DNA of 62,077 nucleotides from Candidatus Hydrogenedentota bacterium (GTDB lineage: Bacteria > Hydrogenedentota > Hydrogenedentia > Hydrogenedentales > JAEUWI01): contig JAEUWI010000048.1 in the NCBI GenBank assembly GCA_016791475.1, forward strand, positions 1 through 62,077, read 5' to 3'. The notes beneath the pieces were generated by a model, which searched no databases, was not told the origin of the DNA, and saw nothing but the letters and a program-made list of their open reading frames with translations. Numbering within the stretch: position 1 is the first letter of the stretch; each line of letters opens with the position of its first letter. Made by a program: the position numbers and the translations under genes. Shown one piece after another: positions 1-62,077 of this stretch.

Positions 1-76
1 CCATACGACCCATACGACCCATACGACCCATACGACCCATACGACCCATAAGACCCATAAGACCCATAAGACCCAT
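1..76. repeat. 9-bp tandem repeat array at the left edge
   Basis: Eight back-to-back 9-base units fill positions 1-72: five copies of ccatacgac, then three of ccataagac, then a partial ccat. The array may continue outside the window. The second word (ataagaccc) is the reverse complement of the gggtcttat word in the hairpin at 43489-43547, so two distant gaps share vocabulary. There are no unique spacers, so it is not a CRISPR. Confidence 0.9.
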
Positions 77-115
77 CATCACTACCGCGCCGGTTGCGTT
101 CTACCAGACCCCACT

Positions 116-148
116 TCGTTGTCAGTTGTCCATTGTCAATTGTCAATT
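116..148. repeat. Short-word repeat (ttgtcaa) overlapping a gene end
   Basis: Degenerate copies of a roughly 8-base word (ttgtcagt, tgtccatt, gtcaattg, tcaatta) run through this stretch. On the minus strand they encode the last residues and the TGA stop (136-138) of the DUF1080 gene, so the element appears to have supplied that gene's stop codon. Confidence 0.6.
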
Positions 149-831
149 ACCCTAATCCGCAAGTCCTTGAACTGGATCTTCATCGGCGGACCGGGGTGCA
201 TCTGTACCGCGATGTATCCATCCTTGCAGGCCATCTTTGCGTCGCGGTCATCCACTTCGCACATCAGTTCTCCGTTGATGCGCAGCGTAATCTTTGAGCC
301 AATGGCGGAAACTTCATAGTCGTTCCACTCGCCTTCTTTGACGACCTTCTGCAGTTCGGCAGGATCGCCGATGGGCGTGTCCTGGCGGGAGCCGTCCTCC
401 GCGATGACTGCGGTGAAGCCCCGCTTTACCACCGCCTCGCGATCATGCTGAAACAGGCAACCCGTCCACTGGCCGGGGGACTCCATGTCGGCCTGATAGC
501 CCCAGGCGTCGTAACCATCGAGCTTTTTACTGCGGATCTGCACGCCTGAGTTTCCGCCCACAAGCTTGTAGCGAAATCGCAGGATGAAGTCCGCAGGTTT
601 TGCCGTTTCCCAGAACAGATAGTGATGCTTCAGGCAGGGCTTTTCCGTCGTGCTTTCGGAGGTAATGGCGCCATCCTCCACCCACCAGCCCCCTTCCTTG
701 CCATCCCAGCCACTGAGATCCTTGCCGTTGAACATAGGCACAAAGCCTTCCTCTTCGACCGGTGCCGCCGTTAGGTTGGCAGCGGACAGGAATGCGACGG
801 CGAGCAGACCGAATACGTAAAGGTGCTTCAT
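136..831 (-). CDS. Exported DUF1080 (3-keto-disaccharide hydrolase-like) protein
   Basis: A 231-residue protein with an N-terminal Sec signal peptide (hydrophobic FGLLAVAFLSAANLTA, cleavage near residue 22) and one DUF1080 beta-sandwich domain. Family hallmarks are the opening FNGKDLSGWDGK, NSGVQIRSK in the middle and a late LRINGE. Relatives are concanavalin-like proteins, some of which act on 3-keto-disaccharides, and they often sit beside Gfo/Idh dehydrogenases that could supply or use keto-sugars. One such gene lies directly upstream (1037-2425, same strand). The C-terminal codons and stop lie inside a short-word repeat. The fold is clear; the substrate is inferred from the family. Confidence 0.85.
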   Translation of the reverse strand: MKHLYVFGLLAVAFLSAANLTAAPVEEEGFVPMFNGKDLSGWDGKEGGWWVEDGAITSESTTEKPCLKHHYLFWETAKPADFILRFRYKLVGGNSGVQIRSKKLDGYDAWGYQADMESPGQWTGCLFQHDREAVVKRGFTAVIAEDGSRQDTPIGDPAELQKVVKEGEWNDYEVSAIGSKITLRINGELMCEVDDRDAKMACKDGYIAVQMHPGPPMKIQFKDLRIRVIDN

Positions 832-919
832 GTGCGAGTCCTCATGGATTTACTATCATCGCCACAGTCCGAGGCTGGTCTATTCGTGTAACCACGGGAC
901 GCGTGAACGAAAAATTACA

Positions 920-1016
920 CCACGAAGGCAGGAAGAGCACGAAGGTGAAAAACAGGGCAACCTGATTGCGGAGCCTACTTTCCTCTTTCCTTCGTGAACT
1001 TCGTGCTCTTCGTGGC
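920..1016. repeat. Inverted short-word repeat (cacgaag / cttcgtg)
   Basis: The left arm (920-950) carries the word cacgaag and the right arm (about 983-1016) carries ttcgtg repeatedly: ttcgtgaacttcgtgctctt, then cgtgg. The arms are imperfect reverse complements around a loop of about 30 bases. It sits between two co-directional minus-strand genes, where it could form a processing or termination hairpin. Confidence 0.75.
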
Positions 1017-1036
1017 GACAGAATTTCCAAGCGAGA

Positions 1037-2425
1037 TCACGTGGGCAGTTCGTAGCCCTTGCGGCGCGGGCGCGACAACATCGCGTTGCCCTCGGGACAA
1101 TTGCGGAATTCTTCTTTCTTCGGATTCCACTGGAGTACTTCGCCGACCTTGCCCACGCTCCGGGCGATGTTCACGAGGTAGCACAGCGTTGAACTGCGCT
1201 GGCCATACTCGATATCGCCGTTGCAGGTTGCCCGGGTCTTGATGCACTCGATCCAGTTCTCCACATGGGGATGGGTTTCAGGCACGCCGATGGGCGTGGG
1301 CTTGCCCGCGGGATCCACCAGTGTGTCGGGCGAACAGGTGTACATGTTGCGGTTCAGCTCGATCTCGCCCTTGTCGCCAATGTAGACGCAACCGAGACCG
1401 GGGGAGCGGTCGCCGTCCATGTCGAGCTGAAGTTCGACGCCGTTCTTATACTTCATCCGAACCTTCGCGCGCGGTCCCGTCTGATCGGCCATGCCGTAAT
1501 AGGGCGATCCCGTGTCTTCCGGCGGGATATTCGTACGCTCGAACTTGCCCGTGCGGCGCTCGGCCACTTCCTCCTCCAGCACCACTTCCACGGGACCCGT
1601 TTCGTCGGTGCCCAGACCCCGCTGGATCTGGTCGTAGCCATGGGCACCCCAGCCCGTTACGCCATAGGTCGTGCCGCCGCCGTCATAGTCATCCCACTTG
1701 TCCCACATGCGATGGATCTTTTCATGATAGGGGCGCACGACCGCCTGATTCGTCCAGATGTCCCACCAATTCTCGCCGCCATCGGGCATGGGCTGTTCTT
1801 CGGTACTGGTGTAGATCCACGGGCCAATGTAGTTGCAACCGCGCACGGTATGAACCTTGCCGATGGCGCCGTTCTTCACCAGATCGCTGATCCAGTTGTT
1901 AACCGGGATGCTGCGCTGCTGCGTTCCGATCTGGGTGACGCGATTGTACTTCCGCGCGATATTCACCATGTCGCGGCCTTCCGCAATGGTCAGCGCCATG
2001 GGCTTTTCAATGTAGGCATCCATGCCCATCGCCATGGCGTGACAGGCCACCCACGCGCGGGCGTGGGTGGTGGTTTCCACCATGACACCGTCCAGTTTCT
2101 CCGATTCGATCATCTTCCGGAAATCGGGGTAGCCGGTGAATTTGTGCGTCGCGCCGTGGAGTTCCTGGAACTGGGCGATGCGCGGCTGGAAGCAGTCACT
2201 CACCGCGACCAACTGGAAGTTGGGCACATCCTTGCACTGGCCAATAAGATCGCGGGCGCGTCCGCCCAGGCCGATCACGCCGATGGCGACTTTCTCATTG
2301 GGCGAAAGCTTGCCGGGAACGACTCGGGCCGTGTTGGTGCGCGTGGCGCAGCCGGCAAGGGCGCCGACGGCGGTGAGGGTGGTCGAGGCGAGAAAGGCGC
2401 GCCGCGTCAGGTCATGGTGTTTCAT
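1037..2425 (-). CDS. Tat-exported Gfo/Idh/MocA-family oxidoreductase
   Basis: A 462-residue NAD(P)-dependent sugar dehydrogenase-like protein. The N-terminus has a twin-arginine signal (LTRRAFLASTTL) ending in a lipobox-like ALAGC, so the protein is probably exported folded with its cofactor and may be lipid-anchored. A Rossmann motif follows (GVIGLGGRARDL), then the family's EKP motif (YIEKPMALT), then the C-terminal alpha/beta domain. The ATG at 2425 is chosen because AAGGAG lies nine bases upstream and the twin-arginine motif follows at once; upstream in-frame residues look untranslated. Such proteins are abundant in PVC-type bacteria and are linked to sugar oxidation or epimerisation. The substrate is unknown. 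A perfect palindrome at 2502-2522 lies upstream. Confidence 0.88.
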   Translation of the reverse strand: MKHHDLTRRAFLASTTLTAVGALAGCATRTNTARVVPGKLSPNEKVAIGVIGLGGRARDLIGQCKDVPNFQLVAVSDCFQPRIAQFQELHGATHKFTGYPDFRKMIESEKLDGVMVETTTHARAWVACHAMAMGMDAYIEKPMALTIAEGRDMVNIARKYNRVTQIGTQQRSIPVNNWISDLVKNGAIGKVHTVRGCNYIGPWIYTSTEEQPMPDGGENWWDIWTNQAVVRPYHEKIHRMWDKWDDYDGGGTTYGVTGWGAHGYDQIQRGLGTDETGPVEVVLEEEVAERRTGKFERTNIPPEDTGSPYYGMADQTGPRAKVRMKYKNGVELQLDMDGDRSPGLGCVYIGDKGEIELNRNMYTCSPDTLVDPAGKPTPIGVPETHPHVENWIECIKTRATCNGDIEYGQRSSTLCYLVNIARSVGKVGEVLQWNPKKEEFRNCPEGNAMLSRPRRKGYELPT

Positions 2426-2501
2426 GGTGCTCAAACTCCTTGGACCGGACTGGCCGGTGCATCGTCTCATCGTGGGCTCCCGGGGAACCGGGCGCTACCC
2501 A

Positions 2502-2522
2502 TGGACAACCTGCTGTTGTCCA
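2502..2522. promoter_or_regulatory. Operator-like palindrome upstream of the Gfo/Idh gene
   Basis: Perfect 8-base arms tggacaac and gttgtcca flank a 5-base spacer, about 80 bases upstream of the oxidoreductase start. The size and symmetry suit a dimeric repressor site, but a small RNA hairpin is also possible. No cognate regulator is adjacent. Confidence 0.4.
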
Positions 2523-2708
2523 GTAAGATAGATGCATAAAGCATGCCCGTGGCTTCGGCCCCCTCAAAGGGCAATGACCTTCGGGATACAGGGCGTAATC
2601 GCGTGGGGGCATCCCTGATCGTGATGCGCTTGAACAAATGTGTATTGAGCAATGTTGGGCTATGGTCGCCATTGCTCAGCGGTGCGGCATGGACCAGAAA
2701 CGTCCGTT

Positions 2709-3482
2709 TCAGCCCGTGGTCCGAATGGCAAATATCCGATGGACCCCTTTGTCTTCATAAGGGTCGTGATCACTTGCCAGTTCTTCGGGCGTATAGCCGG
2801 AGCTCAGGTCTTCGATCCGGATCGTGCATTCGGCCTCTTCTACCGTGAAGCGCGCGCGCCAGGTGCGGTAGGCGATTTCCCATTCCCGCTCGCCCAGTTG
2901 GCGCAGCCGTTTCCGTTTGCGGTTGAAGGGTTCGTCGGCAAGCTGCTGCACCAGAAAGGCCTCCAGACACTCCACCCCCTTCGACTCCAGCCAGCGCACC
3001 TGCGTCTCGGCCGTCTCGCTGAAGGTAACGGTCCAGGTCGGCTCTTCAATTTCGTCAAGCCAGCCGAGCGTAGCGTCCGGAAAACTATCTGCATAGGTGA
3101 GATAGGGCTTGATATCCAGGACAGGCGTGCCGTCCAGCAGATCGTGGTCCGCCACCTCCACAATTCGGCCCGACACGGCGATCAGGCGCACACACGTGAG
3201 GCCGATGCTGTTGGGGCGGTAGGGCGCGCGGGAGGCAAAGACACCCACCTTCCGATTGCCCCTTGGCGGCTGCACGAGGGGCTTCCAGGCCTTGTTGTGG
3301 TGAAACTGGAAGATGACCCAGATGTGGGAAAAGCCCGCCAGATCCTGCAGGGCCTGCTCGAAGTTCTGGCCGCCGTCCAATTCGATCCGCCCCAGGCTGT
3401 CAAGGGCCACCGTGCCCTGACGCGCGGCGTCGTAGGGGTGTTTTTCCGAACAATGGAATACACCGATGGGTACGATCTGCAT
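2709..3482 (-). CDS. trmO: tRNA (adenine(37)-N6)-methyltransferase TrmO
   Basis: A 257-residue TsaA-like protein. The N-terminal beta-barrel (residues 1-145) carries family motifs: the opening PIGVFHCSEKHPYDAARQG, LAGFSHIWVIFQFH, and FASRAPYRPNSIGLTCVRL. The C-terminal region has the second domain seen in longer family members. TrmO uses S-adenosylmethionine to N6-methylate threonylcarbamoyladenosine at position 37 of tRNAs reading ACY codons. The start at 3482 follows GGAG with a six-base gap; the in-frame codons further upstream are less likely to be translated. It is transcribed divergently from the photolyase operon, and the two share an intergenic palindrome. Confidence 0.88.
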   Translation of the reverse strand: MQIVPIGVFHCSEKHPYDAARQGTVALDSLGRIELDGGQNFEQALQDLAGFSHIWVIFQFHHNKAWKPLVQPPRGNRKVGVFASRAPYRPNSIGLTCVRLIAVSGRIVEVADHDLLDGTPVLDIKPYLTYADSFPDATLGWLDEIEEPTWTVTFSETAETQVRWLESKGVECLEAFLVQQLADEPFNRKRKRLRQLGEREWEIAYRTWRARFTVEEAECTIRIEDLSSGYTPEELASDHDPYEDKGVHRIFAIRTTG

Positions 3483-3564
3483 GTCGGTCTCCTCACTCGC
3501 TGCCCAGATTCGACCGCCATAGTAACACGGAGTCGGGTCGAATACGAATGCATATCTCAACATA

Positions 3565-3619
3565 TTGTCTAAAACATATTAGACAAAAACTTTACAAGAT
3601 CGCCGCCGAATGGTAGAAT
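3565..3619 (+). promoter_or_regulatory. Palindromic operator and sigma-70-type promoter of the photolyase operon
   Basis: A perfect inverted repeat (ttgtctaa, 6-base spacer, ttagacaa; 3565-3586) is followed by TTTACA (3591-3596), a 17-base spacer and TAGAAT (3614-3619). On the opposite strand the palindrome overlaps a plausible TTGTCT/TATGTT promoter for trmO, so one protein could control both directions. Operons of this content are often controlled by light-responsive MerR-family (LitR/CarH) regulators; none is encoded in the window, so the regulator is inference. Confidence 0.6.
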
Positions 3620-3678
3620 AGAAACGGTGATCGAAATCGCACGGCCCAACCCGGAGCCTCCATCAGGAGAAGCAACCC

Positions 3679-4167
3679 ATGAAAGTTCACCTGCTCCAGC
3701 AGGAGCAATATCTCCCCGCCCCGCTCGACGAGGTGTTTCCATTTTTTGCCCGACCGGAGAATCTCGGGAAGTTGACGCCCGGTTTTCTTGGCTTCAAATT
3801 GTTGACGCCCAGTCCCATTCCGATGCACGTTGGCGCTATCATTGACTATGTCGTTTCGGTGAATGGAATCCCCATGCGCTGGACGACGTGCATTTCTGAA
3901 TACGACCCACCCCATCGCTTCGTGGATGTACAGCTCAAGGGTCCGTATTCCTTCTGGCACCATACCCACACCTTCGAAGCGCAGGGGGAGGGGACCCTGA
4001 TTCGCGACGAAGTGCGCTACGCCCTGCCCTTTGGTCCACTCGGCGAGATTGCCCACGCCGTGATGGTGAAGCGCCAGCTCAATACCATATTCAATTTCCG
4101 CCGTGGCTACCTCGATGCGATTAAAGATTGGTCCACGATAAACTCGGGCGCGGTGTCGACTTCATGA
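3679..4167 (+). CDS. SRPBCC (START-like) ligand-binding protein
   Basis: A 162-residue single-domain protein of the SRPBCC helix-grip fold, recognised from the opening (QYLPAPLDEVFPFFARPENL), the central RWTTCISEYDPPHRFVD and the late FRRGYLDAI. These proteins bind hydrophobic ligands in a deep cavity; the ligand here is unknown. An AGGAG ribosome-binding site lies eight bases before the ATG. It is the first gene of a four-gene operon in which each stop overlaps the next start, ending in a photolyase-type flavoprotein. The same association occurs in light-regulated photoprotection clusters, which suggests a role with a pigment or lipid. Confidence 0.8.
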   Translation: MKVHLLQQEQYLPAPLDEVFPFFARPENLGKLTPGFLGFKLLTPSPIPMHVGAIIDYVVSVNGIPMRWTTCISEYDPPHRFVDVQLKGPYSFWHHTHTFEAQGEGTLIRDEVRYALPFGPLGEIAHAVMVKRQLNTIFNFRRGYLDAIKDWSTINSGAVSTS

Positions 4168-4913
4168 GCGAAGAGCGGATCGCAATATTGGCTCCGCGCA
4201 GCGCCATCGCGACGGCCCTCATGGCGCAACTTCATGAGCGGGGCGCGCACATCGCCGCGATTGGACGCGACGTGGCGGGTCTCGCGGCGCCAGGCGCCGC
4301 ATGGCGCACGGCCTGCGATTTGACCGATTTTGATGCCGTGGCCAGCGCGCTGGCGGAAGCAAAAAAAGCGCTCGGCGGCCTTACCGGTCTGGTGAATTGC
4401 TCCGGCTCCATCCTGTTGAAGCCGGCCCACCTCACCTCTCGCGAGGATTTCGATAGCACGTTGAACGCCAACCTCGTCACGGCCTTTGCCGTGGTGCGCA
4501 GCGCCAAAGCCGTATTTGGGAGGGACGCCGGCTCGGTGGTGCTGGTGTCTTCTGCCGCCGCGAGCTTCGGCATGGGCAACCACGAAGCCATCGCCGCAGC
4601 AAAAGGGGCCATCGAGGGGCTGGTTCGGTCAGCCGCCGCCACCTATGCGTCCAGCGGCATTCGCTTCAATGCCGTGGCGCCCGGTCTGGTGGAAACGCCC
4701 CTCTCGGCGTCCATCACCGCCGCACCGGCCGCGCGCAAGCTTTCCGAGTCGCTTCACCCCATCGGGTCGCTCGGCCAAGCCGACGACATCGCCTCCGCCA
4801 TCGCCTGGTTTCTCGATCCCGCGCAGCGCTGGGTCACCGGGCAGGTGCTGGGGGTGGATGGGGGATTGAGTCGGGTTCAGCCCCGCCCCCGCGTAAGTCC
4901 GGCAATCGGATGA
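4164..4913 (+). CDS. Atypical short-chain dehydrogenase/reductase lacking the catalytic tyrosine
   Basis: A 249-residue Rossmann-fold protein of the SDR superfamily. LVNCSG, the Ser of SSAAASFGMG, AAAKGAIEGLVRSAA, the NAVAPGLVETPLS turn and the C-terminal WVTGQVLGVDGGLS are all present. Two hallmarks are not: the glycine-rich dinucleotide motif reads APRSAIA, and the tyrosine four residues before the catalytic lysine is replaced by isoleucine (AIAAAK). Ordinary proton-relay catalysis is therefore doubtful, and a binding, partner or unusual chemistry role is possible. The ATG at 4164 shares an ATGA overlap with the upstream stop, indicating coupling; an upstream in-frame start is less likely. 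Confidence 0.8.
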   Translation: MSEERIAILAPRSAIATALMAQLHERGAHIAAIGRDVAGLAAPGAAWRTACDLTDFDAVASALAEAKKALGGLTGLVNCSGSILLKPAHLTSREDFDSTLNANLVTAFAVVRSAKAVFGRDAGSVVLVSSAAASFGMGNHEAIAAAKGAIEGLVRSAAATYASSGIRFNAVAPGLVETPLSASITAAPAARKLSESLHPIGSLGQADDIASAIAWFLDPAQRWVTGQVLGVDGGLSRVQPRPRVSPAIG

Positions 4914-5371
4914 ATCCGGGCACGGCAGTATTGCTGGCCAATGCCGCCAGCACCTTCGCCCTGACGGGTCTGATCTGGACCATACAGATCGCGCATTACC
5001 CCGCCTTTCGCTACATTGCCGGGCCGAAATTCATCGAGTTCGAGGCCTTTCACCAGCGCCAGATCAGTCGGGTGGTGGTGCCGCTCATGCTGGTCGAGCT
5101 TTTCACGGCCGCCGCCTTGCTCGGGTGGCGCCCGGCAACATTGCCCGTGCATTTTGCCATCACGGGCGGGCTACTGGTAGCAGCCATCTGGGCGTGCACG
5201 TTCGCGGTGCAGGTGCCGTTGCACAACCGCCTGACCCAGGGCTATGATCGCGCTGCGATCGATGCGCTCGTCAACAGCAACTGGATACGGACCGCCCTCT
5301 GGTCCCTGCGCGCGGGCCTCTTGCTCTGGGCGCTCTGCGTCACATGGCCCGTCGCGGAGCAGACGCTTTGA
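4910..5371 (+). CDS. Small four-helix integral membrane protein
   Basis: A 153-residue protein with four predicted membrane segments, near residues 5-25, 55-75, 80-103 and 128-148. Charged motifs HQRQISRVVVP and VPLHNRLTQGYD sit between them. I do not recognise a biochemical function; length and topology resemble uncharacterised inner-membrane proteins that accompany SDR and SRPBCC genes. The start overlaps the SDR stop (ATGA) and its own stop overlaps the probable TTG start of the photolyase gene, so it belongs to that operon. Confidence 0.75.
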   Translation: MNPGTAVLLANAASTFALTGLIWTIQIAHYPAFRYIAGPKFIEFEAFHQRQISRVVVPLMLVELFTAAALLGWRPATLPVHFAITGGLLVAAIWACTFAVQVPLHNRLTQGYDRAAIDALVNSNWIRTALWSLRAGLLLWALCVTWPVAEQTL

Positions 5372-6873
5372 ACACGCTATTCGTTCAGCCCGATCAACTC
5401 TCCACGGATACGGCGCTCTTTCGTGGTTGCACGCCCCGTAATACGCGCGTAATTCTTGCGGAGTACAAGAGCGAATTCACCCTCGTGCCCTTTCACAGGC
5501 AGCGATTGACCTTCGTGTTTTCCGCCATGCGTCATTTCGCGGAAGAGCTGCGCGGCGCCGGCTTCACGGTGGACTACTTCGCCTGTTGCGACGACCTGAC
5601 GGCGGCACTCAAGTTAACCGGTGTGCGCGAAGTTCGGATGATGGATTCGGCGGACTGGGGCGCAAGTGCGCGATACCAGGCGGCCGCGGAGTCCGCCGGT
5701 ATCGCGGTCGAGGTCGTGGACAACGACATGTTCATCAACGCGCGGTTGGATCAGCCCGTCATGCTGGTCCGCGGCAAGGCCACGCGGATGGAAGTCTTCT
5801 ACCGCAAGCTGCGCGCCGCCACCGGCATGCTCATGGATGGGCCGGAACCGACGGGCGGGGCCTGGAACTTCGACGCGGAGAACCGTAACCCGCCGAAGAA
5901 GGGGCTGGAATCACCGCCAGTACCGCGCTATGCCCCCGACGCGATCACCCGCCAGGTTGTCGCCGATGTAAATGAGCACTTTCCGAAGGCCTTTGGGCGA
6001 CTCGACTCGTTCCATTGGCCCGTCACCCGCCGCGAGGCCCAGGAGTTTTATGACAACTTTCTCCAATGGCGTTTTCCCCTCTTCGGGGACTACCAGGACG
6101 CCATGGTGGCGGGCAACGTGGCCCTCTTTCATTCGCTGATATCCGCCCACATCAATATCGGCCTGCTCGACCCCGATGGGGTGTGCCGTCAGGCCGAGGC
6201 CCACTTTCGACGGGGGCGCGTGCCGCTCAATGCGGCCGAGGGCTTCATTCGCCAGATCGTGGGTTGGCGAGAATTTGTGCGGGAGCTCTACCGCGCCAAT
6301 ATGCCGGGCTACGAAGAATCCAATCGACTGGAGGCGGACTTGCCCCTGCCCGGGGTGTACTGGCACGGTCAGACCCGTATGAACTGCATGGCCGAGGCCG
6401 TGGTCCCGGTCATACACCATGGCCTCAATCACCACATTCAGCGGCTGATGATCACGGGAAACTTTGGCCTCCTCGCCGGGGTGCGACCGCAGGCTCTGAA
6501 CGAGTGGTACTGGCTCGCCTATATCGACGCGTGGCACTGGGTGGTGACGCCCAATGTGATCGGCATGGCCACCTTCGCCGATGGTGGACTCATGGCCTCC
6601 AAGCCCTATGCGGGTTCGGCGAACTACATCAACAAAATGAGCAACTACTGCAAGTACTGCCCCTATGACCCCAAGCAATTCCTTGGCGAAAAGGCCTGCC
6701 CCTTTAACGCCCTCTACTGGGATTTCCTGGCGCGAAACAAGGCGCTCCTGTTCCGCAATCCGCGAATGGCCCTGAGCTACAAGAATCTCGATCGCAAAAC
6801 GCGCGATGAATTGAACGATATTCGAAAGAAGGCCGACTCCATCAGACTGGCCTCGGTGAACGATGCCCTTTGA
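5368..6873 (+). CDS. Iron-sulfur bacterial cryptochrome/(6-4) photolyase family protein
   Basis: About 501 residues with an N-terminal alpha/beta domain (NTLFVQPDQLS through residue 130) and a helical FAD-binding domain. Four cysteines expected to hold a [4Fe-4S] cluster are visible: the Cys of MNCMAEAV, the pair in YCKYCPYD and the Cys of KACPFN. This marks the prokaryotic FeS-BCP/PhrB group, which repairs (6-4) photoproducts or senses blue light. The family's conserved WHW-containing region (YIDAWHWVVTPNVIGM) is intact. I place the start at TTG 5368 because it overlaps the upstream stop (TTGA) and follows GGAG by eight bases. An ATG at 5344 has no ribosome-binding site. Confidence 0.88.
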   Translation: MNTLFVQPDQLSTDTALFRGCTPRNTRVILAEYKSEFTLVPFHRQRLTFVFSAMRHFAEELRGAGFTVDYFACCDDLTAALKLTGVREVRMMDSADWGASARYQAAAESAGIAVEVVDNDMFINARLDQPVMLVRGKATRMEVFYRKLRAATGMLMDGPEPTGGAWNFDAENRNPPKKGLESPPVPRYAPDAITRQVVADVNEHFPKAFGRLDSFHWPVTRREAQEFYDNFLQWRFPLFGDYQDAMVAGNVALFHSLISAHINIGLLDPDGVCRQAEAHFRRGRVPLNAAEGFIRQIVGWREFVRELYRANMPGYEESNRLEADLPLPGVYWHGQTRMNCMAEAVVPVIHHGLNHHIQRLMITGNFGLLAGVRPQALNEWYWLAYIDAWHWVVTPNVIGMATFADGGLMASKPYAGSANYINKMSNYCKYCPYDPKQFLGEKACPFNALYWDFLARNKALLFRNPRMALSYKNLDRKTRDELNDIRKKADSIRLASVNDAL

Positions 6874-6878
6874 ACGTG

Positions 6879-6910
6879 AAGCCCGGTGCGTAGTCAAACG
6901 CACCGGGTTT
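6879..6910. terminator. Bidirectional hairpin terminator
   Basis: Stem aagcccggtgcg / cgcaccgggttt (one G-U pair) with an 8-base loop, between the convergent photolyase and isochorismatase genes. It starts six bases after the photolyase stop and suits termination in both directions. Confidence 0.7.
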
Positions 6911-6932
6911 CGCATACTTACTGCGGTCTCTC

Positions 6933-7556
6933 TTATTTGCGTGCGTTATAGCTCGTAATCAAATTCTTGTAGGCGGGCAGATGATTGGCAAAGAGCGTTC
7001 CCAATCCTTCCACGTCGTTGCGCCAGTCCCGGTGCAATTCGCACGCCACGCCAAACCAGCTCATCAATTGCGCGCCCGCCGCCTCCATGCGCGACCAGGC
7101 CGCCTCGCGCGTGGTTTTGTTGAAGGTGCCGGAGGCGTCTGTGACCACGAACACTTCGTAGCCCTCCTCCAGCGCCGAGAGGGCCGGAAAAGCCACGCAC
7201 ACCTCGGTGACCACACCCGCGATAATCAACTGCCTCTTTCCCGTCGCCTTGATGGCGTCGACGAAGTCCTGGTTGTCCCACGCGTTGATCTGGCCGGGGC
7301 GCGCAACGTAGGGTGCATCGGGGAATAGGGCCTTGATTTCAGGTATCAGCGGGCCGTTCGGGCCATCCTCAAAGCTCGTGGTCAGGATCGTGGGCAGTTT
7401 GAAATACTTTGCCGAATCCGCCAGCGCGAGCACATTGTTGATGAAGTCGTCGGGCGAAAAATCGCCCACGATGTTGCAGAGCCCCGACTGATGATCCACC
7501 AGCAGCACCGCCGCATCATCCTTGTCCAGCCGACGATAGGTGTACCTGTTGCTCAT
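6933..7556 (-). CDS. Isochorismatase-like cysteine hydrolase (YcaC-type)
   Basis: A 207-residue cytoplasmic protein of the isochorismatase fold. The catalytic triad region is visible: Asp in AVLLVDHQSG near residue 21, a lysine near residue 108 (ATGKRQLIIAG) and the nucleophilic Cys in GVVTEVCVAFPALSA. The overall pattern (LVDHQ, VVTDASGTFNKTTREAAWSRM, LMSWFGVACEL) is that of YcaC-like hydrolases, whose natural substrates remain uncertain. It stands alone, convergent with the photolyase operon and separated from it by a hairpin terminator. Confidence 0.85.
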   Translation of the reverse strand: MSNRYTYRRLDKDDAAVLLVDHQSGLCNIVGDFSPDDFINNVLALADSAKYFKLPTILTTSFEDGPNGPLIPEIKALFPDAPYVARPGQINAWDNQDFVDAIKATGKRQLIIAGVVTEVCVAFPALSALEEGYEVFVVTDASGTFNKTTREAAWSRMEAAGAQLMSWFGVACELHRDWRNDVEGLGTLFANHLPAYKNLITSYNARK

Positions 7557-8048
7557 TCTTTGTGCTCCTTATAGATGAGATTTCGATCACTGTGCCAAAC
7601 CTGTGGTGCAAGTATAGCATCGCTACTATTTCTCCAGTTAACGAAGGAGACCGTGAAAGTGGTTGTGTTGGCGCGCGCGCCGCCGGGCAGGCTACACTAA
7701 CGGCAGGTTGCGGAAAAAAGCCGTGGTGCGTTCGCGCGATCTGCCTCCGGGCATCGTTGGGTGCGGTGAATCCAGGCGGGTTTCGTACGAGACGCCGTGG
7801 CCTGGCCGGGAGTCGGCTGCGGCGCATTCAATCAAACGAAAAAGGGAGTCGGGATCGGATGTCTGAAGTTGTCTTAACTACCTGCGCGGTAATCGCTTGT
7901 GCGGGTTTGTCCGCGCGGGTTTTGCGCGTTCGCATTTTTCGGGGTATACTTTCTGCGGTGGCGTTTTGGGCCGCCGATGCGAGAACTGTTTTCACGACCT
8001 TGCTCCGCACTGACGTGTCTGCAGACAACGTAGAAAGGTTGGGAAATC
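7557..8048. other. Long leader region with no convincing gene
   Basis: About 490 bases between the divergent isochorismatase gene and the PASTA-G8 lipoprotein gene. An open frame crosses it in frame with the lipoprotein, but the peptide is cysteine/arginine-rich and domain-free and precedes a proper lipoprotein signal, so I regard it as untranslated. It contains a good promoter at 7922-7950. I looked for riboswitch-like conserved boxes and found none I could support. Confidence 0.6.
7922..7950 (+). promoter_or_regulatory. Sigma-70-type promoter for the PASTA-G8 lipoprotein gene
   Basis: TTGCGC (7922-7927), a 17-base spacer and TATACT (7945-7950). Transcription would begin near 7957, giving a leader of roughly 90 bases before the small reading frame at 8049 and about 220 before the lipoprotein start. 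Confidence 0.55.
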
Positions 8049-8195
8049 ATGCCGTTTTCGATCCTTGTCGCCGCTCTTCTTTTCTCCGCCGTCATTCTCC
8101 TTCCACGCCCCGCCGCACTCCAGAAGGCTACTGTACTCGCACGTGGTCGACGTCGGCGCCTCAGGCGTCGCGCCCGTCAGTGGTATGCCGACTGA
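8049..8195 (+). CDS. Possible small leader protein (48 residues)
   Basis: An ATG ten bases after GAAAGG opens a 48-codon frame. It has a hydrophobic N-terminal segment (FSILVAALLFSAVILL), suited to one membrane helix, then an arginine-dense tail (RGRRRRLRRRAR). The frame ends 16 bases inside the proposed start of the lipoprotein gene, so translation could be coupled. No family is recognised. It follows the promoter at 7922-7950 directly. Chance occurrence in GC-rich DNA cannot be excluded. Confidence 0.35.
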   Translation: MPFSILVAALLFSAVILLPRPAALQKATVLARGRRRRLRRRARQWYAD

Positions 8196-11104
8196 GGCGA
8201 TATCCGCAGCCGGCGCAGTGCCTTATAGCGTTGGGGCTCCTCGTCACCATGCTGACCGGGTGTCCCACGCCCCCGAATACCGTAACCGTTCCCGATCTGT
8301 CCGGCCTCACCCGCGAAGTCGCGGAGGATATGCTGCATGATGAAGGTCTTGAATTAGGCACCGTTACCCAGGCCCACCACGATACCATTCCCGTCGGGCA
8401 GGTCATCTCGCAAAGTCCGCTGGCTGGCGCTGAAGTCGCCGCGGATTCTACCGTCTCCATCACCATCTCGCTCGGTCATGATCACGGAGGCGAGGGCGAA
8501 GGAGAGGGCGAAGGTGAAGGTGAAGGTGAAGGTGAAGGTGAAGGTGAAGGAGAACTCGTTTCCCTCTGGTCTGATCCCGCCACCTGGGGGGGCGCTGTGC
8601 CCGCAGCCGGCGAAGATGTCACCATCGACACCGACATGCACGTGCTATTGGATGTGAGTCCGCCCGCCCTCGGCGTGATCACCGTGCTGGGCATGCTGGA
8701 AATCGAAGACGCTGATCTTGAACTTACGGCTGAGGCCATCATGGTCCACGGCGAATTGCGCGCCGGTTCAGAAGCGGATCCCGTCGAACACAATGTCACT
8801 TTCACGCTCACCGGTGTGATTGGCCAGGACATCATGGGTATGGGCACCCGAGGCATCATGGTAATGGACGGCTCTCTCGAACTCTTCGGCACCCCGCCCG
8901 CCGTGGCCTGGACCAAAATCAACGCCCACGCGGAAGCCGGCGCCACCGCCCTCGAAACCCTGGAGGAAACCGGCTGGAACGCGGGCGACGAAATCGTCCT
9001 GGCGCCAACGGACTGGTATGGCGTTTCCGAGACCGAAGTGCGCACGCTCGGCCCGGTCACCGGCAACACGGTGTCACTGCAGAGTCCCGTGACCGATTTT
9101 CACTGGGGCCGCCTCCAGTATGTCACCCCCGAAGGCATGAGCCTCGATGCCACCAACGTCATTACCCCCGATCATCCCGATACCCCCGTGGTGCTGGATG
9201 AGCGCGCGGAAATAGGCAATCTCTCCCGCAATATCGTGATTCAGGCGCCCGATGATTCACTCTGGCGGGACGAAGGCTTCGGCGTGCATGTCATGATGAT
9301 GCAGCACGGCTCATCGGCCAAGGTGGACAGCGTGGAGTTTCGCCGTGGCGGTCAGCGCGGCCGACTCGGGCGCTACCCCTTTCACTGGCACATGCTCAGC
9401 TACGATGGCGTGAATTTCCTCGGCGACGCCGACGGCCAGTTCATCCGCAATTCGACCATCAACCTGTCCGCCAGCCGCGGCATCGTAGTTCACGGCACCA
9501 ACGGCGTGCTCGTGCAGAACAACATCGTCTACAGCACCCACGGCCACGGTATCTTCACGGAAGACGCGGTGGAGCGTCGCAACACCTTTGACGGAAATCT
9601 GGTGCTTCATGTGCGGAACCCCGAGCCGGAAGATGCGCTGAAGCAGCACGAGATCTTCGGTGACGGCGGCTCCAGCGGCTTCTGGATTGCGAATCCCGAC
9701 AATGTCACCATCAACAACGCCGTGGCGGATTGCCGGGGTTTCGGCTATTGGCTGGCCTTCCCCGCCAATCCCTGGGGGCCGAATATCGGTGTCGCCATGC
9801 GGCCGAACCGGCTTCAATTCGGCGCCTTCGGCGACAACAGCACCCACACCAGCGGCGCCGAAGGCATCATGCTCGACTTCGTCGAAATCGACAACGCGGG
9901 CAATGTTTTTCCTGCCCAGTACATCTCCACCATCGACGGTATTGACCCGGTCTATCCCCGGGCCAATATGCGCCGTTTCGATCTGACGGGCCTGAGCACC
10001 TGGAAGAGCGGACGCAGCGGCATCTGGGATCGTTCCAGTTGGCCCACAAACTCCGGCATCGTCTCCGCCGACAACGCGGGCCGCTTCTTCGCGGGCGCGG
10101 GCGAAGACGGTATCATCGAGCACTGCCTGGCCATCGGCGACAGTCTCAACAGCGCCACGCCCCGTCCAGATGCCTATGTGGAGGCCCTCGGCGGCACAGA
10201 AATTCCAACGGCCTTCGCCACCTACCACAGCACCTTCGATATTCGCGAAAACGTCGTTGTGAACTTTCCGCTGGTCCCCGATGAACGCAGCGGCACTTTC
10301 GCAACGGACGACTACTACATCCGCCCCGTGGAAAAAGGGCAGACGCGCAACACGGACAACCTTCTCATCAACAGCCACCCCGGCTATCGATCCCGCTCGA
10401 ACTACGATCACTTCGTGCTTGCGGGTGCAATGCTCGATCCCCACGGTCTCTGGGGTCCTGCGGAACAGTTCATCGTTTACGACGAGCCCTTCTTCACGTT
10501 TGGCCTGACCCCCACGCCTGTTGCTCCCGGCGCGGGCACGGGCGGCGTCAGTGTGCCCGGTCCCTTCTATGGCATCACGGAATTCGTCATCAACAACCTG
10601 CGCCCCTACTACCATCCCCTCATGGCGGTGCAGGCCACACGCCTGAATCCGGATACCCTTGTGCCCATCGCCACCTGGAGCGTTGCCGAAGCGGGCGAGG
10701 ACTGGCTGCTGTCGCCCTTCCGCCACTTTGCGGCCCATGCCAGCGGGATCTATATGGTCGAATTCCCCGGATCGCCCATGCCCACGGATTTTCGCCTGAA
10801 TTTCGAAAACATGCTGGAGCCTCAGGACACCCTCGTCATCGGCATCCAGTTCAGCGGCGACGTTACGCCGGAAGTCTCCGTGGAGTCTTATGGCCGTTTC
10901 CAGGCCTACAACGCGGTGGAATCGCTTCAGGCAGTCCGTGATTCGGCCGGGGAGACCTGGTGGCAGGATACCGAGAATGATCGCGTGTGGGTGAAGCTGC
11001 GGGGAGGATTCTGGCAGTTCTGGGACCTTACCGGCGAAGAGGCCGTGCCAAGCAACGATGAGCTGCTGTACGAGAACACGACGCTGCATTTGGATGGGGA
11101 GTGA
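8180..11104 (+). CDS. Large lipoprotein with PASTA and G8 domains and a beta-helix-like body
   Basis: About 974 residues from a GTG at 8180. The N-terminus reads as a lipoprotein signal (RLRR, then ALGLLVTMLTGC), predicting lipid anchoring at the cell surface or periplasmic face. One PASTA domain follows (VTVPDLSGLTREVAEDML to VSITISLG), then a Gly-Glu repeat linker, then a G8 domain (LWSDPATWGGAVPAAGEDV, VLGMLEIED). The next few hundred residues have asparagine- and glycine-rich turns typical of a right-handed parallel beta-helix (GTNGVLVQNNIVYSTHGHG). G8 proteins include CEMIP/TMEM2-type glycan-binding or degrading proteins, so polysaccharide handling is plausible. The start is uncertain because no strong ribosome-binding site is visible; the longer in-frame extension to 7562 is rejected. 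Confidence 0.8.
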   Translation: MVCRLRRYPQPAQCLIALGLLVTMLTGCPTPPNTVTVPDLSGLTREVAEDMLHDEGLELGTVTQAHHDTIPVGQVISQSPLAGAEVAADSTVSITISLGHDHGGEGEGEGEGEGEGEGEGEGEGELVSLWSDPATWGGAVPAAGEDVTIDTDMHVLLDVSPPALGVITVLGMLEIEDADLELTAEAIMVHGELRAGSEADPVEHNVTFTLTGVIGQDIMGMGTRGIMVMDGSLELFGTPPAVAWTKINAHAEAGATALETLEETGWNAGDEIVLAPTDWYGVSETEVRTLGPVTGNTVSLQSPVTDFHWGRLQYVTPEGMSLDATNVITPDHPDTPVVLDERAEIGNLSRNIVIQAPDDSLWRDEGFGVHVMMMQHGSSAKVDSVEFRRGGQRGRLGRYPFHWHMLSYDGVNFLGDADGQFIRNSTINLSASRGIVVHGTNGVLVQNNIVYSTHGHGIFTEDAVERRNTFDGNLVLHVRNPEPEDALKQHEIFGDGGSSGFWIANPDNVTINNAVADCRGFGYWLAFPANPWGPNIGVAMRPNRLQFGAFGDNSTHTSGAEGIMLDFVEIDNAGNVFPAQYISTIDGIDPVYPRANMRRFDLTGLSTWKSGRSGIWDRSSWPTNSGIVSADNAGRFFAGAGEDGIIEHCLAIGDSLNSATPRPDAYVEALGGTEIPTAFATYHSTFDIRENVVVNFPLVPDERSGTFATDDYYIRPVEKGQTRNTDNLLINSHPGYRSRSNYDHFVLAGAMLDPHGLWGPAEQFIVYDEPFFTFGLTPTPVAPGAGTGGVSVPGPFYGITEFVINNLRPYYHPLMAVQATRLNPDTLVPIATWSVAEAGEDWLLSPFRHFAAHASGIYMVEFPGSPMPTDFRLNFENMLEPQDTLVIGIQFSGDVTPEVSVESYGRFQAYNAVESLQAVRDSAGETWWQDTENDRVWVKLRGGFWQFWDLTGEEAVPSNDELLYENTTLHLDGE
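8486..8554 (+). repeat. In-gene hexamer repeat coding a (Gly-Glu)n linker
   Basis: Tandem ggtgaa/ggcgaa hexamers encode about eleven Gly-Glu pairs between the PASTA and G8 domains. The near-identical later units (ggtgaa several times in a row) point to replication slippage, so linker length probably varies between strains. Confidence 0.9.
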
Positions 11105-11123
11105 GGGCTGAAATTGCTAAAAT

Positions 11124-11160
11124 ATCGGTCTTATACGACGGATAAGACGGATAGGACCGA
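11124..11160. repeat. Short-word hairpin (tcggtcttat / ataggaccga)
   Basis: Arms tcggtcttat and ataggaccga pair at nine of ten positions around gacggata-type words. It lies 35 bases upstream of the four-helix-bundle gene, which contains two related elements in its coding sequence. Confidence 0.7.
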
Positions 11161-11195
11161 TTTGATCGATCTCAACTCAATTTGGAGCACGAGCC

Positions 11196-12077
11196 ATGGG
11201 CAAGCTGCGCGCCAGTGGTGGCTACCGCAACCTCGCCACCTTTCAGATGGCGACCATCATCTACGACGCCACGGTGTGGTTCTGCGAGCGCTTCATCGAC
11301 AGCCGCTCGCGAACCGTAGACCAGATGGTTCAGGCGGCAAGATCCGGTAGGCAAAACATCGCCGAGGGGAGCCGCGCCTCCGCGACTTCCTCGCAAACGG
11401 AGTTGCGCCTCGTAAATGTTGCCCGAGCGAGTCTTGAGGAATTGCTGCTGGACTATGAAGATTTCCTGCGACATCGACACCTGACGCAGTGGGCGTTGAA
11501 CAGCCGCGAAGTGTCGGAAGTGCGGAGAGTTGCGCGATCACTTCGACCAGACTCGAAGAATAGGGCGGATTCGACGGATAGGACCGATTCGATGGGACAA
11601 GCCGATCCAAGTAATCAGTCCTATCCGTCGAATCCGTCCTATATGCTCCACCTCACCGATCACCAGCGCTACGCCCTCTACGCCCCCTGGCTCGACCACG
11701 CCGATCCCGCCATCCGCGCGAACGCCCTGATCTGCCTGATCCACCAGGCGAACTATCTGCTCGATCAGCAGATCCTCGCACTCGAGGCGCAATTCATCGG
11801 CGAAGGCGGCTACAGCGAGCTACTCGCCACCGCGCGACTCGAAGAGCGGAGCCGACAGAAAGCACGGTCCACAAATCGGATTTATCAGACTGCTCAGACC
11901 GATCAAACTGATCCGTCAGATCGGTCGGATCGGTCAGATCGCTCCAATTCCATCCCCGACTGCCCCCAGTGCGGCAGGCCCATGGCCATGCGCACGGCGA
12001 AGCAAGGCAAAAACACTGGCCAGTCCTTCTGGGGCTGTACCGGCTATCCCGACTGCAAGGGCGTCGCCCGCGCTTAG
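11196..12077 (+). CDS. Four-helix-bundle protein with suffix domain and C4 zinc finger, joined by repeat-encoded linkers
   Basis: A 293-residue protein with three folded parts. Residues 1-115 are a four-helix-bundle protein of the S23 / 23S rRNA intervening-sequence type (NLATFQMATIIYDAT, QMVQAARSGRQNIAEGS, ARASLEELLLDYEDFL). Residues 150-222 match the suffix domain that follows such bundles in some bacteria (HQRYALYAPWLDHADP, LIHQANYLLDQQI). Residues 253-293 are a topoisomerase-type C4 zinc finger (CPQCGRPM, FWGCTGYPDCKG). The two junctions, about residues 122-149 and 227-251, are Ser/Asp/Thr/Arg-rich and encoded by short-word inverted repeats that stay in frame. GGAG lies eight bases before the ATG. 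A nucleic-acid-binding role is likely from the zinc finger; the actual function is unknown. Confidence 0.85.
   Translation: MGKLRASGGYRNLATFQMATIIYDATVWFCERFIDSRSRTVDQMVQAARSGRQNIAEGSRASATSSQTELRLVNVARASLEELLLDYEDFLRHRHLTQWALNSREVSEVRRVARSLRPDSKNRADSTDRTDSMGQADPSNQSYPSNPSYMLHLTDHQRYALYAPWLDHADPAIRANALICLIHQANYLLDQQILALEAQFIGEGGYSELLATARLEERSRQKARSTNRIYQTAQTDQTDPSDRSDRSDRSNSIPDCPQCGRPMAMRTAKQGKNTGQSFWGCTGYPDCKGVARA
11560..11642. repeat. 25-bp inverted repeat inside a coding sequence
   Basis: Arms 11560-11584 and 11618-11642 pair at 24 of 25 positions around a 33-base loop; each contains gacggata and gattcgacgg words. It is read through in frame and encodes the first linker of the surrounding gene, between four-helix bundle and suffix domain. 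Confidence 0.9.
11875..11945. repeat. Second in-frame short-word repeat (gaccgatc / gatcggtc)
   Basis: Left half: cagaccgatcaaactgatcc; right half: agatcggtcggatcggtcag. The halves are approximate reverse complements. The element encodes an Asp/Ser/Arg/Thr-rich stretch (TDPSDRSDRSDRSNS) between the suffix domain and the zinc finger of the surrounding gene. Confidence 0.85.
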
Positions 12078-12095
12078 ACGCGCAGGACGGTCCCC

Positions 12096-12989
12096 TTAGC
12101 CCTGCCCCTCGCGCTTTCGCGCTCGCGCTTCTTTGCCGTAGTTGTTGCGGAAGTAGACCATCACCCGGTTGCCGCGCTGGAAGGGAAGGACTTCCAGCAC
12201 GGTAAAAGTGACATCATCGTCCGCTACCGCTGGATTGGCGAGGTGCTCGCGCAGCACCTGCAACAAGCCCGTCGCGATGTCGCTCGGCCGGGCGCTGCTG
12301 TCAGGAAGGCGCCCAGGTGTCCAGAGGTTTTCGGCCAACTGCGTGCCGCTCGCGTCGTGCGCTTCGGTCAGACCGTCGGTGTGAATGAGCAGGCGATCGC
12401 CCGGTTGCAGGCGCGCCTTGCCCACGGAGTAGCGCGCTTCGCCCGTTACGGCCAGGGGTACATTCCAGGGCCTGGACTTGTCGCGTGCGTGGACTTCCAG
12501 CGCTTCCCAGCGATCCGAACCCGCCCGGCAGACGCGCAGATGCGGGTGTCCCGCATTGCAGAACACGAGCCGCCCGTTCAGGGAGTTGTAGCTGAAGCAC
12601 AAGGCGGTGGACATGAGGCACAGCCCACGCCTTACCGCACGTTGGTTCACTTCGCGGAGCACGCCCGAAGGGCTGTGACGGTTCATGTGCGCCGAAAAGA
12701 CCTGCTCCAGCCAGGTGGCGAAATCGGCTACACCCTCCCCGTGGCCGCGCACATCGGCGATACACATGCGCGAAACGATTCCGGCGCCGCAGGCGGAAAG
12801 GTAGTAGAGGTCCCCTCCCACATGGCTGTCCTTCGGGATGGCGTGGAGGACCCCGGCCAGTCCGGGCATGGAAACGGGCATGGCGGCTTGCGAATTGCCG
12901 CCCCAGATCTTCCGGCACGCAAGCGCTACGGGCTGTCCAGTTTCGGGGGCTGCGTTCGTCGTAGGGGGAGAAGTCATAGCGCAGAGCAT
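12096..12989 (-). CDS. SpoIIE/RsbU-type PP2C protein phosphatase
   Basis: About 297 residues carrying one PPM-type serine phosphatase domain. The metal-binding motifs are GGDLYYL, IADVRGHGEG, HTDGLTEA and the terminal ADDDVTFTVLEV. Proteins of this class usually dephosphorylate STAS-domain anti-anti-sigma factors; a STAS protein is encoded at 44265-44612, but any pairing is speculation. No receiver, PAS or membrane domain precedes the catalytic part, so the input is unknown. The start is uncertain: ATG 12989, ATG 12977 and TTG 13046 are all in frame and none has a good ribosome-binding site. It is transcribed away from the TetR gene. Confidence 0.82.
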   Translation of the reverse strand: MLCAMTSPPTTNAAPETGQPVALACRKIWGGNSQAAMPVSMPGLAGVLHAIPKDSHVGGDLYYLSACGAGIVSRMCIADVRGHGEGVADFATWLEQVFSAHMNRHSPSGVLREVNQRAVRRGLCLMSTALCFSYNSLNGRLVFCNAGHPHLRVCRAGSDRWEALEVHARDKSRPWNVPLAVTGEARYSVGKARLQPGDRLLIHTDGLTEAHDASGTQLAENLWTPGRLPDSSARPSDIATGLLQVLREHLANPAVADDDVTFTVLEVLPFQRGNRVMVYFRNNYGKEARARKREGQG

Positions 12990-13068
12990 AGCACAAGGAG
13001 TTGATCGGGCTCTCCGCAAGATTTCCAGAGTCGACCGGGCGGTCAAGTCGGTCTGATCGCTCCAGAAG

Positions 13069-13116
13069 TTGACAACAGTGGAGTTTGGTGTTACTATACC
13101 GTCCAGACGGTTTAGT
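13069..13116 (+). promoter_or_regulatory. Consensus promoter with overlapping TetR-type operator
   Basis: TTGACA (13069-13074), a 17-base spacer and TACTAT (13092-13097). Overlapping the -10 box is a palindrome with perfect arms accgtc and gacggt around a 2-base centre (13098-13111), extended by actat/ttagt to 24 bases. The position is ideal for autorepression by the TetR protein encoded 20 bases downstream. Confidence 0.75.
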
Positions 13117-13135
13117 AACTCTCCGAAAGGTAGCC

Positions 13136-13690
13136 ATGGTACGACCCAGTTGTAAAGATCTGATGCTGGACGCCGCCGAAGTGCTGTTGACCGAGCAGGG
13201 TGCCTGGCGCCTGACCCTCGATTCAGTGGCGGAGCGCGCTCAGGTCAGCAAGGGCGGCCTGCTCTACCATTTCCCCACCAAGGATGCCCTGCTTCAAGCC
13301 CTGGTGGACCGTCTGATAGAGAAGGGCAGAGAAAAGCGCCGGGCGCGGCGCGCGGCCTATGGCGACGGCCCGGAGGCCATGCTGAGAGCCGATGTGGAAG
13401 GGGCCCTGCTCGACGAGGAGCGAAATCCTCAGCTCTGTGCCGCCCTGGTCGCGGCCCTGGCCAACTGTCCCAATCTCAAAGCACCCATACTGAAGTTTCA
13501 CGAACAGCGAGTTTCCGATCTGGAGTCGCTGGATGTCGATCAGGAAGAGGCCAATATCCTGCTGCTCGCGGCGGATGGCCTCATGCTGATGGAATCCTTG
13601 AATGTATCCCCTTTCTCGGAAGAACAGCGGCGGGTGCTGGTGGAGGCCATGCTCGCCATGGCGAGCCGGCTGGCCGGCGCACGGGTGTAA
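13136..13690 (+). CDS. TetR-family repressor, likely regulator of the adjacent RND pump
   Basis: A 184-residue regulator. The N-terminal helix-turn-helix is clear (LMLDAAEVLLTEQGAWRLTL, then VAERAQVSKGGLLYHFPTKD), and a C-terminal ligand-binding helical domain follows. GGLLYHFPTKDALL matches the TetR signature. The ATG at 13136 has AAAGG five bases upstream; earlier in-frame codons overlap the promoter and operator and are discarded. It precedes the adaptor-permease-outer-membrane-factor genes in the same direction after a 161-base gap. By analogy with AcrR/MexR-type arrangements it probably represses itself and the pump until an efflux substrate binds. Confidence 0.88.
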   Translation: MVRPSCKDLMLDAAEVLLTEQGAWRLTLDSVAERAQVSKGGLLYHFPTKDALLQALVDRLIEKGREKRRARRAAYGDGPEAMLRADVEGALLDEERNPQLCAALVAALANCPNLKAPILKFHEQRVSDLESLDVDQEEANILLLAADGLMLMESLNVSPFSEEQRRVLVEAMLAMASRLAGARV

Positions 13691-13851
13691 TTTCCAACGA
13701 CCACAGGGGCACAAATAAACGGGCGCGAGTCGGCGGCGCGCTTCGCAACCCTGCAGAATGCGCATAGTCTCTAGATAGCAGGAATCTTGTCCATCCAGCG
13801 CTGCATCCCCGCATGCTCCCGGATGGAAACGGGCCATAGAAAGGTTTCCGA

Positions 13852-15003
13852 ATGCAGTACACCACTCCACTCCGATCTTCCATGTTAATGCTATTTGTAC
13901 TACTTACAAATGCATCCCTCGCACAGCCGGGCGGCCCCCCACCGCCCCCCCAGGTGACTTTTGTGGTCGTAGAGCCCCGCTCCATGCCGGTCTCCTTCGA
14001 CTTTGTGGGCGTCACCGAAGCCTCCAAGGTGGTCGAAATTCGCGCCCGCGTCCAGGGCTTTCTGGATTCCCGCGATTTTGAAGAAGGCACCCTGGTGGAG
14101 GCGGGCAAGCAGCTCTACAAAATCGATCCGCGTCCCTTCGAGGCGGACCTCGATATTGCCAAAGCGCGCGTGACCCAGGCGGAAGCCCGGGTCAACCTGG
14201 CCGAAAAGGAAGTGGCCCGCCTGAAATCCGTATCCGTACCCGGTGCGATAGCCCAGAGCGATCTGGACAAGCAATTGGCCGAGCGGAGCGACGCCGCCGC
14301 CGCGCTCAGCCTCGCAAAGGCGCAACTGGCCAAAGCCGAACTGGAGTTGGGCTATACGGTAATTGAAGCCCCCCTCACCGGCTATGTCGGCAAGACACTC
14401 AAGGAAATTGGAAGCCTGGTGGATCAGGCGCAAAACGGCCTGTTGACCGTCATCCATCAGGTGGATCCAATCTACGTAAGCTACCAGATGACCGAGCGGG
14501 ACTACCTTCGCTGGCGTTCCCTTGAAGCGGACGGTTCTTATCAGGTCAACGGCGCCGGGACGCCCTATCTCGAGATCACTCTGCTCGACGGGAGCACCTA
14601 TCCGGTCCAGGGCACGCTGGATTTCGAAAGCACAACCGTGAACACCGGGATGGGCTCCCTGGAACTGCGCGCCACTTTTGAGAATCCCGACCGGAAGCTC
14701 AAGCCGGGGCAATTTGTCCGGGCGCACATGCGCGGGTACCAACGCCCCAACACCATCGCGGTTCCCCAGCGTGCGGTGAGCGAATCCCCCCAGGGCAGCT
14801 TCGTGTATGTCCTCAAAGAGGACAACACCGCCGAGTTGCGCATTGTGGAACCCGGATCCTGGAGCGGGGCCGACTGGATTATCGAGTCCGGGCTTTCCGC
14901 GGGCGAAAAGGTCATCGTGGACGGCGTCACCAAAGTCCAGCCTGGCACCGCGGTGACCCCGGCTCCGCTGGAATCGGCCGCCGACGCGAAGCCGGAGAAC
15001 TAG
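13852..15003 (+). CDS. RND efflux periplasmic adaptor (membrane fusion protein)
   Basis: A 383-residue adaptor of the AcrA/MexE family. A Sec signal peptide (SSMLMLFVLLTNASLAQ, no lipobox) precedes a proline run (PGGPPPPP). Then come the barrel-sandwich/lipoyl halves (IRARVQGFLDSRDFEEGTLV and YTVIEAPLTGYVGKTLKEIG), the alpha-helical hairpin between them, a beta-barrel domain and the membrane-proximal domain (TIAVPQRAVSESPQGSFVYV). It would bridge the inner-membrane permease to the outer-membrane channel. The permease starts five bases after its stop and the channel follows directly, so the three form one operon. Confidence 0.93.
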   Translation: MQYTTPLRSSMLMLFVLLTNASLAQPGGPPPPPQVTFVVVEPRSMPVSFDFVGVTEASKVVEIRARVQGFLDSRDFEEGTLVEAGKQLYKIDPRPFEADLDIAKARVTQAEARVNLAEKEVARLKSVSVPGAIAQSDLDKQLAERSDAAAALSLAKAQLAKAELELGYTVIEAPLTGYVGKTLKEIGSLVDQAQNGLLTVIHQVDPIYVSYQMTERDYLRWRSLEADGSYQVNGAGTPYLEITLLDGSTYPVQGTLDFESTTVNTGMGSLELRATFENPDRKLKPGQFVRAHMRGYQRPNTIAVPQRAVSESPQGSFVYVLKEDNTAELRIVEPGSWSGADWIIESGLSAGEKVIVDGVTKVQPGTAVTPAPLESAADAKPEN

Positions 15004-15007
15004 CGCG

Positions 15008-18000
15008 ATGCTGGCCAAATTCTTTATCGACCGGCCCGTATTTGCGGCGGTTATCTCTATCGTGATTACCATCTGCGGCGCGGTGTCCATCCTCTTTCTT
15101 CCCGTGGAGCAGTCGCCTGAAATCACCCCCCCCACGGTGGTGATCGAAGCCAACTACCCCGGGGCCGATGCCGAGACCGTCTCCGAATCGATCGCGACAC
15201 CGATCGAGCAGGAGCTGAGCGGCATCGAAAACCTGATCTACTACCAGTCCACCGCCACCAATACGGGGCGCCTCAGCGTCGTGTGTACCTTTGACATCGG
15301 CGCGGATCTTGACATCGCCGCAGTGGAAGTGCAGAACCGGCTCAAACGCGCGGAGCCGCGCCTCCCGCAGGAGGTGATTCGTCAGGGCCTGTCCGTAAAC
15401 AAGCGCGCGAACAACATCCTGGGTGTGGTCGCGCTCAACGCCGCAGACGGCAAAGTGGACGACCTCTACCTCGCCAACTACGCAACGATCAACCTGCTGG
15501 ATGCGCTGAAGCGCGTACCCGGTGTGGGCGACGTGCAGGTGTTTGGCGGTAAAGACTATTCGATGCGCATCTGGCTGAACCCGGACGACCTGGCATCGAA
15601 AGGTCTCACGATCAGCGACGTGGCCAAGTCGATTCGGGAGCAGAATTCCCTCTTCGCCGCGGGTCGCGTCGGCGCCGCCCCCAACGATGGCGAAGTCGCT
15701 TTCACGATCCCCGTCATCACCCAGGGGCGACTCTCCGATCCCGAGGAATACAAGGACATCATCCTGCGCGCGAACGAGGACGGTTCGGTACTGCGTCTGG
15801 GCGATGTCGCGCGGGTGGAGTTGGGCTCGCTGAGCTATGACTCCTTCGGGCGTTACAACGCCCAGCCCGCCGTGCCCATTCTCATCTTCCTTCAGCCCGG
15901 CGCCAACGCCCTGTCAACGTTGATTGGCGTGAAGGATGCCATGGAGGTGCTCAAGGCGGACTTCCCCGAAGGCGTCACCTACAGTATCCCCTTCGACATC
16001 ACGCGCTTCATCGACTCGTCCATCTCCGAGGTGGTGAAAACGTTGCTGGAGGCGGCCTTCCTGGTCGTGCTGGTGGTGTTTGTGTTCCTGGGGAGCTGGC
16101 GCGCCACCCTTATCCCGCTCCTCGCGGTGCCGGTGTCGATTATCGGAACCTTTCTCGGGATGTACGCCTTCGGATTCTCCATCAACACCCTGACCCTCTT
16201 CGGCCTGGTGCTGGCCATCGGTATTGTGGTGGACGACGCCATTCTCGTGGTGGAAAACGTGGAGCGCGTGCTGCACGAGGGCAACCTGTCCCGCCGGGAA
16301 GCGACGATTAAAGCGACCCAGCAGATCTTCGGCGCCGTGGTGGCCAGTGTGCTGGTACTTCTCGCCGTCTACCTTCCCGTGGCCTTTCTCAGCGGTCTTA
16401 CCGGCGCCATGTACCGGCAGTTCGCCATCACCATCTCGGTGTCCGTGGCCATCTCCGGCCTGGTGGCGCTCTCACTCAGCCCCGCGCTTTGCCGTATCAT
16501 GCTGCGCGCCAACCACCAGAAGTGGGCGCCCTTCCGGGCCTTTGACTGGTGCTTCGACAAGGGCAGACAGGTGTACGTCGTGGTGGTCCGCCAGGCCATC
16601 CGCTTCGGCTATATCACCATCGCCCTCTTTATTGGACTGGTCTACCTGACCTACCTGTTGTTCGGGCGCGTCCCCGGTGGCTTCGTGCCCCAGGAAGATC
16701 AGGGCTATTTCATTATCGCCGTACAGCTTCCCCAGGGCAGCGCGCTCAACCGGACCGAGGCGGTGGTGAAGGAAATCGAGTCCTTCGTCCTGGAACAACC
16801 CGAAGTCGAACACATGGTGGCGCTGGTCGGCCTCGATTTCCTCTCGGGCTTCGTGCCGAACACCAACGGCGCGGTCATGTTCGTGAATCTGAAGAATTGG
16901 GAAGACCGGCCCGGACCCGAGCATCACGTGGACAGCCTGGTGGGCCGCATGTTTGGCCGATTCGGCGGCAACAAGGACGCGTTGATTCTCGCCCTGAACC
17001 CGCCGGCCATTCGCGGCCTCGGTGTTCGCGCGGGCTTTGAAATGCAGCTCGAAGGCCGCGGCGTGGGCAACGTCGAACAACTCACGGAAGTGTCCCAGGG
17101 CTTCATGGCGGCGCTGGGAGCCGACCCGCGTCTCCAGTTCCTGAATTCGACAATCAACATGGGCCAGCCGCGCATTTTTGTGGATGTGGACCGGACCCGC
17201 GCCAAGGCGATGGGGCTGCCGATGACGGAGATCTTCGATAGTCTCCAGGCGTATCTGGGGTCGCTCTATGTGAACGACTTCACCAAGTTTGGCCGCGTGT
17301 ATCGCGTCCAGGTCCAGGCGGAATCCGAGTACCGGCAGAATCCCGATGATATCCGGCGGATCTACGCGCGCAATGATCAGGGCCACATGGTGGAGCTCTC
17401 GGGCGTGCTGGATCTGAAGTACAAGGCCGGCCCCAACCTCGTCACTCGCTTCAACAGCTACCCCTCCGTGCAGATTACCGGGGTGCCCGCGCCGGGTTAC
17501 AGCACCGGCGACGCGATCAAGATCATCGAGGAGCTCGCCGCGCAAAACCTTCCCGACGGCTACGGCTTCTCCTGGAGTGGCGCTTCCTATCAGGAAGTGC
17601 GGGCCGGCAACCAGGCGCCTTATGTGCTCGCCTTCGGCCTCGTAATGGTGTTCCTCGTTCTGGCCGCCCAGTATGAGAAGTGGTCGTTGCCGCTGGCGGT
17701 GCTGCTGGCCGTGCCCTTCGGGCTGTTCGGCGCCATCTTCGCCGTGTTCATCTTCGGCATGCCGAAAGACATCTACTTCCAGGTCGGCCTGCTCACGCTT
17801 GTGGGACTGGCGGCGAAGAATGCGATCCTCATTGTAGAGTTCGCCGCCCACGAACACCGTGAGGGCAAGGGGGTCGTCGAGGCCGCGCTCGAAGCGGCGC
17901 GCCTGCGCCTGCGGCCGATCCTGATGACGTCGCTGGCCTTCGTGCTGGGTGTGCTGCCGCTGGCCATCAGCAGCGGCGCGGGCGCGGCGGGCCGTCAGTC

Positions 18001-18157
18001 CATCGGCATCGGCATCCTCGGCGGCATGATTTCGGCCACCTTCCTGGCCGTGGTCTTCGTGCCCCTCTTCTTCGTGGTCATTCAGGCCGTTACCGACAAG
18101 CTCAGCCGCAAATCCGCGGATGCCGAAGAGGCAAGCCCCGCGCAGGAGGCGCACTAA
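15008..18157 (+). CDS. HAE1-family RND multidrug efflux permease
   Basis: A 1049-residue inner-membrane proton/drug antiporter, a full-length AcrB/MexF-type protein. The N-terminal signature MLAKFFIDRPVFAAVISIV, the twin aspartates of the proton relay (GIVVDDAILVVENV, fourth helix) and the matching lysine (LVGLAAKNAILIVEFA) are present. Two large periplasmic loops and twelve membrane segments fit the family. It pumps hydrophobic compounds from the periplasm or membrane through the adaptor and outer-membrane factor encoded on either side. The stop overlaps the next gene's start (TAATG). Confidence 0.95.
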   Translation: MLAKFFIDRPVFAAVISIVITICGAVSILFLPVEQSPEITPPTVVIEANYPGADAETVSESIATPIEQELSGIENLIYYQSTATNTGRLSVVCTFDIGADLDIAAVEVQNRLKRAEPRLPQEVIRQGLSVNKRANNILGVVALNAADGKVDDLYLANYATINLLDALKRVPGVGDVQVFGGKDYSMRIWLNPDDLASKGLTISDVAKSIREQNSLFAAGRVGAAPNDGEVAFTIPVITQGRLSDPEEYKDIILRANEDGSVLRLGDVARVELGSLSYDSFGRYNAQPAVPILIFLQPGANALSTLIGVKDAMEVLKADFPEGVTYSIPFDITRFIDSSISEVVKTLLEAAFLVVLVVFVFLGSWRATLIPLLAVPVSIIGTFLGMYAFGFSINTLTLFGLVLAIGIVVDDAILVVENVERVLHEGNLSRREATIKATQQIFGAVVASVLVLLAVYLPVAFLSGLTGAMYRQFAITISVSVAISGLVALSLSPALCRIMLRANHQKWAPFRAFDWCFDKGRQVYVVVVRQAIRFGYITIALFIGLVYLTYLLFGRVPGGFVPQEDQGYFIIAVQLPQGSALNRTEAVVKEIESFVLEQPEVEHMVALVGLDFLSGFVPNTNGAVMFVNLKNWEDRPGPEHHVDSLVGRMFGRFGGNKDALILALNPPAIRGLGVRAGFEMQLEGRGVGNVEQLTEVSQGFMAALGADPRLQFLNSTINMGQPRIFVDVDRTRAKAMGLPMTEIFDSLQAYLGSLYVNDFTKFGRVYRVQVQAESEYRQNPDDIRRIYARNDQGHMVELSGVLDLKYKAGPNLVTRFNSYPSVQITGVPAPGYSTGDAIKIIEELAAQNLPDGYGFSWSGASYQEVRAGNQAPYVLAFGLVMVFLVLAAQYEKWSLPLAVLLAVPFGLFGAIFAVFIFGMPKDIYFQVGLLTLVGLAAKNAILIVEFAAHEHREGKGVVEAALEAARLRLRPILMTSLAFVLGVLPLAISSGAGAAGRQSIGIGILGGMISATFLAVVFVPLFFVVIQAVTDKLSRKSADAEEASPAQEAH

Positions 18158-19773
18158 TGAGAGTACCCAGTAAAAAGGCCGGCCTGGCGGCGCTACTCGC
18201 GCTCCTTGCTTCCGGTTGCATGACCGGGCCCGACTACGCCCGGCCCGAGATCGCCACCCCGGAAGACTGGGTGTCGGAGAAGGCCGGGGGCGTGAGCGCC
18301 GCGTCGCGCGACATTTCCGCCTGGTGGACCCAGTTCAACGATCCCGCGCTGGACAGCTTGATTGCCCGTGCGGTTGAAGGCAATTTCGATTTGCGGGCCG
18401 CGGCCTCGCGCGTTCGTGAAGCCCGGGCCGCACGGGGTATCGTGGCGGCCAGCCTCCAGCCCAGCGTGAACGCCGGGGCGTCGCTCAAGCGCAGCCAGGG
18501 CCCGGAGCAGCAGGTCGACGGCGGCTCGCCGGTGTCCGGCAGCATCGGCTTTGGACCCGGCGGTCTCACCCGCACCATCAACATTCGCGGGCGAAACGTG
18601 AGCGTCTCCCATACCGCCTCCGCCGCCGGCGGCACGACCGGATTGACCATCAGCCCGACGGGCGGCGCGCCGGATCGCACGAGTGACCTGTTCTCCCTGG
18701 GCTTTGACGCCTCCTGGGAGCTGGATGTCTTCGGCGGGAACCGGCGGGCGGTTGAAGCCGCCGATGCCGATCTGGAGGCCGTGGTGGAGGCGGAGCGGCA
18801 AGTACTGGTATCGCTCGTGGCCGAGGTTGCGCTGAATTACATTGATCTGCGCGCCGCACAAAACCGCCTCGACATCACCCAGCGCAACATTCAGGCCCAG
18901 TCTGAAACCGTGAAGCTGACCGCCGCGCGCTATGAGGCGGGGCTCAGCAGCGAACTCGACGCCGTTCGCGCCCGATCGTTGCTGGCGGCTTTCGAAGGCC
19001 AGGTGCCCTTGCTGGGCCAGCAGGTCGCCAGCGCGATCTATCGCCTTGGTGTGCTTCTCGGCGGAGAGCCTGGCATGCTTCTGGCCGAGCTGGAGACCGC
19101 CGCGCCGCTGCCCGCAGTGCCGGCGGAAATCCCCGTCGGGCTGCCCTCCGAATTGCTCAAGCGCCGCCCGGATATCCGCGTGGCCGAGCGCCAGCTAGCC
19201 GCGGAGAACGCGCGTATCGGCGTGGCCATGGCGGACCTCTATCCGAAGTTCTACCTGACGGGCGGTGTTTCGGGCCAGAGCAACGTCGTCGGCAGCGCGC
19301 TGAACAGCGCCAATCAACTCTGGAGTTTCGGCCCCGGCGTGAGCTGGCCCATTTTCCAGGGCGGGCGCATCCGGGCGAACATCGAAGTGCAAAACGAGCG
19401 CCAGGAACAGGCCCTCATTCGATATGAGCAAACCATCATGCAGGCCTTGGCCGACGTGGAGACGGCCCTTGTTGCCTTCTCCTCGGAGCAGGTCTATCGC
19501 CGCTCCGTAACGGAGGCCGTCGCGGCCAACCAGCGCGCGGTCGCCCTGGCCAACGAGCGCTACGCCCGCGGCATGGAAGGCTTCCTCAACGCGCTCCAGG
19601 CGCAGCGCTCCCTGTTTGAAAGCGAGGACCAGTTGGTCCAGAGCGAGAGTATCATCCTCGCGAACCTGGTATCCCTCTTCAAGTCCCTCGGTGGTGGCTG
19701 GGATCCGGCGGCACTGAGCCTCCCGGAAGACCCCGCGCCCATCGAACCCGTGGAGCCCGAGGCGGCACCCTGA
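18157..19773 (+). CDS. NodT/OprM-type outer-membrane efflux lipoprotein
   Basis: A 538-residue TolC-like channel subunit. A lipoprotein signal (LAALLALLASGC) is followed by the family's opening MTGPDYARPEIATPEDW and two outer-membrane efflux repeats rich in coiled-coil heptads. VPAEIPVGLPSELLKRRPDI begins the second repeat, as in NodT-class proteins. A glycine/serine/threonine-rich insertion between about residues 120 and 170 lies in the first repeat and could form part of the extracellular loops. The protein completes the tripartite pump and is the last gene of the operon. Confidence 0.93.
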   Translation: MRVPSKKAGLAALLALLASGCMTGPDYARPEIATPEDWVSEKAGGVSAASRDISAWWTQFNDPALDSLIARAVEGNFDLRAAASRVREARAARGIVAASLQPSVNAGASLKRSQGPEQQVDGGSPVSGSIGFGPGGLTRTINIRGRNVSVSHTASAAGGTTGLTISPTGGAPDRTSDLFSLGFDASWELDVFGGNRRAVEAADADLEAVVEAERQVLVSLVAEVALNYIDLRAAQNRLDITQRNIQAQSETVKLTAARYEAGLSSELDAVRARSLLAAFEGQVPLLGQQVASAIYRLGVLLGGEPGMLLAELETAAPLPAVPAEIPVGLPSELLKRRPDIRVAERQLAAENARIGVAMADLYPKFYLTGGVSGQSNVVGSALNSANQLWSFGPGVSWPIFQGGRIRANIEVQNERQEQALIRYEQTIMQALADVETALVAFSSEQVYRRSVTEAVAANQRAVALANERYARGMEGFLNALQAQRSLFESEDQLVQSESIILANLVSLFKSLGGGWDPAALSLPEDPAPIEPVEPEAAP

Positions 19774-20237
19774 GCGCCCGGCCCGAATGATTTCCAAATG
19801 CCCCCCGCCTCGTCCGGCACGGATGCCGGCGTGGCGGGGGGACCCCGTGATGGCGCCGGGTTCACCATAGCTCCCGGACGAGGTCCGGAAACGAGGTGAG
19901 GGGCTTCCTGTTCTCCAGGCGCCACCGTGTCGTGTAAGTCCCATCCCAATGCGCAGGACCGACGCGCGCTGGCAAGCGCATGCGGCGGACCACAGTTTCT
20001 CCACGTCGTGGACCTACAACTTTATGACGACATGATGGAGCAAGAAGTACGCCGATTGCCAGTTCCATCGGAATCGACAAAAAATGCCCGAAAATGGGGA
20101 TGATCGGGCGTTTCAGCGTGCCGCGGGAGCGGAGGCTGTCCGCAGGCGTGCGTCAATTTTTCTCACCTCTTGCCGCCCCTCGGCACGCCGTGACCACCGG
20201 GAGATCCGGCGGCGGCGCATGCCCGACGTGCAAGGGG
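19774..20237. other. Convergent gap with a G/C-rich hairpin, no gene seen
   Basis: It separates the pump operon from the minus-strand lipoprotein gene. A two-part hairpin lies at 19801-19841: outer arms ccccccgcc / ggcgggggg and inner arms ccggca / tgccgg. It probably terminates the pump operon, although no T-run follows. The rest has short open frames without ribosome-binding sites or family features. Confidence 0.6.
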
Positions 20238-20762
20238 CTATTTTTCACCCGTCAGGGGCAGTTCGTGGATGGGTGAGGTCAGTTCATCGCCGAGCGTTCT
20301 GTAAATGGCCTTGCAACTCAGCGTATGGGTGCCTTCCGTCCAGTCTGGCACGTCCAGCGTGTAGGTTACGGTTGCGGGAAAGGTCGGGATCTGAATCCAG
20401 ATCAGGGTGGCCAACCCGGTGGTGCCTTGTTGCGGGTCGATGGCGGGTTTGAGATCACCGCTTGTCCCGCCATAGCGCCATGCCTGGGGCAGCGTCGTCT
20501 GCAGGGCCAGCGCGGTCACCGGTTCGCTGCCGGTGTAGTTCATTGTCGTCTTTACCGTGACGGTCGCCCCCGGCTTATAGGGACCATTTATTTCCTGTGT
20601 TACTGTGAAGGAGGGCGCCTCCGCAATCTTCGCAGCCCCGGTCGCGGCCGACTGCGGCGCGGGAAGGGGCGCCTCGCTTGTCTGCTTCGAGCACCCCCAG
20701 AATCCGATCGCCAGTGTGGCTGAAAGGGCGAGCCGCCCCAGAAATCGCGCTGCTGTTCTCAT
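20238..20762 (-). CDS. Lipoprotein with a DUF11/CARDB-like beta-sandwich
   Basis: A 174-residue protein with a lipoprotein signal (FLGRLALSATLAIGFWGC). One immunoglobulin-like beta-sandwich follows (INGPYKPGATVTVKTTMNYT, VTALALQTTLPQAWRY, ATVTYTLDVPDWTEGTHTL), resembling DUF11/CARDB-type repeats found in surface proteins. The start at ATG 20762 puts basic residues just before the hydrophobic core; a start 19 codons earlier would bury the signal. No function is assigned. It is transcribed divergently from rsmE with only 55 bases between the starts. Confidence 0.75.
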   Translation of the reverse strand: MRTAARFLGRLALSATLAIGFWGCSKQTSEAPLPAPQSAATGAAKIAEAPSFTVTQEINGPYKPGATVTVKTTMNYTGSEPVTALALQTTLPQAWRYGGTSGDLKPAIDPQQGTTGLATLIWIQIPTFPATVTYTLDVPDWTEGTHTLSCKAIYRTLGDELTSPIHELPLTGEK

Positions 20763-20817
20763 GGTGTTTGCGTCCGTTGTGCTGTAATTGCTCCGAGGGT
20801 CTACGGTATCATGCGGC

Positions 20818-21546
20818 ATGCCGCACTTGCACCGTTTCTATCATCCTCAAGGCCATTCCGGCTCCGGAGTCGCCCTGCTCTCTCCCGAAGAATCCCACCA
20901 TGCCCTGCGCGTACTCCGCGTTCGGACTGGGGACAGCGTCGAACTCTTTGATGGTCAGGGGCGCGCCTGGTCCGCCACGGTCGGGGCGCTTTCCCGTGCG
21001 GAAGTCACCGTGGAGGTGGCGGGGGAGTACTTTACCCCCCGTGAACATCCGGGCCTCACCCTGGCCCAGGCCTGGCTCCACCGCGACAAGGTGCTGGATG
21101 AACTCGTGCGGGATGCGACCGTCCTCGGCGTGGCGCATATCTGCTTCTACCGCGCCGCCCATTCCGAGAAGTCCCCCCGGTATTCCCCGAAGTGGACCCG
21201 CCTCGCCGTCGAAGCCTGCAAGCAATGTGGACGCCGTTGGCTGCCCGAAATCTCCGTGGTACCGTCGCTCGCCGAAGTGCTGGAGGAGAACCCGTCGGCC
21301 CGCCTCGCCGTCGCCGCCATGGACGGCCCCCATGTTCCTGTGTCATCCATCGGTCGGGAATCTCCCGTGCTTTACCTCGTGGGCCCCGAAGGTGATTTCA
21401 GCGCGGACGAGATGCGCTTGCTGCGCGAGCGCGGGGCGCTGCCACTGAGCCTCGGCCATTACACCCTCCGTTCGGAGGCCGCCGCAACCGTTGGCGTGAC
21501 CCTCATCCAGCATCAACTCGGCGCCCTGGGTGGAAATCAGGTCTGA
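20818..21546 (+). CDS. rsmE: 16S rRNA (uracil(1498)-N3)-methyltransferase RsmE
   Basis: A 242-residue SPOUT-class methyltransferase. The N-terminal PUA-like domain carries HRFYHP and SHHALRVLRVRTGD. The SAM-binding trefoil knot carries LAQAWLHRDKVLDELVRDAT, YLVGPEGDFSADE and LSLGHYTLRSEAAA, the last two being the family signature loops. It methylates N3 of U1498 in 16S rRNA. The start at 20818 gives the conserved opening; an upstream TTG at 20788 is possible. It heads a same-strand run with a HIT protein and aroE. Confidence 0.9.
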   Translation: MPHLHRFYHPQGHSGSGVALLSPEESHHALRVLRVRTGDSVELFDGQGRAWSATVGALSRAEVTVEVAGEYFTPREHPGLTLAQAWLHRDKVLDELVRDATVLGVAHICFYRAAHSEKSPRYSPKWTRLAVEACKQCGRRWLPEISVVPSLAEVLEENPSARLAVAAMDGPHVPVSSIGRESPVLYLVGPEGDFSADEMRLLRERGALPLSLGHYTLRSEAAATVGVTLIQHQLGALGGNQV

Positions 21547-21719
21547 CGCCTGAAACACGCGCACAACGTTGCCTCAAGTGAAATTCTACTCCAAATGCGC
21601 GCTTGTTTTTCGCTTTCCGCCCGGTTACCATGGACTTGATGGCGACGGTCCACGTGGGGATGTGCCATTCACCGAGAATTCCACAAGGCCATTGCAATGG
21701 GGTAAGGAGAAATTGGCTC

Positions 21720-22067
21720 ATGGCGGGAGACTGCCTGTTCTGCAAGATCGCGGCGGGGGAAATTCCATCCACGCCGGTCTATTCCGACGACGAGTTCTAC
21801 GCATTTCGCGACATCAATCCCGGCGCGCCGACCCACTGCCTGATCGTGCCGCGGCGGCACATCGCCCGGATCCATGAGGCCCGCCCCGAGGACGAGGCCC
21901 TCCTTGGACGTATGTTCCTTCGGGCCAGCGCGATTGCCCAGGCGGAGGGTATTGCCGAGGCCGGGTATCGCTTCGTGGTCAATTGCAACGAAGATGGCGG
22001 TCAAACGGTTTTTCACCTCCATCTCCACATCCTCGGTGGCCGCTCCCTCGCATGGCCGCCCGGATGA
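21720..22067 (+). CDS. HIT-family nucleotide hydrolase/transferase
   Basis: A 115-residue HINT-type protein. CLFCKIAAGEIPSTPVYSDD, then RDINPGAPTHCLIVPRRHI, and the catalytic histidine triad HLHLHILGG are all present. The family hydrolyses adenosine 5-prime-phosphoramidates and related nucleotides. The start is set at ATG 21720 by AAGGAG ten bases upstream; upstream in-frame sequence has no family match. Length equals that of typical bacterial HIT proteins. It lies between rsmE and aroE on the same strand. Confidence 0.92.
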   Translation: MAGDCLFCKIAAGEIPSTPVYSDDEFYAFRDINPGAPTHCLIVPRRHIARIHEARPEDEALLGRMFLRASAIAQAEGIAEAGYRFVVNCNEDGGQTVFHLHLHILGGRSLAWPPG

Positions 22068-22130
22068 CCCGCGGCGCCCTCGTCATACCTTATTCAATCG
22101 CCTCGTTTTCTGCAGGAGGTTCTCCGATCA

Positions 22131-23003
22131 GTGCCCCGAGTTATTGACACCAGCACCCAATTTTGCGCCGTTATCGGCAATCCCGTGGGACACTCCCTGT
22201 CACCGGCCATCCATAACGCCGCCTTTGCGGCGACCGGACTGAACTTCGTCTATGGCGCCTTTCGCGTCGAAGACGTGGGGGCCTGTCTTGCGGGCATGCG
22301 GGCGATGGGTGGTTTTCGGGGACTCAGCGTGACGATACCCCACAAAGTTGCCGCGATGGAGCACGTGGACGAACTGGACGCCATGGCGCGCAGGGTGGGT
22401 TGCATCAACACGGTCACCAGCGAGCGAGGGCGACTGTTCGGCAGCGTGACCGATGGCACGGGGACCCTGCGGGCCTTTCGCCAGGCGGGTGTCGATCTAA
22501 CGGGCAAGCGGATTCTTTTCCTGGGCGCCGGAGGCGCGGTGCGCGCCGTGGCTTTTGCGCTGGCGCTGGAACCGGGCGTGGCGGGCATGACCATCCTCGC
22601 CCGCGACGGCGGCAAGGCCGCCGCACTTGCCCACGACCTGGAGAACGCCGGCGGCTGCCCGGTCCGCAGCGGCGATCTCGCCGCCCAGATCGAAGGGGCG
22701 ATGGCGGATCATGAGATTGTGGTACAGGGCACGCCCGTCGGCATGTATCCCCGGCACGAAGGGGCGATGTGCATTCCCGAGGGCATGTTGCGGCGCTCCC
22801 ACATTGTGTTTGATATGGTGTACCGCCCGCTGAAGACCACCTTTATCCAGGAAGCCGAGGCGGCGGGTTGCACCGCCATCCTGGGTTCTGAAATGCTGAT
22901 TCAGCAGGCCGCCCTGCAATTCGAGACCTGGACCGGCGTCCCCGCGCCGATCGAGGTCATGCGCGCTACCCTGCTTGATATACTCAGTGGGGAACCATTC
23001 TGA
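22131..23003 (+). CDS. aroE: Shikimate dehydrogenase
   Basis: A 290-residue NADP-dependent enzyme reducing 3-dehydroshikimate to shikimate. Substrate-binding motifs are visible (GNPVGHSLSPAIHNAAF, LSVTIPHKVAA with the catalytic Lys, GCINTVT), as are the DG-T-G loop (SVTDGTGTLRAF), the nucleotide loop GAGGAVRAVAFAL and the C-terminal GSEMLIQQAALQFETWTG. The GTG start at 22131 has a strong AGGAGG site upstream. Other pathway genes in the window are aroA (36811) and the kinase-chorismate synthase fusion (40231), each outside this operon. Confidence 0.95.
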   Translation: MPRVIDTSTQFCAVIGNPVGHSLSPAIHNAAFAATGLNFVYGAFRVEDVGACLAGMRAMGGFRGLSVTIPHKVAAMEHVDELDAMARRVGCINTVTSERGRLFGSVTDGTGTLRAFRQAGVDLTGKRILFLGAGGAVRAVAFALALEPGVAGMTILARDGGKAAALAHDLENAGGCPVRSGDLAAQIEGAMADHEIVVQGTPVGMYPRHEGAMCIPEGMLRRSHIVFDMVYRPLKTTFIQEAEAAGCTAILGSEMLIQQAALQFETWTGVPAPIEVMRATLLDILSGEPF

Positions 23004-23076
23004 ATGATTTGGGAGACGAACGTGTGTGAAACCGCCCCGGGCAAGTTCCGTGGCTAGATCGGGAAACGGAATCGAA

Positions 23077-23271
23077 ATGAAGGTCAAGACATTTATTGCG
23101 AAATCCAATCTGGATGGGCTGTCCCAGTGCGACGGCCAAATCAACGCGTGGCTCGAACGGGAGAAGGTGGAAGTTGCGTTTGTACATCAAAGCTGCGGCC
23201 AGGAGCGGCATCACGGCCAGAACGCCGACCCCATCGTGGTGACCTCGATCTGGTACAAGGAAGCGGAGTGA
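23077..23271 (+). CDS. Small protein of unknown function (64 residues)
   Basis: A 64-residue soluble protein with alternating charged and hydrophobic segments (KVKTFIAKSNLDGL, INAWLEREKVEVAFVHQ) and a C-terminal DPIVVTSIWYKEAE that looks like a closing beta-strand. The composition fits a folded small alpha/beta protein, but I do not recognise the family. The start at 23077 follows a purine-rich GGAATCGAA. It lies between aroE and the PTS-IIA fusion gene on the same strand. Confidence 0.6.
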   Translation: MKVKTFIAKSNLDGLSQCDGQINAWLEREKVEVAFVHQSCGQERHHGQNADPIVVTSIWYKEAE

Positions 23272-23410
23272 TCTCTCCATTTTCCCCCGCCGCATTGTGC
23301 GGAAGTGGAGTTGCGTGATAGTATACGGGCCGGATTTGCGGTTCCGGATGGCGTACGCCCCGCGGCGCGGCGATCCCGTACCGGCCCTGGGCCTCTGAGG
23401 ACAAGACCAC

Positions 23411-24241
23411 ATGTTGATATCCAAGTACATCACGGAAGATTGCATCGCCACCAAGCTCAAAGCCGGCACCAAGGCGGACGCCCTCAAGGAGTTGACCAAT
23501 CTCCTTTTTGAAAGCAAAAAGTTGAAGAACGCCGGGCCCGCGCTGGACCAGATCATGGCGCGCGAAGCGACGGAAAGCACGGGTATTGGTCATGGCATTG
23601 CCGTCCCCCATGCGCGGGTCTCCGGACTCAAGAGCCTGATCTGTGCCGTCGGGAGGATCCCCGCCGGTCTCGAGTTCCTCGCGGTGGACAAGCATCCCGT
23701 TCACCTTATCTTCCTCATCTGCTACCCGCCCTCCCAGCAGACCACCTATCTGAATTTCATCGCGACCATCTCCAAGCTCCTGCGCGACGGAGAGCACATG
23801 CAGGCGATTCTCGACGCGGCGGATGAAGCCGAAATTTTCCAGTTGCTGGAGAAGCTCTCGGAATCCCTCATCACCCAGGAAGAGACCTACGAGAGTCAGG
23901 TCAAGGCCGATCCCGACCTCTTGACCGCGCAGGACGCCCACGCCGACCTCGTGCTCCTCGCCCGGCTCCAACTGTGCCAGGAAATGTACGAGGCCGCCCG
24001 CACCGGCAAGAAGCAAATCAAGCAGCGCATCGAAAATATCCGCGCCATGATCGACCCCCGTATCCTCAAGCACTACGACCGCCTCGCCAAGGGTCGCGCC
24101 CCCGCGCTTGTCCCCGTGGAAGGGGATACCTGCCAGGGCTGTTTCATGAAGCTGCCCTCCCAGTATGCCCAGCGTGTCCGCCAGGATACCGACCACATCC
24201 ACACCTGCAACAACTGCAGCCGTTTCATCTACATCGTATAG
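23411..24241 (+). CDS. PTS EIIA (PtsN-like) domain fused to a C4 zinc-ribbon domain
   Basis: A 276-residue fusion. Residues 1-150 are a type-2 PTS EIIA domain of the nitrogen-PTS class: ISKYITEDCIATKL, then REATESTGIGHGIAVPHARV, with His67 the expected phosphorylation site. Residues 175-235 form a charged helical stretch (LARLQLCQEMYEAARTGKKQ). The C-terminus is a C4 zinc ribbon of the PF02591/CT398 type (GDTCQGCFMKLPSQ, then HTCNNCSRFIYIV) with four cysteines. No transporter or HPr gene is nearby, so a regulatory role is likely. The zinc-ribbon half could bind nucleic acid or protein and so link PTS phosphorylation to another process. The cNMP-binding gene follows after 81 bases. Confidence 0.88.
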   Translation: MLISKYITEDCIATKLKAGTKADALKELTNLLFESKKLKNAGPALDQIMAREATESTGIGHGIAVPHARVSGLKSLICAVGRIPAGLEFLAVDKHPVHLIFLICYPPSQQTTYLNFIATISKLLRDGEHMQAILDAADEAEIFQLLEKLSESLITQEETYESQVKADPDLLTAQDAHADLVLLARLQLCQEMYEAARTGKKQIKQRIENIRAMIDPRILKHYDRLAKGRAPALVPVEGDTCQGCFMKLPSQYAQRVRQDTDHIHTCNNCSRFIYIV

Positions 24242-24322
24242 AACGTCCGAGGCGTCTGCCTGAGTATTGCAGTCGTTACCGCGGGCAGCGGCCAGGCGAA
24301 AGCAACCAGGAGACTTGAACCG

Positions 24323-24751
24323 ATGGACCCGAACACCATTGACCAGTACATCAAGCACGTTGCGCTCTTCAACGGGCTCAACCGTGAAGAAGTGGCCAAA
24401 ATATTTGCCAAAGGCATGACCATGCATGTCAGCGCCGGGCAGGATATTTTCATTCAGGGCACCGTCGGTAGTCAGATGTATGTGGTGCTGGGCGGAAAAC
24501 TGGGCGTCTTCGACGGGAACAAGTGCATCGCCGAACTACGCACCGGCGATATGTTCGGGGAGATGGCGCTGGTGAACAAGGAGCCGCGCAGCGCGACGGT
24601 CCGTGCGGTGAATGACAGCCGTCTGTTTGTGTTGACCGAAAGCACCTTTGAGCGGTTAATGTCGAAGCGCGTCGCTATTCGGGTGCTGCTTAACATCATC
24701 AAGACCCTTAGCCACCGCCTCAAAGAAGCCAACAAGCGCCTCATTAGTTAG
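24323..24751 (+). CDS. Single-domain cyclic-nucleotide-binding protein
   Basis: A 142-residue CNB/CAP-type domain with no effector domain. The phosphate-binding cassette reads GDMFGEMALVNKEPRSATVRA, with the conserved Glu and Arg that contact the cyclic phosphate and ribose. Beta-strands VSAGQDIFIQGTVGSQMYVVL precede it, and a C-terminal helix (IIKTLSHRLKEANKRLIS) follows where CRP would have its DNA-binding domain. It could act by protein interaction in response to cAMP or another nucleotide. It follows the PTS-IIA fusion on the same strand. Confidence 0.88.
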   Translation: MDPNTIDQYIKHVALFNGLNREEVAKIFAKGMTMHVSAGQDIFIQGTVGSQMYVVLGGKLGVFDGNKCIAELRTGDMFGEMALVNKEPRSATVRAVNDSRLFVLTESTFERLMSKRVAIRVLLNIIKTLSHRLKEANKRLIS

Positions 24752-24833
24752 TTGCTATTTGTCGGTTATTGTTGGTCCAGGCCCCTCGTTCCACCACCAA
24801 TGCCCAGGACACCGTACCCCGCAAACTCCGCGC

Positions 24834-24860
24834 TAAAGCCCCGCACTTTCCTGCCGATAA
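24834..24860 (+). promoter_or_regulatory. Sigma-28 (FliA) flagellar promoter
   Basis: TAAA (24834-24837), exactly 15 bases, then GCCGATAA (24853-24860), the classical late-flagellar consensus. It lies 72 bases upstream of the fliD start and is oriented toward fliD-fliS. Both are late-class filament genes, as expected for this promoter type. Confidence 0.85.
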
Positions 24861-24931
24861 TAGGAACGTACGGATACACCGGAGCTCCATCCTGGGATGG
24901 GTAAATGCCGCTCCGGGCGCGGAGAATTCGG

Positions 24932-26647
24932 ATGAGTGGTACCTTCAGCTCAGGTGGATTGATCACCGGTATTGACAGCGCGACCTTGATCGCGCAGTTG
25001 ATGCAGATTGAGCGCCGTCCCGTCCTTCGCATGGAAGACCGGATTACCGCGCTTGAAGAGCAGCAGACCGCGGTACGGACCCTCCGGACCACCCTCCAGA
25101 CCCTGCGCAACACGGCGCAGGATTTCCGTTTCAACAATATCTTCAATGCCTTCCAGTCCACCTCGAGCAAGCCGGAAGTCCTCACATCGTCGGTTACGGG
25201 CTCCGCGCCGGTCACCGGTTCCTTTGCCATCAACGTGACCCAGCTCGCCACCGCCACCGAGGCGGTGAGCAGCGGAGCCATCGGCGCGCCGATCAACACG
25301 GGGGTGGCCCTGAATTCCAGCGGCATCACCACCGAGATCACCGCGGGCAACTTCACCATCAACGGCGTCACCTTCGCGGTTGACCCCACCACCGATACCT
25401 TGAGTTCCATCCTGGCGGACATCAACGCCAGCGCCGCGGGCGTTACCGCTTCCTACGATTCCCTGACGGACAAAGTCACCATCGCCAATACGACCTCGGG
25501 CGACGCGAGTTTCATCAATTTCGGCGGTACGGATTCCAACACGAGCAACTTTCTCGATGTGATAAATGTCCGGGGCGCCACCCAGGCCGCGGGTGTCGGC
25601 GGCTCCACAACCGTGTCGAGCACCCGGAATCTGGGTGCGGTCTCGACCACCGAAGCGTTGAATTCCGCTAATGTAAACGGCACCGTGACCTCGGGTACCT
25701 TTTCGGTAAACGGCGTCGCCATCACTATCGATCCCTCCTCCGATACCATCCTTGATGTGATAGGCGCGATCAACGAATCCGAGGCGGGCGTAACGGCCAG
25801 CTACGACACGGCAACGGACACCATCCGCGTGGTTTCCAATACCCTCGGCAGCCCCACGATCCGCTTCGGAAGCGCCGGTGATACCAGCAATTTTCTTGAT
25901 CTGGTCAATCTCGACACGGCGGTGCAGACGGCGGGCGTCGACGCGCAATTCACGGTAAATGGCGGTGCGGTCCAGACCCGCAACACGAATTCGGTGTCCG
26001 ACGCCATCGGCGGCGTGACCCTGGATCTGTTGTCCGTCGGCACCAGCACGGTCACCATTTCCAGTGACGAGGATGCAATTGTTGAAGATATCCAGAAGTT
26101 CGTGGAGGAGTTCAACACCGCCTTGAATGAGGTCCGAAGTCTCGTAGGCCCCGAAGGGGTTTTGCGTGGAGACGGCGGAATACGGTCGATCGAGACCTAT
26201 CTGGTGGGCACCATATTCTCCCAGGTTTCCGGTCTGACGGGTGACTACCAGAGCATGATCGACCTGGGCATCTCGAGCGGCGAGGACTTCAACAGCGATC
26301 TTCCGCTGAACATTACGCTGGATGAAGAAAAATTCCGGGAGGCGCTCAAGTCGGATCGTTCGGGGGTGATCAGCGTATTCGTCAACGATGCCGAAAACGG
26401 CATCGCGGACCAGCTTTTCACTTTTCTCGACGACGCCACCAAGACCTCGGGATTCCTGAACGAGCGCTCCAAAGACAATGGCACCATCGATCAGCAAATC
26501 CAGAGCACCAACGACCAGATCGACCGGTTGGAAGCCCGGCTTCTGCAGCGTGAGAATCGGCTGCGCCGGCAATTCACCTCGCTGGAGCAGATTTCCGCAG
26601 TCTATCAGAATCAGGCCGCGGCCCTCTCCAGACTGGGATCATTCTAG
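24932..26647 (+). CDS. fliD: Flagellar filament cap protein FliD
   Basis: A 571-residue hook-associated protein 2. The N-terminal FliD domain begins SGTFSSGGLITGIDSATLIA and its coiled coil follows. Flagellin-hook IN-type repeats appear at about residues 120-190 and 240-310, each with an INGV/VNGV and NASAAGVTASYD-like signature. The C-terminal FliD domain ends in a coiled coil (IQSTNDQIDRLEARLLQREN) and RLGSF. FliD caps the growing filament and guides flagellin assembly. GGAG sits ahead of the ATG at 24932. It forms a two-gene unit with fliS. Confidence 0.94.
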   Translation: MSGTFSSGGLITGIDSATLIAQLMQIERRPVLRMEDRITALEEQQTAVRTLRTTLQTLRNTAQDFRFNNIFNAFQSTSSKPEVLTSSVTGSAPVTGSFAINVTQLATATEAVSSGAIGAPINTGVALNSSGITTEITAGNFTINGVTFAVDPTTDTLSSILADINASAAGVTASYDSLTDKVTIANTTSGDASFINFGGTDSNTSNFLDVINVRGATQAAGVGGSTTVSSTRNLGAVSTTEALNSANVNGTVTSGTFSVNGVAITIDPSSDTILDVIGAINESEAGVTASYDTATDTIRVVSNTLGSPTIRFGSAGDTSNFLDLVNLDTAVQTAGVDAQFTVNGGAVQTRNTNSVSDAIGGVTLDLLSVGTSTVTISSDEDAIVEDIQKFVEEFNTALNEVRSLVGPEGVLRGDGGIRSIETYLVGTIFSQVSGLTGDYQSMIDLGISSGEDFNSDLPLNITLDEEKFREALKSDRSGVISVFVNDAENGIADQLFTFLDDATKTSGFLNERSKDNGTIDQQIQSTNDQIDRLEARLLQRENRLRRQFTSLEQISAVYQNQAAALSRLGSF

Positions 26648-26732
26648 ACCCGCCAACGGGCCTTGCCGGGATACCGGAAAGGCGCTATTATTATAATTGT
26701 ACGTGGGAAAACAACACGCAAGGAGTTCCGCC

Positions 26733-27173
26733 ATGCCCGCTACTTCCAAGATGAACACGTATACGACGGTCGATGTTGAGACGGCGTCTCAGGGAAAATT
26801 GGTCGTCATGCTGTTCAACGGCGCCATCAAGCGCGCGGAAGAAGCGAAACGTCAGTTGGAAAAGAAGAAATTCGAGAGCGTCCACAACAACCTCATTCGT
26901 TCGCAGGAGATTGTGGCCGAGTTGCGCGGTTCTCTGGACATGCGCCACGGCGAAGTCGCCAGAAACCTGGACCGACTCTATGAATACTTCCAGCACCTGC
27001 TGATCACGGCCAACGTGAAGAAGACCGAGGCGCCCATCATAGAGTGCATCGATCTGATGACGGACATGCGGGACACCTGGCAGGAGGCCTTTCGCAAGGC
27101 GGCGGAGGAACGTCCCCCGGAGGCTCCCCGAATCAACCAGCATGGCGCGGCGGTTCTCAACCTCCAAGGCTGA
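26733..27173 (+). CDS. fliS: Flagellar secretion chaperone FliS
   Basis: A 146-residue helical chaperone that binds the flagellin C-terminus and blocks early polymerisation. Family features include NTYTTVDVETASQGKLVVML near the start, FNGAIKRAEEAKRQLEKK, and a later RNLDRLYEYFQHLLITAN. AAGGAG lies seven bases before the ATG at 26733. It is the last gene of the sigma-28-driven unit, followed by a strong terminator. Confidence 0.92.
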   Translation: MPATSKMNTYTTVDVETASQGKLVVMLFNGAIKRAEEAKRQLEKKKFESVHNNLIRSQEIVAELRGSLDMRHGEVARNLDRLYEYFQHLLITANVKKTEAPIIECIDLMTDMRDTWQEAFRKAAEERPPEAPRINQHGAAVLNLQG

Positions 27174-27195
27174 TCTGGCAAAAGCCCCGAAATTC

Positions 27196-27227
27196 AAAGC
27201 CCCTTCCCAATTGGGAAGGGGCTTTTT
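27196..27227 (+). terminator. Rho-independent terminator after fliS
   Basis: A perfect 15-base self-complementary stem (aaagccccttcccaa / ttgggaaggggcttt) ends in a run of five T residues at 27223-27227. It closes the fliD-fliS unit and could also act for the minus-strand gene that ends at 27363. Confidence 0.92.
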
Positions 27228-27362
27228 CATAGGGACCGCTTCCGCCCGGCAACATGAAAAGACCGCGTAAGAAGTGTCGTTCTGCCGTGTGCGGGGCGCC
27301 CCGGGAATCGCCGGAGGAAACGCCTCACATGCGCCCTGACTCTTCCCGCACTTTCCCCCGGC

Positions 27363-27947
27363 CTACCCGTGACTGATCTTCGTCCCCAACAGTTCCAGAA
27401 ACTGCGCCAGCCATGCGGGGTGGGCGGGCCAGGCCGGCGCCGACACGAGATTACCCTCCGTGTGCGCGGCGTCCACCGGGATATCCTGGAAGGTCCCGCC
27501 CGCCGCCGTCACCTCGGGTCCAACGGCCGGATAGCAACTGCACGCGCGCCCCTTCAGCACTCCGGCCGCCGATAGAATCTGGAGCCCGTGGCAGATCGCG
27601 GCCACCGGTTTGTTCGTCTCGAAAAAATGGCGACACATATCCAGCACCTGGCTGTTCAGGCGCAGGTATTCCGGAGCGCGGCCGCCCGGCAGCACGAGCG
27701 CATCATAATCCGCCGGATTGACGCCGACGAAATCCGCGTTCAGAGCGAAATTGTGGCCCGGCTTCTCGCTGTAGGTCTGATCACCTTCAAAATCGTGAAT
27801 CGCGGTTCGCACCTTGTCTCCCGTCTTGCGGTCCGGGCAGACGGCGTGCACGGTGTGGCCCACGGCCAGCAGTGCCTGGAAGGGCACCATGACCTCGTAG
27901 TCCTCAACGAAATCTCCCACGATCATCAGAATCCTTTTTGCTGCCAT
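27363..27947 (-). CDS. DJ-1/PfpI family protein
   Basis: A 194-residue class I glutamine-amidotransferase-like protein. [20 protein letters not shown] opens the fold. [14 protein letters not shown] leads to the nucleophile elbow [11 protein letters not shown], whose Cys is the reactive residue. The acidic residue in EDYE is the usual partner of that cysteine. Family members include PfpI-like proteases and protein or nucleotide deglycases; which activity applies cannot be read from sequence. GAGG seven bases upstream supports the ATG at 27947. It is divergent from sfsA. Confidence 0.9.
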
Positions 27948-28042
27948 TGGTATATCCTCGTAATGGTTGAGTGCCCCGGCGGGGCGCGGTTGTGTTGCCA
28001 TTGTACACCAGCGCGCCATCGGGTATGTGTTATGCTCTCGCC

Positions 28043-29149
28043 ATGTCACCAACCTATCGCCCGCCCTTCGACGCCATCCAGTGCGCCACCTTCCTTGAAC
28101 GGCCCAATCGTTTCGTTGTCATCGGAAAACGGTCCGACGGCACCCGGGTTCGCGCTTTTCTGCCCAATCCAGGTCGCCTCCAGGAATTGCTCCTGCCCGG
28201 CGTAGAAATCTACCTCGTGCCGGCCGACGCAAGCGCCGAACGAAAGACCGCCTATACTATGGTCGGCGTGGCGGGAAAAGATCGCCCAATCTTTCTTCAC
28301 ACCCATGTGAATAATGATGTGGCGCGCCACCTGCTGGAACGGGGCCGCGTGCCGGGCCTCGAACAAGCGCGGATCGTTCGCACCGAGGTCCCGCTGGGCC
28401 ACAGCCGCTTCGATTTTCTCCTCGAGGCCGAGGGAAAGCCGGTATACCTGGAAGTGAAATCCTGCACGCTCTTTGGCAACGGCGTCGCCATGTTTCCCGA
28501 CGCGGTAACGGCCCGGGGCCGCCGCCACCTGGAGGAGCTTGCGGCCCTTGCGAAAAGCGGCGTGCGCACGGCGGTCCTGTTCGTCATACATTCCGGTGAG
28601 GTTCGCTGGTTCATGCCGGACTACCATACCGACCCCGCATTCAGCCGGACCCTGCTCGACGTGAGAGACCTCATTGAAATTATTCCCCTGGCGGTTACCT
28701 GGCGGCGGGACTTCCGGCTCGGGAGCCAAGTACGCCATGTGCCTGTACCATGGGAACATGTGGCCCGAGAGCTGGGGGATCGAGGCAACTTCCTCGTGTT
28801 GTGTCGCGAAACCTCCACGGACCAGGGCGATTACCACGTGCTGGCCGGATGGCGATCATCCGGACTTTTCGCCTGGCTTCGAAAGCTGCACAAGACACCG
28901 CGGTTCGACGGGCTTCGCGTCATCGAGGAATTTGCCCTCGTCTCGTCCGTGGATCACGCGTCACAGATCGCGGCCCTGTTCGCAAAGCGCTTTCCCGATA
29001 TGGCCGCGCCGACCCGTCCCGTCGGCGAAGGGGTGAAGCACTGCGGGGTCTTCGAGCGCGATCCCCGCAACACCCGCGAATTCCACGAGGTGCTCGCCCG
29101 TTTTCGTATGGCCCATCCCCGGTGTCCCAAATTGGGAAAGGACGAGTGA
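28043..29149 (+). CDS. sfsA: SfsA-type DNA/RNA nuclease with an extra C-terminal domain
   Basis: A 368-residue protein; ordinary SfsA has about 235. The SfsA part (residues 1-230) shows [35 protein letters not shown], the catalytic region [20 protein letters not shown] and [11 protein letters not shown]. The following 130 residues ([57 protein letters not shown]) resemble the layout of DUF123, a GIY-YIG-like domain, but its usual GSA and HWH motifs are degenerate. The extension is therefore tentatively called a decayed or divergent DUF123. The start has no strong ribosome-binding site; ATG 28025 is an alternative. Confidence 0.85.
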
Positions 29150-29236
29150 CTCGGGACAAGCCGGGGCCTTGCCGCGCAAAATGACCATGAATATGGTGGT
29201 CGTGTCGGTCGTCCATACCAGCGAAGGGATGAGGAG

Positions 29237-29265
29237 TTGTCAAGTAATAATTGATTTTATTATTA
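29237..29265 (+). promoter_or_regulatory. Candidate promoter in an AT-rich gap
   Basis: TTGTCA (29237-29242), a 17-base spacer and TTATTA (29260-29265), in the most AT-rich stretch of this region. It could drive the small duplicated gene at 29411, leaving a leader of about 140 bases containing a gggacc/ggtccc hairpin (29350-29377). Confidence 0.3.
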
Positions 29266-29410
29266 GGACCCCTTGATTTATTCGCGAATCTATGTTACAT
29301 ATTCGTTTGAATCGAGTGTTGCAGGGCAGCGAGACCGGAAGAATTACTGGGACCATGTGCCCGGTCCTTCGGTCCCTCCCTTGCCCGGCACAATAAGGTA
29401 GTGCACCGTG

Positions 29411-29716
29411 ATGGAATCGTTGACGAGGAAAGAGCTCGAGGAAGTCAAACGGCATAAGTATTTTATGTCGGAAGCCTGCGGCTATGACGTGGGCTATGAG
29501 GCCGCCTGCGAGGACTGGCTTACCTATCACGCGTCCTCCTTCCGACAACGCGAGCAGGCGCGCATGCTGGACATGCAGCGCGAAGAAATCGCGCGCCACA
29601 AGTGGATAGAATCCGAAAAAGCCAACCGTGACCTGGGCCGCGAGGCCGCCCTTGACTGGGTCTTGAAGTATGCCGCCCAATGGCGCGCCTGGTATAACAG
29701 CAACTGCCTCGGTTGA
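29411..29716 (+). CDS. Small internally duplicated protein (101 residues)
   Basis: A 101-residue protein made of two copies of one helical motif: residues 9-44 (EEVKRHKYFMSEACGYDVGY and on) and residues 57-92 (EEIARHKWIESEKANRDLGR and on). Both copies share R-H-K-aromatic, SE, D-x-G and EAA followed by W, and both end in an aromatic/arginine-rich helix. I recognise no named family; a paired helical repeat suggests binding of a protein or nucleic acid. Start choice: ATG 29411, with a GTG one codon earlier. It stands alone, upstream of the AAA+ ATPase locus. Confidence 0.75.
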   Translation: MESLTRKELEEVKRHKYFMSEACGYDVGYEAACEDWLTYHASSFRQREQARMLDMQREEIARHKWIESEKANRDLGREAALDWVLKYAAQWRAWYNSNCLG

Positions 29717-29829
29717 CAATTTCCCCCCAGGCCCCACACCCTCTCCTTCTCCCTGTGACGGTTGCCCCGCACCTCGTGTGTCCCCCTATCCCAGCTTTCC
29801 CGCTGTTTTTCTTCCCCTTCAAAAACTTG

Positions 29830-29858
29830 TTGCACATTCCGGGTAAGATCGCAATAAT
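29830..29858 (+). promoter_or_regulatory. Candidate sigma-70-type promoter for the AAA+ operon
   Basis: TTGCAC (29830-29835), a 17-base spacer and AATAAT (29853-29858), 55 bases ahead of the GTG start of the AAA+ gene. The -10 box is imperfect. Confidence 0.4.
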
Positions 29859-29913
29859 GCTGCAAAGCAATTCGACAGGCTGGGCCTGAACTTGGGCGCA
29901 AGGGAGATTTGGG

Positions 29914-32322
29914 GTGCAACTGAATGTTTCACCGGAGATTGGCGACGTACTGGAGAAGGCCGCTGCCATCAGCGCCAACCAGGGGACGTACTTCGTCGGC
30001 GTCAGCCAGGTGCTGACCGCGCTTCTGGAATCTGCGGGCCAACTCCCGGAAGGCGTCCGCGAACGCTATTTGAGTGACCTCTTTTCCGTTCAGCGCGAAG
30101 TAAACAGAATGGCGTGGACGGGCAATGCGAGCACGCCTTCGGGCGAAACCTTCTACACGCCCCGCTGTATCCAGCTCATTTCCCAGGCGTCGAAGCTGGC
30201 TACGCGCATCGGGCATGGAAAGCCATTGGCGGGCCACCTGCTTCTGGCGCTGCTACGCGATGATCTCTCCGCACCCGCCCGCGCCATGGACCGGCTTGGC
30301 CTGGATCGCGCCGGCTGCAACCAGCAGCTTCAGGCGGAGCTGGGCTTCGTGTCCCCCCAGGCCTACCACAAGGTCACGCCCCTGCCGGACTATTCCGATG
30401 TACAGTTGCAGAATATTCCCGCAGCCAAGGGTGCCCGTGCGGCAAGCGCCGCGGTGGGGGCCTCACCGTCCGCACCCGCGGCGCGCGACGAGATAGTGCC
30501 CCTGCCCAACCAGTCGGGACCCCTGACCCGCGATCTCACCGAGGCGGCCCACCGTGGCGCCTTGCAGGAGGCCACGGGGCGCGACGATGAAATGTTCGAG
30601 ATACTTCAAATCCTCTCCCGCAAGACGAAGAACAACGTGATGCTGGTGGGCGAGGCGGGCGTTGGGAAGACCCAGATCGTCGAGGGGCTGGCGCTCCGGA
30701 TCGCAAAGGAAGGGAAGAATGGCGGTATACCGCCCTTCCGCATCCTCGAATTGAACATCGCGGCCCTGATGACGGGCACCCAGTATCGGGGGGCCTTCGA
30801 AGAAAAAGTGCTCGCGCTGATTGAGCAAGTGAAGCGCTCCGAGCACGCCGTGCTCTTTATCGACGAGGTTCACCTTATTATGGGGGCGGGCGCCACCGAC
30901 GGCGACGGCATGGACCTGGCCAATCTCTTGAAGCCGGAATTGTCCCGGGGCGAGTTCCGATGCATCGGCGCCACCACCCTCCAGGAGTACCGCAAGTTTG
31001 TCGAGAAGGATCCGGCGGTGGAGCGGCGTTTCCAGATGGTGCGCGTGGACGAACTCTCGGCCGAGGCGTCGTATGAAGTGCTCAAGCGCGTGCGGCCAAC
31101 GCTGGAAAAGCACCACGGCGTCCACATTCACCGGCGCACCCTGAAGGCGGCCATCGACCTGACCGTGCGCTACATGCCCAACCGCAACCTGCCCGACAAG
31201 GCCATCGATGTGCTGGATCAGGCGTGTGCGCGCCATCGGCTGCGCAGTCTCATGATGCGTAAGAAAGACCTGCGGGAATCGGACAATCCCGATACCGACG
31301 GAGAGCGCAGCGTGACGCCCCATTCCATCCGCAAAGTGGTCAGCCAGATTACCGCGATTCCGCTGGAGCAGCTCACGGCCGATGAGCGGATGTATCTTAA
31401 CAACCTCGATCAGGTCCTCAAAAAACAATTGATTGGCCAGGACGAGGCGGTCAACCGGGCGGTTTCCGCCGTGAAAAAATCCCGCACGGGCCTCTCCGAT
31501 CCGAACCGTCCCGATTCCATCATGCTTTTTCTCGGCCCGACGGGCGTGGGGAAGACCCAGTTGGCCAAATTGCTCGCACAGCATCTTTTCGGCTCGTCCA
31601 GCCACCTCATCGTCTTTGACATGTCCGAATACAGCGAGGAGCATTCGATAGCCAAATTAGTCGGCGCCCCACCAGGCTATGTGGGGCATGAAGAGGAGGG
31701 GGTGCTGACCGGCGCGGTGAAAAATGCGCCCTTCTCCATTTTGCTCTTTGACGAAATCGAAAAGGCTCATCCCCGAATCTTCGATCTGTTTCTGCCCATG
31801 TTCGACGAAGGGCGCTTGCGCGATTCGCGCGGGCGCGAGGTGAGCTTCAAGAACTGCATCATCATCATCACCTCCAACATCGGCTCCGAGCTGCTGCTCC
31901 AGGCCGAAGTGGCGGTCGCACAGGAGGCGCTGATACAGGCCCTCCGCGATCACTTCCGCCCCGAGTTTGTGAATCGCCTCGATCAGGTGGTGCCCTTCTA
32001 CCCCCTTCTTTCCGAGGATGTGCGCAATATCTTGCGCCTGGAGGTCAATGCGATCCGGAACCGGCTTCAGGAGAAGCAGATCGGCATCCGCATGTACCAG
32101 CGAGCCTACGAGTACATTGCCCGCGAAGGATACAGCCGCGAGTATGGCGCGCGGGAGCTTCGCCGCGCCGTGGATCGCTTCGTGACCACGCCCATCAGCG
32201 ACGGGTTGGTCGACGGCCGCTTCGAAAGCGGCGATATGATCGATATCCTGATCGAGGGCGATGACACCCTGATCTACCGCAAGGGCAAGCCGGCCCACAG
32301 CATGCCGAGGATCGTACCATGA
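29914..32322 (+). CDS. ClpB/ClpV-like double AAA+ ATPase without a ClpP-docking loop
   Basis: An 802-residue Hsp100-type protein. A Clp-N-like domain occupies residues 1-145. The first AAA+ module has GEAGVGKT near residue 246, VLFIDEVH and the box VII-like region. The second has GPTGVGKT near 541, [10 protein letters not shown], the substrate-pore [13 protein letters not shown] and SNIG. A C-terminal small domain closes the protein ([17 protein letters not shown]). The long ClpB middle domain is missing. After SNIG the sequence runs straight into [17 protein letters not shown] with no IGF/LGF loop, so it should not dock on ClpP; disaggregation or ClpV-like remodelling is more likely. AGGGAG precedes the GTG start by seven bases. 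The stop overlaps the FHA gene (ATGA). Confidence 0.9.
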
Positions 32323-32903
32323 GCCAGCCCGACATGCTGGAAATCATCAACGGCCCGGAAGACGGCACCGAGTTTCCCATCAACCGCGCCCCGCTGATTA
32401 TCGGCAGTGACATGAGCTGCGAAGTCAATGTCCGCCTGGATGAGGCGGTACAGCGTTACCACGCCCGGCTCACCGCCGTGGGCGATGGCTACCGTGTGCG
32501 GAAAATTCATGGCGGCAACCTCGCCGTCAACGGCAAGTCCACCGGCGTAATCCGCTCGAGGGTACTCCGCGAGGGCGGCATTCTGACGGTCGGCAACACG
32601 GAATTCCATCTCCGCTGCGCGCCCGACGGTCTGGCGCGCAGGAGCCGGGGGCTCCCCGTAGAGAACGACGTGGTGTGGTCAATCCGCGTGCTCGGGCGTA
32701 AGTTCTGGGCCGCCGCCTGGTGGGTGGGCACCTTGAGCGGGGGGACATCCCGATTCGTGCGCGGCCTGGCCGTCCTGTTCATCGTGGCCGTGGTGGCGGG
32801 ATACTTCCGCCCGGGGCTGCCGGGCGAGATCCAGTATTTTGTGCAGCGGGGTATTGCCAGCATGCTGGAGCTGTTGCGCCCCTTCCTGAACGGACCTTCA
32901 TGA
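32319..32903 (+). CDS. Membrane-anchored FHA-like protein with degenerate phosphopeptide residues
   Basis: A 194-residue protein. Residues 5-100 form an FHA-like beta-sandwich (LEIINGPEDGTEFPINRAPL, IIGSDMSCEVNV, VQRYHARLTAV, GGNLAVNGKS, TVGNTEFHL). In canonical FHA domains a GR and an SxxH contact phosphothreonine; here they read GS and QRYH, so phospho-binding may be lost or altered. One membrane helix follows (FVRGLAVLFIVAVVAGYF, about residues 145-163) with a short C-terminal tail. It is translationally coupled to the ATPase gene (ATGA overlap), so the two products probably work together at the inner membrane. Confidence 0.8.
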   Translation: MSQPDMLEIINGPEDGTEFPINRAPLIIGSDMSCEVNVRLDEAVQRYHARLTAVGDGYRVRKIHGGNLAVNGKSTGVIRSRVLREGGILTVGNTEFHLRCAPDGLARRSRGLPVENDVVWSIRVLGRKFWAAAWWVGTLSGGTSRFVRGLAVLFIVAVVAGYFRPGLPGEIQYFVQRGIASMLELLRPFLNGPS

Positions 32904-32971
32904 CACTTCGTCCCCGCCGCCGCGCGGCCCTGAAATCGGGAAAATTTTGGCTCCGCGCGCGCCCGCTCCGT

Positions 32972-32990
32972 CGTGTATACTTTTTACACG
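32972..32990. promoter_or_regulatory. Palindrome over a TATACT box upstream of the sigma-54 activator gene
   Basis: Arms cgtgta (32972-32977) and tacacg (32985-32990) flank seven bases and overlap a TATACT -10-like hexamer. It lies 35 bases before the activator start. A good -35 at the right distance is not seen. It may be an operator or a small hairpin. Confidence 0.35.
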
Positions 32991-33024
32991 GGTAGCAGTC
33001 CGGAATGGAGCGTCAGGCGGGCCT

Positions 33025-34104
33025 ATGACACAGATCAAGCGATTCGGCAGGTTGGTGGGGGACAGCCGTCAGATGCGACGGGTCTACACCATGATCCGCA
33101 AAGGGGCCGCCGTTGATATGCCGGTGCTCATCATCGGCGAGACCGGCTCGGGAAAAGAATTGGTGGCGCGCGAGTTGCATGATCGCAGCGAACGCAGGCG
33201 GGGTCCGTTCGTGGCGTTCAACACCGGGGCCGTTTCCAACGAACTTATCGCCAGTGAACTCTTCGGCCACAAGCAGGGAGCCTTTACTGGAGCCACGGAC
33301 GACGAACTCGGGCGTCTGCGCGAGGCCCACGGCGGCACCCTTTTTCTGGACGAGATCGGCACGATGGACACGCGCATGCAGATCGCCCTTCTCCGCGCGC
33401 TGGAAGAAAAAAAGATTCGGCCCATCGGGGCCAAGCGCGACGTGCCCACCGACTTCCGGCTGGTCGCCGCCACCAACGAGAATCTGGAGAGCGCCGTGCG
33501 CGAAGGCCGCTTCCGAGAGGACCTCTATTACCGGCTGAAGGTGCTCTGCATCAAGCTGCCCGCATTGCGGCACCGGAGCGACGATATTCCCATGCTCTGC
33601 AAGGATTTCATTCGCAGCATCAATCGTGAATACGAATTCGACATCCAGGGGATCTCCCCCGAAGCCCTGGAGTCCCTGCTGGGCTATGAATGGCCCGGCA
33701 ACCTGCGCGAACTGAAGAATGTGCTCGCACAGGCCACCGTGACGGCCTCGACGGGCATCATTCAATTGCGCCACATGCCGGGACGCGTCGCCGAAGTCTC
33801 CGATCACGATTTCGGTCCATCGCCCCACGATCTGGCGCAGCCCGCCATCGCCCTCGCTTCGGAACGGCCCGGGCCTCCACCCGGCAATGGCGACGGCGGC
33901 GCGGGACATGGCCGGGAAGCGGGCGAGAACGGCATCTTTATCCCCGCCGGCCACACCCTTGACGAAGTGCAGCGGGCCTATACCCTCCAGACCCTGGCGC
34001 GCTGCAACAACAACAAGACCCTGGCCGCCCGGCAGCTCAACGTGAGCCGCAAAGCACTCTATGACAAGCTTGTGCGCTGGGGCGCGGTCAAGACCTCTGA
34101 ATAG
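33025..34104 (+). CDS. Sigma-54-dependent transcription activator without receiver domain
   Basis: A 359-residue bacterial enhancer-binding protein. The AAA+ core begins almost at the N-terminus (FGRLVGDSRQMRRVYTMIRK), with GETGSGKE as Walker A, the sigma-54-contacting GAFTGA loop (KQGAFTGATDD), GGTLFLDEIG as Walker B, and the RFREDLYYRL sensor region. A Fis-type helix-turn-helix closes it (NKTLAARQLNVSRKALYDKL). No receiver, GAF or PAS domain is present, as in PspF-like activators that are controlled by partner proteins. Its upstream neighbours encode an FHA-like membrane protein and an Hsp100 ATPase, and a sigma-54 promoter lies 114 bases downstream of its stop. Confidence 0.92.
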   Translation: MTQIKRFGRLVGDSRQMRRVYTMIRKGAAVDMPVLIIGETGSGKELVARELHDRSERRRGPFVAFNTGAVSNELIASELFGHKQGAFTGATDDELGRLREAHGGTLFLDEIGTMDTRMQIALLRALEEKKIRPIGAKRDVPTDFRLVAATNENLESAVREGRFREDLYYRLKVLCIKLPALRHRSDDIPMLCKDFIRSINREYEFDIQGISPEALESLLGYEWPGNLRELKNVLAQATVTASTGIIQLRHMPGRVAEVSDHDFGPSPHDLAQPAIALASERPGPPPGNGDGGAGHGREAGENGIFIPAGHTLDEVQRAYTLQTLARCNNNKTLAARQLNVSRKALYDKLVRWGAVKTSE

Positions 34105-34217
34105 TGTGCGCAGGCCCCGTGCGCGAGGCGCGGGTGAGGCGCCCCGGTGATCGTATAAGGATTACACGGTCCGGCCCCGGATTGACACCCTTCTTTACGG
34201 ATCTTGCCCTGTTTTCA

Positions 34218-34233
34218 TTGGCACGCTCCTTGC
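34218..34233 (+). promoter_or_regulatory. Consensus sigma-54 promoter
   Basis: TTGGCACG, four bases, TTGC: the invariant -24 GG (34220-34221) and -12 GC (34232-34233) are exactly ten bases apart, matching the consensus at every key position. Transcription would start near 34245, giving a leader of about 47 bases before the lipoprotein start at 34292. The gene immediately upstream encodes a sigma-54 activator, the obvious candidate regulator. Confidence 0.9.
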
Positions 34234-34291
34234 CCCCTGTTCAGGAGGCGCGGCAGCAACCTGCCGCGCAGGAACCGAAGGAGTTTGAACC

Positions 34292-34858
34292 ATGAACACG
34301 TACAAAGTTTGGCCCACCCTGGCCGCACTGACCCTCCTCGCCGCGGGCGGCTGCAAGCAGGAAGCGCCACCCGCACCCGACCAGAGCGCGCCACCCGCGT
34401 CGGAAGCGCCCGTGAACACCGAGTCGGAGTTTCACCCGGCGCACCCGGTCGAATCGGGCCGTAGTTTGGAAGAAACGGGCCGTGAGTTGGGCCGGGAAGT
34501 TCGCGAGCTTGCCGAAGATGTGAAAGATGAGGCAAAGGACGCGAAAAATGAAATGAAGGATCTGATCGAGGAAGGTCGGGATTCCGCCCGGGATCAATGG
34601 AACCAAAGCGCCGAAGCGCTGGACGAGCAGCTCGAAGACCTGCGACACAGGATGGATGAACTGGGCGACGCATCCAGCGCGAAGGCCCGGGAATCCTGGG
34701 CCGGCATCGAGGCGGAGCGCGCCGAACTCGCCCGTGAGTTCGAGGAGTTGAAGGCGGCCAGCGAGGCGTCGGCGAAGGATCTGAATGCCCGGATCGAGGC
34801 CCGGGTGAAAAAACTCGGAGAAGCCATAGAAGCCTTCAAGGAAGAGTTGGGCAAGTAG
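34292..34858 (+). CDS. Coiled-coil lipoprotein under sigma-54 control
   Basis: A 188-residue lipoprotein. The signal LAALTLLAAGGC is followed by a proline/alanine-rich tether (QEAPPAPDQSAPPASEAP). Residues 60-188 are almost continuous charged amphipathic helix (EETGRELGREVRELAEDVKD, EALDEQLEDLRHRMDELG, EEAKAA-like heptads), resembling apolipoprotein- or YtxH-like coiled coils. It would sit on the periplasmic face of a membrane and could bridge or protect the envelope. AAGGAG precedes the ATG. The sigma-54 promoter immediately upstream makes it the likely output gene of this locus. Confidence 0.85.
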   Translation: MNTYKVWPTLAALTLLAAGGCKQEAPPAPDQSAPPASEAPVNTESEFHPAHPVESGRSLEETGRELGREVRELAEDVKDEAKDAKNEMKDLIEEGRDSARDQWNQSAEALDEQLEDLRHRMDELGDASSAKARESWAGIEAERAELAREFEELKAASEASAKDLNARIEARVKKLGEAIEAFKEELGK

Positions 34859-34961
34859 TCGAGTGTGTCCTCCAACGCGCCTTCGCGACACCCGCGCGCC
34901 ACGGTTGAACTGGCTGCGGGGCGCCGCGAAGGCGCGAGGCGTTCAATAACGGATTGGCCGC

Positions 34962-36548
34962 CTATGCGCCGCCGTCGGGTGCGCCGGTGTCCACTTTGGG
35001 CACGGGCGGGAACGCTTCGCCGGGCTTTCGTTCCACCGGCGACACGCTCATGCGCTTCCAGTCAATTTCGCCCTGCGGTTTCGTGTTGACAGGCCGATAC
35101 TTCCGAAAGGCGTGGTAGTTCCGAAATAGAATTCTCGACAGGAGATCGTCGGGCAGGTTCAGGCCATTGAGGGTTACACCGGGAATGGCGGGGGAGGTGT
35201 AGGTCTCCTTCGTGAGCATGTCTATATAGGCCTGAAACTGGACCGGCGCCCAGTCGTCCTTGCGTCCCTTGATCATCACCAGGTCCGTGGCGAACATGAA
35301 GCGATCGGGATACTTCTTGAAGATCCGCTTGAACTTGTCCGGCTCCTTCGAAATATAGAGCAGCCGCTCCTTCATGAAGTAGTCGCCGAAACTCACATCC
35401 GTGTACAGATTGGGGAAGGTATCCAGAAGCTCCTGCAGGCGATTGCTCTTCACGGTCGACAGGATAAAGTGAGGCGCCACCACCTTCATATCGGGGAACT
35501 GGGTGAGCACCGCGACAAATTCCTCCGCAAAGCCTTTCTTCTCGCCGAAGGGATTTACATGCAGCACGATGGGTATGTAGTTTTCCTCGCACCAGGCATA
35601 AAAGGGCAGCATGGCCGGGTCGTCCATGGCCACAGGGTGAAACATGTACTCGTGCTTCTTCGTGACGTAGCCGTGGCCCGTGTAGAGCTTCACGCCCGTC
35701 GCCCCCCGCCTCACCAGATCCTGGATCTTCGCGAGCTTGTCCGGATCCTCGGGGCTGAGCGTGGGCCACGCCTCGAAGCGCCCGGGGTAGGCCTGAACGA
35801 TCTTCAACAGTTCCTCGTTGTTTTCGTCGTAACCGGTAAAACCAACGGGTTCATTCAGGGTCAGCGTAAACTTGGAACTGCCCATGAGGCACATGGTCTG
35901 AATCCCGAACTGATCCATGGCCTTGAGAAAGAGCGGAGCCTCCGCAAGGCTTTCGATGTGCTCGTGCACATCGACAATGAGCCGCTTCTCCTTCATTTCC
36001 GCCAGACTCATGGGGCCGGGATCGACCCAGTCGGTCAAGGGTTCGCCATGGCGCGCGGGCGCGGTTGTCGGCTCGGTCGGCGCAGGCGGTTTCGCTTCGG
36101 CGGCGGGCGTGGCCGCCACGTTGGACTTGCCCGCGTCGGCGGTTCCACGGACGGGGGGGGCTCCCCTGTACCCTATCGTCAGAACTACGGCAAAGCCCAG
36201 AATAATCGCCGCCCCGACAATCTTGGGAATGACTCGGCTGTTGTTCGAAGTATCGGCTGCCACTCGCCAATCACGCACCAGCGTTTCGTCCGTCTTTTGA
36301 TCGCCCGCGTGGGTTGCCTTCGCTGGCACGGGCTTAGGCACGTGATTCTCGGGGAGCAGGGCATCCTTGAGTGAGGGCGCGTCTCCGGACGAATCCCGGT
36401 GTTCGCGGCGGTTTTTCCTTGGCCCGGGACGGCGCTTCCTGGCCTCGGGAGTGACCATGCCCGGTTTTTCGGGCATGAGGGCATCCTTCAGCGAAGGCTC
36501 CTTGTGGTCATGGGGATCGCGATGATCATCGTCGTGGTGCTTGCTCAT
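34962..36548 (-). CDS. Membrane-anchored periplasmic amidohydrolase with a duplicated cytoplasmic peptide motif
   Basis: About 528 residues. The first 100 are hydrophilic, His/Asp- then Arg/Lys-rich, and contain PSLKDALMPEK (18-28) and PSLKDALLPEN (58-68), two copies of one peptide exactly 40 residues apart. One membrane helix (about 107-127, KIVGAAIILGFAVVLTIGY) and a Pro/Ala-rich linker lead to an amidohydrolase-2 TIM barrel: metal-binding VDVHEHIES, GATGVKLYTGHG, PIVLHVNP, VVAPHFILS, FMFATDLVM. The predicted topology puts the enzyme outside and the repeats in the cytoplasm, where they could dock a partner. The substrate is unknown. The start at 36548 is favoured over one 11 codons earlier only because it precedes the charged motif directly. 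Confidence 0.82.
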   Translation of the reverse strand: MSKHHDDDHRDPHDHKEPSLKDALMPEKPGMVTPEARKRRPGPRKNRREHRDSSGDAPSLKDALLPENHVPKPVPAKATHAGDQKTDETLVRDWRVAADTSNNSRVIPKIVGAAIILGFAVVLTIGYRGAPPVRGTADAGKSNVAATPAAEAKPPAPTEPTTAPARHGEPLTDWVDPGPMSLAEMKEKRLIVDVHEHIESLAEAPLFLKAMDQFGIQTMCLMGSSKFTLTLNEPVGFTGYDENNEELLKIVQAYPGRFEAWPTLSPEDPDKLAKIQDLVRRGATGVKLYTGHGYVTKKHEYMFHPVAMDDPAMLPFYAWCEENYIPIVLHVNPFGEKKGFAEEFVAVLTQFPDMKVVAPHFILSTVKSNRLQELLDTFPNLYTDVSFGDYFMKERLLYISKEPDKFKRIFKKYPDRFMFATDLVMIKGRKDDWAPVQFQAYIDMLTKETYTSPAIPGVTLNGLNLPDDLLSRILFRNYHAFRKYRPVNTKPQGEIDWKRMSVSPVERKPGEAFPPVPKVDTGAPDGGA

Positions 36549-36718
36549 GGGAGTACTGCCTCTACCTTTGCCGGTGGCCACCGCCGGGGGGCCCTGTTCA
36601 GTATACGGATTTGGGCATGCCGGAGGAAACTCGGCGTAGCGGGAAATCGGACCGTTCAGACCGATCCGGCGAATCCGGTTGAATTGAACCCCGAAGGCAC
36701 GGGCTTCCGGCCTCCATT

Positions 36719-36747
36719 TTGACCCCCGTATGCATAGTCCGTATAAT
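36719..36747 (+). promoter_or_regulatory. Near-consensus sigma-70 promoter of aroA
   Basis: TTGACC (36719-36724), a 17-base spacer and a perfect TATAAT (36742-36747). Transcription would begin near 36754, about 57 bases before the aroA start. Just upstream (36650-36685) are degenerate gaccgatcc/gaatccgg words like those at 11875-11945. Confidence 0.8.
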
Positions 36748-36810
36748 CACGGATTCCCATGAGCCCGCAGCGGGCGCACCATATCCCGATAGCACCAGAA
36801 AGTATGAACC

Positions 36811-38085
36811 ATGAAATTGCTCGTCGAAGGCGCCCCCCTGCGCGGCACCGCGGAAATCCCCGGCTCCAAATCCCACTGCATTCGTGCCGTGGCCATCGCG
36901 TCTCTGGCGCCGGGTGAAAGCGTCATTCGCCAGCCCCTCGACTCCGAGGATGCCCGGGCGGCCTTCCGCGCCTATAAGGCCTTCGGCGCGACGATTGTGG
37001 ACGAGGGCGATGTTTGGCGCGTGAATGGTTTCGGCGGCAAACCCCGGACGCCCGACTGCGTGATTGATGTGGCCAACTCCGGCACCACGATGCGCATCGC
37101 CCTGGGCAGCGCCACGCTGAACCCCGACGGCATCACGGTGCTGACGGGCGATAAACAGGTGTGCAGCCGGCCCTGCGGCCCCCTGGCGAAGTCCCTCAAT
37201 GACCTCGGGGCCAACGTCCGTTCTACGCGCGGCGGCACCACCCCGCCCTTCGTGGTGGAAGGCACACTGCGCGGCGGAAAGACGTCGATTGAAGCCGTAA
37301 CAAGCCAATATGTCACGTCGCTGCTGATCAACGCGCCGCTCGCCGAGAAGGACAGCCACATTCTCGTTCCGCTGCTGAACGAGCGTCCCTATGTCGGCAT
37401 TACCCTCGACTGGATTCGACGCCAGGGCATCAAAGTGGAAGCCGCCGACGACTGGAGCGAATTCCACATTCCCGGTGGGCAGACCTATCTGCCCGTGGAC
37501 CGGCGCATTCCCGGCGACTTCTCCTCGGCGACGTTCTTCCTCGCCGCGGGCGCCATGGGCGACAACGAGGTCTATTCCTCCGGCCTTGATATGGGCGACA
37601 CCCAGGGCGACAAGGCCGTGGTGGACTACCTCAAACAGATGGGTGCGGAGGTGCGCATCGATGCCGAAGGGATCAACGTGCGCGCGAAGGATCTCGTCGG
37701 ATGCGAGATTGACATGAACGCCACGCCCGACGCCCTGCCCATGATGGCCGTGGTCGGTTGCTTCGCGAAAGGCACGACGCGATTGGTCAACGTGCCCCAG
37801 GCGCGTCTCAAGGAGACCGATCGCATTGCCGTCATGAATCAGGAGCTATCCAAAATGGGCGCCAGGATCACCGAGCTGCCCGACGGCCTGATCATTGAGC
37901 AGAGCGACCTCCGGCCCGCCGAAGTGGAGGGCCATGACGATCACCGTGTGGTGATGTCGCTGGCGATTGCCGGTTCCATGCTGCCCGGTACGACGACGAT
38001 TAACGGTTGTGAGGCGATGAATATTACGTTTCCGACGTTTTGCGAAGCGCTCGTCGGCCTCGGCGGAAAAGCGCGGGTGATCTGA
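36811..38085 (+). CDS. aroA: 3-phosphoshikimate 1-carboxyvinyltransferase (EPSP synthase)
   Basis: A 424-residue two-domain enzyme joining shikimate-3-phosphate and phosphoenolpyruvate. The opening PGSKSHCIRAVAIASL is the substrate loop (more often SKSxTNRA), VANSGTTMRIALGS is the second, and RIPGDFSSATFFLAAGAM, ARLKETDRIAVM and GHDDHRVVMSLAIAG are conserved catalytic segments. The TGDKQVCSRPCGPL loop is cysteine-rich compared with usual sequences. It has its own strong promoter and is followed by a structured intergenic element. aroE lies about 14 kb upstream and the kinase-chorismate synthase fusion 2 kb downstream. Confidence 0.93.
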   Translation: MKLLVEGAPLRGTAEIPGSKSHCIRAVAIASLAPGESVIRQPLDSEDARAAFRAYKAFGATIVDEGDVWRVNGFGGKPRTPDCVIDVANSGTTMRIALGSATLNPDGITVLTGDKQVCSRPCGPLAKSLNDLGANVRSTRGGTTPPFVVEGTLRGGKTSIEAVTSQYVTSLLINAPLAEKDSHILVPLLNERPYVGITLDWIRRQGIKVEAADDWSEFHIPGGQTYLPVDRRIPGDFSSATFFLAAGAMGDNEVYSSGLDMGDTQGDKAVVDYLKQMGAEVRIDAEGINVRAKDLVGCEIDMNATPDALPMMAVVGCFAKGTTRLVNVPQARLKETDRIAVMNQELSKMGARITELPDGLIIEQSDLRPAEVEGHDDHRVVMSLAIAGSMLPGTTTINGCEAMNITFPTFCEALVGLGGKARVI

Positions 38086-38107
38086 AGGCCTGCGAAGTTA
38101 TTGCGCA

Positions 38108-38188
38108 GCGGGAGCACGGACTTTTCAGTCCGTGATTGTCGTGCGACTCCGTCGCACGAAACGCGGGTAAGAAAGCCCGCGCTCCCGT
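38108..38188. repeat. Four-way-junction (cruciform-like) intergenic element
   Basis: An outer stem cgggagc (38109-38115) / gctcccg (38181-38187) encloses three hairpins: cacggact / agtccgtg (38115-38134), tcgtgcgac / gtcgcacga (38139-38159) and cgcggg / cccgcg (38162-38181). The whole 80-base unit folds as a cloverleaf, yet it has no tRNA T-loop, anticodon context or CCA-like end. It lies just downstream of aroA and could be a repetitive extragenic or non-autonomous mobile element, or an RNA processing site. Confidence 0.75.
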
Positions 38189-38344
38189 TTCGGCACGACG
38201 TAGTGTGACCTCACGAATGGGACCTCTGCGACCACAAAGGCAGCAGGCGGTTGAAATTCAGCCGTCCCTGCAGTCTCAGATGTCTCTGAAATCCGGGTCG
38301 TGGACTGTGGCCTTAAACTGCTCTTCAGCCAAGAAAGACTTCCC

Positions 38345-39601
38345 ATGGACTGGCGCTATTTCGATGCCCAACAGGATCAGGACGCGGCGGAACGTCTCTG
38401 GCACGAAGCCGGGTGGCTCAACCGTCACGATGCGCAGGCCTGCAAGGGTATGGCCGCCTACACCGCATCCGGAAGGGGCTATGCGGGGCTGGTCCATGGC
38501 GCGCCCGAGTGCCTTGTTTTCACAGCCCCGGCCAACATTCGCCACCTCGATGCCGAACTCAGTCTCTGCGGCGTAACGGGCGTGGCCACCAGCCGCAACG
38601 GGCGCAAGCAGGGTCTCGCCCTAGGACTTACCGCCCGCGCCGTGGCCGAAGCGGGTCGCGACGGATTCGCCGTGGCGGGGCTTAGCACCTTCGAACAGGG
38701 CTTCTACAATCGAATCGGTTTCGGCAATGCCGCCTACGAGCATCTCTGGCGCTTCGATCCCGTCCGCCTCACCGTCTCGGACAAAGTCCGTGCGCCACAC
38801 CATCTTTACCCCTCCGACTTCGAAGCGGTTCACGACGCGCGCCTGAGCCGAAAGCGATTCCACGGAAGCGTGTCCGTACTCGATCCCCGCATGACGCAGT
38901 CCACGCTCTTGCGAACGCCGGGCGGTTTTGGACTCGGCTATTTTGACGGTCCGGGCGAGACGCCCTCCCACGGGCTCTGGTGTGGCGTACAACAAATGAT
39001 GAGCGGACCCTACGTCGTCGAATTTTTGTTCTGGAAGACGGGGGACCAGCTCCTCGAATTGCTCGGCCTTATCAAGCAGTGGGGCGACCAGATACGCCAG
39101 GTGAATCTAGCGGAACCTTCCGGGATTCAGCTTCAAGACCTAATGGATCGGCCCACGCAGCACTTTAACAGCACGGCAGGCGGAAACTTCCCCAGCGGTT
39201 GTCAGGGCCGGGCCTGGTTTCAATATCGGATGCTTGACCTGGTGGCGTGTGTCGCCGCAACCCATCTGACCGGTCCGGAGCTGACCTTTAACCTGGAATT
39301 ACACGATCCCATGGAGGCATATCAGCCACGCCACGCCGATCTCTTCAAAGGAATTGACTGGCGCGGTATCTCCGGCAGCTATCGGGTGTCTTTCGGCCGG
39401 GAAAGCCATGTGGACGCGGGCTTCGACGACAGACTCCCCACGTTGACGGCTTCGGTCGGCGCCTTCACCCGACTCTGGCTCGGCGTACGCCCGGCGACCG
39501 GCCTGGCGGTGACCGATGAACTCTCGGGGTCGCCGGAACTGCTCCACCAATTGGATGAATGCTTCCGTCTACCCCCACCAATCACCGATTGGCAGTTCTG
39601 A
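38345..39601 (+). CDS. Eis-like GNAT N-acetyltransferase
   Basis: A 418-residue protein with the layout of the Eis (enhanced intracellular survival) family: an N-terminal GNAT domain with acetyl-CoA loop (CGVTGVATSRNGRKQGLALG), the family-typical LSTFEQGFYNRIGFGNAAYE, a second GNAT-like domain, and a C-terminal SCP2-like domain ending FTRLWLGVRPATGLAVTDEL. Eis proteins acetylate amines, including aminoglycosides in mycobacteria; no specific substrate can be claimed here. The start at 38345 is chosen because the domain begins at once and an AAGAAAG lies upstream. Confidence 0.82.
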   Translation: MDWRYFDAQQDQDAAERLWHEAGWLNRHDAQACKGMAAYTASGRGYAGLVHGAPECLVFTAPANIRHLDAELSLCGVTGVATSRNGRKQGLALGLTARAVAEAGRDGFAVAGLSTFEQGFYNRIGFGNAAYEHLWRFDPVRLTVSDKVRAPHHLYPSDFEAVHDARLSRKRFHGSVSVLDPRMTQSTLLRTPGGFGLGYFDGPGETPSHGLWCGVQQMMSGPYVVEFLFWKTGDQLLELLGLIKQWGDQIRQVNLAEPSGIQLQDLMDRPTQHFNSTAGGNFPSGCQGRAWFQYRMLDLVACVAATHLTGPELTFNLELHDPMEAYQPRHADLFKGIDWRGISGSYRVSFGRESHVDAGFDDRLPTLTASVGAFTRLWLGVRPATGLAVTDELSGSPELLHQLDECFRLPPPITDWQF

Positions 39602-40230
39602 GGGGACGGACACGCGCCCGCCACCAGGGCGAGGGAGTGAAACGTTGCGTCAAACCGCCATTGTTGGATTGGGAAGAGAACGTCAACGCGCGTGCCTGTC
39701 TCCTGGGGGGGACGCGGACTAAACAGAATCTTCCCCGAGTATTCTTGTACCCTCACGACCTCCAAAGAAATATTGCCCCACAGATCCACACAGATCCGCA
39801 CAGATAAGAGGAAGAGACGCAACAATTTTCGATTGGGCTATGACGTGATGGGTTGTTCTTGCTTTTTCTGTACAGATCTGTGTCGATCTGTGTGGAGCTG
39901 TGGGGAAATACTTTGTTGCTTGCCATGAAGGTGCCGACATTTTTGGGAAGAATCTCGATCACTTTCTATATGTTCCACGTCGAGATTCCAGCATCCCCTG
40001 GGACATTTCGCAGACGCGCCGTGGCGGGCCGCCGCACTGTAGTGGGATCTGCTCGGGTGGGTGCTTATTGAAGGCCAACGAAAACTTTGCTACTGCGCAG
40101 TTTCGGTTGCGGCGGTACGTCCCTTGGTCGCTCAAAACTGGATCCTGCGGGCTCCGGTATGAAAAGATCATAGGTTCCCGAGTCGAGCGGCCTTTTTCTG
40201 CCTGCCGCCCATCCAAAGAAAGAATTTCTG
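39602..40230. other. Large gene-free gap with a repeat hairpin and a palindrome
   Basis: About 630 bases without a convincing gene. It holds the cacagatc hairpin (39770-39906) and a perfect 8-base inverted repeat aatctcga / tcgagatt (39951-39958 and 39980-39987). The last 100 bases lead into the kinase-chorismate synthase gene, whose ATG is preceded by AAAGAAAG. Open frames here lack family features. Confidence 0.6.
39770..39906. repeat. Inverted short-word repeat (cacagatc)
   Basis: Left arm ccccacagatccacacagat (from 39775) and right arm acagatctgtgtcgatctgt, then gtggagctgtgggg (to 39904), are reverse complements with few mismatches around a loop of about 60 bases. The repeated word is cacagatc. 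It lies in the gap between the acetyltransferase and aroK-aroC genes. Confidence 0.8.
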
Positions 40231-41847
40231 ATGAATATTGTACTTATGGGTTCCAAGGGCGCCGGCAAGAGTACCCTCGGCACCGCGCTGGCGGCACTCA
40301 CCGGCATGGACACCATTGATACCGACCGCCGCATTGAGACCCGCTATCAGGAAACCCAGGGCGAGGCCGCGACCTGCCGCGAGATCTTCAAGGCCGCCGG
40401 CGAGGCGGGTTTTCGCGCCCTGGAGCGCGCCGTGGCCCTGGAATCCGCGGAAGCCTCCTACAAACTGATCATTACCGGTGGCGGCATGATGATGGACCCC
40501 GATGCCCGCCGCGCCCTGCGCCTCAATGCCATACTGGTCTTTCTCACCGCCGCCCCGGACGTGCTATGGGCGCGCGCCACGGAAAAGGGGCTTCCTCCCT
40601 GGCTCACGGGCCCCGAAGGCCGCGTCAAGTTCGAAGAACAGGCCGCCCACCGCACCGAGGTGCTGCGCCCCTTTGCGGATATCGTGTTTGACACCACCGA
40701 GGGCAGTCCGGACGAGCAGGCCGCCCGACTCGCGGATTACATCGGCGAGGAACTGGCCGTGCGCCAGACCTCCGCGAATACCTACGGTGACGTGATCCGT
40801 ATGACCGGCTTCGGCGAGAGCCACGGCCGCGCCATCGGCACCGTGCTCGAAGGCATGCGCCCCGGAATCGAGTTCAGCGAGGAAATCCTCCAGGAGCAAC
40901 TCGATCGTCGCCGTCCGGGCCAGAGCAAGGTGGTTACCCAGCGCAAAGAGCCGGACACGGTGGAGATCCTTTCCGGCGTCTTCGAGGGCAAGACCACCGG
41001 CGCGCCCATTGCCATGGTGATTTATAATCAGGATCAGCGCTCCAAAAATTACGACAACGTCAAGGACGTGTTTCGTCCCGGCCACGGCGACTTCACGTTT
41101 TATAAGAAATACGGCTTCCGCGACTATCGCGGCGGTGGGCGTCAGTCCGGCCGCGAGACCGCGTGCCGCGTGGCCGCCGGCGCCGTGCCGCTGAAGATGC
41201 TGAAAGAAAAGGGCGTCCGCATCGTCGCCCACGCCACGGAAGTGGCCGGTATCGAAGCGAAGACCGTCGACTACGATTTCATCGAGCAGAACCCCGTGCG
41301 CTGCGCCGACCCCGAAGCGGCGAAGGCCATGGAGCAGGCCATTCTCGATGCGCGGAGCGACAAGGACTCCGTGGGTGGCGTGATCCAGTTGGAGATCCAC
41401 GGGCTGCCCGTAGGCCTCGGTGACCCCATCTTCGGCAAGCTCGACGCGCGCCTCTGCACCGCCATCATGACCATCGGCGCGATCAAGGGTGTGGAAGTGG
41501 GGGGGGGCTTTGCCCTCTGCAAGCTGCGCGGCAGCCAGGCCAACGACGCGATGTATGACGGCAAGTTTCTCAGCAACTATGCCGGGGGCATTTTGGGCGG
41601 AATTTCCACGGGCGATCCAATTGTGCTGAAGGTGGCCGTAAAGCCGACCGCCTCGATTGCGAAGCAGCAAACGACGACCAACGAGCATGGGGACAACGTG
41701 GAGATTGAGGTGCTGGGTCGTCACGATCCGTGCATTGTTCCCCGTGCCGTGCCGGTCATCGAAGCGATGGCCGCCCTGGTCATTCTCGATGCGTGGGAGG
41801 TTCAGAGTCGCTTGAATCCGGAGTGGGCGGCGGCGAATCCGCTGTAA
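40231..41847 (+). CDS. Bifunctional shikimate kinase-chorismate synthase fusion
   Basis: A 538-residue fusion. Residues 1-175 are shikimate kinase: P-loop GSKGAGKSTLG, MDTIDTDRRIE with the shikimate-contacting Asp, and the ITGGGMMM turn. After a short alanine-rich linker, residues 184-538 are full-length chorismate synthase: TGFGESHGRAIGTVLEG, RRRPGQSKVVTQRKEPD, EGKTTGAPIAMVI, FRPGHGDFTFYKKYGFRDYR, GGGRQSGRETACRVAAGA and SIAKQQTT. The two activities are the fifth and seventh pathway steps; the intervening EPSP synthase is encoded separately at 36811. There is no frameshift or internal stop at the junction. A hairpin of gtggacta words follows and may terminate transcription. Confidence 0.93.
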   Translation: MNIVLMGSKGAGKSTLGTALAALTGMDTIDTDRRIETRYQETQGEAATCREIFKAAGEAGFRALERAVALESAEASYKLIITGGGMMMDPDARRALRLNAILVFLTAAPDVLWARATEKGLPPWLTGPEGRVKFEEQAAHRTEVLRPFADIVFDTTEGSPDEQAARLADYIGEELAVRQTSANTYGDVIRMTGFGESHGRAIGTVLEGMRPGIEFSEEILQEQLDRRRPGQSKVVTQRKEPDTVEILSGVFEGKTTGAPIAMVIYNQDQRSKNYDNVKDVFRPGHGDFTFYKKYGFRDYRGGGRQSGRETACRVAAGAVPLKMLKEKGVRIVAHATEVAGIEAKTVDYDFIEQNPVRCADPEAAKAMEQAILDARSDKDSVGGVIQLEIHGLPVGLGDPIFGKLDARLCTAIMTIGAIKGVEVGGGFALCKLRGSQANDAMYDGKFLSNYAGGILGGISTGDPIVLKVAVKPTASIAKQQTTTNEHGDNVEIEVLGRHDPCIVPRAVPVIEAMAALVILDAWEVQSRLNPEWAAANPL

Positions 41848-41860
41848 GGGGCGAAAAACC

Positions 41861-41935
41861 GTGGACTAAGTGGACGGGATGGACTAAGTGGACCGAGTGG
41901 ACTGATGTCCGCCTTAGTCCACTCGGTCCACTTTG
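41861..41935. repeat. Inverted short-word repeat (gtggacta), possible bidirectional terminator
   Basis: The arms aagtggaccgagtggactga (41886-41905) and ttagtccactcggtccactt (41914-41933) pair at 19 of 20 positions around an 8-base loop, with two more gtggact words before them. It lies between convergent stops (41847 and 41958), a natural place for a shared terminator. Confidence 0.88.
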
Positions 41936-41957
41936 TACAAGTTGGAGGGGATCTCTC

Positions 41958-43403
41958 TCACTCCTCCGTAAACTGAAACGCGTAGAGCTTTCCGCGGGTC
42001 AGCTTGATGTGCATCTTTATCGGCTTTCCGATCAGCGACGACACATCCGAGTTGCCCTTCCAGTAGATCGTCTGGTCAATGAAGTTGCCGCCGATTTCTT
42101 CACAGTCTTCCAGGGTGAAACCCGGAATCGGCGTGCCCGATTCATCGCGCAGTTCCACAAAGGCCGTCCCCATGGCTCCCGTGTCGATGTTGAGCCGCAG
42201 CTTTTTTCCGGTGAAGGTGAGCACCGGCGTCTCCAACCAGCCGCCCTTGTGATCCGCGTCGATGGAGTAGTAGCCGTCCATGCGCTGCTTGATTGCGCCC
42301 ACACCGCCCAGATTCTCCACGTCATCGTACTCGGCGCGGATGATCAGCCCGTCGTGGGTGCGACCACTGGCGGTGTAATACTGGAACAGATAGTTGCCGC
42401 GCCGCGCGATGCCCTGGGCCATGGTGGCGTACCAGCGATCCCATTCATCGCCCAGGCCGGTGGGGAAGTAGGGCTCGCGGGAGGGGCGGTCCCACTTTAC
42501 GCCGTCGCGGCTGACCGCAAGCTGAATCTCCAGCACACCGAAGTCCTCCCACTGGCCGGGTGCCTTGGGCCGCAAGAAGGGCTGGCGACTGGGCATGAAG
42601 TGGCGGAAGGGGGCCAGGGCCATGAGGTAGGTGTTCTGGGCCCAGGGGTAAATCGTAGCCGAGTTGTAGTAGAAATCCGAATAGGGGTCGTCTTCCGCAT
42701 CCGTTTCCAGAATGGTCGCTGAATTCGCAGGTGTGAGGAGCCAGTCGTCCTTGTCGGTCTTGGTGTAAGGCCAGGGCTTCAGCGGATCGTCGGTAACGAT
42801 GCGGGTGATGCGCCGCTCATTCTCCGCATCCCGCTCCAGCACGCGCGTGTAGATTACGTAGGAGCCGATTCGATCGTCCCAGAGCACGATTGGGGGATTG
42901 TCGCAGTAGAAAGGGAGCACCTGGCCCACCTCGGTGAAACTCAGACCGTCGGCGGAGTAGGCCGCCTGCACACCGTGTTTCGCGGTGTCGAAGGGCGTGT
43001 CGAGGGTCAGGTAGAACATCTTGTAGCGCTTGGCGGGGTCTTGCTCGTGGGTGTCCAGAAGCAGCGTCGGGAAGATGCCCCGCCCGATGGATTTGCCCGT
43101 GTGGGTGAAATGGAGGCCGTCGTCGCTCTCGTATATCGTGAGGGAATCGGCGCCGATGTAGAGGCGCACCTTGCCTCCCTCCTCCATGACCTGGTTCACG
43201 TGGCCGTGGATGCGGTTCCCGTTCTGATCCAGCAGGGGACCGATCTTCTGGCCCTGATTCATCCGCCGGTGGGTGTTTTCCGAGGCTGCGATGAAGCGGT
43301 CGTCGAAGAAGAGCTGCTTCTGATTGCCCACGGGGATGGGTTCGGGGAAGGCTCTGGGGGAGAGGATGGCGATGAGGCAGGCCACTAAGAGGGTGGGGCG
43401 CAT
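41958..43403 (-). CDS. Exported five-bladed beta-propeller (GH43/GH32-like) protein
   Basis: A 481-residue protein with a signal peptide (TLLVACLIAILSPRAFPEP). Repeated YxSxDGxxF/W-type strands (YESDDGLHFTHTGKS, YSADGLSFTEVGQV, AVSRDGVKWDRPSREP) are typical of five-bladed propellers of the GH43/GH32/sialidase-like superfamily. QKQLFFDDRFIA near the start resembles exported hypothetical proteins of PVC-type bacteria annotated as glycosyl-hydrolase-like. The last 110 residues form a beta-sandwich-like tail. Catalytic acids cannot be assigned, so enzymatic activity is unproven. AGGAG before ATG 43403 supports the start. It converges with the aroK-aroC fusion. Confidence 0.78.
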   Translation of the reverse strand: MRPTLLVACLIAILSPRAFPEPIPVGNQKQLFFDDRFIAASENTHRRMNQGQKIGPLLDQNGNRIHGHVNQVMEEGGKVRLYIGADSLTIYESDDGLHFTHTGKSIGRGIFPTLLLDTHEQDPAKRYKMFYLTLDTPFDTAKHGVQAAYSADGLSFTEVGQVLPFYCDNPPIVLWDDRIGSYVIYTRVLERDAENERRITRIVTDDPLKPWPYTKTDKDDWLLTPANSATILETDAEDDPYSDFYYNSATIYPWAQNTYLMALAPFRHFMPSRQPFLRPKAPGQWEDFGVLEIQLAVSRDGVKWDRPSREPYFPTGLGDEWDRWYATMAQGIARRGNYLFQYYTASGRTHDGLIIRAEYDDVENLGGVGAIKQRMDGYYSIDADHKGGWLETPVLTFTGKKLRLNIDTGAMGTAFVELRDESGTPIPGFTLEDCEEIGGNFIDQTIYWKGNSDVSSLIGKPIKMHIKLTRGKLYAFQFTEE

Positions 43404-43488
43404 GGGTACTCCTGGGTGGTGAGGACGGGCGATTGAACATTTCTTAAGCATGATACTCATTGGACTCATAAAGTTGCATGGTGGTGGT

Positions 43489-43548
43489 GGGTCATATGGG
43501 TCTTATGGGTCTTGGCGGATCCACCCATTTAGACCTGTAAGACCCATT
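43489..43548. repeat. Inverted short-word repeat (gggtctta)
   Basis: Left arm gggtcatatgggtcttatgg and right arm acctgtaagacccat are imperfect reverse complements around a short loop. The word is the complement of the ccataagac units at 1-76, linking the two ends of the window. Confidence 0.75.
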
Positions 43549-43723
43549 CTTTCCCCCGGGCTCGCTCCTGAGCCCCCGTTGCCCCCCGGCCACCCACAGG
43601 CTCCCACACAAGACACCCCTGCCAGTCTTGTGGTATTTGACAGACTTGCCACTATATGTAGTGGTGCTGTGGTAAACACCTCACACTTCGGCCCATTTTT
43701 GCAGGTTCCGTTGTGTTTTTGTG

Positions 43724-43778
43724 TTGACTTGGTGGGTGAGTAGTGGTAAATTGTGGGTGGTAAGGGTTAAATCGTGGG
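43724..43778 (+). promoter_or_regulatory. dcw-cluster promoter with MraZ-type GTGGG boxes
   Basis: TTGACT (43724-43729), a 17-base spacer and TAAATT (43747-43752) form the promoter. GTGGG or GTGGT words begin at 43732, 43743, 43753 and 43774, most of them 10-11 bases apart, with a partial GGG between the last two. MraZ proteins bind direct repeats of this kind, so mraZ is probably autoregulated here. The region 43404-43723 has no gene, only the repeat above and a ccacta/tagtgg hairpin (43649-43664). Confidence 0.72.
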
Positions 43779-43789
43779 AAAGACCAATC

Positions 43790-44278
43790 GTGTATTACGG
43801 TGAATCACAGACAGCCATCGACGACAAGGGACGGATCACCGTCCCCCAGCAGTTTCGTCAGGTGATGGAAGTCCATGATCACGACACGTGGTTCATGACC
43901 CGCGGCTTTGACGGCGCGATTTTCCTGTTTGAGAAGTCGCAGTGGGAAAAGTTGAAAGACCTCGGAAGCGGCCATAGCCCCCTCGACCCGCGGATGCTCG
44001 ATTTCCGCCGGATGTTTCTGGGCAGTGCCGCGAAAGTGAAGCTGGACAAGGCCGGGCGCCTCGCGGTGCCGGCCCTCCTGCGGGAATACGCGGGCCTGCA
44101 AAAGGACAGCGTCTTACTGGGCGTAGAAGACCACCTGGAGCTCTGGAGCAAAGAAGGTTGGTGTACCTTCCAGCAGCAGCAGATGGCGAGTTATAAGCAA
44201 ATGGCCGCGGAATTGTTCGCCGCGGCGAAGTCCGGGAACGGAAAAACAGAAGGAGCGGAGCGGGATGTTGACCATTGA
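43790..44278 (+). CDS. mraZ: Transcriptional regulator MraZ
   Basis: About 162 residues with two AbrB-like MraZ halves: YYGESQTAIDDKGRITVPQQ, the motif DxKGR in the first, and AAKVKLDKAGRLAVPALLRE in the second. A C-terminal tail of about 20 residues beyond the usual end is Lys/Gly/Glu-rich. Start: GTG 43790, which gives the conserved opening, with GGGAAAG as ribosome-binding site; longer frames would overlap the promoter boxes. MraZ leads and represses the division/cell-wall cluster in many bacteria. Its end overlaps the STAS gene by 14 bases. Confidence 0.9.
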   Translation: MYYGESQTAIDDKGRITVPQQFRQVMEVHDHDTWFMTRGFDGAIFLFEKSQWEKLKDLGSGHSPLDPRMLDFRRMFLGSAAKVKLDKAGRLAVPALLREYAGLQKDSVLLGVEDHLELWSKEGWCTFQQQQMASYKQMAAELFAAAKSGNGKTEGAERDVDH

Positions 44279-44612
44279 TAAATTTGAGAACGGTCTGGTC
44301 ACGGTATTGCGCCTCGACGGCGATATCGACGAGGACGGCATGAACGTGCTGCGCCTGAGCCTCATGGAGTGCATCCAGGCCCAGCGCTGCCACGTGGTCG
44401 TGAATCTTTCCCAGGTGAAGTTCGTCAGCTACATGGGCGTTGGTGTGCTCGTGGAGCGCCTGCGCCAGTTGCGCGCGGTTAAGGGCGATCTGAAGCTGAC
44501 GGGTGTGAATCTCTACACGGAGCGTCTTTTCCGTATGGTCGGAATCACGAATGTGTTTGAGACTTTCGCCACGGAAGCCCAGGCGGTTCAGTCCTACGCC
44601 GAAGCGGCCTGA
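44265..44612 (+). CDS. STAS-domain protein (anti-sigma-factor antagonist-like) inserted in the dcw cluster
   Basis: A 115-residue single STAS domain: VTVLRLDGDIDEDGMNVLRL, CHVVVNLSQVKFVSYMGVGV and LKLTGVNLYTERLFRMVGI. The serine of FVSYMGVG occupies the usual phosphorylation position of SpoIIAA/RsbV-type proteins. Such proteins are switched by kinases and by PP2C phosphatases such as the SpoIIE-type enzyme at 12096. Position inside the dcw cluster, overlapping mraZ and preceding rsmH, is unusual and suggests a link between partner switching and cell division or wall synthesis. No cognate kinase is visible nearby. Confidence 0.88.
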   Translation: MLTIDKFENGLVTVLRLDGDIDEDGMNVLRLSLMECIQAQRCHVVVNLSQVKFVSYMGVGVLVERLRQLRAVKGDLKLTGVNLYTERLFRMVGITNVFETFATEAQAVQSYAEAA

Positions 44613-44692
44613 TCCGGGTCCTTCGCAACGCTTTTCCAGGGAGGAGCGTATTCCACACGGATGTGGCGTTGTAATCCCGAGAGGATGGCCAG

Positions 44693-45610
44693 GTGCTTCA
44701 TATCCCCGTCATGGCCGATGAGGCCCTGCACTGGTTGTCGGTTCGTCCCGACGGTGTGTACGTGGACGGAACGGCGGGTGCGGGTGGACATTCCTCGCTG
44801 ATTGCGGCGCGCCTTTCGGGCGGCAGGCTGCTGGCTCTGGATCGGGATCCGTCGGCGGTGGTGCTTGCGGGCGAGCGGTTGCGCGAATTTCCCTGCGCGA
44901 CGGTGCATCACGCGAACTACGCCGAACTGGCGTCCGTGCTGGCGGTGGCGGGAATTGACGGTGTGGACGGCGTGCTCATCGACGCGGGTTGTTCCAGCAT
45001 GCAGATCGACACGGCGGGTAGAGGCTTCTCCTTTCAGGAAAACGGCCCCCTCGACATGCGGATGAACCCGGAAGCTGGCGAGCCCGCGGCCGCGCTCCTG
45101 CGGCGCTGGTCCCGCGAGGAAGTCGAGAGCATACTGCGTGACTATGGCGATGTGGGCCCCGCGGGACGGATCGCGACGGCGATTAAGGAGGCCGCCTTCG
45201 GTGGCCGTCTTGAAACGACCCATGATCTTGTGGCGGCGGTGAAGGCGGCGCTCCCCTTTCTATCGGAAACGCCGGAAGAGGTCCGAACGGTCTTCCAGGC
45301 GATTCGCATCGCGGTGAACGATGAGCTCGCGGGATTGCGCCGGGGGGTGGAGGCGGCGATCGACTGTTTAAATCCGGGCGGCCGACTGGTGGTGATTGCA
45401 TTTCACTCGGGTGAAGATCGGATCGTGAAGCAGGTGATGCGGGAGGCCTCCCGCAAGCGCCATACGCTCCATCCGGACGGACGGGTGAAGGCCACGGAAG
45501 CGGCCCGATTGAAAGTATTAACCCCGGGGCCCGTGGAAGCGGGCGCGGGGGAGTGTGCGCGCAATCCACGCGCGAAAAGTGCCCGGCTCCGAGCCGGGGA
45601 GCGGTGTTGA
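44693..45610 (+). CDS. rsmH: 16S rRNA (cytosine(1402)-N4)-methyltransferase
   Basis: A 305-residue SAM-dependent methyltransferase. HIPVMADEALHWL opens the protein, VDGTAGAGGHSSLI binds SAM, and DAGCSSMQIDTAGRGFSFQ, GPLDMRMN, VFQAIRIAVNDELAGLRRG and VIAFHSGEDRIVK are family signatures. The last replaces the more usual SFHSLEDR. It methylates N4 of C1402 in 16S rRNA. A GTG start at 44693 follows a GAGAGGA-type site. The stop lies 20 bases before the ftsL-like start. Confidence 0.93.
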   Translation: MLHIPVMADEALHWLSVRPDGVYVDGTAGAGGHSSLIAARLSGGRLLALDRDPSAVVLAGERLREFPCATVHHANYAELASVLAVAGIDGVDGVLIDAGCSSMQIDTAGRGFSFQENGPLDMRMNPEAGEPAAALLRRWSREEVESILRDYGDVGPAGRIATAIKEAAFGGRLETTHDLVAAVKAALPFLSETPEEVRTVFQAIRIAVNDELAGLRRGVEAAIDCLNPGGRLVVIAFHSGEDRIVKQVMREASRKRHTLHPDGRVKATEAARLKVLTPGPVEAGAGECARNPRAKSARLRAGERC

Positions 45611-45630
45611 GCGCCGCGGAAAGAGGCATC

Positions 45631-46302
45631 ATGAAACGATCGACCATGAAGAAACAGCGCCGGGTGTTGCGGGGTTGGGTCAAGTGGGTGCCCGTGGTGG
45701 CGATTCCCTTCTCCATTCTCTTCTTCCACACCTGGCTGAACATCCAGATTCTGCGCGCCGACTACGTGCTGCGCGAGCTCGACGGTGAAGCCCGGGAGTG
45801 GGCGGATCGCCTCAACCATACCGGCGTTGCCGAGACCATCCACGAAGATCCCGCCATGCTCGCCGAGCAGGCCGAGCAACTCGCATTTGTGCAGCCCAGC
45901 CCAGGCCAGCGCGAGATTATTTACTTCGATCCCAACGTTCCTCTGGTCGCCCCGGAAGACGCCAACATCGCCGTCGCCCAACGCGAAGGCGGGAGCGAGT
46001 CCAACCCCGTGGCGACCGAGTCGCTGAGCGATCAGTCGATACCCGTCCCCGCGCCGCCGGTGGAGGGCGCATATTCCGCGACCTTGGACGAAGAGCCCGC
46101 CATCGAGCTCCCCGCGGTGGAATCGGTGTCGGCGGTATCACCGGCCAACATTCCCGAGGCGGTGTTCCCGGCGGCGGTTCCGGTCGCGCAGGAAGCGGCG
46201 GAGACCGTAGTCACCGGCGCGGCACTGGAAACCCCGGAAGCGCCTGCGGTCGAGGAGGTAGTGGATCTCGAGTCGGCCATGGAGTCCCTGGAGTCGCTTT
46301 GA
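45631..46302 (+). CDS. ftsL: FtsL-like division protein with a long C-terminal extension
   Basis: A 223-residue protein at the usual ftsL position between rsmH and ftsI. A basic N-terminus (KRSTMKKQRRVLRG), one membrane helix (WVPVVAIPFSILFFHTWL) and a short helix (LRADYVLRELDGEAREWADR) lead to LAEQAEQLAFVQPSPGQREI, matching FtsL-type coiled-coil proteins. The final 120 residues are a low-complexity Pro/Ala/Val/Glu-rich periplasmic tail absent from typical 80-120-residue FtsL. They end in LESAMESLESL, reminiscent of LMLAMEDQMESLDGLE in the next protein. AAAGAGG precedes the ATG. Assignment rests on position and topology as well as sequence. Confidence 0.72.
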   Translation: MKRSTMKKQRRVLRGWVKWVPVVAIPFSILFFHTWLNIQILRADYVLRELDGEAREWADRLNHTGVAETIHEDPAMLAEQAEQLAFVQPSPGQREIIYFDPNVPLVAPEDANIAVAQREGGSESNPVATESLSDQSIPVPAPPVEGAYSATLDEEPAIELPAVESVSAVSPANIPEAVFPAAVPVAQEAAETVVTGAALETPEAPAVEEVVDLESAMESLESL

Positions 46303-46417
46303 GGTCCGCCGGCGAGCGCGGCTGGCGCCGATGAATGGCCGGAGCATCCGAATTCGCCGCGCGATGGAATGAGTAAGAACCGGGCCGCACACCGCGCCCG
46401 AAGTTGGGAGCAAGGTC

Positions 46418-48667
46418 ATGTTCAGGTCGAGATCGGGCGCTAAGAAAGAAGAGCTGTCCCCCTATGGGGAGCGATTAAATCCCCACCAGCAGCGCAGCGC
46501 GCGCCTCATGATGACGGCCTTTCTGGCCGTCTTTGCCGTTATCGCCCTGCGCCTTCATTTCGTTCACCTGATCCCCAACAAGGCCCTGAACGTGGAGGAG
46601 GCGAAGCACATCGGCGAGGTGACGCTTCGCGAGCCCCGGGGCGAAATCTACGACCGCAACGCGATCCGTCTCGCGACCAACAAGAGCGTGCCCTCGCTCT
46701 GGGTGGACTGCACCACGCTGGAGGATCCCGCCGCCTTCGCCGCCGCCGTGGCCTCCCCCCTCGGCCTCGAAGCCGGAGAACTGACCCGGCGCCTCAACGA
46801 GCGCACGCCCGACGGCAAGCTGTACAAATTCAAGTGGGTCAAGCGCTGGGTTACCGAGCCGGCGGAAGAGGCCGCGCTGGCCGACCTGCTGGTGGAGTGG
46901 GAGAAGATCCTCCACGTGCGTTACGAGTCCCTGCGCCACTATCCCCAGCGGACCGCGGCCGCCCAACTGCTCGGCTTCGTGAATCGCAACGACGAGGCCT
47001 CCGAAGGGGTGGAGCTGAGCTACGACAAGCACCTGAGCAGCGAGCAGGGCGTCTACCGCGCGCGCACGGATACGGCCCGGCGCCTGCTGGAATCGCGTGT
47101 GCTTGAGTACACGCCCGCCCGGGCCGGTGAGGCGCTCCAGCTCACGCTGGACGTAAACATCCAGCATCACCTGGAGGAAGTGATCGACCAGCGACTGATC
47201 GACTGCAAGGCATCCAAGGGTATGGGGATCCTCATGAATCCCCACACGGGTGAGATCCTCGCCATGGCGACACGCCCGGCCTACGATCCGAACTTCTACG
47301 AATCCTACACCGACGAACAGCGAAAAAACATCGCCATCGTGGACGTGTTCGAGCCCGGATCGGCCTTCAAGATCGTGGCGGCGGCCGCGGCGCTTGAGGA
47401 GGGCCTGATCACGCGCAAGACGATGATCAACTGCGAGAATGGCGGTTTCAATCCCTATGGGCACTATATCAAGGACCACCACCCGCTCGGGGTGGAACCC
47501 TTTGAGCACTGCTTCGCGGAATCCAGCAACGTAGCCATTATCAAGGTGGCCAAAATGGTGGGTCCGGAGCGTTTCGAGCAATGGATCCGGGCCTTCGGAT
47601 TCGGCCAGCGCACCAGCCGGGACTTTCCGGCCGGCGCCGAGAGCCCCGGCATCTTCCGCCCGCGCAAGCAGTGGAACGGCCTGTCGATGGGCTCGCTGCC
47701 CATGGGGCAGGAAATAGCCGTAACCATGCCCCAGCTCGCCCGCGCCTTCTCGGTCATCGCCAACGGCGGCTATCTGGTCGAGCCCTACTTCGTGGAGCGG
47801 GCTATTGCCAAGGACGGCACGGAAACCTACAAGCACCAGCAGGATACGCGGAAGCGCGTTATTTCGGAAGAAACCGCGAAGACCATGCGTGAATTGCTGA
47901 ACTTTGCGGTGCAGACCGGCACGGGTGACGACGCCGCCATCGCGGAGTACGACGTGGGCGGCAAGACGGGCACCGCCCAGATGGCAAGCGCCACGGGTCG
48001 GGGCTACGACAAGGACCGCTATACCACGGTGTTTGCCGGTCTCGCCCCCATCAACAACCCGAAGCTCGTCTGCGTGATCGTTATCAAAGAACCCATGATC
48101 GCCCGCAACTTCCGCTATGGTGGTTACGTCTGTGGACCCGTGTTCAAGGACGTGGTGCGCGACGCGCTGGTGCGATTGAACGTTCCGGCGGATCATCCTC
48201 CTGAAGCGGGGGAAGAGGTGAAAGTGGCCAGGGCGATGCCCGTGCCCACCGCTGCGGAGGCGGCCGCCGCGGAGGAAGTTCTCCCCGTCGACGGCGATAC
48301 CGTGGTGGAACGGCTGAGCGAGGAAGAGATCGAATCGCTCATGCTGGCGATGGAAGATCAGATGGAAAGCCTCGACGGACTGGAACTAACCGCGCCAACC
48401 GGGGATGTACAGGCTGGAGATCCCGTCCTGCCCGATCTCACGGGTCTGACAAAGCGCCAGGTGTATGAAAAGCTTCAGGCTCTCGGTCTGCCGTGGGACC
48501 CCCGGGGTTCCGGTCGGGTCGTTTCCCAAAGCCCCGCGCCGGGTACGCCCGCGAGCCCGGGCACGCTGTGCGTGGTGGATTTCGCCCGAGGTCCGCTGGA
48601 AGTGGCCGAGATGGACGAATCAAGTGACGCGTCGAAAGCATCGGAAAAAGTGAATGACCAGTCATGA
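46418..48667 (+). CDS. ftsI: Division-type peptidoglycan transpeptidase (PBP2/FtsI) with a PASTA domain
   Basis: A 749-residue class B penicillin-binding protein. A cytoplasmic tail, one membrane anchor (MMTAFLAVFAVIALRLHF) and the PBP dimerisation domain (LREPRGEIYDRNAIRLATN) precede the transpeptidase. Catalytic motifs are SAFK (FEPGSAFKIVAA), SSN (FAESSNVAIIK) and KTGT (VGGKTGTAQ). After a Glu-rich linker the C-terminus bears one PASTA domain (LPDLTGLTKRQVYEKLQALG). It cross-links septal peptidoglycan, partnered by FtsW (54337). Its stop overlaps the murE start by 14 bases. Confidence 0.93.
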   Translation: MFRSRSGAKKEELSPYGERLNPHQQRSARLMMTAFLAVFAVIALRLHFVHLIPNKALNVEEAKHIGEVTLREPRGEIYDRNAIRLATNKSVPSLWVDCTTLEDPAAFAAAVASPLGLEAGELTRRLNERTPDGKLYKFKWVKRWVTEPAEEAALADLLVEWEKILHVRYESLRHYPQRTAAAQLLGFVNRNDEASEGVELSYDKHLSSEQGVYRARTDTARRLLESRVLEYTPARAGEALQLTLDVNIQHHLEEVIDQRLIDCKASKGMGILMNPHTGEILAMATRPAYDPNFYESYTDEQRKNIAIVDVFEPGSAFKIVAAAAALEEGLITRKTMINCENGGFNPYGHYIKDHHPLGVEPFEHCFAESSNVAIIKVAKMVGPERFEQWIRAFGFGQRTSRDFPAGAESPGIFRPRKQWNGLSMGSLPMGQEIAVTMPQLARAFSVIANGGYLVEPYFVERAIAKDGTETYKHQQDTRKRVISEETAKTMRELLNFAVQTGTGDDAAIAEYDVGGKTGTAQMASATGRGYDKDRYTTVFAGLAPINNPKLVCVIVIKEPMIARNFRYGGYVCGPVFKDVVRDALVRLNVPADHPPEAGEEVKVARAMPVPTAAEAAAAEEVLPVDGDTVVERLSEEEIESLMLAMEDQMESLDGLELTAPTGDVQAGDPVLPDLTGLTKRQVYEKLQALGLPWDPRGSGRVVSQSPAPGTPASPGTLCVVDFARGPLEVAEMDESSDASKASEKVNDQS

Positions 48668-50120
48668 CCTATGCGAAATTCTGGGCCTGCCCGCGGGCGG
48701 AGTCCCGGACTTTGTCGCGCTGGGCATCGCTGAAGACTCGCGCAAGGTCGTTCCCGGCGATCTGTTTATTGCGGTTTCGGGCGAGAAGGTGGACGGCCAC
48801 GCCTTCGCCGCCGCCGCGGCCACTTCGGGCGCCGTGGCCATCCTGGGGAATCGCGCCGGACTGAACGCCCTCGAAAATCTTCCCTATCTGTATGTGGAGA
48901 ACCCGCGCCGCGCCGCCGCGTTGATTGCCCACAAACTCGCGGGCGACCCCACGGCCCATCTGGCGGTGATCGGTATTACCGGAACGAACGGCAAGTCCAG
49001 CACGGCTCTGCTCACCCAATCCATTTTTCACCATGCCGGCCGCCCGGCGAGCAACTACGGCACCCTGGGCTACGAGATCGGCGGGACCATGCACCACGCG
49101 GATCACACGACGCCTTTTGGTCATGAGCTTGCCCGTCTGTTCAAGCAATCCGTGGATGCCGGGGACATCCATGTGGTCATGGAAGTCAGTTCCCACGCGC
49201 TGGATCAGGAGCGCGTCGCGGGCATTCATTTTCGCGGTGCCGCGTTCACGAATTTGACCCAGGACCACCTCGATTATCACGCGACCATGGAGGCCTACCG
49301 GGACGCCAAGCTGAAGCTCTTTCGGCGCCTTTCCGGCGACGACGCCTTTGCCGTGATCAACTTTGCGGATCCGGCTGCCCCTCATTTTCTGGCGGCCTCC
49401 GCCGTCCGCACCATCACCTTCGGCGAGGGCGGCGCCATTCAAGCCAAAGACATACGCCTCGGCATGGGAAAGACCCGCTTCACCCTCTCGACCCCCGAGT
49501 GCGGCCGGGAAGTATCAATTAACCTGCTCGGACTGCACAACGTGCAGAACGCGCTCTGCGCCGCGTCCATCGCCTACGGCATGCGCCTCGATCTGGAGGC
49601 CATCGCCACGGGTCTCGAAAAGGTCGCGCGCGTGCCGGGTCGCTTCGACGCCGTGGATTGCGGCCAGGATTATTACGTGATTGTGGACTACGCCCACACG
49701 GAAGACGGGCTGAAGAATGTCTTGGAGGCCGCGCGCGCCCTTTGCAAAGGAAAAATCATCACCGTTTTTGGCTGCGGTGGCGATCGGGATCGGGGCAAGC
49801 GCCCGAAGATGGGGAAGATGGCGGGTACCTTAAGCGACTATTGCGTGCTGACCTCGGACAATCCCCGGAGCGAGGACCCCCATCGGATTCTCCTTGACGT
49901 GGAAGTGGGCTTGCAGCGCGCCGGAAGAAGTAAAGAAGAGGACTACGTGGTCATTGAAAACCGTGAGGAAGCGATCCGCCATGCCATCGGGCGGGCGAAA
50001 CAGGGCGATCTGGTCATGATCGCGGGCAAGGGCCACGAGGACTACCAGATCCTGGCCGACAAGACGATTCACTTTGATGATCGGGAAGTCGCGGCCGCGG
50101 CCATCGGGGCGCGGGGCTGA
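48654..50120 (+). CDS. murE: UDP-MurNAc-tripeptide synthetase (meso-DAP-adding)
   Basis: A 488-residue Mur ligase. VIGITGTNGKSSTALL is the ATP loop; EVSSHALDQERV and FTNLTQDHLDYH are central-domain motifs. The C-terminal TSDNPRSEDP contains DNPR, the motif of enzymes that add meso-diaminopimelate rather than lysine. It therefore indicates DAP-type peptidoglycan. Start overlaps the ftsI stop, and the TGATG junction couples it to murF. Confidence 0.93.
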   Translation: MTSHDLCEILGLPAGGVPDFVALGIAEDSRKVVPGDLFIAVSGEKVDGHAFAAAAATSGAVAILGNRAGLNALENLPYLYVENPRRAAALIAHKLAGDPTAHLAVIGITGTNGKSSTALLTQSIFHHAGRPASNYGTLGYEIGGTMHHADHTTPFGHELARLFKQSVDAGDIHVVMEVSSHALDQERVAGIHFRGAAFTNLTQDHLDYHATMEAYRDAKLKLFRRLSGDDAFAVINFADPAAPHFLAASAVRTITFGEGGAIQAKDIRLGMGKTRFTLSTPECGREVSINLLGLHNVQNALCAASIAYGMRLDLEAIATGLEKVARVPGRFDAVDCGQDYYVIVDYAHTEDGLKNVLEAARALCKGKIITVFGCGGDRDRGKRPKMGKMAGTLSDYCVLTSDNPRSEDPHRILLDVEVGLQRAGRSKEEDYVVIENREEAIRHAIGRAKQGDLVMIAGKGHEDYQILADKTIHFDDREVAAAAIGARG

Positions 50121-51481
50121 TGGGCTGGCGCTATACTCTCAACGAGCTCGCCGCGTGGTTGAATTGTGATGCGGGCGCCCACGGCGATGTGGCCGTCACC
50201 GGCGTTTCGACGGATACGCGCACGATAGCGCCCGGCGACCTCTTCGTAGCCCTGGAAGGGCCGAATTTCGACGCGGACGATTTCGTGGCCGCAGCCTTCG
50301 TACGGGGGGCCGCCGCCGCCATCTGCAAGCGCCCCCATGCCGAGGGCCCTTGCCTCGAAGTAACCAATCCGCTCGGCGCGTTGCAGTGTTGGGCCACCCG
50401 CCATCGCATGAGTCACGATATCCCCATCTTCGCCGTGACCGGTTCCTGTGGCAAGACGACGACAAAAGATCTCACGGCCGCACTGCTCGAAAGCCGCTAT
50501 ACGGTCGTGAAAACCAAAGGCAACTTGAACAACGACATCGGCTGCCCGCTTTCGCTCCTGCGCATCGATCGGGACACCTCCTTCGCCGTAATCGAGATGG
50601 GCGCGAACCACGTCGGGGAGATTGACCAACTGTGCGGCATCGCCCGACCCACGGAAACCGCGGTGACCATCGTCGCGCCGAGCCACCTCGAAGGCTTCGG
50701 CAGCATCGAGGCCGTCGCCAGGGCCAAGAGCGAAATTGTCAACAGCCTCGACGCCGACGGGTGCTTCTATAAGAACATGGACAATCCCTGGTGCCGCGCC
50801 ATGGGCGAGAACTTCCGCGGTGAGATTGTGCGCTTCGGTCGCGAGGGGGACGTGGTTCTAAAGTCCCAGTCCTTCGATGCCTCCGGCGAAATGGTGCTGG
50901 ATATCGACCCTGTCGGTACGATTCGTCTGCCTCTGCTTGTGCCGGCGCACGCGACCAACGTGCTGCTCGCCGTCGCCGTGGGGTTGCGCCATGGCATCAC
51001 GGAATTCGAAGGACCCCTGCGCGCCGCCTGCGGCGCCGCGGCCCGCTTCAAGGTGCGGACCGTGGGGCCCTTTGAATTACTCGACGATACCTACAACGCC
51101 AATCCCGCCAGCATGGCCGCCGCACTGGAGGCGCTCGCCGCCCGCGCGGTCAAAGGAAAGCGCATCGCCGTGCTGGGGGGAATGCTCGAGCTGGGCGAAG
51201 ACGCCGCGGCCCTGCATCGGCGTGTCGGCGGCCTCGCCGGAGAGCACGGCGTGGACGCCGTGTTTGCCTACGGCGAGCACGCTTGTGATATCATAGCCGG
51301 CGCGCGCGAGGCCGGAATCCTCCGGTCGGAAGCGTTCGATTCCCACGAAGCCATCGCCGATGCCCTCGTTCTCTCAGCCGCACCAGGCGATTCCATACTT
51401 CTCAAAGGCTCCCGAGGTATGCGCATGGAACGCGTTGCGGAGCAACTGGAGCGGCGTTTCCCGCCGGTCGGCGAGGAGTAG
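50120..51481 (+). CDS. murF: UDP-MurNAc-tripeptide-D-alanyl-D-alanine ligase
   Basis: A 453-residue Mur ligase. VSTDTRTIAPGDLFVALEG lies in the substrate domain, FAVTGSCGKTTTKDL is the ATP loop, and KTKGNLNNDIGCPLSLL and the following EMGANHVGEI are MurF-specific. DDTYNANPASMAAALEAL lies in the C-terminal domain. It adds the D-Ala-D-Ala dipeptide to the UDP-linked tripeptide. The start overlaps the murE stop (TGATG). Confidence 0.93.
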   Translation: MGWRYTLNELAAWLNCDAGAHGDVAVTGVSTDTRTIAPGDLFVALEGPNFDADDFVAAAFVRGAAAAICKRPHAEGPCLEVTNPLGALQCWATRHRMSHDIPIFAVTGSCGKTTTKDLTAALLESRYTVVKTKGNLNNDIGCPLSLLRIDRDTSFAVIEMGANHVGEIDQLCGIARPTETAVTIVAPSHLEGFGSIEAVARAKSEIVNSLDADGCFYKNMDNPWCRAMGENFRGEIVRFGREGDVVLKSQSFDASGEMVLDIDPVGTIRLPLLVPAHATNVLLAVAVGLRHGITEFEGPLRAACGAAARFKVRTVGPFELLDDTYNANPASMAAALEALAARAVKGKRIAVLGGMLELGEDAAALHRRVGGLAGEHGVDAVFAYGEHACDIIAGAREAGILRSEAFDSHEAIADALVLSAAPGDSILLKGSRGMRMERVAEQLERRFPPVGEE

Positions 51482-51492
51482 CCCCCTAGTTT

Positions 51493-52977
51493 ATGTTGTA
51501 TTACCTCACTCAGGCCCTTATCCCCTACATCAGCGAACTCGACGTATTCCGTTACCACACGGTGCGCGCGGGCGGTGCCGCGATCACGGGCTTTCTATTC
51601 TGCCTGCTGGTCGGGCCGCGGTTGATCGCCCTGCTGCGCGCGTTGAAAGTGGGCCAGATTATCAAGAAGGACCACGTTGCCGATCTCCATGCTCTTCACA
51701 AGGGCAAAGCGGGCACACCCACCATGGGTGGCGTGATCATCATTCTCTCCACGGTGCTCTCCCTGTTGCTCTGGAGCACCCTGACCAACCGCCTGCTCTG
51801 GGTCGCGGTCGGCGTACTCGTGTTGCTCGGCGCTGTCGGCTTTCTCGACGACTTCATCAAGCTCAAGCGCAAACACAACGACGGCCTCAGCGCCCGGGCC
51901 AAGTTCTTCGGCCAGATCCTCACGGGCGGACTATTGGGCCTGTATCTCTTCTTTAATCCCATCACCCTCGGCGACATGTGGGTCGGCCCCCGCGATATCG
52001 AGGACTGGAATCTGCTCACCAGGACCCTGGTCGCCGCCGAGGACCAGCCCGCCGATTCGCCCGGCGGCCGCATCTGGGCCAGTCTGGATCATGAATTGCG
52101 GTCCGTGCTCAAGCTGTCCGAAAGCGTGGAGTTTCTACCGGTCGACTACCGCATTCCCGTGCTGGTCTCCATGAACGCGGCCCTGAATCAGGGTCGATGG
52201 GCGGACACCTTTTCCATCCCCGAGGCGGCCATGGATGCCGAATACAAGCGCCTCTCCGAAACGCCCTTCGACGATCTCGACGACGTGGACAAAGTGCGCT
52301 ACAACCGGCGGGTGCTCGAAGCCTCGATGCCCGGCGTAATCGCGGGGAGCGTCTCCAACCTCCACACGCGCGTGGGACTCCCGGGCTTCAAAGATGTCCT
52401 CATCCCTCTGGGACCGTTCTACATACTTTTCGTGATTTTTATCATCGTCAGTGTCTCCAATGCGGTGAATCTTACCGACGGCCTCGACGGGCTGGCGGCC
52501 GGCACGTCGGTGGTGTCCATCTTCACCTTCGCCGCCATTGCCTATGTGGTCAGTCGCGCCGACTGGTCCTACTACCTTTACCTGACGCACATTCCCGAAG
52601 CCAGCGAACTGTTCGTTTTCGGCGCCGCGCTCCTGGGCACCGGCCTCGGCTTCCTCTGGTTCAACGCCCACCCGGCCGAAGTCTTCATGGGCGACACGGG
52701 TTCCCTCGCCCTCGGCGGAGCCATCGCCACCATGGCCATCCTCACGAAACAGGAACTGCTGCTGCCCATCGTCGCCGGGCTCTTCGTGATGGAGGCCGGC
52801 AGCGTGGTGATTCAGGTGGCCTCCTTTAAGATGACGGGCAAGCGCGTGTTTCGCATGGCGCCGCTCCATCACCATTTCGAACTGCTCGGCTGGACGGAAA
52901 CCAAGGTGACCGTGCGATTCTGGATCATCGCCTTTCTGTTTTCGCTCATGAGCTTTGCAACGTTGAAATTGCGGTGA
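51493..52977 (+). CDS. mraY: Phospho-MurNAc-pentapeptide translocase with a large loop insertion
   Basis: A 494-residue polytopic enzyme; typical MraY has about 360 residues. The core is intact: [36 protein letters not shown] with the catalytic aspartates, [31 protein letters not shown] and [12 protein letters not shown]. The excess is a hydrophilic insertion of about 135 residues (roughly 157-294) between the fourth membrane helix and [17 protein letters not shown], which by MraY topology lies on the periplasmic side. It is Asp/Glu-rich without cysteines. The enzyme makes lipid I from UDP-MurNAc-pentapeptide. It starts 12 bases after murF. Confidence 0.92.
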
Positions 52978-52987
52978 GGTGACGGCG

Positions 52988-54340
52988 ATGAATTGGCATG
53001 GGATCAACGTGACGATAGTCGGGATGGGGCGTTCCGCCGCCGGCGCCGCCGCCCTGCTTGTGCGGCAAGGTGCCCGGCCCTTCGTGACGGATAGCGGCGC
53101 AGGCCCGCGCCTCGCCCCATGGCAGGCGGAACTCGACCGCCTCGGCGTTCCCCATGAGTCCGGCGGGCACAGCAACCGGGCGTGGCTCAACGCCGATCTT
53201 ATTGTGCTGAGCCCCGGTGTGCCACCCGCCATCGCACCGCTGGAAGCCGCACGCCGGCGCGGTATTCCCGTGATGGGCGAGCTCGAGTTGGCAAGCCGTT
53301 TTGCGGACGCCCCTATCCTCGCGGTGACCGGTACCAATGGGAAAACCACGGTGACGGAAATGATCCGCCACGTCTTGTGCGCCCTGGGCCATGACGCCGT
53401 GCTCGCCGGCAACAACCACACGTCCTTCTCCAGCGCCGTGGCCACGAATCCCCGTCCCGATTACTTTGTGCTGGAAGTGAGCAGTTATCAGTTGGAGACC
53501 GCTGACGCCTTTCGGCCGCGCAGCGGCGCCGTGCTCAATGTAACCCCCGACCATCTGGGCCGTCATGGGACCATGGAGAATTACGCCGATACCAAGGCGC
53601 GCCTCTTCGCGAACCAGTCCACCGCCCTCGAAACGGCCGTCTTGAATGGGGACGACCCCATGGTCCGAACCATGGTGACCCCGCCCGGCGTTCGGCGTCT
53701 CCACTTCAGTCTCGACCCCGAATCCGAATGCGAACTTCTCTGGGACGGCACAAGTGTCCGGGTCGAGGGCAATGCGCTGCCCTTTTCCTGTCCCGTTCCG
53801 GGCCGACACAACCTGGCCAACGCCCTGGCGGCTCTCGGCGTGCTCTACGGCGCGGGATTGGAGCCCCCATCCTGTCTGGCCGCGCTGGAGTCCTTTCAGG
53901 CCGTGGAGCATCGCCTGGAATGGTCCGGTGATCGGGACGGCGTGGCCTTCTACAACGACTCGAAATCGACCAACATAGATAGCCTCCGCGTCGCGCTGGA
54001 GAGCTTCGACCGACCCGTGACCCTTATCGCCGGCGGCGAAGGCAAAGGCAGCAGCTATGACAGCCTGGTGCCCCTCGTGCGGGAAAAAGTATCTCACTTT
54101 GTCGCCATGGGCGCGGAGGGTCCCATCCTTGCCGAGGCCTTCGGCGCTTCCGTGCCGTTGACGTTGGTCCATGACATGGCGGAAGCCTTGGCGGCGGCTG
54201 TGGCGGCAACACCGACGGGCGGCATCGTGCTGTTGTCCCCCGGTTGTGCGAGTTTTGACCAATACACCAATTTTGAAGAACGAGGCGCCCATTTCAAGCA
54301 ACTGGTGGCGGACCTCTCCAACAAGGAGCCTGTGCGATGA
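52988..54340 (+). CDS. murD: UDP-N-acetylmuramoyl-L-alanine:D-glutamate ligase
   Basis: About 450 residues. A Rossmann-like N-terminus (VTIVGMGRSAAGAAALL), SPGVPP, the ATP loop VTGTNGKTTVTEM, GNNHTSFSS, EVSSYQLE, NVTPDHLGRHGTMENYADTK, RHNLANALAALG, NDSKSTNIDSL and the closing SPGCASFDQYTNFEERG are all diagnostic of MurD. ATG 52988 is preferred over GTG 52979 because GAGGTG then lies at a good distance. The stop overlaps the ftsW start (ATGA). Confidence 0.93.
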   Translation: MNWHGINVTIVGMGRSAAGAAALLVRQGARPFVTDSGAGPRLAPWQAELDRLGVPHESGGHSNRAWLNADLIVLSPGVPPAIAPLEAARRRGIPVMGELELASRFADAPILAVTGTNGKTTVTEMIRHVLCALGHDAVLAGNNHTSFSSAVATNPRPDYFVLEVSSYQLETADAFRPRSGAVLNVTPDHLGRHGTMENYADTKARLFANQSTALETAVLNGDDPMVRTMVTPPGVRRLHFSLDPESECELLWDGTSVRVEGNALPFSCPVPGRHNLANALAALGVLYGAGLEPPSCLAALESFQAVEHRLEWSGDRDGVAFYNDSKSTNIDSLRVALESFDRPVTLIAGGEGKGSSYDSLVPLVREKVSHFVAMGAEGPILAEAFGASVPLTLVHDMAEALAAAVAATPTGGIVLLSPGCASFDQYTNFEERGAHFKQLVADLSNKEPVR

Positions 54341-55440
54341 AACGGGAAACGACCGCCGTAATAACCCTGGTGCTGGCCCTGACGCTGGCGGGCTGCCTCA
54401 TGGTGTTCAGCGCCCGGGGCTACGACGAGAGCGCGGGGGAGCTGCGTACCCAGGTTTACGCGCTGACGATCGGCTTTGTCGTCATGCTGGTGGCCGCGCG
54501 CTTCGACTATCACCGCCTGAAAGATGGCCTGATCTTCCGGGGTGTCGTGCTGGGCACCCTGGCGCTCCTCGTGCTCGTGCTGCTCGTTGGTGATACCGTG
54601 AACGGCGCCCAGCGCTGGATCCGCGTTGCCGGCTTTCAACTCCAGCCTTCGGAGCTCGGCAAGTTTGCCCTGATTCTACTTCTCGCCGTAAAGCTCACCG
54701 ACAACCGGGAAAACCTCCGCAAGTTTTTTTCGGGCTTCCTGCCGCCCGCCTTCATTGCCGTGCTTTTCGCCGGGCTCGTTCTGGCGGAGCGCGATTTGGG
54801 CGTCCCGGTGCTCATGATGGGCGTGGCCTTTATCATGATGGCGGTGGCGGGCGTGTCTTACCAGTATCTCGTGGCCAGTTGCGTGCCCCTGGCGGCCGGC
54901 GTGGTTGCCCTGATTGTAACCAGCCCGCACCGCGTCGAGCGTCTCCTCGCCTTCCGCGATCCCTGGCATGATCCCCTGGACTCCGGCTTTAACCTGATCC
55001 AGTCCTACTCCGCTTTTGCTCAGGGCGGCCTCTGGGGAAAAGGAGCCGGCGCCAGCGAGCAAAAGCTGGGTTACCTTTTTGCCTCCCACACCGACTTTGT
55101 CTATTCCCTTATCGGCGAAGAGTTCGGCCTGGTCGGCACCCTGACCGTTCTGGGACTCTTCGCGGGCTTGCTTTACGCGGGTTATCGCATCATTATCAAC
55201 GCTCAGGACATGTTTGGCGCCCTGCTGGCCACCGGAATCGTAAGCCTGATTTCATTGCAGGCCGGCATCATCATGGGGGTGACGACCGGGCTCCTGCCCA
55301 CCAAGGGGCTTCCCCTGCCCTTCATCAGCTACGGCGGCACGGCCCTGATCGTCTTTCTGGGCCTGGCGGGCATCCTCAGCAATATCGGGATGCAAGGCAG
55401 CGAGCAGATTTCCCACGGGAAACGTACCCACACCCACTGA
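54337..55440 (+). CDS. ftsW: SEDS-family septal peptidoglycan polymerase FtsW
   Basis: A 367-residue protein with about ten membrane helices. GAQRWIRVAGFQLQPSELGK, AERDLGVPVLMMGVAF, QSYSAFAQGGLWGKGAGASE, ASHTDFVYSLIGEEFGLVG and the closing GLPLPFISYGGTALI are SEDS-family signatures. It polymerises glycan strands from lipid II together with the class B penicillin-binding protein of this cluster. ATGA overlap with murD; murG follows after 82 bases. Confidence 0.93.
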   Translation: MKRETTAVITLVLALTLAGCLMVFSARGYDESAGELRTQVYALTIGFVVMLVAARFDYHRLKDGLIFRGVVLGTLALLVLVLLVGDTVNGAQRWIRVAGFQLQPSELGKFALILLLAVKLTDNRENLRKFFSGFLPPAFIAVLFAGLVLAERDLGVPVLMMGVAFIMMAVAGVSYQYLVASCVPLAAGVVALIVTSPHRVERLLAFRDPWHDPLDSGFNLIQSYSAFAQGGLWGKGAGASEQKLGYLFASHTDFVYSLIGEEFGLVGTLTVLGLFAGLLYAGYRIIINAQDMFGALLATGIVSLISLQAGIIMGVTTGLLPTKGLPLPFISYGGTALIVFLGLAGILSNIGMQGSEQISHGKRTHTH

Positions 55441-55522
55441 AGCGGAAATCTGGCGCCGGGATTGTATTCTCCGCGTCTATCCCGTATTCTGATTGCCTTA
55501 TCTGCCAATCAAGGGTTTCCTT

Positions 55523-56686
55523 ATGCGTATCATGATCACCGGCGGTGGGACCGGGGGACATACCTCGCCCGCCATCGCCGTTTTTGAAGAACTCAGCCGC
55601 CGCGATCCCCAGTTGCGCACCCAGTGGGTGGGTTGCAAGGGCAAGATCGAAGAGCGTATTTGTCGTCAGCGGGCTATTCCCTTTCGTTCCCTTCCCATTT
55701 CCGGGTGGCCGCGCAAGCGCGGTATCCGGCAGATCTGGGTGGGGGCCCGGCTGGCGCTGAGCCTGCTGCACGCCGTCCTGCTGCTCCGTTCCTTCAAGCC
55801 GCAAGTGGTGTTCGGCGTGGGGGGCTACGTGTCTCTGCCGCTGATGATGGCCGCGCAACGCCTTGGGATTCCCACGGTGATCCACGAGCAAAACCGCCGT
55901 TTGGGCATGGCCAACCAGATGCTGGCCGCACGGGCCTCTCGGATATACCTCAGTTTTCCCGACACGAAAGGGGATTTCCCCGCCGAGCGCGCCACCTTCG
56001 TGGGTAATCCGGTCCGGCCCGAGTTTGTCATGCCGCCATCGCGCGAAGAGGCCTGCGCCACCTTTCAGCTCGATCCCGAGCGCCCGGTCGTGCTGGTCTG
56101 CGGCGGAAGCCAGGGCGCCCGCCAAATCAACGAGGCCGTTGAGGTCCGCCTGGATGACTGGATGTCCCGAGGAATCCAGTTGATCTGGGCATCGGGCCAC
56201 GGCGACATCGAAGGGCTGCGCAAGCGGACTGAGCGGTACCGGAGCGGCCTCCGGCTCCATGCCTTTCTGGACGATATGGTTTCGGCCTGCGCCGCCGCCG
56301 ATCTGGTGGTGGGCCGCTCCGGCGCGTCGACCACGGCCGAGCTCGCGGTGTTGGGAAAGCCCTGTATTCTGGTACCCTACCCCCTGGCGACCGACAACCA
56401 TCAGGCGCAGAACGCAGCGGCCTTCGAGGAGGCCGGCGCCGGTCGCGTCCTCGCCGATTCGGACTGCACCGGCGATGCGCTCTTTGACGCGGTCACGGCG
56501 ATGTTGGACGACGTGGAAGCCCTGGCGCGGATGGGTGCCGCAGCGCGCACGCTGGCGCGACCCGTGGCGGCCGACGCCATCTCGGAAGGAATCATGATGC
56601 TCGTGTTTGGTGGAACGCCCGAGTCCGGCGCCGCCCCGATGGATGGTACGGTTGAAGAGAGGACCGCCGACCTTGAGTCTTCTTAG
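55523..56686 (+). CDS. murG: UDP-GlcNAc:lipid I N-acetylglucosaminyltransferase
   Basis: A 387-residue GT28 glycosyltransferase. The N-terminal loop ITGGGTGGHTSPAIAVFEEL, VVFGVGGYVSLPLMMAAQRL, IHEQNRRLGMANQMLA, VCGGSQGARQINEA, GRSGASTTAEL and PYPLATDNHQAQNA identify it. The basic HEQN(R) stretch faces the membrane lipid. It converts lipid I to lipid II. The start at 55523 gives the canonical opening and follows AAGGG. Its end overlaps the probable start of the HD-GYP gene. Confidence 0.93.
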   Translation: MRIMITGGGTGGHTSPAIAVFEELSRRDPQLRTQWVGCKGKIEERICRQRAIPFRSLPISGWPRKRGIRQIWVGARLALSLLHAVLLLRSFKPQVVFGVGGYVSLPLMMAAQRLGIPTVIHEQNRRLGMANQMLAARASRIYLSFPDTKGDFPAERATFVGNPVRPEFVMPPSREEACATFQLDPERPVVLVCGGSQGARQINEAVEVRLDDWMSRGIQLIWASGHGDIEGLRKRTERYRSGLRLHAFLDDMVSACAAADLVVGRSGASTTAELAVLGKPCILVPYPLATDNHQAQNAAAFEEAGAGRVLADSDCTGDALFDAVTAMLDDVEALARMGAAARTLARPVAADAISEGIMMLVFGGTPESGAAPMDGTVEERTADLESS

Positions 56687-57653
56687 CAATACCGTGCAGA
56701 ACGCGCCGGTCGGCTACTTTCCCATACGGATAGACGCCCTCCAGAACGACCTGGCCACCGGCTTCAGCCTGTATCTCCAGCCGCAGCCCGGTCGCGCGCC
56801 CGTGCTGTATCGCGATCCCAGTCTCCCCTTTACGGAGGAGATCCGCCGCCGTCTGCAAGCCAATCAGGTTGAAGAGCTTCTCGTGCAGCGGAGTGATCGC
56901 CAGGCCTGGCTGAGCTATACCGAAAAGATCCTGCCCGAGTATCTTTCAGATTCGTCCCACACCGTCAACGAACGGGCCACCCTGCTGTATGAGTCGGCCC
57001 AGGGCCTCGTCCAGGAGATTCTGCAGAAGCCGGACATGGGGGAGATGGTGCAACAGAGCAGGAACATGGTGGGCAGCATGGTGGGCTTCCTGTTCAAGGA
57101 AAGCACTTCCCTCCATGAATTGATGCAGCTCACCTCCTACGACTACTACACGTACACCCACAGCGTGAATGTCTTCGTCTACAGCGTCTCACTCGCCAAT
57201 CGCTTGGGCTTCACGGGGCCGGAAGTGAACGAATTTGGCCACGGTGCTCTATTGCACGATATCGGAAAACGAAAGATTGACGCGGACATCACCAATTCCC
57301 GAGGCAAGCTGACCGAAGAACAATGGGAGCAGATGCGCATGCATCCGGTCCACGGCTACGAGATTCTGAAGGCCCAGGGCGAGACCAGCGCCATCGCCCT
57401 GGATGTGACGCGCCACCATCATGAGAAATTGAACGGTCGGGGCTATCCTGACGGACTGGCGGGCGACGAGATATCCCCCTGGGCTCGAATCTCAACCATC
57501 GCGGATATTTTCGACGCGCTGACCACAAAACGATCCTATAAAGACGCCATGGACACCTTTTTCGCGCTCCAGTTCATGAAAGAGAAGATGTGGGACGAGC
57601 TCGACCACGGGTACTTCATGGCCTTCGTTTCCATGATGGCGAAGCCCAAGTAG
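56673..57653 (+). CDS. HD-GYP domain protein (cyclic-di-GMP phosphodiesterase-like)
   Basis: About 326 residues. The N-terminal 130 form an alpha/beta region (GYFPIRIDALQNDLATGFSL, VEELLVQRSDRQAWLSYTEK) common in stand-alone HD-GYP proteins. The catalytic part has the HD pair (GALLHDIGKRKID), RHHHEKLNGRGYPDGL containing GYP, and ISTIADIFDALTTKRSYK. These motifs predict cyclic-di-GMP hydrolysis. I place the start at TTG 56673, nine bases after GAGAGGA and overlapping murG by 14 bases; ATG 56643 is an alternative. It takes the place where murC, murB, ddl or ftsQ would normally follow, suggesting linkage of c-di-GMP turnover with wall synthesis. Confidence 0.88.
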   Translation: MSLLSNTVQNAPVGYFPIRIDALQNDLATGFSLYLQPQPGRAPVLYRDPSLPFTEEIRRRLQANQVEELLVQRSDRQAWLSYTEKILPEYLSDSSHTVNERATLLYESAQGLVQEILQKPDMGEMVQQSRNMVGSMVGFLFKESTSLHELMQLTSYDYYTYTHSVNVFVYSVSLANRLGFTGPEVNEFGHGALLHDIGKRKIDADITNSRGKLTEEQWEQMRMHPVHGYEILKAQGETSAIALDVTRHHHEKLNGRGYPDGLAGDEISPWARISTIADIFDALTTKRSYKDAMDTFFALQFMKEKMWDELDHGYFMAFVSMMAKPK

Positions 57654-57764
57654 GGCGCCACTCGCCTTTCAGCTCTTTCCCGAATTACCCGGCCCTGCCG
57701 TACGATCGCGCGCGCCTGGCTCGTGTTCGGCCGCTTCGTGAGGAACGCCTGTGAAGGAAAATCG

Positions 57765-58856
57765 ATGACCAGACTCTTCCCAGTAAACAGGCGCACACTT
57801 GTCGCCGCCTGCTGCATCGGCGCAGCGGTGCTCCCTGTGGCCGCCGAGCCCGCCCCGGGCTTCGAATCGATGCCGAAAATAGACGCCCACGCCCATGTGT
57901 ATGCGGACCTGCCCGAACTGGATGCGATGCTGGCCAGGATTGACTTCCGTGTCGTAAACATATGCGACGGAGGCAATGACCCGGCCATGCTGGTCGCGAA
58001 ACGCGGGTGGGTTCAGGGCCTCCACGAAGCCCACCCCCGGCAATTTGACTACTGCCCCACCTTCGACCTGACTCGGCGCAATGAACCGGGCTATGCGGAG
58101 GAAGTTATCCGCTACCTCGACGAGGCCTTCTCCCAGGGTGCGGTGATGGTCAAGATATACAAGGAGGTGGGCCTGGAGCTCAAGCGGCCCGATGGTTCCT
58201 GGCTCATGCCGGACGATCCCGTATTCGATCCGATCTACAAACACCTCGCGCGCTCGGGCCGGCCGCTGCTATCCCACTTTGCGGAGCCCCTCGCGGCGTG
58301 GCTGCCGCTGGATCGGGCGAGCGTGCATTACAGTTACTATTCGCGCCATCCCGAGTGGCACTTCTACACGCAGTCCGACATTCCGGCCCACGAAACCGTG
58401 ATCGCGGCCCGAAGTCGCGTGCTGGAGAAACACCCCAACCTCACGATGATCGGCGCGCACCTCGGAAGCCTCGAGCACGACGTTAAGATACTGGGCGCCT
58501 ATCTGGACCGATATCCGAACTTCCACGTGGACATTGCCGCGCGATCCGCCGACTTGAGTCGCCAGCCGACACAAGAGGTGCGGGACTTTTTTATCCGGTA
58601 TCAGGACCGCGTTCTTTACGGCTCGGATATCGGCGTCGATCTTCCGGAATCGGGTGCCTATTCCCCGGAGGAAGCGGCGAAGATCGCGGCCAACGCCGAA
58701 GGACACTACCGGCGCGACTGGCAATATTTTTCCGGAGTCGGCGGCGTGGAGGTGAAGGGAATGCCGGTGGAATGCCTCGAATTACCCCGCGATGTACTGG
58801 AGAAGTTCTACTTCAAGAATGCGGAGCGCCTGATACCGGGTCTGCAACGGAAATAG
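57765..58856 (+). CDS. Exported amidohydrolase-2 family protein
   Basis: A 363-residue TIM-barrel metal hydrolase with a Sec signal peptide (NRRTLVAACCIGAAVLPVAA). Metal ligands are visible in KIDAHAHVYADLPE, LLSHFAEPLAAW, LTMIGAHLGSLEHD and LYGSDIGVDLPESG. The class includes decarboxylases and lactonases acting on aromatic or sugar acids, but the substrate here is open. AAGGA precedes ATG 57765. A hairpin terminator follows the stop. A second, larger amidohydrolase is encoded at 34962. Confidence 0.86.
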   Translation: MTRLFPVNRRTLVAACCIGAAVLPVAAEPAPGFESMPKIDAHAHVYADLPELDAMLARIDFRVVNICDGGNDPAMLVAKRGWVQGLHEAHPRQFDYCPTFDLTRRNEPGYAEEVIRYLDEAFSQGAVMVKIYKEVGLELKRPDGSWLMPDDPVFDPIYKHLARSGRPLLSHFAEPLAAWLPLDRASVHYSYYSRHPEWHFYTQSDIPAHETVIAARSRVLEKHPNLTMIGAHLGSLEHDVKILGAYLDRYPNFHVDIAARSADLSRQPTQEVRDFFIRYQDRVLYGSDIGVDLPESGAYSPEEAAKIAANAEGHYRRDWQYFSGVGGVEVKGMPVECLELPRDVLEKFYFKNAERLIPGLQRK

Positions 58857-58858
58857 AA

Positions 58859-58881
58859 AAGCCCCGCGACGCGCGGGGCTT
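58859..58881 (+). terminator. Hairpin terminator after the amidohydrolase gene
   Basis: Stem aagccccgcg / cgcggggctt with a 3-base loop, beginning three bases after the stop codon. A weak T-run follows (gggttt). Confidence 0.75.
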
Positions 58882-58899
58882 GACGGGTTTCAATGATTC

Positions 58900-58934
58900 A
58901 TGGGCCGCATGGCGGAGGATGCCATGCGGCCCAT
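58900..58934. repeat. 14-bp perfect inverted repeat between convergent genes
   Basis: Arms atgggccgcatggc (58900-58913) and gccatgcggcccat (58921-58934) flank a 7-base loop. The extra catgcggtc copy after it gives the element the same word-repeat character as those elsewhere in the window. It ends six bases before the stop of the metallophosphoesterase gene and could terminate it. Confidence 0.85.
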
Positions 58935-58939
58935 GCGGT

Positions 58940-60805
58940 CTATTTCAGGGTGAAGATCCCGGATTCGGGAAAGTGGGCCGGCGTGGACCAGGAGGGCCGC
59001 CACGTCAGCAGCGATACGCCCAGCCGCGCGTCCGAGGGGTCGAAGTCGTTTACGCCAATATTGAACTGGATGTGCTCCGTGCTCGCGCCGCCCACCTTTT
59101 CCAGGGACGCCAGCGGGATGGCGAACTCATAGGTAATGCGGCCCTCGCCCTGGACAAAGGCCGAAGTGCCGCCCAGATCCGCCGCCACGTACTTGGAGTC
59201 GTTCGTCTCATAGCCCGACTTTTCCTCGGGGCTGATATCCGGACCTTCCACGATGGAAACCACCGACTCCTCCGTCAGGGGCGTCGCGGCCGGGTCCGCG
59301 CCCGCGGCGCGGGCGAAGATCAGGGCAAAGTCCTGCCAGAGTTTCACACCGTCGCCTTTGATATCGTCGTCGTCCACTTCGAGCGCCGCAAACAACGTCG
59401 TGCCATCGTGGGCAAGGCCGAAGCGGAAGGTCATATCCTGCGGACCCTTCCACGCGAGTTCGTTGGTGTAGATCTGGCCCGGCTGATTCATTGCATAGGG
59501 GAGCACACCCCATTCGTCCAGCTTGCCGTCCACCACGACGCCCGATCGCTTCACGACTTCGTGTGGCCCCTCGGAGAGCAACCGAAGTACATCGCTGAAC
59601 TGCATGGGCGGCGCGTTGAATGCGTCGTAGACCCCGGTCCAGTGAAATGCGATGGGCTGGATGGTTTGTGGTGTGAGTGGTTTGTCCGAGGTTACCGTCA
59701 CGGTTTTCGTCAGCGTGCTCTCCGGCGGCACCACCACGCTGATGCTGCCCGGCGTTACGCTGAGCCCGTCCGGGCCCTCCACCAGGCCCTTGAAGCGCAG
59801 GGGCTTATCCCAGGGGTTGGTCACGGATATTTCCCAGGAGGCCGAAGTCATGGACTCGCCCGCCATGATGACCGGGTTGGTGGTCACCGCGCTGCGGTCG
59901 CGGAAGCTCCGCAGTTTTGCCGCAAGCTCCGGCGTTCGGAAATCCGCCGGAAAGATCCCATCCAATGCGATGGCGGCCATCTTCGGGCCCTCGTCGGTTA
60001 CGGTCACCCACATCAGGTGGTCGAATTCGCCGAAGGCCGGTCCGCGCATGGCGGAACCACCGCCCGTGGTGGCCAGCGTCACATACTGGATGTTCCCTCG
60101 CTCGGCATAGGCGTAATTGTGAATGTGGCCCGCGAAGAACGTGTGCTTCCGGCCTTCAAAGAGCGGGGCGGCCTTGGCCCATTCGTCCTTTTCCTGCAGC
60201 CAGAAGGGCTTGTGCTGAAACACGAAAGTCCAGCGGACGTCCGTGTGCTTTTCGAGCACCTCCTTCACCCAGGCGAGCTGGGCGTCGCCGTAGCCTGTGC
60301 CCATGTTTTCGCCATCGTTGGAGTTGATTACCAGGAAGAGCACGTCCTGGTAGATGAAGTAATAGTGGGAGGGGCCCACCCGCTCCAGATAGACGTCGTG
60401 CCACAGTTTTCGTCCCACGTCGTGATTGCCGGGCACAAAGAAGAAGGGCACAGAAAGTGGATCAAGGAAGCCCATGAACTCGTCCCACTGGGCGTTCAGT
60501 TCCTCCTTCGTGTCCACATAGCCTTCAATGAGATCGCCCACGCTGATGACAAAGGCGGGCTGGAGCAGATCGGCCTTCTCCATCGCCTCCCGGAAAATAC
60601 CCGGTCGGGGCGAGCCCGTATTGTCGGAGATCACGGCGAACTGAAAATCCGTGGGCGCGAACCGAGGCTTGTCGCTGGTCCAAGGAAGACGGTCGCCCGT
60701 CAGTTCGTGTTCAATGACGGGCGGCGGAGTCGAGCCATCGGCGGGCTGGGCGCAGACGGGGGCCGCGGCCAGGGCGATACTCAAGGCGAGAAGAGCGTTG
60801 CGCAT
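58940..60805 (-). CDS. Exported metallophosphoesterase with a CBM9-like C-terminal domain
   Basis: A 621-residue protein with a signal peptide (NALLALSIALAAAPVCAQ). The calcineurin-like catalytic domain (residues 50-290) has AVISDNTGS, SVGDLIEG, VPGNHDVGR, FQHKPFW and FAGHIHNYAY, the usual ligands for two metal ions. A beta-sandwich linker domain (320-410) precedes a carbohydrate-binding family-9-like domain (VVVDGKLDEWGVLPYAMNQP, LAHDGTTLFAALEVDDDDI, ITYEFAIPLASLE). It probably cleaves a phosphate ester at the cell surface while bound to glycan; the substrate is unknown. Confidence 0.88.
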   Translation of the reverse strand: MRNALLALSIALAAAPVCAQPADGSTPPPVIEHELTGDRLPWTSDKPRFAPTDFQFAVISDNTGSPRPGIFREAMEKADLLQPAFVISVGDLIEGYVDTKEELNAQWDEFMGFLDPLSVPFFFVPGNHDVGRKLWHDVYLERVGPSHYYFIYQDVLFLVINSNDGENMGTGYGDAQLAWVKEVLEKHTDVRWTFVFQHKPFWLQEKDEWAKAAPLFEGRKHTFFAGHIHNYAYAERGNIQYVTLATTGGGSAMRGPAFGEFDHLMWVTVTDEGPKMAAIALDGIFPADFRTPELAAKLRSFRDRSAVTTNPVIMAGESMTSASWEISVTNPWDKPLRFKGLVEGPDGLSVTPGSISVVVPPESTLTKTVTVTSDKPLTPQTIQPIAFHWTGVYDAFNAPPMQFSDVLRLLSEGPHEVVKRSGVVVDGKLDEWGVLPYAMNQPGQIYTNELAWKGPQDMTFRFGLAHDGTTLFAALEVDDDDIKGDGVKLWQDFALIFARAAGADPAATPLTEESVVSIVEGPDISPEEKSGYETNDSKYVAADLGGTSAFVQGEGRITYEFAIPLASLEKVGGASTEHIQFNIGVNDFDPSDARLGVSLLTWRPSWSTPAHFPESGIFTLK

Positions 60806-61137
60806 TTCGGGCGATACCTTTCCAAAGCGGTGGATGGCCGACGGGCGGCGGGTTGGCCACCATGATGGCCCGCCGCCGGGGCCGAGTTCAACCCATCCCG
60901 CGCCCGAGGTCCCGGAGAATGGATACTTGGATTCCCGCCTTCAATCGTATTACACTTTTCAAGCTATCAACCTATCACGGTTGAGTCGCGCGCCGGCTTT
61001 CGTGCCGCCGGCGGAAGAAGGGGGATCGCTCGGGATAGCGATTCCTCCAAACACTGGGCAGACTGAGACTTGCGGGGCCGCCATCGTGCGGAGAAGCATC
61101 GGTTCGGGTGTTCGTTTCAGGACAAGTGGAGCCAGGG
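60806..61137. other. Divergent intergenic region with a strong hairpin
   Basis: It separates the minus-strand metallophosphoesterase from the plus-strand sensor gene. Perfect 9-base arms ggcggcggg (60844-60852) and cccgccgcc (60869-60877) form a hairpin in the leader of the metallophosphoesterase transcript. No ribosome-bound small gene, RNA gene or consensus promoter could be supported in the rest. Confidence 0.55.
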
Positions 61138-62077
61138 ATGTCCCAGAAGCCAAGCATACCTCAAACGCTGTTGTATAACATGATCGTGGTGGCCCTGCTG
61201 TCCACGCTGGTGCCGGGCGCCCTGTGGATTCTCACGGAGTACAGCCGCTTCAACCAGTCCGCCGCGGTGCTGCGGGAGACCCACATTGAGGCGCGCAAGG
61301 GGCTCATGAAGGAACAGGTGGACCTTGTTGCCGGCGCGATCCAATACCGCAGCCGGCGTGCGGAACTTGAACTGGAGTCCACGCTTCGCGCACGGGTCGT
61401 CGAAGCCCACGCGGTTGCGGCGCGCCTCTATTCCACCTACCAGCAGTCCATGGAGCGCCCCGCGCTGGAGGAATTGATCCGGGAAAGTCTTCGGGGCATG
61501 CGCTATGATGACGGCCGGGGCTGCTACTTCGCTATCGCCGCCGATGGCACCCTCGAGGTTTCCACCGAACGCCCGGAGCGCGAAGCCTCCGACGGCCTGG
61601 CCTCGCCGGACGGGGCCACCGTGCGGACCCTGCTGGACCTGGGCAAGGAAAAAGGGGAAGGACACATTACCTATTCATGCCCCCCGTCAACGCCAAACGG
61701 CGCACCGAGACAGAAGGTGTCTTACGTGATGCAGTTTGCGCCGCTGGACTGGACCATCGGCACGGCGGAATACCTGGACGTCACGGAGCAGAAAATCCAA
61801 CAGGAAATCCTGGCGTGGGTCGACAGCATCCGATTCGGAGACGACTACTACATCTTCGCGGGTCAGTGGGACGGTCTCAGCCTGTCGGGGCCCGCCAAGG
61901 GTCGGAATATGTTCGAGGTGACTGATCCCAACGGCGTAAAGATAGTCCAGTCACTCATTCACTGCGCCCGTGCCGGCGGCGGCTTCATTTCTTATTTCTT
62001 AGGGTGCAGTTTTAATACTACCGCTCAAGCGGCGTGCTGTAGGGCCAAGTATTCTTTCCAAAAGAGGTCCCATCGAT
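61138..62077 (+). pseudogene. Cache-domain membrane sensor, probably interrupted near its 3-prime part
   Basis: An open frame from ATG 61138 that reaches the window edge without a stop. A short N-terminal stretch leads to one membrane helix (LYNMIVVALLSTLVPGALWI), an extracytoplasmic helix (LKEQVDLV-type), then a first Cache domain (MRYDDGRGCYFAIAADGTLE to APLDWTIGTAEYLDV) and a second one (IRFGDDYYIFAGQWDGLSLS, MFEVTDPNGVKIVQSLIHCA). Such proteins are chemoreceptors, histidine kinases or cyclic-di-GMP enzymes; the output domain is not in the window. After GGGFISYF, near 62000, the translated sequence stops matching a Cache domain and composition changes, suggesting an insertion or assembly junction. 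If the junction is false, it is simply a partial intact gene. Confidence 0.7.
62000..62077 (-). mobile_element. Probable end of an insertion sequence with a transposase C-terminal fragment
   Basis: From about 62000 the sequence is less GC-rich and unlike the preceding gene. On the minus strand, 62075-62025 reads RWDLFWKEYLALQHAA and then stops, which has the look of a transposase C-terminus. The remaining 25 bases up to the sensor gene would be the element's end. The family cannot be named from so little sequence. Confidence 0.4.

Follow-up and report, generated by a model that had tools for sequence, protein, structure and literature searches.

The window, the whole 62,077-nucleotide stretch analyzed here, is contig C48 of a Candidatus Hydrogenedentota genome (G000; 7,706,351 bases in 529 contigs, 96% complete). 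At positions 33025-34104 (+) it carries a gene for a sigma-54 enhancer-binding protein of 359 amino acids, assigned by matches to Pfam PF00158 (E = 8.3e-66) and PF02954 (E = 4.7e-8) and by alignment with orthologues. The Sigma54_activat (AAA+) domain begins at residue 10 with nothing before it, so the protein has no N-terminal sensory domain; it includes the GAFTGA loop and is followed by an AAA lid and a Fis-type helix-turn-helix (HTH_8, residues 311-351). Downstream lies a gene for a predicted lipoprotein of 188 amino acids (34292-34858, +), with a signal peptide ending in LLAAGG-C and then long amphipathic helices. Its putative lipobox, read by eye, is AGG-C, and those of its homologues are GAG-C in G003, which belongs to the same genus, and LSA-C in G006; homologues were found in 3 of 60 genomes, a count that includes G000 itself. 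The structural model of the lipoprotein is helical and of low confidence (mean pLDDT 60.4). Its score of 24 bits against NF052504 (cut-off 35) does not place it in the sll1863 stress family, and a stress function is proposed from the company of its gene. Where the lipoprotein gene converges with an amidohydrolase gene, an inverted repeat (34876-34936; arms of 18 nt, spacer of 25 nt) is a possible terminator, one that the scan did not list as terminator-like.

Just upstream of the activator gene, positions 29914-32903 hold a ClpA/ClpB-like double AAA+ gene that overlaps an FHA-domain gene by four bases; the latter encodes a hydrophobic segment, and the former scores below the ClpA, ClpB and TssH cut-offs. 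Both were considered as partners of the activator and dropped, since they do not recur beside it in the loci read. Farther upstream, the open reading frame at 26697-27173 looks FliS-like on reading by eye, a hint that flagellar genes may be close.

Between the activator and lipoprotein genes, the sigma-54 element TTGGCACGCTCCTTGC is present at 34218-34233 (+), where the initial annotation had placed it. It has the form TTGGCACG-N4-TTGC, in full TTGGCACG-CTCC-TTGC, and its GG (34220-34221) and GC (34232-34233) are indeed separated by exactly ten bases. The site starts 114 bases downstream of the activator stop codon, which ends at 34104, and the lipoprotein ATG at 34292 follows 59 bases past it. 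The pattern TGGCACN5TTGC has its sole exact match in the window at 34218; allowing up to two mismatches gives 63 matches where 69 are expected, which leaves the exact match as the only meaningful one. A sigma-54 match at 33163, inside the activator gene, was taken as chance. The gene for sigma-54 itself, on whose presence the promoter reading depends, was found as a single Sigma54_DBD match on contig C12 (E = 7.9e-64).

A genome-wide scan for the consensus, proposed in the initial annotation as a check, proved informative in the placement of the matches and not in their abundance. There are 21 exact matches against 19 for the reversed pattern, so the count alone proves nothing. Twenty of the 21 lie between predicted genes; for the reversed controls the figure is 2 of 19 (Fisher p = 4e-8). 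A gene follows within 350 bp downstream for 14 of 21, compared with 1 of 19. The intergenic placement indicates that such sites are largely real. Genes were called with a codon-usage script of our own trained on the window genes, and simple in-house scripts, not published matrices, likewise supplied the sigma-54 scores and the gene classification. By our reading of the translations, the genes behind other matches resemble those for pilin, a flagellar rod protein, NuoA and RnfB. On contig C41 (17214-17254), two divergent exact sites stand 11 bases apart between divergent genes. The equality of the genome-wide total with its reversed control would fit a fortuitous match at 34218, with the lipoprotein gene transcribed from some other promoter. 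This is very improbable given the intergenic placement, the orientation and the spacing to the ATG, and the lipoprotein homologue of G003 likewise has a sigma-54 site upstream (TTGGTACATTCCTTGCA). With the GG/GC spacing, rpoN and an intergenic, gene-oriented position all present, the element at 34218-34233 very probably serves as a sigma-54 promoter aimed at the lipoprotein gene.

Setting the transcription start 12 bases past the GC gives a predicted 5' untranslated region (UTR) at 34245-34291 (+), which contains AAGGAG at 34278-34283. The lipoprotein transcript would thus begin near 34245 and is predicted to end before the convergent amidohydrolase gene. A 9-bp stem (arms 34248-34256 and 34261-34269) lies within the UTR, which folds at -20.0 kcal/mol (z -2.5 against mononucleotide shuffles). 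Strong hairpins occur at the predicted 5' ends of both the lipoprotein mRNA (window 34248-34269) and a DUF1328 mRNA (L070, 1443-1461), and their sequences are unrelated. A strong stem near the predicted start was seen in four of six foldable UTRs, being absent from those of the G003 CsbD gene and the G006 operon described below. A common 5' UTR hairpin was rejected as a regulatory element because it is not in all UTRs and the z-scores are modest. Scans for sigma-70 promoters and for terminators returned nothing useful.

The initial annotation tied regulator and target together in one locus, and this link gains support from a candidate operator common to the promoter and the activator's own upstream region. 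The operator is a 17-bp palindrome, YGTRTRN5YAYACR, found at five places in the 7.7 Mb genome (eight for the reversed control). One, O1 (32974-32990, TGTATACTTTTTACACG), ends 34 bp before the activator ATG and overlaps a -10-like TATACT (32976-32981) that was read by eye; the sigma-70 scan found no promoter. This region was at first read as CGTGTA-N7-TACACG; the N5 register, common to the other sites, was adopted instead. The second, O2 (34152-34168, CGTATAAGGATTACACG), is a candidate upstream activating sequence 49 bp upstream of the sigma-54 site, its centre at about -85 from the predicted start. A third palindrome, on contig C7 (86033), stands 38 bp before another sigma-54 site (TTGGCACGACCTATGCA), which is followed after about 55 bp by the ATG of a DUF1328 gene. 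The remaining two (C4:105802 and C13:37264) have no strong sigma-54 site near them.

Four of these five palindromes fit the narrower CGTRTRN5YAYACR, which was derived from three G003 and G056 sites alone. When CGTRTRN5YAYACG is allowed one mismatch, the regulon loci (143,760 bases) yield 10 matches, of which eight are at positions discussed here and two are in the contig of the G014 CsbD gene. The same search gave 0 to 4 matches per shuffle in ten first-order shuffles, and none in a set of 59 other, partly overlapping loci totalling 190,275 bases. A counterpart of O1 is unclear upstream of other activator genes, the best being a site with two mismatches in G056.

Palindromes of eleven further genomes were taken with their surroundings, and a pair was defined as a palindrome with a sigma-54 site 20-200 bp off, pointing away and scoring at least 13 on our own scale. 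Relatives of the activator were grouped by recognition helix, which is VSRK[A/T]LYD in G000, G003, G014, G056 and G067 and SRKTLHE in G024 and G026. Among genomes with the LYD helix, 5 of 16 palindromes form pairs (G000 2/5, G003 2/8, G014 1/3), the palindrome having first been spotted by eye upstream of sigma-54 sites in G000, G003 and G056, and G014 being the only unseen test. Eight genomes with no activator or with a different helix (G001, G002, G005, G006, G010, G024, G026 and G033) have 0 pairs among 64 palindromes (Fisher p = 1.8e-4), G024 being counted on five of its nine; at a score threshold of 11 the figure is 2 of 64. The 16 sites leave aside G056, where two of four palindromes were covered, and G067, which was not genome-scanned. 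In both of these genomes (two loci in G056) the activator gene is closely followed by a palindrome, and 59-128 bp farther on comes a sigma-54 site scoring 11.5 to 14. The G014 pair precedes a DUF892 gene, and six of the eight G003 palindromes are without a sigma-54 site scoring at least 13.

The difference between 5 of 16 and 0 of 64 indicates that, from genome to genome, pairs go with the recognition helix of the activator. This bears on the possibility that the promoter is real and driven by another sigma-54 activator, the palindrome belonging to a different regulator and the adjacent activator serving other targets. Such an arrangement has candidates to draw on, as a search of G000 with the activator gives 27 matches at E <= 0.001 and G006 has the same gene set beside a different activator. 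It is nevertheless unlikely, since pairs with strong sigma-54 sites track the helix and the activator gene has the palindrome no more than about 700 bp away in G000, G003, G056 (two loci) and G067.

The expectation of a single main output gene was not supported. The DUF1328 gene on C7, unlinked to the window, has the same operator and a sigma-54 site, and pairs in G003 precede three transcripts on one contig. One G003 palindrome sits between divergent sigma-54 sites, for the lipoprotein gene (TTGGTACATTCCTTGCA) on one side and DUF1328-Pmp3 (TTGGCACGGCGATTGCA) on the other, and a second precedes the CsbD promoter. A fourth G003 transcript, on another contig, is preceded by the operator and a weaker sigma-54 site. 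Lower-scoring pairs of this genome stand on C404 (12.5), before the gene of a 121-aa protein that has no Pfam match, and on C471 (11.0), before that of a 164-aa protein beside a PRC-barrel gene. PRC-barrel and EncFtn-like ferritin genes also lie near the G056 activator (L057:190-1298), and PRC-barrel genes occur near the G067 activator as well as the C471 palindrome.

In a search of 40 genomes, all 4 of the CsbD or DUF1328 genes found in genomes with the activator (G000 DUF1328, G003 CsbD, G003 DUF1328 and G014 CsbD) had a strong sigma-54 site within 350 bp, against 0 of 6 in genomes without the activator (G010, G032, and G033 and G036 twice each), with G006 set apart. No strict palindrome is close to the sigma-54 sites of G014 CsbD and G056 DUF1328. 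Pmp3 was rejected as a marker, as 8 of 10 Pmp3 loci, including the G000 gene on C29, are without a sigma-54 site scoring at least 12. In G006 (L062, C162), DUF1328, lipoprotein, Pmp3 and CsbD genes form an operon that has a sigma-54 site at its head and lacks the palindrome. That operon adjoins an upstream NtrC-type activator gene, with a partial receiver domain at the contig end, and G006 has no orthologue of the window activator. The stress genes are therefore not tied to the window activator, and G006 shows an apparent swap of activator.

Of 68 genomes of the phylum searched at E <= 1e-82, 7 contain a match to the activator, its own genome included, and all nine aligned sequences are short and have no sensory domain. 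Its domain content (Sigma54_activat with GAFTGA, HTH_8, no sensory domain) is that of type Ic enhancer-binding proteins, a group including PspF, HrpR/S and LafK that, in the available text of Francke et al. (2011; PMC3162934), combines an activator domain with a helix-turn-helix and has no signal-recognition domain. It differs from the named members in forming a group present in those 7 of 68 genomes that exceeds the cut-off of none of the 25 NCBIfam models listed; no equivalog cut-off was reached among these 25 of 29 models. The nearest solved chains are the AAA+ domains of ZraR, NtrC and FleQ, with PspF lower.

PspF of enterobacteria is under autogenous control. The window activator resembles it in having no sensory domain, in lying beside its target and in its presumed membrane-stress output. 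It is highly unlikely, though, that the protein is the phylum's PspF with pspA as its main target, even with this short architecture and with pspA in 11 of 11 genomes searched. Its score against TIGR02974 is 246.3 bits, short of the equivalog cut-off of 443.55, and pspA is equally present in genomes without the window activator. The G000 pspA gene has its own sigma-54 site with no palindrome near it, scores there reaching at most 8.9 compared with 18.5-25.6 for the sites. The candidate operator also differs from that of PspF, and the candidate targets are genes for the lipoprotein, DUF1328, Pmp3, CsbD and DUF892 and not pspA. In 10 of the 12 pspA loci read (G000:C32:36258-36905, in L142 and L015, and L135-L146), a strong sigma-54 site lies on the strand of the gene, no more than about 650 bp upstream; a gene read as PilZ-like stands between the site and pspA in G000. 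In this phylum, Psp appears to depend on sigma-54 together with a different activator.

The reading best fitting these motifs is that an autoregulated activator of PspF architecture runs, through the palindrome, a sigma-54 envelope-stress regulon separate from PspA, which is considered likely. The stand-alone activator would bind YGTRTRN5YAYACR; from O2 it would remodel sigma-54 RNA polymerase at 34218-34233 by looping, and from the C7 palindrome it would turn on DUF1328 plus a secreted protein whose gene probably shares the DUF1328 operon. Binding at O1, over the activator's own presumed promoter, would probably limit its synthesis. Without a sensory domain, control of the activator must come through its amount or a partner protein. 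A gene for a receiver-like protein of 137-151 aa, at a sigma-54 site, lies directly behind the activator gene in G056, G014 and G067 (L057:2760-3182, L059:6336-6788 and L114:5895-6305; Response_reg E = 2.8e-4, 5.5e-9 and 2e-5, two of the three below the Pfam cut-off). It could be a feedback partner in these sister lineages; no such gene lies directly behind the activator in G000.

The envelope-stress label was chosen because the E. coli genes yjbJ, ytjA and yqaE rise together when lipoprotein transport by LolCDE is inhibited, by 28- and 57-fold, 18- and 36-fold, and 8- and 17-fold in the available portion of PMC5105897. The targets belong to the same families (CsbD, DUF1328 and Pmp3, respectively), and by this analogy the activator's targets may be small envelope or osmotic stress proteins. 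These families are also among the small open reading frames under RpoS in Salmonella, according to the available portion of PMC5437024. In contrast to control by RpoS, Rcs and Cpx, the groups read here carry a sigma-54 site, and those in activator genomes mostly carry the palindrome as well. The proposed placement of lipoprotein and envelope genes under sigma-54 agrees with the general trend across phyla of sigma-54 as a controller of the bacterial exterior (PMC3162934), in whose available text the window activator, operator and gene set do not appear.

A full-text search found no work on sigma-54 or rpoN in Hydrogenedentes or Hydrogenedentota, and the literature joining Hydrogenedentes with sigma factors concerns, by its titles, microbial communities. 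Titles and abstracts combining sigma54, CsbD, Pmp3 and DUF1328 yielded no such regulon, in a search outside which most subscription journals fall. Nor was one found in the available parts of the Desulfovibrio vulgaris regulome (PMC4641369) or of a multi-phylum sigma-54 survey (PMC12316311), the latter parts having no mention of Hydrogenedent-.

For an activator from a phylum on which no sigma-54 literature was found, the analysis offers a testable regulon with operator, promoters and targets. It also indicates that adjacency alone underestimates regulon size. Widespread stress-protein families would thereby be placed under sigma-54 control. Tentatively, with the case for it falling slightly short of the case against, Hydrogenedentota may run a second sigma-54 membrane-stress response beside Psp, with the receiver-like protein as a possible partner. 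A sensorless, autoregulated activator with an operator of its own would, with the same near-balanced reservation, preside over lipoprotein, DUF1328, Pmp3, CsbD and DUF892 genes, a role that in Proteobacteria falls to RpoS, Rcs and Cpx.
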